A DNA stretch of 64,000 nucleotides from NCBI GenBank assembly GCA_020091685.1, contig CM034607.1:31778983-31842982 (forward strand), written 5' to 3'. The position numbers and the translations under genes were made by a program. Below, piece after piece: positions 1 through 64,000 of the stretch (the stretch's first letter is position 1; each line of letters starts with the position of its first letter). The notes below the pieces were generated by a model. That model had not been told where the DNA came from. It searched no databases and saw nothing but the letters and a program-made list of their open reading frames with translations. The stretch is from Lutjanus erythropterus. Its lineage: Eukaryota; Chordata; Actinopteri; Lutjaniformes; Lutjanidae.

Positions 1-902
1 ATTTGCATGTCATTTTACAATTTGAGTGTCAAAGTGTGATTAGAAACAATGACACTGAAAGAGTCAGTAGTCCTGCTTTGCCCCTGAGATACACAGTGCC
101 CCATTCATGGTTGATTGTTTATTATTCATTTGTTTATTTATTTACGTCCTTCTTTGGTCTGGAAAGCATATTGAGATACTGCATCTCTTCTTCCAGTCCT
201 GTCAAGCCAGCAGCACATGCAGTTTCACCTAAAAGACTATTTCACATGTTAGAATGCATAAAATATGTTAACAAAACATCACAACTTAAATGGAAAAAGA
301 AAATAAGCAATACAGACCAGACCAGCAACATCCATATAACGTTCTACCTCAAGTCACTGATTATATTAAACAGCAACATATTTCCTTCAGGGATCATAGT
401 GAAGATGATGACGATGATGATGATTAGAGCTGCAACGATTAGTCGATTAATCGATCAAACTTTATTGAGCAGCTGGTGTTAAATTTAATCCTGATTTTGT
501 CTGAGGCCCTTCAATTTCACTTCCATACTTTTTATTACAAGTTCATCATTCTTCAGTCACAAGTGCTTTCGCTCCGTCTACAAAATTAATTGATTACTGA
601 GTAAACTGAATATCTTTGGGTTCTGGACAAAAAAAAATAAAAAATACATGTGGCGTCACCTTGACCTTTGGGAAACGATGATCCAAAATATTTCATAATT
701 TTCTGACATTTTATGGACCAAACAGCTGATTGATTAATCAAGAAAATGATTGACAGATTGATGGATAATGAAAATGATCATTAGTTGCAGCCTTAATGAT
801 GATGATGATCTAATTTTGATTTGACTGGCTGATACATTATTTTCATCTCTTGGGATCTTCTGTATACCCATCTTTGTGTGTGTGTTTGTGTGTCTTTCTC
901 AG
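1..902 (+). other. tap2 intron, 5' part of gene outside window
   Basis: No coding exon is recognised here. The first visible tap2 exon opens at 903 after a pyrimidine-rich tract ending in AG. Its first codon is split, so at least one upstream exon encoding the N-terminus and first membrane helices lies before the window. The stretch holds a MITE-like repeat (426-795), GATGAT repeats on both sides of it and a GT-rich run just before the acceptor. The open frame at 3-482 resembles no protein known to me. Confidence 0.7.
426..795. mobile_element. MITE-like dispersed repeat, copy 1 (tap2 intron)
   Basis: The repeat opens with AGAGCTGCAACGATTAGTCG and closes with ATCATTAGTTGCAGCCT, so its ends are imperfect inverted repeats around GCTGCAAC. 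Many ATTAATCGAT-like segments lie inside. An internal stretch, GACATTTTATGGACCAAAC, recurs in the brd2 intron copy at 27279-27670. GATGAT-type sequence lies on both sides and may hide the target-site duplication. It has no coding capacity. The transposon superfamily is not established; a hAT-like origin is only a guess. Confidence 0.6.
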
Positions 903-3900
903 GTGAGATGTTCATCCCGTTCTACACTGGGAAAGTCATCGACATCATTGGCAGCCATTACCAGCCCAATGAATTCATATCTGCACTCCTCTTCATGGGC
1001 CTGTTCTCTCTGGGAAGGTGTGTTGTTGAGGTTTCCCCTCAACATTTGTCCATCAGCATGTTTTTGTTTTTTGTGCACAGGTAATATGTCACTGACTTTG
1101 TCTTTTTTTGATTTATTAATCAGCTCTGTGAGTGCAGGCTGCAGAGGGGGTCTCCTACTTTGTGCAATCAGTGCCTTCACATGCAGAGTGAAGGTCATGC
1201 TGTTTGGGGCTTTGACCAAACAGGAAATTGGATTCTTTGAGACCACAAAGACGGGTAAGCCTCTTATAATATAACTATCAGTTACGTAGTATGAATAATT
1301 TCTCAGTGAATATAAAGGAGAGAACAAGTTAAGTTAAGACTGAACAAAGACAGGACATTTCAGGACAGGATAGGAGAGGTGAGACATGATATACTGGACA
1401 AAACAGATCAGTCAGACATATCAACACAGGACAAGAGAAGATAAAAGAATATGACAGAAAAAGACTGAAGATCATTTTTAAATATTTTCTGTGCAGGTGA
1501 AATCACATCCCGATTGTCTAGAGACACCAACTTGATGGGAAGAACAGTGTGTCTGAATGTCAATGTGCTGCTGAGGACATTCATCAAGACGATGGGAATG
1601 ATCTTCCTGATGATGAACCTGTCATGGAAGCTCACATTCCTCGTACTGATGGAGACGCCCATCACTGGCCTCATTCAGAACATCCACGACACAGACTACC
1701 AGGTAAAAACAGCTTAATATGATGTTAAATTAACATTAAGATCCACACAGTTTATATGATATCCATTACCAAGAAACTGTTTAGTCACTTTAACTAATAA
1801 AGTAATCCATTTAAAATAATTTAACATACCTGTCATCATGTCTTTTAAAAGAAAAGTCTGTTTTTGTAATTCCTTCCCCAGAGGCTGTCCCTCGCAGTGC
1901 AGGACTCCATGGCTCTGGCAAATAAGGCTGCGAACGAAGCAGTGTCCGGTATTCGTGTGGTACGGAGCTTTAATGCAGAAAAGCATGAGGCCCGTCGCTA
2001 TGACGACCGCTTGATGGATACACACAGACTCAAGACCCAACGAGACACTATCAGGGCTGTTTACCTGCTCGCACGGAGGGTGAGAAGTTTGTAATTCTTT
2101 TTGTAAAACTGTTTTTCGGTAATCAGATCAGTGTCGAGCCTATCATTGCATATCACAGTGTATAATTTTGTGTCTATAGTTGACAGGGTTGGGCATGCAG
2201 GTGGTCATGTTGTACTACGGCAGGCGGTTCATCCAGAATGGACAGATGACGACTGGCAACCTGGTTTCCTTCATCCTCTACCAGTCAGATCTTGGAGACA
2301 ACATCCGGGTATCCCATAATGCACTGTGAATTGTTATCAGTCAGGGCTGATTGCAAGCTCCTGAAAGTAGTAACTTTTAATTTATTTAACAAATAGTGCA
2401 GCTGTTAGTCAAGGCAAACTACATTTCATAGACAAGGGATAAGTCAATGTCCTAAACATTCTCCTACACAAAACTAAACATGATTGCTTGCAAAAATATT
2501 AACATTCAACAAAATACAAACTGCTCTGACTGAATGAAAATGTGCTATGAAGTGATCAGTTTTTGACTGCCATCTTCCAGACACTCGCCTACATCTTCGG
2601 CGACATGCTGAACTCGGTGGGGGCTGCTGGGAAAGTGTTTGAGTACCTGGACCGAAAACCTCAGGTCAGCACGGAGGGCAAACTCAAACCAGAACAGCTG
2701 ACAGGAAATGTCACCTTCCGCCATGTCAACTTTGCCTACCCCTCATGCCTCGACAAAACAGTGCTGCAGGTGAGGTCTGTGTAGACAAGAGGGGCGTTGG
2801 CTCCAATTTGGTCAATTCATAAAGAAACTATTGAAATGAATAGTAGGAAAAAACAAGACAAATATAGAAATATACATTACAGACAGAAAATTAAATTTTA
2901 ACCAAATTCTGCCTCATAAATTAAAATTTTACAGACGTACTTTTTCATCCACCCTGACTGTCTATGTTTGTCAGATGGATAAATGTCAAATATTGCAGTT
3001 TAACTGTGTTATTACAGCCACCTTTATCTCCTTGCTTCAGGACTTTTCTTTGGAGCTGAAGTCAGGTCAGATGACGGCCCTGGTGGGTCCATCTGGACAA
3101 GGAAAAAGCACCTGTGTGAGTCTGCTGGAGCGATTCTACGATCCGCAGGATGGAGAAATCCTATTGGACAATAAACCACTGGAATCCTATGACCACCGTT
3201 TCCTCCACAAGAAGGTAATTTTTACATTACTGCTTTTACTGATGATGCACGCAATTCTTTGGCGTTATCATAGAGAATTTCTCTTTTATCTGTGATCAGA
3301 TTCTTACAAGAAGAAAAATATTGGATGAAGATAAGATTCATCCACAAATATCAATATTTCCTTCCAATTAAGTGCTAATTGTTTGGACCATCAAGAGTCA
3401 ACTAACAGGAAATTTTCTGATTTGGCAGGACGTAATTAAATAAAAATAATATCTGAGAGGATTTTACTGTATTTTCTTTTATTTTATATGTATTATATGA
3501 GTTATTCACTCAGTCAAGCTGACAAGAGTGTGTTTAACAGATTGCTGTGGTGAACCAGGAGCCTGTGCTCTTCTCTGGCTCCATCAGAGACAACATCGCC
3601 TACGGGCTGGCTGACTGCTCACTGGATGCGATCCAGGAAGCAGCACGCAAAGCCAACTGCCATGACTTCATCACGCAGTTGGAGAAAGGTTATGATACAG
3701 GTAAACTCTTTTTACCACCATTTGGTGAATGAGGGAAGACAATACTATTTGCAGAGCGAGATTGATTATGGAAAAATAATGTACTTTTTATTAATTTATC
3801 TTAACCATTTATGTAGATTCAATTTGTGCATAATAATTATACACATACACATACAGTATTTACAGTATATACTCTCGTATTTTGAGTTTTCAGATACTTT

Positions 3901-4976
3901 ATATCTTTCTGCATCTGATTGGTTTGAAATTTTACATCTTGGACTTCAGTCTGTTCTGATTTTATAATGTTGTCCATTTCTCAGAGGTGGGTGAGGGCGG
4001 CGGCCAGTTGTCCAAGAGTGAGAGGCAGCGGATCGCCATAGCTCGAGCTCTGGTCAGACGGCCACAGGTCCTCATTCTGGACGAAATAACCAGCTCTCTG
4101 GACACTGAGAGTGAAAATAAGGTATGTCGCAACTTTTAACACAGTGGTGTCCAGTCCTTCCAGCATCAGAAACCTCTAGGTTTGTTATGTTCTGCTACCC
4201 TCAGTTAGATCATGAGGACTTTGTGAAAACTCTTCATCACTACAGTACAGATCTGTGATTGTTTTCACGCAAGTCTTCACCTTTGATCCTAAGATTTCTG
4301 TGCAGTACTTCTGTTAAATGTGTGGCAAATTTGGCCAGTCAGTCATACAAGCCAAATGTCTTCCAGTGCCTAATAGAAAAGGAAAGCTTAGTCATAACAA
4401 ATGGCATTTTTCTCTGACATATCTCGAAGAAAGGTGATGTAATCCATTTGATAAATAACATAATTTAGCCTGTTTTTAAAGACTAATTGGTCAGTGTTTT
4501 TTCATGCATGCTCTGTGTGCTCACTGACATCCAATCATATTCATTCTCAATAAATGTCTGCCACTGAAGTGCAAATCTGCATATATCTGATGATATTATC
4601 TAACCTCTTGTTTTATTTTTTATTCTTTTATATACCACAGTACAGAGTAAATAATACGATATATCTAAATGTTTTTTTCTGTCATCCTTTAGCTGTTCCA
4701 CTGAAAAACAGCGATAGTTAGTAAATGCCAGATAATAAAATAAATAATTCTTGTCATGACTCTTCACAGGTTCAGCAGGCTGTAGCTAGTTGCCCCAACC
4801 AGACCCTGCTGGTGATCGCTCACAGGCTGAAGACCATTGAGAGGGCGGATCAGATCGTTGTGATTGGTGACGGCAGAGTTGAGGAGCGAGGGACTCACCA
4901 GCAACTGATGGACAACAAGGGGACCTACTACAAACTGAGAGAGAAGCTCTTCACTGAGGGAGACCAACAAGAGTGA
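903..4976 (+). CDS. tap2: TAP2-like peptide transporter subunit, 3' ten exons (5' end outside window)
   Basis: This is an ABC half-transporter of the TAP/ABCB family. With TAP1 it pumps proteasome-derived peptides from the cytosol into the ER lumen for MHC class I loading. Exons: 903-1017, 1124-1254, 1497-1702, 1882-2079, 2180-2308, 2581-2769, 3041-3214, 3541-3700, 3985-4121 and 4770-4976 (stop TGA). The joined frame gives 547 residues. The first exon has the family segment [14 protein letters not shown], and the transmembrane region ends near exon 6. The nucleotide-binding domain shows an A-loop tyrosine (FAYP), Walker [10 protein letters not shown] (about 3085-3111), Q-loop VVNQEPVLF, Walker B VLILDE (about 4068-4085), D-loop SSLD and H-loop IAHRLKT. 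The signature loop at 4008-4022 reads LSKSE where most ABC proteins have LSGGQ. TAP2 is preferred over TAP1 because of the exon pattern, the SAGCRGG segment and the brd2 neighbour. A teleost TAP2 paralogue is possible. Confidence 0.93.
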
Positions 4977-5299
4977 CAAACTGATGCTGTAGCCTGATGC
5001 ATAATGTGAAAAAATTGCTTTATACGATTGTGCTGCACAGGGGCGTTTCTAGAAGAGGCGTGGGCAAAGCCCTGAAATCTGGTTGGCCACCCTAAGTGCT
5101 ACCCCATTATCCTCAAGTAGGATTAGTTATATGACCAACAAGAGGCAGAACCTTAGTTTGAACCAATTTCGTATGCAGCCTACTTTTATTTATTATTTTT
5201 ATACATGATGGAGTGTGAGGGATGAATTGAAGATTCTCACAGTCTGAGGAAAGACTTACAATGGGGACACAATTTCTTTTAGAGGACTTAAAGAATAAA
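4977..5299 (+). terminator. tap2: tap2 3' UTR and likely polyA signal
   Basis: Non-coding sequence follows the stop. The first AATAAA on the plus strand is at 5294-5299, about 320 bases downstream, and is the most likely cleavage signal. Other AATAAA-like words further on (for example near 5980) could serve longer transcripts. Confidence 0.5.
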
Positions 5300-8200
5300 G
5301 TATGGAAGCATTCTGTTATATATGTATGGTGCCTCTCTATTGTGTTAAGATTGGTAGGGCTATTAACCTGTTATTTTTTTAAACAGGGAATGTTAGGAAA
5401 TTATAAGATATTGTGATGTTAGTAATTAAAATAGATACGAGAAATGGTACATTAACGTGTGCATGTGTGTGTACGATGGCTTATATTCGTGTGTGTGCGT
5501 ATACACAAGGCTGTTTCATGACACTTTGTACCAAGTCAGTGTCTCACATGGGTCACCCCAGTCAAAAAAAGTCTGGAAACGTCCCTGGTGCTGCGTGTGT
5601 TAGACAGCAGAACCATCAGCAGCTTGTCTGATAAAATGTAAGAGAACCAGCTGGAGTTTATGTACATATTTTTTTATAGAGAGTGAAAATGAAAGAATAA
5701 GGACCAATATGTTTTTCAGATGTGTCTGTATTTTAAAACACATGGCCTAAAAAGCACCTGTACAGCATCTTAACTGTTTCGTTTTATTTATTTTGCAGAG
5801 TTGAAATTATATCTGGTTTTGTAAATGAATCAAATTAAATGCATGAGTGAGCTTTTTCTGATTTCTTATATTTTTTTCATTTAATTTCCTGATATAAAGT
5901 TTGATATGGCAGTTCACAGTTAACACCATAAACCATCATTTATGATGAGAGAGGCCAAAGGTTGTTTATGGTTATATCCCAAATAAAACATTGATCAACA
6001 GCATTAAACATTTTGGATTACAGTCAAAATCTGACAGTAAGTCAGTCAAACCTCATCTGAATGATGGATTGTATTTTTTTATGCTTTGTTTCATATATGT
6101 ATAAAGTCCTTTCACACAAAAAAACAGTCACAGGGCATTCAAATGACATAAATTAAAAAACTAACAAACATGGAGAATGTGATCAGATCTATTCTACACA
6201 CAGTAAAGTAAATTAGATGGTCTGGAAAGTGTTGTCTGCGTGTCGCTATAAGGATGTGATCATAAACAAACAGGATTGAGTTTAGGTTTTATCTTTATCC
6301 TACAGTCAAAATTCAGAGTTTATTGGTTTTATATAAGCCCAGTTGGCCTGATTCATACTGTTGCCTGCTGTAGTATGAAAGGAGGACAGGGAACACTTAA
6401 AAATTACTAAAAAGTAAATAATTCAAGTTTTATTCAGCATGGTGATTGTTTGAATTGGTTTTATTTATTAGACGTCTGAGGCCTTTGAGTTTTTTTTAAT
6501 CACATATCAGTCGATTGCGTCTGTTGCATTTCTGGTTTTAAGCCACTTGACTGTGCAGTATGGTGGAGGTTGGGTTTTATTGTGGCGTGGAAAGTCCCTG
6601 GCTGACTACCGACATGTTTTCTTTCAGGCAGTGAAGAATTTTGGACAGTTGCCTGGTGACTTATGTCATAAACACCAAAGGTACAGTGAAGCGATACGCA
6701 GCGTTATGTCAAAACACCAACCCCCTCTATCGACAAAGATCAGGCTCATCTCAGGCGACACGTCACCATTTTGTCAAGTCGTCCGTGCATTCACAAAATG
6801 GCGGCTGGAATCACGTGTTACAGAAAATTTAGGCTTTTTTTTTCTCATGGAATTTAATGACTGCAAAGTTTTTAAAATTTCATGTATTCTGAGAAACTTT
6901 AATGAACATACATGTTCTGTTTCTGTCGCCTTAAATTCACATTCCTCTGCTCGATTGTACCAGAGCTGATCTCTGATGTGAACCTGCTCTGAAAGTGCAG
7001 AACAAGTGATCTGTGAAAATCAGGGGGTATGATATGTACACCTACACTGCAGAAGAGAGATGCATAACTAACACAATTTAGAAATATTTGGAACATGTCA
7101 AGTTCACAAAGTATTTGTCTACATAACTTGAATTGTTCTCAACACAGATGTGAACTCAAGCAGAGGCAGAGCAGTTGAAAGAAATCAGCTGTTTAGGTAA
7201 GAGTCTAAAACAAAGTTCAGCAACAGGTAATCAGTCAGCAAAGAAAACCTAAGCAGGCAAACCAGGAGCAGGCTGTGGTTGTGAAGAGGCAGGAAGGAAA
7301 CAGGAATGATGACTAGAAAGCTGAGACTGAATAATGCATTAGATTGCATCTTACATCTGGTATGATAGATGATAAAGACTTTAAAAACACACAAAAAAAT
7401 GTGCAAAATGTCTAAGTAGAAGTAGCCATTGTGACTTTAACATTTGCTGGCATGGCCTACAATATTATTATATTATTATTGATTGTATATATTCCTATCA
7501 TTATGCAATTGCCCCCTAAATTTTTATTATCTATTTTAACATGCAGAATTACATGTTCCTCTCTGGGTGAGAATTGGTCTTCTGTTTACTGTTGGTCCTT
7601 ATTAACACAATTTTTAACTCCCTGGATGACATAAAAAAATGTATGTCGGCTTAAAACCTGAGAGTTTGGCGGCACAGTCTGTCAGGCAGTGACTCATCAG
7701 TAAACTTGGCTGCTTCCCATCAGCAATTGTGTGCCGCCTGCGGATTACTGAGGCACAAGGGCACAAAGTGAAAAAAGTTGACGCCATCTTAGGGTGAGGC
7801 CTTCAAAAGCCTAAACACAAAATGGCCGACAGCACGTGTCAAAAGTTACAAAATGTGGGGTAATAAGGCAAATGAAAGGTGATATAGTGACCCGGTGGTT
7901 ATATCTATGATTGTGGTGTCATAGAAAGGAGTCATGTGCATCCTCAAACCTCACTCTATACCTGTATTATATACTGTATATGCATGTATTTTTTTGTTTT
8001 TTTTTTTGGATGTGCGTATGAGCCGAGAAGCTTTTGCTTAACCGGTTCTGCGCCATACCACTGCACCACAACACCGAGCTGGAAAGTCCCTTCTCTTCTC
8101 TTTCACTTTCTTTCTCTGTGTTGTGAGTTTACTGGCTGCCTGACTCAGCCAAGCCCTCGTGACTGAGAGCATTCTGGTTTAGACACTCCTTTACCGTTTA

Positions 8201-10720
8201 TGTATGCGGCTTGTGTGGATTTTTTTTAGCTGTTGCCACAGTGACGTATTTAATATGATATAATAAATCATAAATAATAAATTTGCCACACAATCTGTTG
8301 CAAAAACTGAACTGTTTGCATGCTTCTCTAATGCCTTTAACATGTAGGCATGTGAATAACAATCCCCTAGAGAGCACAAATTAGTAGATTGGTTTTGGTT
8401 TGTTGTGGCTGTTGATGGAGATAAACTCACTTTCCATCCACCATGTCTCACTGAATATTTCACATCAGATTTTATATTAGTACCAAATGGTCTGCTATAC
8501 AGCAAATATTCTATGGTTTGGTGATTCAAATCTTTTACTTTAAGATAGAATAAGTACAATTTGTAAGTTGCTGTTTGTAAAAACACCAGAATGATGGGTG
8601 ATTCTTGAGAAGGGAAAATACAGGCAGAGGACACTTAAGTGGTGATTGAAAGGGGTTATGTTTATGAGGCTATACACTGCTTTTAAAGAAAATGTTGCAT
8701 GTTATACCTTTAACAAGATCATCCATGAGACCCATCCTGGGTCAGATTCTCCTTAAAATCAGATGAAATGAGCCTGTGTTTATATTTTCCCAGGTAAGGT
8801 TACAGAGTGAGTGACTCGCTAGCCAATTAAAAGGAAGCAGCAAGAGATTTTTATTTAGATTATTTATTTTTCACGTAATATTTTGTGGTTATAATTGTGG
8901 AAATACCACTGCTTTTGTCCACAGGGGCCTCTAAAATCAACAAAATATCAAAGCTCCTTGTAGTATCTTTTAGTAAAAGTACCAATACAGCAGTGTGACA
9001 CTGCATTATAAGTCCTTAAGTTTTCATTTTACAAATGCACTGAGTAAAATTGTTAGCATTTCACTTTTGTAACTGATCAAGTATATATATACTTAGTTAC
9101 TTTCCATCATGGCAAATATTTCTCCAGGTCTGCTGTCCTACAACTGCTCCAGTTAAAGAGTCATGTTATCCATGTGCACAACACAAACAAGCCAAACTTT
9201 AAAACATGAGTGATTTTAGGAAGAAAAGGAGTCAGCTGACTGAATAGCTTCACTGTAACATAATATTTGCTTCTCTTCTCCTCTTTAAACCAAAAGTGAT
9301 AAAGGAACTGATGCAACATAAAACACAACAGAAATGACACCAGTGTTGCTTCCTTTCCACTCCTCATCTCATTTTGTTCGATGGATGTTTGACTAATGTG
9401 TTTGCAAACAGTAAGTTGGAATTGAAAAGAAATGACTGGAGTAAAATCTATTACTTGGGGAAAAAAAAGTCTGAGAAAAATCAAGTGCAGTTATTGATTT
9501 TGGAGAATATCTGTGCAGACATTTTTAACTGACAGGGAGAACTTTTGTGTTGTTTTATAGCCAGGTAAACCCCCAGTTTTTTTTTTGTGAATCCCCTAAC
9601 TTTCCCAGAGAATGTGGCAATTGCAAGCAGTTGATGAGTGGTTTCCTCGGTTATTAAAAAAGAAAGAAACGCCCAATCAAACACAAATCACGTGATCAGT
9701 TAAGGGAAGTCCCGGCTTATGGACAAAGGGTAATCGAAAATGCTGATCTGATGTGTGGTTATAACTTTGGGGGGAGGGCAAAGTTGGACATTACAGTGCT
9801 GATTTGTGATAAAGCCTTTATGGCAGTGTAACAGCGCCCTGTTGGTTGTTTTTGGCACTTTTACCAATAACCACGTGACTTCTGGGAAGCAGTTGGTTTG
9901 TCAGACTAGAAAAAGTAAGGGGATTCTCAAAAGGCCCAGCAAAAGGTGGAATCATTGTGCTTGACTGCCATCTAGTGAGAGAAATAATTAATAAACAAAT
10001 ATGGCCCTGACACAAAAACCACCATGGTTTGGTTTGTACAAACAGTGTCTATTGTGTTGTGGAAGTTATTGTGGTGTGTGTGGATCCACAAGAGACCACA
10101 TGTTGCAGAGAGGTGACAGTAAGATCTGAAACCAAAGGGCCACATGAATATGACAGAGGAACAAACTCCTTTGGTTAAAATATCAACGCTGTGGATTATT
10201 TTACATTTTATAAGTCACCAGACATACTGTATGAGATCTGTATATTTTATCAGATGGTTTAAAATACAGATTATCTTGTTTGTAGACTCTTCAACAGGGA
10301 CAGAAAAATTGTAGGGGATTAAAAGCAGTTGAAATTCAGTCACCACCACACAACTGTCCCACAAATAAACAGTTTGAACAATGACTCAGAGGTTTAAGCC
10401 GAGAAGAATAGTCAGATTCACCGGATGTCAGAGGTCTCTGGCGGTGTGGCGGGAGGATGACATAATTTACTAAAAATGGAGTTGTGATAGAGCAGTGGCG
10501 AGAGCAACAGCACCCCAAGTGCTTTCTGCAGGAATTTTCACCATGCAGCCAGAAAGCCATGTGATTTCCTGTAACTCCTCAGTCTGGTGAATCGGCAACT
10601 GTAAGCTCGCTGCCATGAGTCTTTTGCAGAGGATGCAAATAATAGATCTCGAGTGCCCTCAAGTGGATTAAAATAAGAAACGAATAAAGTGTATTACATG
10701 TATTGAAATGACATAAAATC

Positions 10721-10789
10721 TAACATAACATAACACAACATAACATAACATAACATAACATAACATAACATAACATAACATAACATAAA
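10721..10789. repeat. (TAACA)n microsatellite
   Basis: About 14 copies of a TAACA pentamer in tandem, with one TAACACAACA interruption near 10731-10740. Confidence 0.95.
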
Positions 10790-11194
10790 CTTTACAAATC
10801 TATTTTGCAATGGAAGGTATTGTCCAAATTCACTTACCTGGAAACAACAGCAGGTCATTGGCTGTTAGCTCTCTGCTCCCCAATGATGCATCAGACATCT
10901 AGTATAAATGTATGTCATATCATACATAGTGTTTCTTCATATAATTAACCATATTCCTTAAATATTGGAATGAGCAGATACAGAATAGCCTACTACATGT
11001 GTGATATTGTCAAATTTTATTTTATTGAAGGTACTTAGAATTAAAGTTCCACTGATCAGGTGGAACAGAGATCAGCTGCACAATGTGGGTTTTCTCATAA
11101 CTGACTGACTGTCAATTCAAAAGGATTTAAGAGATAAGGAAAATCAGGGTTTCTCTCAGAGTTTAAAAAAACAATGCAACCTATTTGATATTGT

Positions 11195-11269
11195 ATACTT
11201 GCATAAAAGCTCATGATTTACACACAGACACAACATCAGTGTGTAAATCATGAGCTTTTATGCAAGTAT
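11195..11269. repeat. Perfect inverted repeat, 31-bp arms, 13-nt loop
   Basis: The left arm is 11195-11225 (starts ATACTTGCATAAAAGC) and the right arm 11239-11269 (ends TTTTATGCAAGTAT). The arms are perfect reverse complements across 31 positions, and the match stops sharply on the outer side. The spacer is 11226-11238. No coding sequence overlaps. It could be a very short MITE, an extruding cruciform or a small hairpin RNA. Confidence 0.9.
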
Positions 11270-13838
11270 GTTGCTCTATGCAAACTTTTAATGTAGCTGA
11301 AATTCACATTTCGCTTTACAGTTTATAAATATTTGAATATATACATTTAATGCTTTACAGTTTACCTTATAGTTAGTTATTTAACAGTTGAGAGGAGGTA
11401 GAGCACCTGGTGTGTGTAGACTCCATAAGAAACCACTGCCAGCTGCCGTGAACCTGCTGGACCAAATCATCCACAAAATTACTCCAGGACCTGGCAGCAC
11501 ATTTGCTGTCTTTTTCTTCACTTGTGAAATGACTGACATGTTTACAATTAAAACTATGAAGAGAAGGTCAAAGGGGTCAAAGGTCATCCTTATGTGTAGC
11601 AGGGAGAGACATTTTGACTGTTGCAGAGATCCAATAGATTTTTTTAGGCAGCTATTTTCATCATCAGATTGTCAGAACAAAGTGAAAATGATATTGATGA
11701 ACAGCCTCAATAAACGTGGACATTCAGAGCATCAAATTTCCTTTTTTATATACAGTGTTTTCTGTTCTGCCTAATATTATTCATTTGTATTTGTATATAT
11801 ATTTTTTTATCCATTATCTATTAAAAATTGCAGACCATCAGGGATCACCCACACTGAGTTTATTTTATGTTACATTAAGAGAAATCATGTCTTTAATTAC
11901 TCCATATTAAACCAAAATGGCTTTCAGAAAAGAAGAAAGAAGAAAAACAGTTTCCCATATTATGTAACAACTGTAATAATTTCCTGTTCACTGGACATTA
12001 AAAAATAATTTCCTAACGTGGTTTCCATTTAAGTGATGCATGATATAAATCCACTGTTCTTATTTTGTGTAGAAATATGATGTAAAGTTTATTTGAATCT
12101 AATATGAGGCATCAGCAGTCTGACTGTTAAATCCAGAGTGATTTTTTTTTCTAAACTCACAGTCTTTTTGATATAATATAGTAGCAGTGAAAGTAGACAG
12201 TGTTTACTTGGTGAGCTGCAGTGGAAGAAGAGCAACACAAACACGCAACTTCAGAAGTTGTAATGCAGTGTCCTAGAATGTCATAATATATCACACAATA
12301 TACATTTTATCACACTTTATGTAATTTTGAGCTGTGACCAATTATTATAAGTTATGTTTTCATTAATTTTATAGTTTCCACAGGATGCAAAATAATAACC
12401 TGCTCAACTATGCATCTTTTTCTTTTTTTGAGGACTGAGTTTAAATAAAGGGTATGTGTGATCAAACATTAAATTTAAAAAAACACTGAATAAACACTGC
12501 CATCGCAGAGTTTGCTCAGTCTTTCAGAATAAAAATACTAAAGTATCATCAAGCTATGGATCGCAGGCTTCCATTGATCCAGTTACTTTGAATTACAATT
12601 CCCCACAATGACAGTACAGCATGCAGACTAAATATTAATTTACCTTTTTATCATTATTTACCTAATTTAGATTAACTGCAGGTAACATTTTCTTATACTT
12701 TAAAAAAAACAAACAAACATTTTCTTATACTGCTGCTCTTAATTTTACATGTGATTGCAAACAAACTACGCACTTCCTGTAGGTCTGAGTTTAACTTGGT
12801 GACCATTAGATGGCGACATAGCATCACATATTTCAATACTCTGAAAGGCAGTAACCTGGAGTGATCAATAGATGGCACATTTAACCAGTAATCCAACATG
12901 GTAACTAATGAATTTTAGATCTCACACATCTGCTGAAAATTAAAATTGTGTTTTTCCTATTCTTACTATTCTTATATGAATAATGAACTATAACATCTGG
13001 ACATATGTTTTTTTTTCCTCAATCACAAAATCATCCTTATTTAAAAGCAATCTTAATTCCAGGACAAGATTTTAGATAATCTGTCTTCTCCAAAGCAGCC
13101 GTTGATACTGTCTGTTAAATCCTGATCCAATCAACAGATATGAGAGTGCAGGTGGTGCATCTGGTTCATATTATGTCTCAGTGGTTTCCATCCCCCAAAA
13201 AACAAGACATTTGCATCACATAAAGTGACTAACTTCTTATATGCTGACAATTATTTCTAGTTTTTTCATTATTATTTAATTAATAGTATTGTGCAATTAC
13301 AACCTCAAATCACTTTCAAACACCTACATCCTACATGTTAAATTTATTAAGATACTCTGAATACATATTTTATGCAATCACTTACATTACATGATTTTTC
13401 AAATCCCAAGAAACATAGAGGCTTAAGAAGTCATGTGTACAATATGCAAGAGTTTGGAGAAGATGGGCTGAAGTGAAAGTGAGATTTTTTTTTTTATTCC
13501 TGCTCTGTTTCAGTAAGTAATCATACAAAGGAAAATCCAATCCTTAAATTAAGTCACAGTCAGAGAAAACAGCACTACATATATCTGTTGATTAATCTGG
13601 AAAATGCTCAACTATTTTGTCCAAAATGTTTGGAAAAGGAAATCAAGCAAATATGTGTGTATATCATCTTGTATCTCACTAAATGCAAGAATGAATAAAG
13701 CAGTCTGAGAGACTTTGAACCAGTTACAGCAATTAGACTGCAGAGGTGCAGCCTTTATTGTTTTGCACATCCTGCAGGGACACGTCAGGAGGCACAGCGG
13801 GATGACAAGCCAGACTTTCACACCTGAGCCCAGTACAT

Positions 13839-13839
<1 letters not shown>

Positions 13840-13883
<44 letters not shown>
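13840..13883. repeat. (CA)n microsatellite
   Basis: An uninterrupted CA dinucleotide run of about 22 units, after CAGTACATG. Confidence 0.95.
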
Positions 13884-13886
<3 letters not shown>

Positions 13887-16044
13887 TCCCCTCCCTTATG
13901 TCCCCCTCATACTCGTACTTTGATGCTATTGTGGATATAGTTTACATGTATTGGTATAAACTTCATACATGTAGTGTTTTGACCCCAAACAGAAATAAAC
14001 AACATTACAGCACCCTTTAACAAAAGTGCAAAGCTCTGAGACATATGCTGCAAAAGAGATTACATATATAGGATTAGGAAGCATGCTAATCTTAATCTTG
14101 TTTCATGCCAGTGGTGATCTCTGTTGATTTTATCTGAACCAGCTTTAAGCATTTCTTGTTCTGTGGATGGTTTGTGGTGCACAGTTCTGTCTCACAGTCA
14201 AATTACATAGATAATGCACAGCCACAGTGTTGAAAATATTTTTTATTTTTATAGATTTGCTCTCTCTCTCAACAAACCTTCTGGAGAAGAAAGTCCACAT
14301 TCATTCAAATGGAAATCAGTCACCTTGTAGTCCTTGCTCTCTTTTTTGAGAGTATAATGAAGTGTCCCTTCTCAGGTTCACACATTTACAACTCATTTTG
14401 CATGACTGCATAATTAAGCAGCTGCTGTTTTCCTAGACTTGGATAGTTAGTGCCATGGAACTGTGCTCGCCATGAGCTTTGGTTTTCAAATTCATCTCTG
14501 CTCTTTGTCGCTTTGTTATCTGAAGAAAATCGTAATTTCAAAAGAAATTTAAAAAGTGATGCTATATAAAACTTAAATTAGTATTTTCTTGTATGATAAA
14601 ATGTATCTTATTCTAACATGAAAAAAGCATGAAAACCCAACTTTAACTGAACCTGCTGTGGTCTTTGGTTGGAAAGCTGTAGGCTTTTGGCTCTCTATGT
14701 TACATAACTGCCCATCTTTGATTTATAGCACAACACAGGAAACGGGCAATTGTTCTGCAAATGCAAACACAGCATACAGCAGTGTCCACTTTGTGAAAGG
14801 AAGCAATTTCTTATCAAACCTCTTCTTAAATCACAAACTCCCAAGTGAGTGAAGTGCATTGTTATCTTTACTTTATTAGTGTAGTTACACTACGACAGGG
14901 TATCATATAATGTCACCATTGTATTTTTGTATTTTGTATTTGTATATTTTGAAATGTTACATGTAATAATACTACTTCTTAGGTACCAGCAAGGGCCTCA
15001 CCAATACATACTTGTTCATGATGGCATGAAAAGGTAATTTTTTGTAAATGTATTTTTATTAGGAAGAAAAAAAGGAAAGTAGAGACATTTGCAGCAACAA
15101 CACAACCACACAACACAGGTGTGGTTTTGTATGCAGGCTTTGTAAAGCAAACACTTGCACACTGGGATGCAAATGAAAATAGCTGGGAATGGAAAGATCA
15201 GCATGCTGGTCCCAGATACTGTGATTCCATGTACAACTGAAATAACATGAATAGTACTATTGACATAGTAAGTAAGTGTGTAAGTGTGCACTTGTGTGTA
15301 GGAGGGGGTGGCATGAAAGCCTGCATGCTTTCAAGTGACAATTTTTCAGAAATGATGTATTCAAGAGCTGACATCGCAACAACTAGGAACCTTAAAAGCT
15401 CAGTGTTGTTCTGTATCTGAAAACTGCCGCTTGCACCACTTGTCAAAGGGACTGTTGTTGCTAAGGAAGGCTTGCCGGCCATAGTGAAACTGAATGGACT
15501 GAGGCAGAGACCTACACTTAGAGCAGTGCAAACACGACAAACACATAAAAAAAATACTAACGCCCTAAACACATATATTTTGTTGTGGGTTATTTGTGAC
15601 ACCAGGCTTATGCAAACGCCATAAAATCTATCTGTGAACCTGCTGTTTGGTTGTCAATACCAAATTAGGTTACAGTAGATTTTTAAAACTCAGAAAACCT
15701 ATGACTCAGGACTGAGGCGTTGTGAGGGAGAGAGCTTCCTTGGCAACCATTTCTGGACTGATTGTCATCATGTGACAAGCTGATGCAGCCAAGCGCTAAA
15801 AAAACAGAGGGACGCACGGGGAGAGAGAGGTGGAGAGAGCGAGAGAGAGTGGGTGTGTGTGTGAGAGAGAGAAAAAGCACCATTGATGAGTCAGAGGAGG
15901 CTGATTCTGACGTAACCCACCAATCCATCCCTCCTTCCAGTTCCCCTGCCTACATGGCCATTCCTGGATATTCAGGTCAGAGCCTGCTTCCCCACAAAAT
16001 ATAGCATAGCAACATAACACAACATATTGTGCATTTTATCTAAA

Positions 16045-16045
<1 letters not shown>

Positions 16046-16109
<64 letters not shown>
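16046..16109. repeat. (CA)n(TA)n microsatellite
   Basis: A run of about 25 CA units passes into about 6 TA units. It follows a GA/GT-rich stretch at 15820-15880. Confidence 0.95.
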
Positions 16110-17299
16110 CATAAATACAATTAGAATAAATTATTTGTGAAAAAACAAATGTGATGAAAACAGATATTTTATCTATTTGAAGTTCTTTATTAGTATATTA
16201 GTAGCTTTGTGATTATGATTTTTTTATTATGATGATTATGATTTTTTTAATTCATACTTTACATTTTCCCATATCATATATATATTATCTTTTATGTTGT
16301 ATTATATGTTAAAATGTACGCACATGTACTGTTAACATATTACTGCAGACCTGAGCAATATAATATAACAACGTCTGATTAGCAATACACAGCCTGGCCT
16401 GGCAAACACATAGTCACATACTGGATATAATCAAATTCGTGTTCAATTCAGTTTTCATCCGATGTGGTGTGGATTTCAAATCAAAACAGAATTACACTTG
16501 AGAAACTAGCTTGTCTCAATATAATTCAGAATCCCACTTTTATAATTTGAGTTATGCAGTTTGTTCATGAGCCATCCATCAGTCAGATCACCAGGCTGTT
16601 CTGTGTTAGTAAGCATACAGGTGAGATATTTAAAAATACACCAGCAAGTTAATATACAACCTCACAGGCTATTGTCAAAATTAGATCACTTCAAATAAGT
16701 AATCTACATCTTTAATTTAAAAAATAGAAGTAAAGCATAAAGAATAGCCTTATATTCAAATTAAATGTATTTAATTTGGTGGAGTTACAGAATTATACCC
16801 TCAACAATTAGATTTTACTTCACAGTGTGTGAATTAAAGCTTGAGTTTACACCAGTTTATGATTTAAATGAAATGAGAACAAATAAATATTCTATTCTGA
16901 AAAACCTCTTTAATTCAAAAGTGCAGCCTGTGCTCTGTTTATCTGTTTCTTCCTGCTTTATTCTGGAAACAAACACTTGTCAGACTGCTGCAGTTGAATC
17001 CCACATCCTTCCCAGGAACACAGAAATGCGGATTCTCTGCATGTTAAAAAAAAGAAATGCAAAACTGCTCTTAGATCAGCCTCTTGCATTCACAGTGCAT
17101 CCGCATCGCTGGCAATGCGTTTTCATAGCAGGGACGCATGCGCAGTGCTTCGTGTTGCAACATGCACTGAGATCGACAGCATTCGTCATCTGGAGAGAAA
17201 AAAAAAGACATTTCTAACCCGTATGAGACAAACTCGGAATCTACACATGAACTGGAAAGGATTACTGCGGTCATATGAGGATTACAGTTGAGGAAGTTT

Positions 17300-19140
17300 G
17301 GAAAATAGCACGATCAATAGTACTGAAATCGGTTTTGTCACGTGGTCAAGTTTGACCAATCGGAGCGAGACAAATTCAGTCGAAAGTATGCTCTTTGTTC
17401 GGATATTTTGCCAACTTTATCCCCAAATCTGAGCCTAAACGGTCTAAATCACAGGATGTGGATGTGGATGGGACATTTTTGCGAGGAATGACGCGCTGTG
17501 GATCTGTATTATCGTGTTTTTCTGCGGAATGCCACGTGTTCAAGTTTTGATAAACAGTGCGCTCGAGCTTATTTCATCACATGACTCCCCTCCCCCACCC
17601 AGCGCAGGGAATGGGGGAAGAAGGCGGACATGTTTGAGGGAAATGTGTTGGTTAAAAAGTATCGAGGTGGAAGACAAGAAGATTATTTGAAGAAAGGTTT
17701 CGCATTATTTTGGGATTTACCAGTCGACATTCGTATTTGTTTTAAATTCAAGGTTTTTATGTCATACTTTGAAATTTTATTTCTTTGTTTTTTAAGTAAT
17801 TTTACTTTACGTTTTAAATGTCTACTTTGTGTTTTTCCATGGTGAAGTTACCAAAACTTTAGTAATATTTCGTATTGTAAAGTATGTAGTGTTACTTTCC
17901 ATCGTTTGTTTGAGTGACATTGTAGGGAATTTGTAACCTTGGTGTGGGGGATGGGCGCATGTGGTTAGGTAACCATTTTGTGTGATTGTCGAATTTAAAG
18001 TGTCGGTCGTTTTTAAAAGTAAGGATTTTGATTATGTGTTTTTTTCCCCAAAGTTATGGCATTTCTAATAGTTTTTGGTTAATTTCTTTTGTAAACTTTA
18101 AAAGGTCAGGCATGGCAGTTGTACTTTGAAACCCTAACATTGATTTTCCCTTGATTACCTATTAGCTTTAACGTTAATTAACGTAATTTTAGGCATGATT
18201 AATAAGTTGGGCTGGGCAGAAAACAGTCTTTAATCAATGGAGTTTGAGGTCAGTGAGGAAAACTGCTGTGTCATTCAGTGGGTAGGTGGTACTTCTTATC
18301 ATTCTGCCATTTGTGATTTTGTTTCTTGTCGTAAACGGGAGTTAATGCCTCACCGATGTACAGTCAGTGTTAGTTTTAAGTTTGGATTTGATCCTAGCAA
18401 CGTTACTACTTTTGTTTGTGAGCCATGGAGGCCTTGTTTGGCTGTTGTTCTTAAATTATGTCCTTAGTCTTCAGCAGATAAACGTTACTTATTTAAGTGG
18501 CGTTTTTATTTGAAATGTGTGGCGTTCTGTTCTTATTTTGTGAATGATTTGACTTTTTCTTTCTTGTTCTTTCTTTAATTCCACTATAATGGCCTGTGTC
18601 ACTGTACTTAAAGATGGCGGCTGTGCGTCTCTTCTGAAAGACAGAAATGCGGATATTCCAGTAAGTAGAGAGCTCGTGGGGAGAGGCTCTTGGCTCTTGA
18701 GCGGTACGCGTGACCCGGTGAAAGGACCAATAGGCTTCTTGGTATTTACACTGGAAGCCCGCGTTACAACCGTATTGACCAATCGTAGCGTTCGCTTTGC
18801 ACACGTTGACGTAATGTAATATGATGAGGAGGAGGATGGCTTCGGTGCCCTCGCGTTTTGTACAAGATTATATTGAAGAACCAGTTAAAGACCGCACTTC
18901 TGAAATACTCAACAGGCTGGGCCAATCGTATTGTGCAATTGCTTCGATGGACAGCAAAAACTTGCGAATAGGTTGGCCCGAAAGAGCGGCAGTGAAACCT
19001 CAATATTAAGGGGTGTGGTGACTTTGATAGACAGTGTAAGCAGCGAATAGCAGCTCCGAGGGCGTGGACATTCTGAGGTGGTCTATCCAATAGGGGAAAT
19101 GGTTGGTCTATAAAATAACGGGTGTAGTCGCATCGTCGCC
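17300..19140 (+). promoter_or_regulatory. brd2: brd2 promoter region with repeated CCAAT boxes and a TATA-like box
   Basis: The proximal part has CCAAT at 19087-19091 and TATAAAATA at 19109-19117. The first coding ATG is at 19254, so transcription may begin near 19140. Further CCAAT words occur at 17356-17360, 18727-18731, 18779-18783 and 18922-18926. CACGTG E-boxes lie at 17339-17344 and 17533-17538, and a YY1-like AAGATGGCGG at 18611-18620. CpG content rises over this stretch compared with the AT-rich gap upstream. Use of multiple NF-Y sites is inferred from motif content only. Confidence 0.6.
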
Positions 19141-19253
19141 ATTTCAACGAAGCAGATTAAAGGAGTTCGCTGTGGCGGGGAGCGGAGAAAACTGACGAAC
19201 AGAGACGGATCCTGGTCTGAGTCTAGCTAAAAACAGAATCCGGATCCATCCTG

Positions 19254-27901
<8,648 letters not shown>

Positions 27902-29940
27902 GAGGCAGAGGGTTTCCACGTGAAAAGGGTCGTGCGAGGGACCCCGGGCGTTTCGCTTCCCACTGAGTGGAGTGAACTGCAGTAGAGCTACTGACGACGG
28001 AGCCGCGGGACGGATCAGACGAGACCAGCACCAGGCAGAACTGGTCTGACTCCACAAGTGTCAAACCAAGAAAGAGAGAGAGAGATGGGGCTTTCCCTGC
28101 GCTCAGCTCAGCCATCCAATCCCGTCCTGGACACAGACAAGTTAAAGATGATGAATGGACGGACAGGAAACTCATTGTACAGTCGTGCCGTTCTCTGGAG
28201 AACTGGCCTTGTTGGGCAGAGCGAGGGATGCTCCATCTCCCACAAAACAAGAAGAGCAAAGCATGCGTTGGAGGGATAAGGGTGCTAGAGCCAGAATCTG
28301 TCTTATTTCTGGAGATAATTTCCCTTCTTTCCGTGCTCTCTGTCTTTATGCTGTATAGATAAGGTGTACAGTTATATAAATATCTATTTTTCTTTTATAA
28401 AGAAGCATTTTATGGAGATAATTTATTCCCTCATTCTGGGAAAGATGAACTGGTGTGGGCAGAGTTGTGTTTTAGTTTTTGTTTAGATTTTTTTTCTTGA
28501 GTGACAGAAGGTAGAGGGGAAACACCTGTTTGTGTGTGTGTATGTGTGTGTGTGTGTTCGTATGTGAGTGTGTGCGTCTGTATGAATGTGTCACGTATGT
28601 GTTTTGCATGCACATGTGTGAGTGTGAGATCCGGCACCACAAGTGCAGCCTTGTGAAGTTCCTCATAGTTTTGACGCAGGCGTTGAAAATCAGTCTGCAC
28701 GCAGAAGCACCTTGGTTCAGTAGAATACAGAATGCATGCAATACAGAGGAGCTGACAAACATCTGCATACTCATGTACTACTTTACTGCATCCTTGTGTA
28801 CTCATGTACTTGTTTGAAAGGGTTGGCCACTGTACAGAAATGTGACCTAGTTACACGTCAGTTTATACATTAATATTTCTGTTCCCATGTGTGCTGTCTT
28901 TTTTTTCATCCATTTCTCTGTAAACATGAGATTTTTTTTCTTCTTGTGACCAATCTGCTAATAAATCAGAGGACGTGTTTTGTCCGCTCACATGTGCCCA
29001 AATTACATCTCGGTTCTCTTTTGATTTCTTCTGGTGTTGACTTAAGTCACGAAACATCCGACCAGACTTGAGTACTTGAAGTTGCAAGAAAGATATTTGA
29101 TATTTTTTTGATTTCCCACAGACCATCACTTCTCACCACCATGGTGTCACAAAAGTAAAACTGCTTTGTCTTTACAAACGATTTGGCCTTTGAGATCTAT
29201 GGCAGCTGAAAGTTTTGTTTTCTGTGTTAGCGGAGTTCTGTTTGAGTAACTTTACTTATTTGTGTGATTTTTAAAATCATTAGTATGTTTTCTCACCTGT
29301 GACTTTAAGTTGTGGATGGTGAGAGTTTTTCTTTTTCTTTTTTTCTTTTTCTTTTTTTTTTTTAGCTGGTGAAAACATGAAAGTGGCTTTTTGAATTTTG
29401 GGATCCAGCAGCCAGTTTAACCAGTAGACAAAAAAAGATGGTTTAATGTTGTGAGTAATAACAATGCACTGTTTGTTTGGTGGTACTACTAAACAAGTTT
29501 GTGATTTAGGTAAGGCGTGTATCGTTTTTGTTCTTTTAAAATCGCCTGTGGCTTGAGATTGGAGTATTGTATGTTTGAAACTGATTATTTATTTAGAAGG
29601 AATTTTGAATGGATATACTTTTTTTTCATAATACTGAAAGTAATCAAACGCTTTTAAGTCAAAGTCTACTCTATGAAATATGCACAGATTTAACTGTCAG
29701 GATTGTAGAAGTGTACATATTTTACAGTCTCAATCTTTGAGCATGTTTTTGTTTCTCCTTCAGTATCTTAGTCGAGCTTTTTCTCTGTCCAGCGAAGGTT
29801 TGTTTGGGCTACTGTTCTAAAACAAAATACTCCAGAGTTGTCAGTCTTACTTTTCTGAAGTTTGTCAGAAATCTAAATGCCTCTGTACTTGACTCCATCG
29901 TTTCACCTGAACATCTGTACATAAATAAACTGAGACATGT
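27902..29940 (+). terminator. brd2: brd2 3' UTR with two polyA signals
   Basis: Non-coding sequence follows the TGA at 27899-27901. AATAAA words at 28960-28965 and 29924-29929 suggest a short and a long 3' end. GT-rich repeats occur near 28530-28565 and T-rich tracts near 29325-29362. The small open frames here show no protein similarity I can recognise. Confidence 0.6.
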
Positions 29941-30432
29941 TCATCTTTTCACTGACTTCAGGGACATTTTATTCAGTTTCGATGTAGTTTTTAGGAACAT
30001 ACTGAGATCATTCCAGTTCAGGAATGAGGATCTTTGAACTTGAGAGTAACAGCGACATCTACTGTTATCAAATGGATTAAAATGTAGTTTATTATTCCTG
30101 TGTTCTTGGTGACAAAGAGATCTTTTGTTTTCTTTTTTCTTTTGTATTTCTTGAAATATCAAATTACAAGTTACAATTTTTAAACTGAGAACTAACAATG
30201 ACTTTCTTCCCTTTTTCTGACATGTCCTTAACTGGCATCAAGAACTTGAAAATTAATTGGATAAATGTAAAATCTGACATATCTCGACAGCCTATTCAAT
30301 CAAATATGGTTAATTTGTGTTGCTGCCTTTGTAATTATGCAGAACAGTTTAAATTGCTGATGCATCAGTAGCAAACTGCAAAATTATGTTCCCTACCATC
30401 AAGAGTGAATGATAAATCTTCATGACTACTAC
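29941..30432. other. Short unique flank before the array
   Basis: An AT-rich sequence without an open frame or repeat that I recognise. It ends at ACTAC immediately before the TTAA that bounds the array. Confidence 0.5.
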
Positions 30433-30436
30433 TTAA

Positions 30437-31585
30437 CCCTCTATGGTACCATGTTGCCCTCAGGCAACAAACCCATTTTTGCCCTGTCACATCTCCACAA
30501 TGCATCCCTTTAAATGATGCGATACTTTAAAAAAGAGGTAAAACCATAGGGAACCATTAACAATGCTTTAAGTTGTCACATGACCTCCAGGAAGCGATTT
30601 TGAAACCCTTCTTGGCGGGCTTTTTCTAAGGAGACAGCTCTGCTATCTTGCTGCAAAAAAAAGACTCTCAAAAAGTTATTTTTTGTCCCTTTTCCTCCTG
30701 GAAAAAAATGTCTTCACACTAATAGGTGAGTAAACTTTAAGTTTTGATAGTTTCATGCAACTTATTTACTAATTTAATAGTGGAAACTTGTTAAAATGCA
30801 GCTGTTGCCCTGAGGCAACAACGTGCCATCATGGAAAGTTGCAATGTTGCCTGCAACAGTGAACCATTATGGAATCACAATAGCAAACACAACACTGACC
30901 ACTGGCCTATTTGGGTGGAGAAAAAGGGCAGATGCAGATACCCTGGATGTAAGGGTATAGTGAAATCACAGTGCACAAAATGTGTCACCTGCCTGTGCTT
31001 CACTCCTGAAAAAAACTGCTTCATGGAGTTCCATAAGCACTGAGCAGCAACACCACAAGTGATGGCAACACATGTCAGGAAAGACACGGGGGACTGACAG
31101 AAAACATGCACTGAAATGAAGCAGTGATGATCAAACACTGGAATTTGTTGTTTTTGTTTTTCAAATGGTTATGGTAATGGTTATCTTTGTTGATTTAAGT
31201 AGTTTAAAGTTTTATACTTTACACATTTATTTCAATGGGTTGTTCCTAAATGGTACAATGTTGCCTACAGGCAACATTTAGCCAAGAAACATTTTAAATT
31301 CTTTTTAAAATTCTTTTTAATTTAAAATTTAAAATGAATTGTGACTTCTTGATGTTATTGAATATTTTTGCATATGTTTATGAAATAAACAATGTTCAAA
31401 TTGGAAAAGGAACGTCTTTTTCACTTACGCACCATTATGGTACAATGTTGCCTAACCTTGAACCCCAAAACTTCAAAAAAAATAAAAATAAAATAAAAAT
31501 AAATTTCTTCAGATTATGTTTATTTAGTCTATTTTGAGACATAAAACACATTTCCTCACTGGCATCATAATGTGTACCATAGAGG
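30437..31585 (+). mobile_element. Non-autonomous piggyBac-like unit 1 (best-preserved, 5' edge of array)
   Basis: The 5' end is CCCTCTATGGTACC after TTAA and the 3' end is GTGTACCATAGAGG. The inverted terminal match is about 12-13 bases. Palindromic words GTTGCCCTCAGGCAAC, GTTGCCCTGAGGCAAC and GTTGCCTACAGGCAAC occur at 30454, about 30805 and about 31259. The context ATGGTACMATGTTGCC occurs three times (about 30443, 31250 and 31436), once at the 5' terminus and twice in the 3' third. A 70-codon frame with a transposase-like cysteine cluster lies at 30831-31043. The catalytic DDD domain is absent, so the unit is an internally deleted element. Confidence 0.8.
30831..31043 (+). pseudogene. piggyBac transposase C-terminal cysteine-rich fragment
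   Basis: The 70-codon open frame ends in a Cys/His-rich tail: GRCRYPGC, then QCTKCVTCLC, then NCFMEFHKH and stop. The pattern of spaced CxxC pairs followed by CFxxFH is characteristic of the zinc-binding C-terminus of piggyBac transposases, which contacts the terminal repeats. Nothing of the RNase H-like catalytic core precedes it. The ATG may be fortuitous, because the frame begins just after a palindromic GTTGCC repeat. It is probably a relic; an expressed DNA-binding peptide is possible but unsupported. Confidence 0.7.
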
Positions 31586-32077
31586 ATATGACCATACATA
31601 CATACATACATATGACCATACATACATACATACATACATACATATGAGCATACATACATACATACATTATATGAGCATACATACATACATACATATGACA
31701 TACATACATACATACATACATATGAACATACATACATACATACATATGACATACATACATACATATGACCATACATACATACATACATACATACATATGA
31801 CCATACATACATACATATGACCATATACATACATTACATACATATATGGTCATACATATGACCATGCATACATATTATACATACATACATACATACATAT
31901 GAGCATACATACATACATACATACACATATGACCATGCATACATACATACCATATGACTATACATACATACATACATATGACCATATATACATACATACA
32001 TATGACCATACATACACATACATACATACATACATATATATGACCATATACATACATACATATATACATATATATAT
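31586..32077. repeat. TACA satellite block 1
   Basis: TACA runs are punctuated by TATGACC and TATGAGC. A TATGGTCATACATATGACC inverted motif lies near 31846. The block ends in an ATATATATA tract that leads into the next element copy. Confidence 0.9.
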
Positions 32078-32361
32078 AAATTCTTTTTATAATTCTTTTT
32101 AATTTAAAATTTAAAATATGTGACTATGATGTTATTGAATATTTTTGCATATGTTTGAAATAAACAATGTTCAAATTGGAAAAGGAACATTCATTTCACT
32201 TATGCACCATTATGGTACAATGTTGCTACAGGCAACGAACCCAAAACTTCAAAAATAAAAATAAAAATAAAAATAAAATTTCTTCAGATTATGTTTATTT
32301 AGTCTATTTTGAACATAAAAACACATTTCCCCACTGGCATCATAATGTGTACCATACAGGG
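32078..32361 (+). mobile_element. piggyBac-like unit 2, 3' part only
   Basis: It starts at the ATATATAAATTC junction and carries the ATGTTATTGAATATTTTTGC segment, the ATGGTACAATGTTGC motif, an AAAATA-rich run and the 3' end ACCATACAGG, whose terminal repeat has an A-to-C change. Confidence 0.8.
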
Positions 32362-32430
32362 ATATGACCATACATACATACATACATACATACATACATA
32401 CTTATGACCATACATGCATACATATGACCA

Positions 32431-32461
<31 letters not shown>

Positions 32462-32861
32462 GACCATACATACATATGACCATGCATACATTCATATGAC
32501 CATACATACATACACACATACATACATACATGGTCATACATATGACCATGCATACATACATACATACATACATACATATGAACCATACATACATACACCA
32601 TACATATGACCATGCATACATACATACATACATGTGATATACATGCATACATACATACATACATGACCATACATACATACATACATGTGACCATTACATA
32701 CATACATATACATACATATGAGCATACATACATATGAGCATATATACATACATACATATGACCATACATACATACATACATACATACATATGAGAATACA
32801 TACATACATATGATATTACCATACATATGACCATACATACATACATATGACCATACATACA

Positions 32862-32897
<36 letters not shown>

Positions 32898-32936
32898 TGA
32901 CCATACATACATACATACATATATACATATATATAT
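32362..32936. repeat. TACA satellite block 2
   Basis: It contains the marker CATTCATATGACC near 32487, followed by an ATGGTCATACATATGACCAT inverted motif near 32531. This pair recurs a few hundred bases after several other element copies. Confidence 0.9.
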
Positions 32937-33221
32937 AAATTCTTTTATAATTCTTTTAAATTTAAAATTTAAAATGAATTGTGACTTCTTGATGTTATTG
33001 AATATTTTTGCATATGTTTATGAAATAAACAATGTTCAAATTGGAAAAGGCGTTCTTTTCACTTATGCACCATTATGGTACAATGTTGCCTACAGGCAAC
33101 GAACAAAACTTCCAAAATAAAAATAAAAATAGAAATTTCTTCAGATTATGTTTATTTAGTCTATTTTGAGACATAAAAACACATTTCCCTCACTGGCATC
33201 ATAATATGTGTACCATAGAGG
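32937..33221 (+). mobile_element. piggyBac-like unit 3, 3' part only
   Basis: It has the same ATATATAAATTC left junction as unit 2. It keeps GTTGCCTACAGGCAAC and ends GTACCATAGAGGG, one G longer than some copies, matching the three C's of the array's 5' terminus. Confidence 0.8.
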
Positions 33222-33241
33222 GATATGACCATATACATACA

Positions 33242-33272
<31 letters not shown>

Positions 33273-33369
33273 GTACATACATACATACACATACATACAT
33301 ACATACATATACATACATATGAGCATACATACATACATGCATATGACCATACATGCATACATACATACA

Positions 33370-33400
<31 letters not shown>

Positions 33401-33595
33401 GAGCATACATACATACATACATATGACATACATACATACATATGAGCATACATACATACATACATACATATGAGACATACATACTATGACATACATACAT
33501 ATGAGCATACATACATACATACATACATACATATGACATACATACATATGACATACACATACATACATATGACCATACATACATACATACATACA

Positions 33596-33626
<31 letters not shown>

Positions 33627-33807
33627 GACCATACACATACATATGCATACATACATACATACATACATACATATGACCATACATACATATGACCATGCAT
33701 ACATTCATATGACCATACATACATATACACATACATACATACATATAGTCATACATATGACCATACATACATACATACATACATACATATGAGCATACAT
33801 GCATACA

Positions 33808-33838
<31 letters not shown>

Positions 33839-33945
33839 GACCATGCACATACATACATACATGTGACCATACATACATACATACATACATATGAGCATAC
33901 ATACATATGAGCATATATACATACATACATATGACCATACATACA

Positions 33946-33976
<31 letters not shown>

Positions 33977-34081
33977 GAGAATACATACATACATATGACA
34001 TACATACATACATATGACCATACATACATACATATGACCATACATACATACATATGACCATACATACATACATATATTTAT
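33222..34081. repeat. TACA satellite block 3
   Basis: Several long uninterrupted TACA runs occur (for example 33357-33398 and 33567-33622). The CATTCATATGACC marker is near 33691 and the GTCATACATATGACC motif near 33749. Confidence 0.9.
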
Positions 34082-34364
34082 AAATTCTTATAATTCTTTT
34101 TAATTTAAATTTAAATGAATTGTGATTTCTTGATGTTATTGAATATTTTTGCATATGTTTATGAAATAAACAATGTTCAAATTGGAAAAACGTTCTTTTT
34201 TCACTTATGCACCATTATGGTACAATGTTGCTGGCATGAACCTAAAACTTCAAAAATAATAATAAATATAAAAATAAAATTTCTTCAGATTATGTTTATT
34301 TAGTCTATTTTGAGACATAAAAACACATTTCCCTCACTGGCATCATAATGTGTACCATAGAGGG
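34082..34364 (+). mobile_element. piggyBac-like unit 4, 3' part only
   Basis: The GTTGCCTACAGGCAAC palindrome is damaged (reads GTTGCTGGCATGAAC). The 3' terminus GTACCATAGAGGG is intact. Confidence 0.8.
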
Positions 34365-34413
34365 ATATGACCATACATACATACATACATACATACATAC
34401 ATACATACATACA

Positions 34414-34444
<31 letters not shown>

Positions 34445-34771
34445 GACCATACATACATACATACATATGAGCATACATACACATACATACATACATATGA
34501 GCATACATACATATATATATACACATACATACATACATACATACATATGACCATACATACATACATACATACATACATATGACCATACATACATATGACC
34601 ATACATACATACATATGAGCATATATATACATACATACATACATACATACATACATACATACATACTTATGACCATATGCATATATGACCATACATACAT
34701 ACATACATACCACATACATATACATACATATGACCATACATACATATATTATGCATACATTCATATGACCA

Positions 34772-34802
<31 letters not shown>

Positions 34803-34999
34803 GGTCATACATATGACCATGCATACATACATACATACATACATACATATGAGCATACATGCATACATACATACATACATATGACCATACATACATATGA
34901 GCATATATACATACATACATACATACATATGACCATGCATACATACATATGAGCATACATACATACATGAACATACATACATACATACATACATGACCA

Positions 35000-35030
<31 letters not shown>

Positions 35031-35032
35031 GA

Positions 35033-35064
<32 letters not shown>

Positions 35065-35081
35065 CATACATACATATATAT
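34365..35081. repeat. TACA satellite block 4
   Basis: It opens with about 70 bases of uninterrupted TACA (about 34373-34441). A GCATACATTCATATGACC marker lies near 34743 and a TATGGTCATACATATGACC motif near 34800. Confidence 0.9.
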
Positions 35082-35365
35082 AAATTATTTTTATAATTCT
35101 TTTAATTTAAAATTCAAAATGAATTGTGACTTCTTGATGTTATTGAATATTTTTTATATGTTTATGAAATAAACAATGTTCAAATTGGAAAAGGAACATT
35201 CTTTTTCACTAATGCACCATTATGGTACAATTTTGCCTACAACAACGAACCCCAAAACTTCCAAAAATAAAAATAAAAATAAAAATTCTTCAGATTATGT
35301 TTATTTAGTCTATTTTGAGACATAAAAACACATTTCCTCTGGCATCATAATGTGTACCATAGAGG
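35082..35365 (+). mobile_element. piggyBac-like unit 5, 3' part only
   Basis: The palindrome is again degraded (TTTTGCCTACAACAACG). The end GTGTACCATAGAGG runs into ATATGACC of the next block. Confidence 0.8.
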
Positions 35366-35374
35366 ATATGACCA

Positions 35375-35405
<31 letters not shown>

Positions 35406-35520
35406 GACCATACATACATACATACACATACATACATACATACATATACATACATACATACATACATATGACCATACATACATACATACATATGACCATA
35501 CATACATACACATACATACA

Positions 35521-35551
<31 letters not shown>

Positions 35552-35649
35552 GAGCATACATACATACATACATATGAGCATAAATACATACATACATACA
35601 TATGAGCATACATACATTATACATATGAGCATACATACATATGTACATA
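35366..35649. repeat. TACA satellite block 5 (interrupted by foreign insert)
   Basis: A short block that stops abruptly at about 35650 where unrelated sequence begins. The same satellite resumes after 36216. Confidence 0.85.
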
Positions 35650-36216
35650 CATAGCTGGCAATGAAGTTCAATCAGAGAAGACCTTGTATTACGCTGCCTT
35701 CATTCTAACTTTCCTTTACTCCGCCTCTCCTCCTATTCCCTCTAATCAGCTGTTTGTGGGCGTTCACCTTCGTCTTTACCATCCATTTAGATTTTGCCAC
35801 GGTCGCGATAGCCAGTCAATTTGCTGCTGCCAAATCTTTAAATCGCCTCTGTCTTTGCTCCATCAGTTGTCATTCAGTCAATCGCGCGACCCTCTCCACC
35901 CTCTCCTCCAGTCACTGGACCCAGGTAGCAGAAGATGTTCACCTCGATCCTCCTGACGCCTCTCCTCCAGCCTTCAGGTCCAGGCAGCAGGAGTCCAGAG
36001 CCACTTCACCTCACCAGTCTCTGCTTTGCACCTCATCATCACCACCACCAGTGTCTAGACCCGGGAGTTCTCTTCACTACAGCTTCATCACCCCTATTTA
36101 TATATACATATGTTTCACCTCATTGGGGTCTAACCGCCTAAGACTGTTCATGTTTCATATATCATGCATGTGCCAATAAACCATTTCTCTTTTACTCTTA
36201 GTCTCCTGATTGAAAT
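35650..36216 (+). mobile_element. Unrelated insert in the satellite, solo-LTR-like or retroposon-like
   Basis: About 565 bases of mixed composition, with C-rich stretches and several CpGs, sit between two satellite blocks. The right part has CCAATAAACCATTTCTC about 45 bases before the satellite resumes, a polyA-signal position typical of an LTR R region or a retroposon 3' end. I could not define terminal TG..CA ends with a matching target duplication. The open frame 35754-36179 (141 codons) has no motif I recognise. The class is undetermined. Confidence 0.5.
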
Positions 36217-36460
36217 GACATACATACATATGAGCATACATTCATACATATGGCCAAACATATGACCATGCATACAAACATACATGACAATACATACATA
36301 CATACATACATACATACATACTTATGATCATACATGCATACATATGACCATACATACATATGACCATGCATACATTATATATCATACATACATATACACA
36401 TACATACATACATATGGTCATACATATGATACATACATACATACATACATATGACATACA

Positions 36461-36491
<31 letters not shown>

Positions 36492-36678
36492 GAGCATACA
36501 TACATATGAGCATATATACATACATACATATGAGCATACATACATACATACATACATATGAGAATACATACATACATATGACCATGCATACATACATATG
36601 AGCATACATATACATATGACCATGCATACATACATATGACCATACATACATACATATGACCATACATACATACATACA

Positions 36679-36709
<31 letters not shown>

Positions 36710-36714
36710 GACCA

Positions 36715-36745
<31 letters not shown>

Positions 36746-37317
36746 GACCATACATACATACATACATACATACATGTGACCATGCATACATACATACATA
36801 TGAGCATACATACATACATACATATACATATGAGCATACATACATACATATATACATACATATGAGCATACATACATACATACATACATATGACCATGCA
36901 TACATACATACATATGACCATACATACATACATACATACATACATACATACATACATACATACATACATACTTATGACATACATACATACATATGACATA
37001 CATACATACATACATACATATGACCATACATACATATGACCATGCACATACATACATATGATATACATACATACACATACATACATACATATGGTCATAC
37101 ATGACCATGCATACATACATACATATGAGCATACATACATACATACATGTGACCATACATACATATACACATACATACATACATATGGTCATACATATGA
37201 CCATGCATACATACATACATACATACATATGACCATACATGTATACATGACCATACATACATACATACATACATATGACCATACATACATATGACCATAC
37301 ATACATACATATGACCA

Positions 37318-37348
<31 letters not shown>

Positions 37349-37421
37349 GGTCATACATATATGACCATGCACATACATACATACATATGACCATGCATAC
37401 ATACATACATACATGTGACCA

Positions 37422-37452
<31 letters not shown>

Positions 37453-37714
37453 GAGCATACATACATATGAGCATATATACATTACATACATATGACCATA
37501 CATACATACATACAGCATACATACATATATACATATATGAGAATACATACATACATATGACCATGCATACATACATATGAGCATGCATACATATATGACC
37601 ATACATACATACATATGACCATACATACATACATACATATACATATGACCATACATACATACATATATATATATATGACCATATATATACATACATACAT
37701 ACATACATATATAT
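36217..37714. repeat. TACA satellite block 6
   Basis: About 1.5 kb. It contains four or more GTCATACAT(AT)GACCATGC inverted motifs (near 36417, 37094, 37188 and 37350) and ends in an ATATATA tract. Confidence 0.9.
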
Positions 37715-37999
37715 AAATTCTTTTATAATTCTTTTAATTTAAAATTTAAAATGAATTGTGACTTCTTGATGTTATTGAATATTTTGCATATGTTTATGAA
37801 ATAAACAATGTTCAAATTGGAAAAGGAACGTTCTTTTCACTTATGCACCATTATGGTACAATGTTGCCTACAGGCAACGAACCCCAAAAACTTCCAAAAA
37901 TAAAAATAAAAATAAAATTTCTTCAGATTATGTTTATTTAGTCTATTTTGAGACATAAAACACATTTCCTCACTGGCATCATAATGTGTACCATAGAGG
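37715..37999 (+). mobile_element. piggyBac-like unit 6, 3' part only
   Basis: A well-preserved copy with GTTGCCTACAGGCAAC intact and the end GTACCATAGAGG. Confidence 0.8.
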
Positions 38000-38012
38000 A
38001 TATGACCATACA

Positions 38013-38043
<31 letters not shown>

Positions 38044-38139
38044 GACCATACATACATACATACACATACATACATACATACATACATATGACATACATAC
38101 ATACATACATACATATGAGCATACATATACATATATACA

Positions 38140-38170
<31 letters not shown>

Positions 38171-38174
38171 GACA

Positions 38175-38205
<31 letters not shown>

Positions 38206-38275
38206 GACATACATACATACATACATACATACATATGAGCATACATACATATGACCATACATACATACATATGAC

Positions 38276-38307
<32 letters not shown>

Positions 38308-38380
38308 CATACATACATATGACCATGCATACATACATACATACATACATACATATGACCATGCATACATATGACATACA

Positions 38381-38411
<31 letters not shown>

Positions 38412-38477
38412 GACACATACATACATACATACATACATACATATGACCATACATACATACATACATATGAGCATACA

Positions 38478-38511
<34 letters not shown>

Positions 38512-38567
38512 CATACATACATACATATGAGCATACATACATATGACCATACATACATACATATGAC

Positions 38568-38599
<32 letters not shown>

Positions 38600-38676
38600 C
38601 ATACATACATATGACCATGCATACATACATACATACATACATATGAGCATACATACATACATATGATATGCATACA

Positions 38677-38707
<31 letters not shown>

Positions 38708-39057
38708 GAGCATACATACATACATGACCATACATACATACACATACATTTTATATGTGATACATACATAACATACATACATACATACATACATATGACC
38801 ATGCATACATACATACATATGAGCATACATATACATACATATAGCCATGTATACATACATACATATGAAATACATACATACATATAAATATGTGCACATA
38901 TGACCATACATACATACATACATATGAGCATACATACATAAATGACATACATATACATATGACCATACATACATATGAGCATACATATGACCATACATAT
39001 TATGAGCATACATACATATGACCATATACATACATACATATGACATGCAACCATACA

Positions 39058-39088
<31 letters not shown>

Positions 39089-39203
39089 GACCATACATAT
39101 GACCATGCATACATACATATGAACATACATACATACATACATATGACCATACATACATACATACATACATACATACATGACCATACATACATATGACCAT
39201 ATG

Positions 39204-39237
<34 letters not shown>

Positions 39238-39460
39238 CTTATGACCATATATACATATATGACCATACATACATACATACATACATATGACCATACATAC
39301 ATATGACCATACATACATATGACCATGCATACATACATACATATGAACATACATACATACATACATATGACCATACATACATACATACATACCACATATG
39401 ACCATACATACATATGTATACATACATATATATGCATACATACATACATACATATGATAT
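38000..39460. repeat. TACA satellite block 7 with an internal ~296-bp duplication
   Basis: The order GAGC, then GACC, then GACC, a TATATACA step and GACCATGC is seen starting near 38231 and again near 38527. This implies a tandem duplication of about 296 bases inside the block. The block ends CATATGATATCTCTCTATGG where the next full unit begins. Confidence 0.85.
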
Positions 39461-40554
39461 CTCTCTATGGTATGTTGCCCTCAGGCACTAAACCCATTTT
39501 TACCCTGTCGCATCTACAATGCATCCATTAAATGATGCATACTTTAAATACATAAACCATATGGAACCATTAACAATGCTTTAATTTGTCACATGACATC
39601 CATAAGCATTTTGAAACCCTTCTTGGCGGGCATTTCTAAGAGACAGCTCACTATCTTGCTGCATAAAGACTCTCAAAAGTTATTTCTTGTCCCTTTTACA
39701 CCTGGAAAATGTCTTCACACTAATAGGTGAGTAAACTTTGTTTGATAGTTTCATACAACTTATTTACTAATTTATGGAAACTTATTAAATGCAGCTGTTG
39801 CCCTGAGGCAACAACGTGCCCATCATGAAAGTTACAATGTTGCCTGCAACAGTGAACCATTATGGAATCACTATAGCAAACACAACACTGACCACTGGCC
39901 TATTTGGGTGAGAAAAAGAACATATGCATACATGGATGTGTAAGAGGTATAGTGAAATCACATACACAAAATGTGTCACCTACCTGTGCTTACTCCTGAA
40001 AAAACTACATCATGAGTTCCATAAGCATGAGCATACACCACAAGTATGGCAACACATGTCATGAAATACATAGGACTACACATACATGCACTGAAATGAA
40101 GCATGATGATCAACACTGAATTTGTTGTTTTGTTTTTCAAATGGTATGGTAATGTTACATATGTTGATTTAAGTAGTTAAATTTTATACATTACACATAT
40201 ATTTCAATGGGTTCATAAATACATATTAATGTTGCCTACATACATACATATATACAGCTTTTTAAATTCTTTTTTAAATTCTTTTAATTTAAAATTTAAA
40301 ATGAATGTGACTTCTTGATGTTATTGAATATTTCTGCATATGTTTATGAAATAAACAATGTTCAAATTGGAAGAACATTCTTTTTTCATATGCACCATTA
40401 TGGTACAATGTTGCCTACAGGCAACGAACCCCAAACTTCCAAAAATAAAAATAAAAATAAAATACAAATAAAATTTCTTCAGATTATGTTTATTTAGTCT
40501 ATTTTGAGACATAAAACACATTTCCTCACTGGCATCATAATGTGTACCATGAGG
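39461..40554 (+). mobile_element. piggyBac-like unit 7, full length but patchily altered
   Basis: It carries a 5' end CTCTCTATGG, with the following palindrome reduced to GCCCTCAGGCAC, and a 3' end TACCATGAGG. Patches such as ACATATGCATACATGGATG and CTACATACATACATATATAC replace the sequence seen in unit 1. The cysteine-rich coding relic is frame-broken here. Confidence 0.75.
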
Positions 40555-41050
40555 ATATGACCATACATACATACATACATACATACATACATACATACAT
40601 ACATACTGTATACATACATACATATGAGCATACACATATACATACATACATATGAGCATACATACATACATACATACATGAGCATACATACATACATACA
40701 TATGAGCATACATACATATGAGCATACATACATACATACATACATATATGACATACATACATATGACATACATACATATGAGCATACATACATACATACA
40801 TACATACATATGACCATACATACATACATACACATACATACATGACCATACATACATATGACCATACATACATACATACATATGATATACATATATACAT
40901 ACATACATACATACATACATATGACCATACATACATATGACCATGCATACATTCATATAAGCATACATACATACATACATACATATGGTACATATATGAC
41001 CATGCATACATACATACATACATACATATGAACATACATGCATACATACA

Positions 41051-41081
<31 letters not shown>

Positions 41082-41108
41082 GAACATACATACATACATA
41101 TGACCATG

Positions 41109-41139
<31 letters not shown>

Positions 41140-41148
41140 GACCATACA

Positions 41149-41179
<31 letters not shown>

Positions 41180-41787
41180 GACCATACATACATATACATA
41201 CATATGAGCATACATACATACATATGACCATGCATACATACATACATATGAGAATACATATACATACATACATACTATGGCCATACATATGACCATGCAT
41301 ACATACATACATATGAGCATACATACCATGACCATACATACATACATATGACCATACATACATATGAACATACACATGACCATACATATTTATGACATAC
41401 ATACATACTGTATAACTACATATACATATGACCATACAACCATATACATACATATGTTTTTGTATCATGTACATACATATGTTGCATATGATTTTGCATT
41501 ATATTGCATACTATTATGTATATATACATACATACATACATACATACATACCATATATATATGACCATATACATACATATGACCATACATACATACATAC
41601 ATACATATGACCATACACATATGACCATACATACATATGACCATACATACATACATACATTGAACATGCATACATACATATATAGACCATACATACATAC
41701 ATACATACATACATATGACCATACATACATATGATTATACATATACATATAATACATACTATACATACATACATATGAGCATATCAT
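40555..41787. repeat. TACA satellite block 8
   Basis: It contains TATGGTACATATATGACC and TATGGCCATACATATGACC inverted motifs near 40985 and 41277. A less regular AT-rich stretch at about 41400-41530 may be a decayed fragment. Confidence 0.85.
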
Positions 41788-42863
41788 CTCTGTATGGTAC
41801 ATATTACATCATACATACATACCCATATACCTGTACATCTACACAATGCATACATTTTTAAATGATACATACATTAAATATATAATACATATGAACCATA
41901 CATACATACTATTATATGTTGTCATACATATGAAACATACATATGGGCATTTCTAAGGATACAGCTCTACATATCATACATACATAAATACTATACATAA
42001 ATTATTTATTGTCCACTTTTCCACATACATAAAAATGTCTTCACACTAATATGACTATACATTGTTTTGATAGTTTCATACATACTTATTTACTAATTTA
42101 ATATGAAACATACATATGCATACTGTTCATACATATGACATACATACATGATTATATACATATATACATGAACCATTATGGAATCACTATATACATACAT
42201 AACAATGACCATAATATATGGGTGGATATAATAATACATGCATATACATGCATGTAAAGGGTATGAGTGAAATACATACATTACTAATATTGTCATACAC
42301 ATTGTGCATACACTACTGAAAATGTATACATGGGTATATGAGCATACATGATACATATACCACAAGTGATGCATACATGTCATAAAGACATATGCATACA
42401 TATACATATGATGAGCATGATAATACATACATACATATGACTTTTGTTTTTTTCATGGTTCATATAATACATATCATTGTTGATTTAAGTACATATAAGT
42501 TTTATACATACATATTTATTTCAATGGGTTGACATATGGTACAATATTGTATACATACATACATATAGTAAACATACAAATTCTTTTTTAAATTCTTTTA
42601 ATTTAAATTTAAATAATTGTGACTTCTTGATGTTATTGATATTTTGTATGTTTATGAAATAACAATGTTCAAATTGAAAAGGAGCATACTTTTTCACTTA
42701 CATACATTATGGTACAATGTTGCATACATACATATGAAGACCCCAAAACTTCCAAAAATAAAAATAAAAATAAAAATAAATACATTCTTCAGATTATGTT
42801 TATTTAGTCTATTTTGAGACATAAAAACACATTTCCTCACTGGCATCATAATGTATATAGAGG
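41788..42863 (+). mobile_element. piggyBac-like unit 8, full length, heavily overwritten by satellite motif
   Basis: The overall order of unit 1 is still recognisable (CACAATGCAT, GGGCATTTCTAAGGA, ATGTCTTCACACTAATA, GAACCATTATGGAATCAC, then the 3' third). Many G- or C-rich segments are replaced by CATACATA-type sequence. The first palindrome is gone. The 3' end is TATATAGAGG. Confidence 0.7.
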
Positions 42864-43160
42864 ATATGACCATACATACATACATACATACATACATACA
42901 TACATGTAATGTACATACATACACATACATACATACATACATACATATGAGCATACATACATACATATTGTATATGACATACATACATACATACATACAT
43001 ATGAGCATACATACATACATACATATGAGCATACATACATATGAGCATACATACATACATATGATACACATATGAGCATACATACATATGAGCATACATA
43101 CATACATATGGCCATACATATGACCATGCACATACATACATACATACATATGACCATACA

Positions 43161-43191
<31 letters not shown>

Positions 43192-43452
43192 GACCATACA
43201 TACATATGACCATGCATACATACATACATATGACCATACATATATACATACATACATACACATACATACATATGACCATACATACATATGACCATGCATA
43301 CATACATATAAACATACATACATACACACATACATACATATATGGTCATACATATGACCATGCATACATACATACATACATACATACATATGAACATACA
43401 TGCATACATACATACATACATATGACCATGCATACATACATACATGTGACCA

Positions 43453-43483
<31 letters not shown>

Positions 43484-43680
43484 GAACATATATACATACA
43501 TACATATGACCATACACATACATACATACATACATACATACACATATATGAGAATACATACATACATGTCCATACATACATACATATGACCATACATACA
43601 TACATATGACCATACATACATACATATGACCATACATACATACATATGACCATACATACATACATACATACATATGACCA

Positions 43681-43714
<34 letters not shown>

Positions 43715-43770
43715 CATACATACATACATATGAGCATACATACATATGACCATGCATACATACATATGAC

Positions 43771-43802
<32 letters not shown>

Positions 43803-43974
43803 CATACATACATATGACCATACATACATATACATACATACATATGAGCATACATACATACATATGACCATACATACATATACATATGCCATACATACAT
43901 ACATTATATGAGCATACATACATACATATGACCATGCATACATACATACATACATACATACATGTGACCATACA

Positions 43975-44005
<31 letters not shown>

Positions 44006-44756
44006 GACCATACATACATACATACATATGAGCATACATACATACATATGTGTGTATACATACATACATATGAGAATACATACATACATACATACATATG
44101 GCCATACATATGACCATGCATACATACATACATGAGCATACATACATACATACGACCATGCATACATATGACCATACATACATATGACATACATACATGA
44201 CCATACATATTATGACATACATACATATGATACATACATACATACATACATATGACCATGCAACCATACATACATACATACATACATATACATACATACA
44301 TACATACCATACATATGACATACATACATACATATGAACATACATACATACATACATATGACCATACATACATACATACATACATACATACATGACCATA
44401 CATACATATGACCATACATACATACATACATACATACATACATACATACATACATACACATATATATACTTATGACCATATATACATACACATATGACCA
44501 TACATACATACATACATACATATGACCATACATACATATGACCATACATACATATGACCATGCATACATACATATATGAACATACATACATACATACTTA
44601 TGACCATACATACATACATACATACATACATATGACCATACATACATATGAGTATACATACATATATATGCCATACATATGACCATGCATACATACATAC
44701 ATATGATTATACATACATACATATGGCCATACATACATACATACATATGAGCATAT
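42864..44756. repeat. TACA satellite block 9 (longest)
   Basis: About 1.9 kb. A regular higher-order stretch of a 20-mer, CATATGACCATACATACATA, repeated about four to five times, is seen at about 43580-43680. ATGGTCATACATATGACC or ATGGCCATACATATGACC motifs lie near 43098, 43345 and 44099. Confidence 0.9.
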
Positions 44757-45880
44757 CTCTCTATGGTACCATGTTGCCCTCAGGCAACAAACCCATTTAC
44801 AACCTGTCACATCTCCATAATGCATCCATTAAATGATGCTGATACTTTATGAACATAAAACCATAGGGAACCATTAACAATGCTTTAATTTGTCACATGA
44901 CCTCCAGGAAGCATTTGAAACCATTCTTGGCGGGCTTTTTCTATGGAACAGCTCTGCTATCTTGCTGCAAAAAAGACTCTCAAAAAGTTATTTCTTGTCC
45001 ATTTTCCACCTGGAAAAAATGTCTTCACACACTAATAGGTGAGTAAACTTTGTTTTGATAGTTTCATGCAACTTATTTACTAATTTAATAGTGAAACTTA
45101 TTAAAAAATGCAGCTGTTGCCCTGAGGCAACAACATACATCATGGAAAGATTGCAATGTTGCCTGCAACAGTGAACATATGGAATCACTATGTAAACACA
45201 ACACTGACCACTGGCATATTTGGGTGAAAAAGGGCATGCAGATACCTGGATGTACAGGTATGAGTGAAATCACAGTGCACAAATGTGTCACCTGCCTGTG
45301 CTTCACTCCTGAAAAAACTGCTTCATGGAGTTCCGCAAGCATGAGCATACAACACCACAAGTGATGGCAACACATGTCAGAAAAGACATGGACTGACACA
45401 AAACATACACTGAAATGAAGCAGTGATGATCAAACACTGGAATTTGTTGTTTTTGTTTTTCAAATGGTTATGGTAATGGTTATCTTTGTTGATTTAAGTA
45501 GTTTAAAGTTTTATACATTTACACATTTATTTCAATGGGTTGTTCCTAAATAGTACAATGTTGCCTACAGGCAACATTTAATAAAACTTTTAAATTCTTT
45601 TTAAATTCTTTTTAATTTAAAATTTAAAATGAATGTGACTTCTTGATGTTATTGAATATTTTTGCATATGTTTATGAAATAAACAATGTTCAAATGGAAG
45701 GAACGTTCTTTTCATATGCACCATTATGGTACAATGTTGCCTACAGACAACGAACCCCAAAACTTCAAAAATAAAAATAAAAATAAAATAAAAATAAAAT
45801 TTCTTCAGATTATGTTTATTTAGTCTATTTTGAACATACAAACACATTTCCTCACTGGCATCATGATGTGTACATAGAGG
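44757..45880 (+). mobile_element. piggyBac-like unit 9, full length
   Basis: It is close to unit 1, with GTTGCCCTCAGGCAAC after the 5' end and GTTGCCTACAGGCAAC in the 3' third. The cysteine-rich relic (about 45179-45364) keeps HKCVTCLCFTPEK but is frame-broken on both sides. The 3' end reads TACATAGAGG, with CC lost from the usual ACCATAGAGG. Confidence 0.8.
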
Positions 45881-45911
45881 ATATGACCATACATACATAC
45901 ATACACATACA

Positions 45912-45942
<31 letters not shown>

Positions 45943-45984
45943 GACATACATACATACATACATACATATGAGCATACACATAGA

Positions 45985-46015
<31 letters not shown>

Positions 46016-46461
46016 GAGCATACATACATATGAGCATACATACATACATACATACATACATATGAGCATACATACATGAGCATACATACATATGAACATA
46101 CATACATACATACATACATATATATGACCATACATACATACATACATACACATACATACATATGACCATACATACATATGACCATGCATACATACATACA
46201 TATGACCATACATATATACATATACATACATACATACATATGACCATACATACATGACCATGCATACATTCATATAAACATACATACATACACACATACA
46301 TACATATATGGTCATACATATGACCATACATACATACCAACACATACATACATATGAACATACATACATACATACATACATACATACATACATACATGAG
46401 CATACATACATACATATGATGCACATACATACATACATACATACATACATATGACCATACA

Positions 46462-46492
<31 letters not shown>

Positions 46493-46760
46493 GACCATGC
46501 ATACATACATACATATGAGCATACATACATACATATGTATGTATACATACATACATGAGAATACATACATACATACATACATATGTACCCATATGACCAT
46601 GCATACATACATACATATGAGCATACACATACATACATACGACCATACATACATACATATGACCATACATACATATGAGCATACATATGATATACATATT
46701 TATGAACATACATACATATGAGCATACATACATACATACATATGACCATGCATACATACA

Positions 46761-46791
<31 letters not shown>

Positions 46792-46932
46792 GTCATACAT
46801 TATGACCATGCATACATACATATGGTTATACATACATACTACATACTTATGACCATACATACATACATACATACATACATACATGATATACATACATATG
46901 ACCATACATACATACATACATACATACATACA

Positions 46933-46966
<34 letters not shown>

Positions 46967-47244
46967 CTTATGACCATATATACATACATATATGACCATA
47001 CATACATACATACATACATATGACCATACATACATATGACCATACATACATATGACCATGCATACATACATACATATGAACATGCATACATACATACTTA
47101 TGACCATACATACATACACATACATACATATGACCATACATGAGTATACATACATATATATGGCCATATGACCATCATACATACATACATATGAGTATAC
47201 ATACATACATATGTCATACATACATACATACATATGAGCATATC
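45881..47244. repeat. TACA satellite block 10
   Basis: It contains the CATTCATATAAAC marker near 46265 and the ATGGTCATACATATGACC motif near 46310. It ends GAGCATATCTCTCTATGG into unit 10. Confidence 0.9.
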
Positions 47245-48364
47245 TCTCTATGGTACCATGTTGCCCTCAGGCAACAAACCCATTTGCCCTGTCGCATCTC
47301 CACAATGCATCCCTTTAAATGATGTGATTCTTTAAAGAGGTAAAACCATAGGGAACCATTAACAATGCTTTAATTTGTCACACATGACCTCAGAGGCAAA
47401 CCCTTCTTGGCGGGCTTTTTCTAAGAGACAGCTCTGCTATCTTGCTGCAAAAAGACTCTCAAAAAGTTATTTCTTGTCCCTTTTCCACCTGGAAAAAAAT
47501 GTCTTCACACTAATAGGTGAGTAAACTTTGTTTTGATAGTTTCATGCAACTTATTACTAATTTAATAGTGGAAACATGTTAAAATGCAGCTGTTGCCCTG
47601 AGGCAACAAATGCCCATCATGAAAGTTGCAATGTTGCCTGCAACAGTGAACCATTATGGAATCACTATAGCAAACACAACACTGACCACTGGCCTATTTG
47701 GGTGGAGAAAAAGGGCGATGCAGATACCTGGATACAAGGGTATAGTGAAATCACAGTGCACAAAATGTGTCACCTGCCTGTGCTTCACTCCTGAAAAAAA
47801 CTGCTTCATGGAGTTCCATAAGCACTGAGCAGCAACACCACAAGTGATGGCAACACATGTCAGGAAATACATGGGGACTGACACAAAACATGCACTGAAA
47901 TGAAGCAGTGATGATCAAACATACAGAATTTGTTGTTTTTGTTTTTCAAATGGTTATGGTAATGGTTATCTTTGTTGATTTAAGTAGTTTAAAGTTTTAT
48001 ACTTTACACATTTATTTCAATGGGTTGTTCCTAAATAGTACAATGTTGCCTACAGGCAACATTTTAATAAACATTTAAATTCTTTTAAATTCTTTTTAAT
48101 TTAAAATTTAAAATGGTGACTTCTTGATGTTATGAATATTTTGCATATGTTTATGAAATAAACAATGTTCAAATTGAAAAGGCTTGTTCTTTTCACTCAC
48201 GCACCATTATGGTACAATGTTGCCTACAGTAACGAACTAAAACTTCAAAAATAAAAATAAAAATAAAAATAAAAATAAAATTTCTTCAGATTATGTTTAT
48301 TTAGTCTATTTTTGAGACATATAAAACATTTTCCTCACTGGCATCATAATGTGTACCATGAGGA
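47245..48364 (+). mobile_element. piggyBac-like unit 10, full length
   Basis: The palindrome and 5' end are intact. The cysteine-rich relic is readable in one frame from about 47610 to 47828. The 3' end is TACCATGAGG. Confidence 0.8.
47610..47828 (+). pseudogene. piggyBac transposase C-terminal fragment, second readable copy
   Basis: This copy ends with the same QCTKCVTCLC and NCFMEFHKH tail as 30831-31043, but it has lost the first cysteine pair (MQIPGYKG replaces CRYPGCKG). The first half is read in a shifted frame compared with unit 1, through small indels. Confidence 0.6.
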
Positions 48365-48376
48365 TATGACCATACA

Positions 48377-48407
<31 letters not shown>

Positions 48408-48626
48408 GACCATACATACATACATACATACATATGAGTATACATACATACATACATATGAGCATACATACATACATACATACATGAGCATACATACATA
48501 CATACATATGAGCATACATACATATGAGCATACATACATACATACATACATACATATGAGCATACATACATATGAGCATACATACATATGAGCATACATA
48601 CATACATACGTACATACATATGACCA

Positions 48627-48657
<31 letters not shown>

Positions 48658-48978
48658 GACCATACATACATATGACCATGCATACATACATACATATGAG
48701 CATACATATATACATACATGCCATACATACATACATATGACCATACATACATATGACCATGCATACATTCATATAAACATACATACATACACACATACAT
48801 ACATACATATGGTCATACATATGACCATGCATTTATACATACATACATACATATGAACATACATGCATACATACATATACATATGACCATGCATACATAC
48901 ATACATGTGACCATACATACATACATACATACATACATATGAGCATATATACATACATACATATATTAAGCACATACA

Positions 48979-49010
<32 letters not shown>

Positions 49011-49181
49011 CATATGAGAATACATACATACATATGACCATACATACATACATATGACCATGCATACATACATATGACCATACATACATACATATATGAT
49101 ACATACATACATATGACCATACATACATACATACATACATATGACCATACATACATACATACATATATACATATATATGAC

Positions 49182-49214
<33 letters not shown>

Positions 49215-49215
49215 T
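48365..49215. repeat. TACA satellite block 11
   Basis: Last block. It contains the CATTCATATAAAC marker near 48767 and the TATGGTCATACATATGACC motif near 48809, and ends ATATATATTTAAATTC. Confidence 0.9.
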
Positions 49216-49512
49216 TAAATTCTTTTCATAATTCTTTTTAATTTAAAATTTAAAATGAATTGTGACTTCTTGATGTTATTGAATATTTTTGCATATGTTT
49301 ATGAAATAAACAATGTTCAAATTGGAAAGAGCGTTCTTTTCACTTATGCACCATTATGGTACAATGTTGCCTACAGGCAGACTTCCCCAAAACTTCCAAA
49401 AATAAAAATAAAAATAAAATTTCTTCAGATTATGTTTATTTAGTCTATTTTGAGACATAAAAACACTCCAAACATTTTTCCCCCACTGGCATCATAATGT
49501 GTACCATAGAGG
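49216..49512 (+). mobile_element. piggyBac-like unit 11, 3' part, right edge of array
   Basis: It carries the 3' third and ends GTGTACCATAGAGG directly against TTAA (49513-49516). A short insertion, CTCCAAACA, sits between the AAAAACA and TTTTTCC words. Confidence 0.85.
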
Positions 49513-50610
49513 TTAAGGATACTTGTATCTCACTCTTATGTTTGTAATTTTTCTCTGAAAAGAGGGGTTGTTTACTTTTCATACTGTTAATTTCTGTTAG
49601 AGAGAAAGAAAATATTTCCTCTGTTGTTTGTAATTTAGAATGAAAAACACACCTGATCCTTCCTGTAATCCTACACCGCTCGTCCTAACCTTCCCCCTCC
49701 TCATTTTGCTACCTGTCTGCCGTCATACCTGCATGACAGGTGGGAAGTCACAAGATGAGGCAGATGACTACTGGAACAACAGAAAAAAAACAACCTGCCA
49801 GCAGCTTATTTCTGATCTGTTGCCACATAAAATGTTGACATCATGTATTATTTTAAACCTGAAGGTATGATACTGGTATTTTTAATTGGACAATCTCTCT
49901 TACTCATTTAAACTTTTTAAATTGATTTAGTAATATTCCTGACATATGAATATATATGACTGGATGTTGTATTACACTTGTTAATATAAATTAAGAGCTC
50001 TGAGTGCATGTACATGTAAATATACTGTATTTACATATTTTTATATCATTATACTATTAAAGTTTTAGTGGAAGGTGAAAGCATGTTCATCATATTTTCA
50101 CTTCAAATCAGAAGTCTATCTGTCATTAATGCAAGTGCTCACTTTCATAAATCATCTTGCATGATAAAACTGTGACAATCAGATGAGGCAAATTCAGAAG
50201 TTACTAAGCAACAGGATCAGTTCTTGGCAATGACAATGAAACTCAGTTGAAACACTGAGTTCTCTCCTGTGCTGCAGAAAAATACAACAATCCAGCCACT
50301 GGGGTTTTGTTGACAGCTACACTGCTGACAAATTTCTGCTTCCATTTATGTTGTAAATAAATGGACTGAGTTTTTCCCACTCTTTGCTTTTAAATTGTAG
50401 ACTTACATATGAGAGGTACAAATGACAAACCTTTAAGTTAACTTTAGTCATGAAGGAGTAGAAAAGAAATAAATCCAAACCTGTGAGAAAAGAATTAACA
50501 TTAGATTTGCATTTGCAAGATTAGATTTGCAATTGATTTGTTGTTGTTGTTGTTTTAATTATAACCACCTAAGAAACAACAACAAAACTCACATGCACCA
50601 GGATATTTAA

Positions 50611-50676
50611 TAATTATATATGTATATATATATAAATATATATATATATACATATATATATGTGTGTGTGTGTATA
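50611..50676. repeat. (TA)n(TG)n microsatellite
   Basis: Alternating TATATA tracts with a short TGTGTGTG run near 50661-50671. Confidence 0.9.
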
Positions 50677-51166
50677 TATTAGAGGTAATACAAAATCTAT
50701 TAATTATTGTTCTTGAAGCTTTTGTCATCAGACTCAGTCTTCCCATTTAGATCAACTAATTAAATCAACAACACAATAACAAATATGCAGTTAACGTGGT
50801 AAAATCAGCAATTTTGGTAAAGTACTTTTAATTGCTCGAAATGAATTACTGAGCTCATTTACTCCGTGTCCAGCACAGATATATCTACCATTCTCAGGAT
50901 GTAGGAGGAGAACCGAAACTGAACAGTCACCCTCTGGCTGGACAGATAAGCGTCAGTATATAACTTTACATTTGTTCTATAAGAAGGTTTATAAGTTCAC
51001 TACACATCCGTCCTTTAAAATAACACACTATAACGTTATTAGCAGATAAAACAAAACGTTTGTTGATGATTTTGATAATTATTTACACTGTAATCGCAGC
51101 TTCCAGTGGTCAGAAACTGTAACTACTACTCTGCCCCACTAGCGTCAATGTGAATACAATTACATA

Positions 51167-51517
51167 GCACTATTTCCGGTGTGCACTTTCACAATAAAAC
51201 GTTTACTTCCGTGTGTGGCTGTGTTGTGCACTTACAAGTAGGTGCACATTATGTCATATTGAAATTTGTCGTCTCTCATGTTATCATTACATTTTACTCG
51301 TGAGAGAGCAAACCTACAAGTCAGCTAATTAGTCTTGAAGATGAAGACAGTTTTTCAGCTTTTCTGTATTTATCTACTTGGCTATACTGTGGTATGTTAC
51401 TTGATAAAACATGAACATAACAGCTGTGACAATATTAAATCGCGGCCACGAAGTGCAAACTCGTTTGTCTCCTGTCAGTTTTATTTTGAAAATGCTCACT
51501 GGAAGTACTGCCGTGTA
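51167..51517. mobile_element. MITE with ~35-bp inverted ends
   Basis: The left end is GCACTATTTCCGGTGTGCAC, continuing TTTCACAATAAAAC. The right end, read on the minus strand, is GCAGTACTTCCAGTGAGCAT, continuing TTTCAAAATAAAAC. The ends match at most positions over about 35 bases. A related left end occurs at 52319-52352 and a related right end at about 51796-51820. The small signal-peptide-like frame at 51341 lies inside this element. Confidence 0.6.
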
Positions 51518-51886
51518 ATGTGTCCGTGTCCTTTCCTGTGGCTGACTCACAGTTTGTGACCTCTAATGTTTTCATAAAAGTCTCGAAAGAGTAGAAAATA
51601 CTCTCAACATAAGGAAAGAAATCAATATTAAGTTTTCATATGTTACTTAACTAAGGTGACTATACCGACTACAAAAGTAAAATAGTGTAATGAGTAAAAA
51701 AAGAAAGAAAAAAAACACAATGAAAACACAATATATATCTATCTGTATGCTAAATCATTAAGGGTACAAAGCGTAATCTAATGCCTGTCTACGGTAAAAG
51801 TTTTATTTTGAAAATGTTAAAAAAAGTAAGTAATACTGTGTAATTCTTTCTACCTTGACAAACGCAGTTGTAGGTACTACATATGA

Positions 51887-51900
51887 CCACTAGAGGGCAG
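51887..51900 (+). promoter_or_regulatory. CTCF-like motif, plus orientation
   Basis: CCACTAGAGGGCAG agrees closely with the vertebrate CTCF core. Binding is not shown. Confidence 0.45.
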
Positions 51901-52511
51901 CGAAGTCATGATTGTATTGCAAACAATGTTGACTTTGTCAAAACTATGAACATGGTAAGTTATTTAACAAACAGTGTTTTCTTTTTCCTGTGGACACTTT
52001 TTATAGCTTCTAACTTACAGCAGCGGCTTTGCTGTGCGTTTTTTGTTGTCATATGCTTATTGTTTGATTTTGATTTACTCTCTTGTACCTCTCATGCGAG
52101 TTAAGTTTGACATGAGAGGCAATAAACTGGCGCTAAATTTCCGCAGCCTAAACCCAGAATTTACGGATATCGACACAATCTAGATTAACCAGATAGAGTT
52201 ACAAAGTTAATCATTTTCCAGCTTCTTCTGTCGTTTTGCTTGGATGCATCTATATAAAAGAAAATGACAAAATTCAGGATGAAATTAATTAATCGAACAA
52301 CTCCTAAGTGTAGCAACTGCTACTTCCGGTGAATACTTCAAAATAAAAGTTAACAGCCACAGTCAGACATGAGTTAACATTCTTTACGTTTACTAACACC
52401 CATAAATTAACGACTAAGTCTTCATTAAACCACTAGAATTGTAAAATTAGTCTTCTGCTTTTTTTTTTTTCCTCGGATGCATCCATGGAAACACACCGTC
52501 TGTGGTCTCTT

Positions 52512-52526
52512 GGCGCCATCTAGTGG
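52512..52526 (-). promoter_or_regulatory. CTCF-like motif, minus orientation
   Basis: On the minus strand it reads CCACTAGATGGCGCC. It lies about 40 bases before the hsd17b8 start codon and faces the motif at 51887. Confidence 0.45.
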
Positions 52527-52564
52527 ACAAACCCAAAACTACATCAACACGGGAGAGAAAAAAC

Positions 52565-55500
52565 ATGGCGGCTGCCACAAGGCTCATATCAAGGTTGACA
52601 CTGGTCACTGGTAATTTATGTTTTACCATGTATCGTTTATTGTGTTTAGGTAGATAAACACGTTTAAAACGTCATGCAGTTCTTTGCATGTTGTTATTAA
52701 CGCTGTACGTTTGTCGCCAATTTCTGTCAGTTTTTCCATTTAAAGTAACTGATGTTAGCAAAGTGCAACTGATTTGTAAATGTTAACTAACTCTTCAGAA
52801 ACTTTGTGGAAGTTTGGTAAAATAAGTTACGTTAGGTGGGTTATGTTTTTCTCTCTAATATTAATTTGAGCTGCAATGATTAATTCTGTTACGATGTAGC
52901 TGTCAGTTCTGCATATTGTGTGGATTAATCGTTGTGTCTATTTCTACTAAAAATTGTGATAAATGTGTATATAAATAGTTGGTGATTAATATTCTTTCAG
53001 CTGACTAATTTATTGTCTATAATCAAATCATCTCTAATAGGTAAAGTTGAATTTTCCTCTGAAGTTACCATCACCAACCAGTGAAAGCTAACGAGCTTTA
53101 GAAGATAGAAAAGGTTCAGTCACTTGAATTGTTGTTACAGGAAGTTCAGTTTGCAGTGAATGTTTATACATTAACAATGCAGATACATTATACTGAACTA
53201 TAGGTAAGTAATAGGTGGATAATCAGTGGATATGCAAGACTGTAACAAAGAAATGTGGTTTGAGTGCATATTATTTTTTAGTGGAAAATGATGTTAATGG
53301 TACATGGAGGTCTGAAACTCTCAAACTCAAATGGGAAAAAATATTTCAGGTTCATCACCTGTCCTGATTATTAGCTTGTCAGACCTTCTTCCTGTCAGAT
53401 ATATCTAAAGAGGAACTCTTCCCTCTGAAACCATGAACACCTCATAAATTCATGAGACAAGCTGCAGTGTTTTGTTTTGCTCAGGTGTCAGTCTTACTTC
53501 ACGCTGCTGCTTCATGTCACCCAGGAGGAGGCAGTGGGATTGGACGGGCGGTGTGTCAGCGCTTCGCCTCTGAAGGCGCCTCCGTGGTGGTCGCTGACAT
53601 AAGCGAGGAGTCGGCCAACGAGACTCTGGGGAGCCTTTCGAGTGACCTCAAAGGACAGGGTCACATGGCGGCTGTGGTGGACGTGTCGTCAAAAGAGAGC
53701 GTGAAGAAACTGGTCACAAGTGTACAGGTGTGTGTGCAGGCAGAGAAACACCTCAACACATACTGTCTGTACATTTTGCTCCCATGACTGTATGTTAGAA
53801 CGCTGCAGGGATTTGGTGTGTTTTCTTTTTAACAGGTAATATCCTCCTCTCTCCCACTGCAGACTCGATACTTTCAGCCTCCCTCAGTGTGTGTGAACGC
53901 AGCAGGCATCACCCAGGACGACTTTTTGCTCAACATGGAGGAAGATCACTTTGACAGAGTCATCCAGGTCAACCTGAAGGTACGCTGCCGTGATACGAGG
54001 TTATGTTTAGGCTCAGCTCTGGTTTTCCAGTATCACAAAGCAGGTTTGCTTTTAACTGGGGTAGATCGCCATGGTAACTGATGCTGCAGCAGTCTGCAGC
54101 AGTCAGCAACTGTCTGACAAACTGTCTGACATTACTTTAACTTAAAAAAAGTTTGTTCATCATTAGACAAAAAAATCTCACTCACTCTACACTAAAGACA
54201 CGTATAAAGTGCCACATACAGCATGAGCCTTACTTTTTTTAATATTTGGAACTTATTTTATCGTCATATTAGCATGTAGTCATCTTTCTCTCTGCGTCTC
54301 TTCCAGGGTTCGTTCTTGATCACTCAGGCTGTCGCTCAGGCTCTGGTGGCCTGCGGAGCTCCCAAAGGATCCATCGTCACTGTGGGCAGTATCGTGGGAA
54401 AGGTGAGATACCAGCAGACGTGGCAGGCATTGTGTAGTTTTTATATTTAGCTGAAGCTTTAAAGTTTTTTATCCAGAAAGGCATAATAGTGAGTGTGATA
54501 GTGGCATCGTTGTGACAGGTTAAAGTTAGAGGTACAAGCAGTTTTAAAGTTTCTGATTAACATTTTTCAATGCATAAGATACAAGAATAAACTTGCACAA
54601 ATCCATCAAGAACTTAATTTTATTCTAAAACACAATATAAATGCCATGAAAACCAAAAATTTCAGGACCTGTTAAATGACTTGTCTGTGAAAGTATTTGC
54701 TGGGTTTGAACCTACAGTGACACAGCACCTAATGCACTGCATCCGTGTGTCTCTGTGGTTAATGTTTGCAGGTGGGAAACATCGGACAGGCAAATTACGC
54801 CTCCTCTAAAGCTGGAGTGGAGGGTTTGACCAGGACCGCAGCCAAAGAGCTCAGCAGGTGAGAGGAGCCTGATGCACCAGTAACACACCGTGACACACAG
54901 AGCGGATTCAACTTTAGGTGTTTTGGAAAAAATAATTCCTTCCCGTCTCCTCCAGGTTTGGGATCCGGTGTAATTGTGTGCTGCCAGGTTTCATATCGAC
55001 TCCGATGACGGATAAAGTTCCAGAGAAGGTTATTAGCAAGGTACAGCACACACACACAAGTACAGACAGATTTAGACAGATTTATACATACAGGCTGAAT
55101 ATGATTTGTGGTTTTATATTCAACATGTTATTAATGATGCATCATGTTTCAGACACTGTAGATGTCCATCCTTGTTTTAGTCCAGTCAAATGCACCCTGC
55201 CCAGTGCGTCTGGAACGTGCCAAATGCACTTTGGGTCATTTTGTGGCCAGGTTCCCTTTGCACACCTGTGGTGCACTTTGGCACACGGTCAGATCAGAAA
55301 TAGATTACAAGAAATTATATGAAGGTGTGTTAGAGGCTGTGACACATATTAGCAATCACATGCATGACTTTCACCCTCTATAAACACATCGCTCTCTGTC
55401 ATGGCGCTCTGACAGCTTGAATCTTTTTCAAAGAAAACATATTGTCTGTTACTTGCAGATGTTCGAATATGAAAACAGCAGCTCAACTGTCCTGCCAAGA

Positions 55501-56859
55501 GCAGATGATGTCTCATTTTAGTTTTATTAATTTTTCTGGACATGTTGAAGACCTTGTGGTTTATAAGCACAATAGTGCGTGTTTTTATTTGTCATCACAG
55601 AGATCTATATAATAACCATCATGAAAGTAAAATATAAACATGATCTTGTTTTATTTCATGTTGTTTTTTTTTCTTAATTTATTTTTAATGTTTAATTAAT
55701 TTTGCCAAAGTTATTCCTCATAATGTGGGAATGAAACTGTTGCCTTTGAAATCTTCATATTGCGATATAAATATGATCCTGGTAATGATCCAGAAATTAA
55801 AAATAACAACACTGTTTTGTTCCTGGGAACAACGCTCTAAAATTGAACCTGAACTATCACATCATTGGTAGGACAGGTTAAAATCCACACTATAGTAAAG
55901 GCAGGCAGTCATGTCAAGATACTTAAGCAGAAAACAACATACGTTGATGCTTCAAACTTAACATATTTTTCATGCCACAATAAAATAATTCATCTAAAAA
56001 CACTTGAATAGAAATTGTTGTAAAATCAAAACATGTTGATCTACATTTCACTGACATTTCTGGAAACACAAGATGCTCACAAATTTTTAAAATCTTCGTG
56101 TTTTAAGGAAACTCTGAGAAGCACAGATGAAACTACGTTGTTTTGGAGCAGCTGCAGATTTACGCACAGAAAACAAACTAAATATTACCAGACGTTAGTG
56201 GATAAATGTTTTTTTGGGGGTGGTTGGGTTGAACTGACCCTTTTAATATAAACTCCAACTGACTCTCTGCTCTCCTCCAAGGAAACAGCATGATACCGGC
56301 GCAGTCTTCATTCATTCTGGTCTGTGTTGTTTATTTTGTATTTCAGATGAAGTCCTTGGTGCCTTTGGGAAGAATGGGAGAACCTGCAGGTCAGTGAAGT
56401 TAAAAGTTATAAAAGAATTCTTTCCTCTCTTCGTTATTTCTCCACACATTTGATCCTTGTCATCTCCCTTCACTTTTTGTCCTGTACAGTAAAATTAAAG
56501 GGGATGGATGTGTATCCTCCAGTCTACATGTATGTTTTGCACCCTCAGGTTCAAAGACTTCCTCACACTTGTCCTTCTTTTTGTCCTCTCGCTCTCGTCC
56601 TCCAGAGGTTGCTGATGTCTGTGCCTTTCTAGCCTCAGATGACTCTCGATACATCACAGGAGCCAGCATTGAAGTGACAGGTATTCAATTCTCTTACAGC
56701 TTCTCTTATAAAACAGTTTTCATTTCATGTATTTTCTTCTGTTGCTTTTAAAAGTAACAAGATCGCCCAGCTAAACTTTTATTAACCAATATACAAATAT
56801 TCTATAAGGGTCAAACTTCAATGTCTCTGTTTTTGTCAGGGGGACTTTTCATTGGTTAA
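52565..56859 (+). CDS. hsd17b8: 17-beta-hydroxysteroid dehydrogenase 8 (SDR family), complete
   Basis: A short-chain dehydrogenase/reductase. In vertebrates HSD17B8 oxidises estradiol and other 17-beta-hydroxysteroids with NAD, and it is also a subunit of mitochondrial 3-ketoacyl-ACP reductase (with CBR4). Exons: 52565-52610, 53525-53727, 53863-53979, 54307-54402, 54772-54857, 54956-55040, 56347-56389, 56606-56680 and 56840-56859. They join to 256 codons plus TAA, close to the human 261. The Rossmann motif TGGGSGIG is at residues 15-22, NAAG in exon 3, catalytic Ser at about 150 (GSIVGK), and Tyr 163 and Lys 167 (YASSK). The C-terminus is EVTGGLFIG. The start ATG sits in ACATGGCGGCTGCC, a YY1-like context, and is the only good upstream Met. 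The short Arg-containing N-terminus could serve as a mitochondrial presequence (inference). No frame damage is seen. Confidence 0.96.
54670..54770 (-). repeat. tRNA-like (SINE-type) fragment in hsd17b8 intron
   Basis: On the minus strand a B-box-like GTAGGTTCAAACCCAGC follows GCAGTGCATTAGGTGCTGTG. No complete tRNA fold could be drawn. Confidence 0.35.
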
Positions 56860-57024
56860 ATCGACCGTCCATCACACTGAAGACCAATGGGAGGCCAGTT
56901 CCTTCATAGTTAATTTAATTGTTAAAATGATTCTGCTTTTATCAGCTCTGCAGTCATGATCATGTTTCATAAATCTGATTGTTAACATGTACGATACAAT
57001 GTAAAGCCAATTTTTGTCAATAAA
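56860..57024 (+). terminator. hsd17b8: hsd17b8 3' UTR and polyA signal
   Basis: AATAAA at 57019-57024 lies about 160 bases after the stop and is the first good signal downstream. Confidence 0.65.
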
Positions 57025-57129
57025 CTACTGTTTATATTTCTGTACAGAATGTTGTATTTTATAAAATGAAAACTATTTTACTTGTCTATAAAGCCCAAAT
57101 GATAAGACCACTTTCTTTCCCATCTCATC

Positions 57130-57400
57130 CTGATCTCGTTAGGAGGACAGGTGGTATTTGAACCAGGTTCTCCAGCTCTGTAGATATTTTAGAGGTTCAT
57201 GTTGACAACGCTGTCACGCCACCTGAGCCTCTTTACATCAGCTGCACTCCCTGAGAGCCTTTATGCAACTCCTCTAAAAGTTGTCTTTTAAAACTCTTGT
57301 GGAAGTTAAAGGGTTATACCAGGTTTGAACCACTGACCTCCTGCTCTGTACTGCAGGAGCTTAACTCACTGAACCACTGAGCTCATCTGACTGTTAATAT
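57130..57400 (-). repeat. Pair of tRNA-like (SINE-type) sequences
   Basis: On the minus strand, GATGAGCTCAGTGGTTCAG (A-box-like, near 57370-57390) is followed by a 7-bp stem CTCCTGC...GCAGGAG and by GGTTCAAACC (B-box-like, near 57320). A second set, GGCTCAGGTGGCGTGACAGC and GGTTCAAATACC, lies at about 57150-57232. Neither has a clean acceptor stem, so these are tRNA-derived relics, not working tRNA genes. Confidence 0.5.
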
Positions 57401-58215
57401 GTTTCAAAAACCTTTCACATTTTAAATTTAATTTGTTGGCTTTTAAAATCAGCAAGTCATCAACAAGTCTTTCTGTCTTCATGCAGACTCTGCTGAAGTT
57501 TCCTGCTCTCACTGCTGCTCAGTGCTTTTTCAAAAAACAAATCAGTTTTCAAAGTCATAACCACAGACATTTCTGTTTTCACAATGAGCTGTAGGTTTGT
57601 GGATGCTGGTTCTTACAACACAGCTTAACATGCAAGTCAGGTTTTGGAAAATGGGGCCCACAATCCCAAAGATTATACAACAGTACATGAGCCATGAAGT
57701 GAAACAACAGTTTAGTTTGTTGTAATATTTCTATATAGGTTTAGTTTAAAAAGACCCTGCAGAGATGAAGGAGAGCAGATCCATCACTCCCACAATCTGT
57801 ATTTTTTTTTTTCTTTGAATAATGAATGAAAGTAGATTTGGAGGTATTTTGATAAGATAATTACCTGCAGTGCACAAAGTTTAAAACTGCAAGTTTTAAG
57901 TCACAGTCTGAATGATTTACCAAACTTTATGTCCACGCTGGTTGTACATCTTGATGATTTACAGCCTGGTGTTTTAAATATATTCTATATTTCTCATTAT
58001 ATACATGAATTAATGATGAATTACTCATTTCAACATCACCATCAATGAGAACTCCACAAAGGAGGTGACATACTGTACTTAATCTATGAGAAGGAGCTTC
58101 AAATGGCCACAAGATGTCGCTGTTTTGCCGTGTGGTAACAACAATAACAGGGTTTATGAGCCAATTAAAAAATATAATTGTTTTAAACCCGTCACGTTTA
58201 ATTGCAAAATGGTAA

Positions 58216-58265
<50 letters not shown>

Positions 58266-60364
58266 ATAATAATAATAATAATAATAATAAGAAGAAGAAT
58301 GGTAAGTCCTTTTAAATAAATTAGCTTGTCACGTGCACAAATTGGAGCAAACAGCAGAAACAGACAAAACCCAAGTTACACCTCCGTGTTTCAGTCCAAA
58401 ATTGATGCACAACTGCATTAAAACCTTTATCAAAATATCAAGCTGAAATGCCTGTAGGGCTCCGTAGATTTAAAACGGGCTTTAAATCTGGTAAAAGCTG
58501 TATTTTCAAATAAAACAGAAGCATGATTCACAAAGGAAACCATATAGTTTACATATATAATAAAATTAAAAGAAAAATACAAGACACCTAAAAAAGGTCA
58601 CAACTGTTTGTCTGTCTCTTACCAAGGTGACACAAAACTCTGCCTACAAAACAGCGATGTCCTGTGGCCATTAGCAGGCAAGAAGAACTACTGATGACAG
58701 AGGTTTGGAAGAAAAACAAGAGTCAAGCAGCTCTTTTTAAAAAGATTATATATTACAGAAACAAGAATTTAAAAAAATTACTTACACACATTATAAAATA
58801 ATACTTTTTTCTCTTTTCAGCACCATATTTTTTTTAAAGTTGAAATGTTTGTCTTCAACACAATAAAAACAAACAAATATTTGAGGTCATTCTCTCTCAT
58901 GGAGAATTTTACGGTCAGATTTTAAAAGTTTTTAAAGTTTTGGCCATCCCCATTTTCCTGCTATATTTAAAAAAATGCAAATAAAAAAAACAAACAAAAC
59001 AAGAACCCTAGTATGATATCACCCCACAGCCACCCATGGCAGATGACTGAGCTGTCCCCTCCCTCTCACAACCTTTCTCCTGCCCGCTGCAGACTCAGAC
59101 AGAAATTTAAAAGATCAGCAGATTGTGTGTCAATCTTTGACTCAGTAAACTGAATTTCTGTGATGCATTTCAAAGCCCAGTGAAGCCTGAAACCAATATG
59201 ATGCGCCAACTCAAACAGTAGCAACGACAAGGAAATGTGACAGAACTGGAGAGTCACCATTTAATCATTACAGTGGAAGCAAAATTTAACAGCACAGTAC
59301 AGTTGATGAAAACACTAAAAAGGGATATTACAATAAAATATGGCCACAGATTCTTTGGTTCTACAAAAGGAGTTTGGACAGGGCGTGAACAGAAGCACCA
59401 TAACTCAGGCTGGCAGTGAGTTTAACATGTAAGTCACTCGCTTCACTTGACCTTCAAGTGTCAGCTACAGGAAATAAATACAAATGAAATATACCACATT
59501 TGACTGGAATATTTGGTGGTCCTTGTTTTTTTAAATCTTAAAGCACCCTGTTTGTTTTAAATAAATACAATAGAATATCACTATTTCTGTACAAATGGAA
59601 TGTAATGCACATTTTCCCCAGTAAAAGCCTTACGAAATTGTAAAAAGAGACTAAAGAAAATGAAGGACTCAAAGTGAATACTAAAACTTTTATGCTTTGG
59701 TATAATTAGCACCTTGCCACACACAGTTTCTTTAAGTAAAGCATGCATTTTATTCACTGCTGTAGGAAAAAAGAAGAAGGGAACTTTGAATCTCATATAC
59801 ATATTTAAACCCTGATGATGTCCTGTGCTCAGATGCAAAATCAGAAAATGCGTTCTGGATGGAAAGTAATAATCAAAGTACCCAGAAGGTGACTCAGCAA
59901 ATACTGGACTGGTGTGTGGTAGTGACCCTGGTAGCCTGATCCATGATTTTAAGAAGCAGAATCAGCCCTTAACATGCAAATATAATAGCATCAAGTTTAG
60001 TTTATAAAAACAATGGCTTTTAAATTCACTGTCACTGTTGTCCAACGTGAACAAATGAACAATTCAAAGAGAGTTTGTGCTGCTCTCAGGGCTGAGGAAA
60101 GATCGTCAGGTTTAAAAAAGAATCAATCTTACGTCACACTGGCCTCCGTGAACCTCACTGCATAACACCAGAAAGATTTTTCAATCATCACTTTGAGCTG
60201 TGAATCACATTTTAAGATTGTTTTAATAAAACTACAGGGTGTCATGAAGAGAATATTACAAAGAGTAGAAAATTCACTTGGTGGCAGCTTAAACACAACA
60301 ACAAAAAAAAGATCAATCTAACAGACAAGACCCAGCTGGTATCATTTTGGTCAGTTCCCTCTTT
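57401..60364. other. Intergenic region between hsd17b8 and col11a2 ends
   Basis: No gene is recognised. It is AT-rich with a trinucleotide repeat at 58216-58299 and a CCACAAGATGTCGCT word (weakly CTCF-like) near 58106. Part of it may belong to a long col11a2 3' UTR, since TTTATT (a polyA signal on the minus strand) also occurs at 59749-59754. No rxrb exon was found here. Confidence 0.55.
58216..58299. repeat. (TAC)n(TAA)n(GAA)n compound microsatellite
   Basis: About 16 TAC units pass into about 9 TAA units and then three GAA-type units. Confidence 0.95.
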
Positions 60365-61342
60365 TTTATTCTGGGTGGAAACTGGTGGCTTTAATTCTTT
60401 GGTTCCTTTTGATAAAATAACATAAGAGCTGAGAGTTTTCAATGTGAGCAACATGACTGACGAGTCTCTTGGACGTTCATTCATTTTTTTTGCAAAACTA
60501 GACAAACATTTGCAAACACTGGCCGTCATTTTCTGGTGTCTGCCGTTTTGATTTTGGCTCATGAGGAGTTCTGGCTGGCAGGTGCAAAACAGATAAAAAG
60601 TTGACTTTAATTCTCCGTTTCATCTGAATCACTAAATGAATAAATGCCCAACAAATACCAAAGCTGTGATTCTTGCACCTGTTGTCAGTCATAAGAGTGA
60701 CCGTCAACCACGCTGCTCACAGTGTAAACGCTGGATTAAAAAAATGGAAATAATGTCCGAGTGTGACCCTTTTTTTTAGGAGTAGGAGGTGGAGGAGGGG
60801 GGAGGTAGAGCAGGTGAGATAAGTGGAAAAAAAAAAAGAGAGACAGCGGGGAGGAGAGAAGAGTTAGAGGGGGATCGGAGACGGGGGGCTCCAGGCCTCA
60901 AGTCGCTGGCTTGCTCTCTTTCTCAGGCCGGCCCCTTTCGCTGCTGGTAAAGAAAACACTGTTTTATCCCGAAGAACACTCTCTCCTGGTTTTTTCTTCT
61001 TTTCTCGCGGTCGTGCGCCCAAACGATGGTCTCCTCTCCGCGAGTTTTTTTATTTTAAATTTCTCTCCTCTTTACTTGTTTAGACGTCCATTAATAGTTG
61101 GGAGGATGTTGCTTTCCCGAGGCACGTACTTGAGTGTGAGTGCGTGTTCGTCTCACAACAGCATCAGCATGTGTGTGTGTGTCTGTGGGTATGCGTGTGT
61201 GTTTCATATCATTTACAAGTTAATTTACAAATTACTGGGCATGTATGTTTGTTATATTTAAGTGTGTCTCTAAGTGCATGTGTGTGTGTGTGTGAGTATT
61301 TGCATGTGTTGTTCTCTGCATGATGCGTGTGAGTGTGTGTTT
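60365..61342 (-). terminator. col11a2: col11a2 3' UTR with probable polyA signal
   Basis: The minus-strand stop is at 61343-61345. The first AATAAA reading on the minus strand is at 60365-60370, giving a 3' UTR of about 970 bases. It includes GT-rich tracts near 61170-61300 and a G-rich stretch at 60780-60810 (plus strand). Usage of this signal is not proven. Confidence 0.45.
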
Positions 61343-64000
61343 TTAGCCTTGGAAACAGACAGGTCCCACTTCAAAGCCAAACTGCTGGTTGCTCTCCCCA
61401 AAGTCTGACACCTTGATATCCAGCAGAGGAAGATGCTCCACCTGTGGCGTGTTGATCTCCAGGACTGTCCTGTCAAAGCCCTTACGATACTGCAGGGACA
61501 AACAGAGAGACGCCTGTCAGAAAGTGGCATGATAGTGAACAAAGATTGTTTGTCTATGGTTGTGTGACAATAAGCCTGAATAACTTTAATCATGTTCATA
61601 TTTCTAAACTCTACATCATAACTTGATAAATTATAAACACAATAGAAAGAGAGTTATAATTCTTCAGATAAAGAGTTATTCTTTAGATAAAGATACCCGG
61701 TGCTTATATCGTTGCAGCACAACAAGATGATAAAGCAAAGCACTTTGAATTTCCCTGTATCTGAACAGTACTACATAAATAAACTTGCCTTGCCTTCACT
61801 GGTTAGATGTTTGATGGGTTTATTATTTTATTATTATTTCTATAAGGGTCAATATTCAAACTCACAGAGCAGCCATCGACCAAGGCTTTGATGTAAGGGT
61901 TGGTCTCGTAGCTCAGCTCCTCGTCGTTGGCACCCTTGAATTGCAGTGCCCTGTTGTAGCTGTTCTTGGCGCTTCGGTCGGCCCAGGCCACCGAGCGGTG
62001 GCAGTGGTAGGTGAGGTTCTGGCGGGCCTGGACGCTCAGGAGACGCAGGAAGCCCAGCTGGACCACGCCGACGGGCTCGCCGTTAGAGTCCACATAGGAG
62101 AACTGGGAGGACGAGGAGTGTGAAGAGGAGATAACAGAGAGAGAGGATGCATACAAAGAGGAAGGGATGACAACAGAATAGAGGGTAATTAAGTTAAGAA
62201 CTAAACTATTAACTAAAGACAAAACAACCAGCCTTCATGTCACAGAGGGTTACTAACCTTACTACCAGTGGCGAACCGACTGTACCAGGATCCTGGAGTC
62301 TCTTTGTCCCAGGAGCTCATCTCCACCTGCCACCAGAATTGTCCACATCATTATATTAGAGTCAGAACCGTTTAATTTGATTCACGTTAAGTTTTGCACA
62401 AATAAGTAAATACAGCTTGAGTAAGAAAGTTAGACCATTTTACACCAACCTGAACTAAGTGTTTCTGAACCATTATCACACTGAGATCTTACTAGTATTA
62501 TTTATTATTAAATGTGAGAAAACAGCCTCTTAATTATTGCATAGATAAAATTGGGATATTAGTTTCTCAAAAGTAGGCAATCAAAGACTGCAATCCTTCA
62601 CCAATATTGATTCGTACTCCCACCTTTTCGTCACACCTAAATGCATCATTCCTATCTCTTACATGGAGTTAGTGTGGAGAGATTTTATTTCACTGGACTC
62701 TAAGGAGGTTTTACAGTATTGCTGATTTGGTGGACTGACCGTGTTGATGCTCTTGCTGGGGTACAGGCACGTCTCTGCTCCGTTAGTGAAGTTACAGAAG
62801 ACCTTGAAGGAGTCTCTGGAGCAGCCCTGGTTGGGGTCAATCCAGTACTCTCCTGCAGACGGCAACAGAAAGACAAAGAAAAGTGGAAAAAACATCTTTA
62901 GTTCTTAGTTGTTATATTTAAATGTGATGTGTGCAGTTTGTCATACATTAATTATTTAATGAAAAAAATATTGTTCGTCATCCTCACTTTGAAATGTCAA
63001 TGATCACTCCATCAGGACCAAATCCTGATGGATGGTTATTTACTCTGATCGGGTGGCAGGTTATTTTTTTTGTTTAATTTTCTTACCGTCTTTGAGGTCT
63101 GGCTGGCTGAGGTGAAGGTCTTGGCAGGTGCGGGCGGGGCTGTCCTGGGTGCCCAGAGGGAAACGCATGGTCTCGATCTCCTGTCGGAGTGAGTTGAGAG
63201 AGCCGAAGATCTCCTCCATGCCTTCACTGCCCATCAGGAACTCAGTGCCAGTGGCGTCAGATGCAGGCATGTCGGCGTCGGTCTCGGGGAGCAGCTGGCT
63301 GGCGTCGATGGAACGCTTGGACTTGGGACTCCTCTGGATGGGTAGGGGCTGAATAACCTCGCCTGGTGGGCCCTGGGAAGAAAGATTACATTTCCATCAA
63401 CTAACTGACAAACAGTGAGATGCAACGAGCGAGTAGAGAATAATGATGAAAGATGAAGTACTTACAGGAGGTCCAGGAGGTCCTTGAACACCCTTTTCTC
63501 CCTTTGGACCAGCTCCTCCCTATGCACAGCAGAGAGGGGAAAGATTTAAGAAGAATTACTACATCAGATCCAGGTCAATGTATTTTAAGATGAACAATTT
63601 TTTGTGGTACGAACAGTATACTCACAGCAGAACCCTTAGCTCCTTTGATACCTTGAGGACCCTGTAAAAGATATGAGGCTTGAGTTTAATGATGGTGATC
63701 ATCCTTCAGATTTACTGCTGTCACTAATTTCTATGGTACTTAATAACATGTGGGGGATGAAGATATAAATGACAAAGCAGCACTCACAGGCAACCCAGGA
63801 GGACCAGCAGGGCCGATGGGTCCGGTGCCTCCAGGCATTCCCTGTAATAAAACACGAGATATGTCTAACATGAGACTAGTTTTCATACATTATTATCATG
63901 ACTGTGAATAATGGCGGCTGAGCTGCTCCTCTCTGACACATGTGAAAGATTTCAGACTTACATTCTCTCCTTTTGGTCCAGAGGATCCCTGAGGTCCGGG
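61343..64000 (-). CDS. col11a2: Collagen type XI alpha 2 chain, C-terminal exons (5' part outside window)
   Basis: A fibrillar procollagen chain of cartilage extracellular matrix that forms heterotrimers with other type XI chains. Minus-strand exons, from the C-terminus: 61343-61489, 61866-62102, 62258-62326, 62740-62852, 63087-63372, 63466-63519, 63626-63661, 63788-63841 and 63962 to beyond 64000. The 54- and 36-base Gly-X-Y exons are typical of fibrillar collagens. The triple helix ends with [13 protein letters not shown]. The C-propeptide (COLFI domain) follows, with [30 protein letters not shown], an NFT glycosylation site, [12 protein letters not shown] and the terminus [12 protein letters not shown]. 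Seven propeptide cysteines are visible. About 344 residues lie in the window. The assignment to COL11A2 over COL11A1 or COL5A1 rests on the IDASQLL segment near the propeptide start and on MHC synteny. Confidence 0.93.

Follow-up and report, generated by a model that had tools for sequence, protein, structure and literature searches.

Among the closest described systems, all compared here from excerpts of the cited sources, the Xenopus Xmix/Xstir MITE bears tandem repeats (Hikosaka and Kawahara 2004, as given in PMC2872659 and PMC12628747), and PMC2872659 counts Xstir as piggyBac-type. The Lutjanus erythropterus element described below resembles Xstir in that tandem repeats ride on a piggyBac-type MITE and that MITE, array and composite forms coexist. 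Unlike Xstir, it has many kilobases of microsatellite alternating with its own 3' ends and full copies, between intact TTAA ends. The coral CMITE (PMC2872659) is likewise a piggyBac-type MITE with TTAA, CC[C/T]T ends and tandem arrays, but these are arrays of whole MITEs for which slippage is thought to be the cause, and the excerpt of PMC2872659 describes no mobile satellite-bearing composite. Xenopus miDNA4 (Scalvenzi and Pollet; PMC12628747) is a MITE whose internal satellite varies in copy number; it differs in being of Tc1/mariner type and in having a captured satellite rather than units from the element's end. Tetris (PMC4079207) is also a non-autonomous DNA transposon whose internal tandem repeats seed satellite arrays, but it is a Drosophila foldback element with repeats from its TIRs and heterochromatic arrays. 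Teratorn, another very large piggyBac-superfamily element in teleosts, differs in its cargo, which is herpesvirus genes and not satellite. Xenopus Xstir and coral CMITE serve as precedents for the Lutjanus element.

Here, we analyse a 19-kb repeat block in a window of 64,000 nt, the whole stretch of DNA under study. We consider it likely that a single insertion of a non-autonomous composite transposon of the piggyBac superfamily, carrying a macrosatellite, makes up the block; the plan of this transposon would have arisen once and been dispersed in trans, with some copies collapsing.

Anatomy of the repeat block

Piggybac-like inverted ends bound the block. The left junction, ...ACTACTTAA joined to CCCTCTATGGTACC, was read in the window at the TTAA at 30433-30436 and the right junction, GTGTACCATAGAGG joined to TTAAGG, at the TTAA at 49513-49516. 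The right end at this locus reads GA then two G; intact relatives have three G, GAGGG joined to TTAA. Flanking Pfam matches to a bromodomain and a fibrillar collagen C-domain, together with a weak short-chain dehydrogenase match below the curated cut-off, are consistent with brd2-hsd17b8-col11a2, and by synteny the locus may belong to the MHC class I region. The features of the block are as follows.

30433..30436, no strand: left TTAA target duplication, seen in the sequence
30437..31585, plus strand: F1, full element copy with 5' TIR CCCTCTATGGTACC and a deletion-type 3' end
31586..32076, plus strand: first satellite segment, (CATA)n with CATATGACC/GAGC
32077..32361, plus strand: u1, 3'-only unit
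32936..33222, plus strand: u2, 3'-only unit
34078..34364, plus strand: u3, 3'-only unit
35081..35365, plus strand: u4, 3'-only unit with the haplotype AAATTA + TTCAAAAT + CTAATGC
about 35654..36218, no strand: unrelated insertion of ~570 bp within satellite
37714..37999, plus strand: u5, 3'-only unit
39463..40554, plus strand: F2, internal full copy without TTAA, 5' junction ATAT joined to CTCTCTATGG, letters partly satellite-like
41786..42863, plus strand: F3, internal full copy, degenerate, satellite 6-mers over 49.5% of the body
44759..45880, plus strand: F4, internal full copy
47246..48363, plus strand: F5, internal full copy
49214..49512, plus strand: T, terminal 3' unit, which retains the TCCAAACA segment and is the right end of the mobile element
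49513..49516, no strand: right TTAA target duplication, seen in the sequence

Eleven element copies thus lie between the outer TTAAs: five are full or degenerate-full (starting at 30437, 39463, ~41786, 44759 and 47246) and six are 3'-only units of ~290 bp each (starting at 32077, 32936, 34078, 35081, 37714 and 49214). Satellite, (CATA)n interrupted by CATATGACC or CATATGAGC, makes up 11.1 of the 19.1 kb, with segment boundaries drawn by hand. TTAA flanks none of the internal TIR junctions of the block: internal 3' junctions read CCATAGAGG(G) joined to ATATGACCATACATAC, and internal 5' junctions read ATAT joined to CTCTCTATGG, usually preceded by GAGC. The original prediction of a single TTAA-flanked piggyBac-type insertion that encloses eleven element copies plus satellite, with internal copies lacking TTAA, is borne out by this anatomy. 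The last 3' unit has a TTAA at its beginning, but this belongs to the element itself.

TTAA target duplications, characteristic of the piggyBac superfamily, occur at the window locus and at other copies; in a few copies (L026, L037, L052) the TTAA is altered on one side. PiggyBac-type TIRs are 12-19 bp long and begin CC[C/T]T (PMC2872659, excerpt). The element ends in CCCTCTATGGTACC...GTACCATAGAGGG, and the 12-bp CCTCTATGGTAC, which begins in this way, is inverted at both ends of the window block; in copies whose right end reads GAGGG, the TIR is 13 bp with CCCT. The left end of T. ni piggyBac contains a palindromic internal repeat at bp 17-33 (PMC7351741, excerpt). A palindrome of this kind, GTTGCCCTCAGGCAAC, occupies bp 17-32 of the left end here, and the resemblance is one of place. 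F1 encloses an 82-aa Cys-rich frame (30795-31043) that gave no match in Pfam at E up to 1 and none in the PDB; a 49-aa part of it gave a single weak Tc5 match in Pfam, below the cut-off. This frame may resemble the piggyBac CRD. Judged from its sequence, the element is probably non-autonomous and of piggyBac-superfamily type.

Dispersed copies and their shared structure

Exact TTAA-bearing ends numbered 54 (left) and 49 (right) genome-wide, against 0 matches for the reversed-pattern controls of both, which excludes chance. Pairing of left and right ends gave 37 elements, 17 short (0.4-1.35 kb) and 20 long (2.1-35 kb, in assembly coordinates with N included), a directly observed dispersal and size range of TTAA-bounded copies. 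Of the 20 long pairs, 17 showed satellite on one side or on both; among these, C23:23522815 is doubtful, having satellite in reverse orientation at its right end. The remaining three, including the 35-kb pair, showed only N or had unread ends. The search for copies with and without satellite recovered both, as 40 scored copies divided into 14 without satellite, 18 with it (window locus counted) and 8 that run into N. The satellite-bearing copies other than the window locus (17 of 39 classified) stand at unrelated sites, and a set of 39 left flanks (window included) showed no mutual similarity. Exact matches to the satellite-joined 3' junction number 27 and lie at 19-20 places. One tandem repeat, in differing numbers, is carried by dispersed copies, as expected of a satellite-bearing MITE, and the array is not confined to one locus, as an in situ macrosatellite would be.

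A subterminal deletion of ~10 bp was found by string test in 35 of 36 distinct satellite-flanked 3' ends, the exception being the L018 unit at 3169, which is satellite-flanked yet keeps the segment. All 37 outer right ends read (14 solo; L010, L017, L023, L033 and the window; L018 and L026; 16 more that were fetched) retain a segment of the TCCAAACA type, which in some ends has altered letters, 7 to 10 of 10 bases matching. The first copies (F) lack it in 13 of 13 aligned cases, nine of these being the same ends; this alignment of first and terminal copies omits L021, L023, L038, L048 and L055 as F and L018 as T, and its L015 row is empty, a copy readable in other comparisons. Recounting by alignment gave a noisier result than the string test, with 0-7 of 10 bases for the majority of satellite-flanked ends and 9 for the L018 unit at 3169; one C3 unit scored 10, yet by eye it is missing TCCAAAC. 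Further structure is shared between loci. The junction from satellite to terminal 3' unit around ACATATATATTTAAATTCTTTTCATAAT was found again with small variants, the internal 5' junction GAGCATAT joined to CTCTC is present in L024 too, and the three-variant haplotype of u4 recurs at an independent locus, in the only internal unit of L010. These shared junctions, the deletion and the unit haplotype, all observed directly, indicate that the array was built once and then dispersed with the element, and that the composite predates the window insertion.

Solo and long forms are mixed in sequence, as is directly seen below alignment column 870, where 20 of the 26 substitutions common to 2-12 of 40 edge copies occur in both. 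A further ten shared columns, all from 883 on, were omitted as some copies break off there; none of these is mixed between solo and satellite-bearing copies. On the body tree, which is weak (good support on 4 of 40 inner branches), the solo label needs 13 changes, where shuffling gives 12.1 on average, and the long label 12, where shuffling gives 14.1. The intermixing suggests that long forms may have collapsed repeatedly into short ones; gene conversion of satellite between pre-existing copies would likewise mix both forms. The 3' unit tree (44 rows, one stretch twice), which is weakened by interior consensus errors, showed no clear grouping by locus. Satellite collinearity between loci was uninformative, with unrelated array positions aligning almost equally well.

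Competing origins of the array

The original prediction further held that one 1.1-kb insertion at the window locus acquired or seeded a microsatellite and expanded in place into a macrosatellite. Growth in place would account for TTAA at the outer edges only and for internal TIRs without it, but many independent insertions at unrelated sites share satellite, junctions, deletion and unit variants with this locus, and the flanks of other long copies argue against duplicates of the window locus. What survives is that the block is built of the element plus CATA satellite; its birth here is extremely improbable, while expansion or contraction at this locus after insertion is possible. That a CATA array expanded separately beside the element at each locus draws on the common occurrence of CATA microsatellites in fish, but common junctions, one common subterminal deletion and common unit haplotypes leave this a negligible chance.

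If the array had not itself transposed but had passed, by ectopic gene conversion or recombination, among solos inserted earlier, the body sequences of solo and long copies would be intermixed as they are. However, many events would be needed, each importing kilobases of array and leaving the outer ends and TTAA intact, and collapse of long copies is simpler, so that we hold such transfer to be improbable. An array that is mostly a construct of the assembly is very improbable because the ends lie in unique, differing flanks at many loci and junction types recur. The case for it is that, per ~770 bp, substitutions number 14-88, deletion events 15-53 and insertion events 3-42 in five interior full copies (four in the window and the fifth in L024), where 40 edge copies average ~5.5, 0.6 and 0.4, respectively; that one copy is half satellite letters; and that N is reached in 8 of 39 sister copies and 4 of 16 right ends. 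The array consensus is poor, and the doubt is limited to interior letters and exact lengths; the satellite 6-mers that make up half of F3 (~41786) are probably a consensus artefact.

A proposed composite transposon and its meaning

Most likely, the transposon took the array with it through the genome, and the array did not arise at the window locus. The proposed composite would begin with the 5' end and a body of 1.15 kb whose 3' end bears the ~10-bp subterminal deletion, followed by CATA satellite. Next would come more 3'-end units, joined in some copies by full-copy units, each with satellite, and lastly a 3' end without the deletion. TTAA adjoins only the left end that comes first and the right end that comes last. 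This plan would have originated once, and a piggyBac transposase acting in trans would have brought copies into TTAA sites genome-wide, the array transposing as a block and becoming longer or shorter through slippage or unequal exchange. Some copies would repeatedly have been reduced to 1.16-kb solo forms when their first and last 3' repeats recombined, a change from long to short comparable to LTR elements leaving solo LTRs. The subterminal deletion may disable internal right ends.

Two related ideas were set aside. An origin by nested insertion of one copy into another, prompted by the terminal 3' unit starting at an element TTAA, was unsupported: a satellite-free nested junction occurred 0 times exactly and, at two mismatches, 5 times against 19 in the reversed control. 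The idea that internal ends are protected by having no TTAA was abandoned since piggyBac excision does not require TTAA (PMC7351741, excerpt).

It is tempting, if doubtful, to see a mobile macrosatellite in which internal right ends were switched off by the deletion and arrays tens of kilobases long, with a transposase-binding-like palindrome in most units, would for that reason still move as one block, sow hypervariable arrays, including that in the brd2/hsd17b8 interval, and leave solos on collapse. The copies provide a young, many-copy natural series with exact ends, from solo through short to long array, in which one can trace how a satellite on a cut-and-paste transposon is born, is transported and collapses, and they point to a single source for many large, badly assembled and probably length-polymorphic arrays of the Lutjanus erythropterus genome.

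Structure of the satellite-bearing block

The original prediction described the block correctly, as the junctions read out with TTAA at the outer edges and no TTAA at the internal copies.

30433-30436, left TTAA, followed by CCCTCTATGGTACC
30795-31043, 82-amino-acid Cys-rich open frame in the first (leftmost) full copy
35081-35365, u4, a 3'-only unit
35654-36218, ~570-bp piece unrelated to the satellite around it
39463-40554 and 41786-42863, element copies with CATA-like letters in place of G-rich words
49513-49516, right TTAA, preceded by GTACCATAGAGG

Between the outer TTAAs lie five full or degenerate-full copies of the ~1.1-kb element and six 3'-only units (its ~290-bp 3' end), separated by a satellite, (CATA)n interrupted by CATATGACC/CATATGAGC, that occupies 11.1 of the 19.1 kb. 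The internal TIRs lack TTAA: on their 3' side CCATAGAGG(G) abuts ATATGACC, and on their 5' side ATAT abuts CTCTCTATGG. The ~570-bp piece carries AATAAA close to its right side, as well as a short inverted pair, TTCAATCAG/CTGATTGAA, close to its ends, and is perhaps a separate transposable element insertion. Frames flanking the block matched the bromodomain, the fibrillar collagen C-domain and, weakly and below its cut-off, the short-chain dehydrogenase domain, which fits brd2-hsd17b8-col11a2; synteny presumably places the block in the MHC class I region.

We take the Cys-rich frame to resemble a piggyBac C-terminal remnant; comparison with Pfam and PDB gave no match supporting this. Consistent with piggyBac are the duplicated TTAA, the CCCT termini and, in the left end, a palindrome at bp 17-32. 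In T. ni piggyBac, a palindromic repeat bound by the Cys-rich domain lies at bp 17-33 (PMC7351741), as compared with bp 17-32 here.

Copies across the genome

The original prediction had called for a genome search for copies with and without satellite, and both kinds were found. The element's first 568 bases served as query against the 937-Mb genome, and 40 of 162 first-look candidates were scored, all 98-100% identical to the query. Besides this locus, 14 were solo copies without satellite (1.1-1.2 kb), 17 ran into the same satellite and eight into N; with this locus counted, 18 of the 40 bear satellite. The left flanks of 39 copies including this one (about 140-900 bp each) had no mutual match, and the copies are thus separate insertions, not segmental duplicates.

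Exact ends with TTAA numbered 54 left and 49 right genome-wide (none in reversed-pattern controls). Pairing nearest ends on one strand at most 60 kb apart, with a manually added C9 left end, gave 37 elements, of which 17 measure 0.43-1.35 kb and the other 20 measure 2.1-35 kb, with a median of 16.6 kb. These are assembly distances with N included; 18 left and 12 right ends had no partner. This locus falls outside the pairs because its right end is one G short of the search pattern. Of the 20 long pairs, 17 showed satellite on at least one side; one of these 17 (C23:23522815) is doubtful because the satellite at its right end is reverse-oriented. At C2:36222999, C21:15055805 and C14:24877485 (the 35-kb pair), the stretches read contained N or the left side was unread. 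In the doubtful pair (L072, G000:C23:23522815-23549431), the reverse-oriented satellite adjoins an exact TTAA right end, and the array is rearranged or inverted.

Relative to their majority sequence, the 40 edge copies carry a mean of about 5.5 substitutions, plus one indel, per 770 bp, compared with 14-88 substitutions, 15-53 deletion events and 3-42 insertion events in five full copies from array interiors (four at this locus, one at locus L024). In the copy at ~41786, satellite 6-mers cover 49.5% of the body versus 2.1% in each of 15 edge copies measured, and this copy and that at 39463-40554 look as if satellite reads had entered the consensus. The error spectrum of the interior copies is as expected from consensus errors in an array, which makes unit divergence and exact array length unreliable. 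At eight other loci (L012, L014, L020, L022, L025, L045, L051, L054), N gaps start within the 3' part of the element, which suggests that satellite went unassembled there. At L062 (C15:5663785-5664255), the same 3' end is present in two overlapping copies with a single N between them, probably a gap-closing artefact.

Relationship of solo and long forms

Solo copies and long, satellite-bearing copies are intermixed by body sequence. Tree changes numbered 13 for the solo label (shuffled mean 12.1) and 12 for the long label (shuffled mean 14.1), and some well supported forks contain both forms, in a tree with four well supported inner branches out of 40 and an unsettled bootstrap. Likewise, 20 of 26 substitutions common to 2-12 of the 40 edge copies occur in both forms (alignment columns <870); ten more columns, starting at 883, were excluded because some copies break off there, and none of these mixes solo with satellite-bearing copies. 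The solo 3' repeat, readable in 13 of 14 cases, is of first-copy type in its left part and of terminal-unit (rightmost 3' end) type in its right part. A long copy whose first and last 3' repeats recombined would yield this pattern; an ancestral solo would give the same. The reverse direction, with satellite entering solo copies through conversion, we regard as improbable.

Among the matches listed in openly licensed PMC literature, none was a fish piggyBac element with a macrosatellite. Precedents are the satellite-bearing MITEs in Xenopus (PMC9659126, PMC12628747) and arrays of piggyBac-type MITEs in coral (PMC2872659, where large tandem arrays of piggyBac are also mentioned); Tetris is a further precedent (PMC4079207; see also PMC6947457).

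Probable single origin of the satellite-bearing form

Exact matches to the junction GTACCATAGAGGGATATGACCATACATAC number 27 and fall at 19-20 places, the junction from satellite to terminal unit was found again at other loci with small variants, and the internal full-copy junction GAGCATAT to CTCTC recurs in L024. A ~10-bp segment around TCCAAACA, which on an intact 3' end lies 39-48 bp in from the tip, is missing from 35 of 36 distinct satellite-flanked 3' ends by string test (the exception being one unit of locus L018) and from 13 of 13 aligned first copies. An alignment recount was noisier: most satellite-flanked ends retained 0-7 of the 10 segment bases, the L018 exception nine, and one C3 unit scored 10 of 10, yet by eye lacks TCCAAAC. 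The segment is present, with letters altered in some, in the outer 3' ends of 14 of 14 solos, seven terminal units including that of this locus, and all of another 16 right ends. As piggyBac excision does not need TTAA (PMC7351741), missing TTAA alone does not protect internal ends; as a suggestion rather than a proven step, the subterminal deletion may disable the internal right ends and so keep the array in one piece.

The variant haplotype of u4 (AAATTA, TTCAAAAT, CTAATGC) recurs on a different chromosome in L010, as that of its sole internal unit, and unit types were therefore already distinct before these insertions. Birth of the array at this locus by expansion in place, as originally proposed, was not borne out, since junctions, deletion and unit haplotype are common to other loci. 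Judged from these recurring sequence features, the array was not born here, but travelled with, or was copied between, elements.
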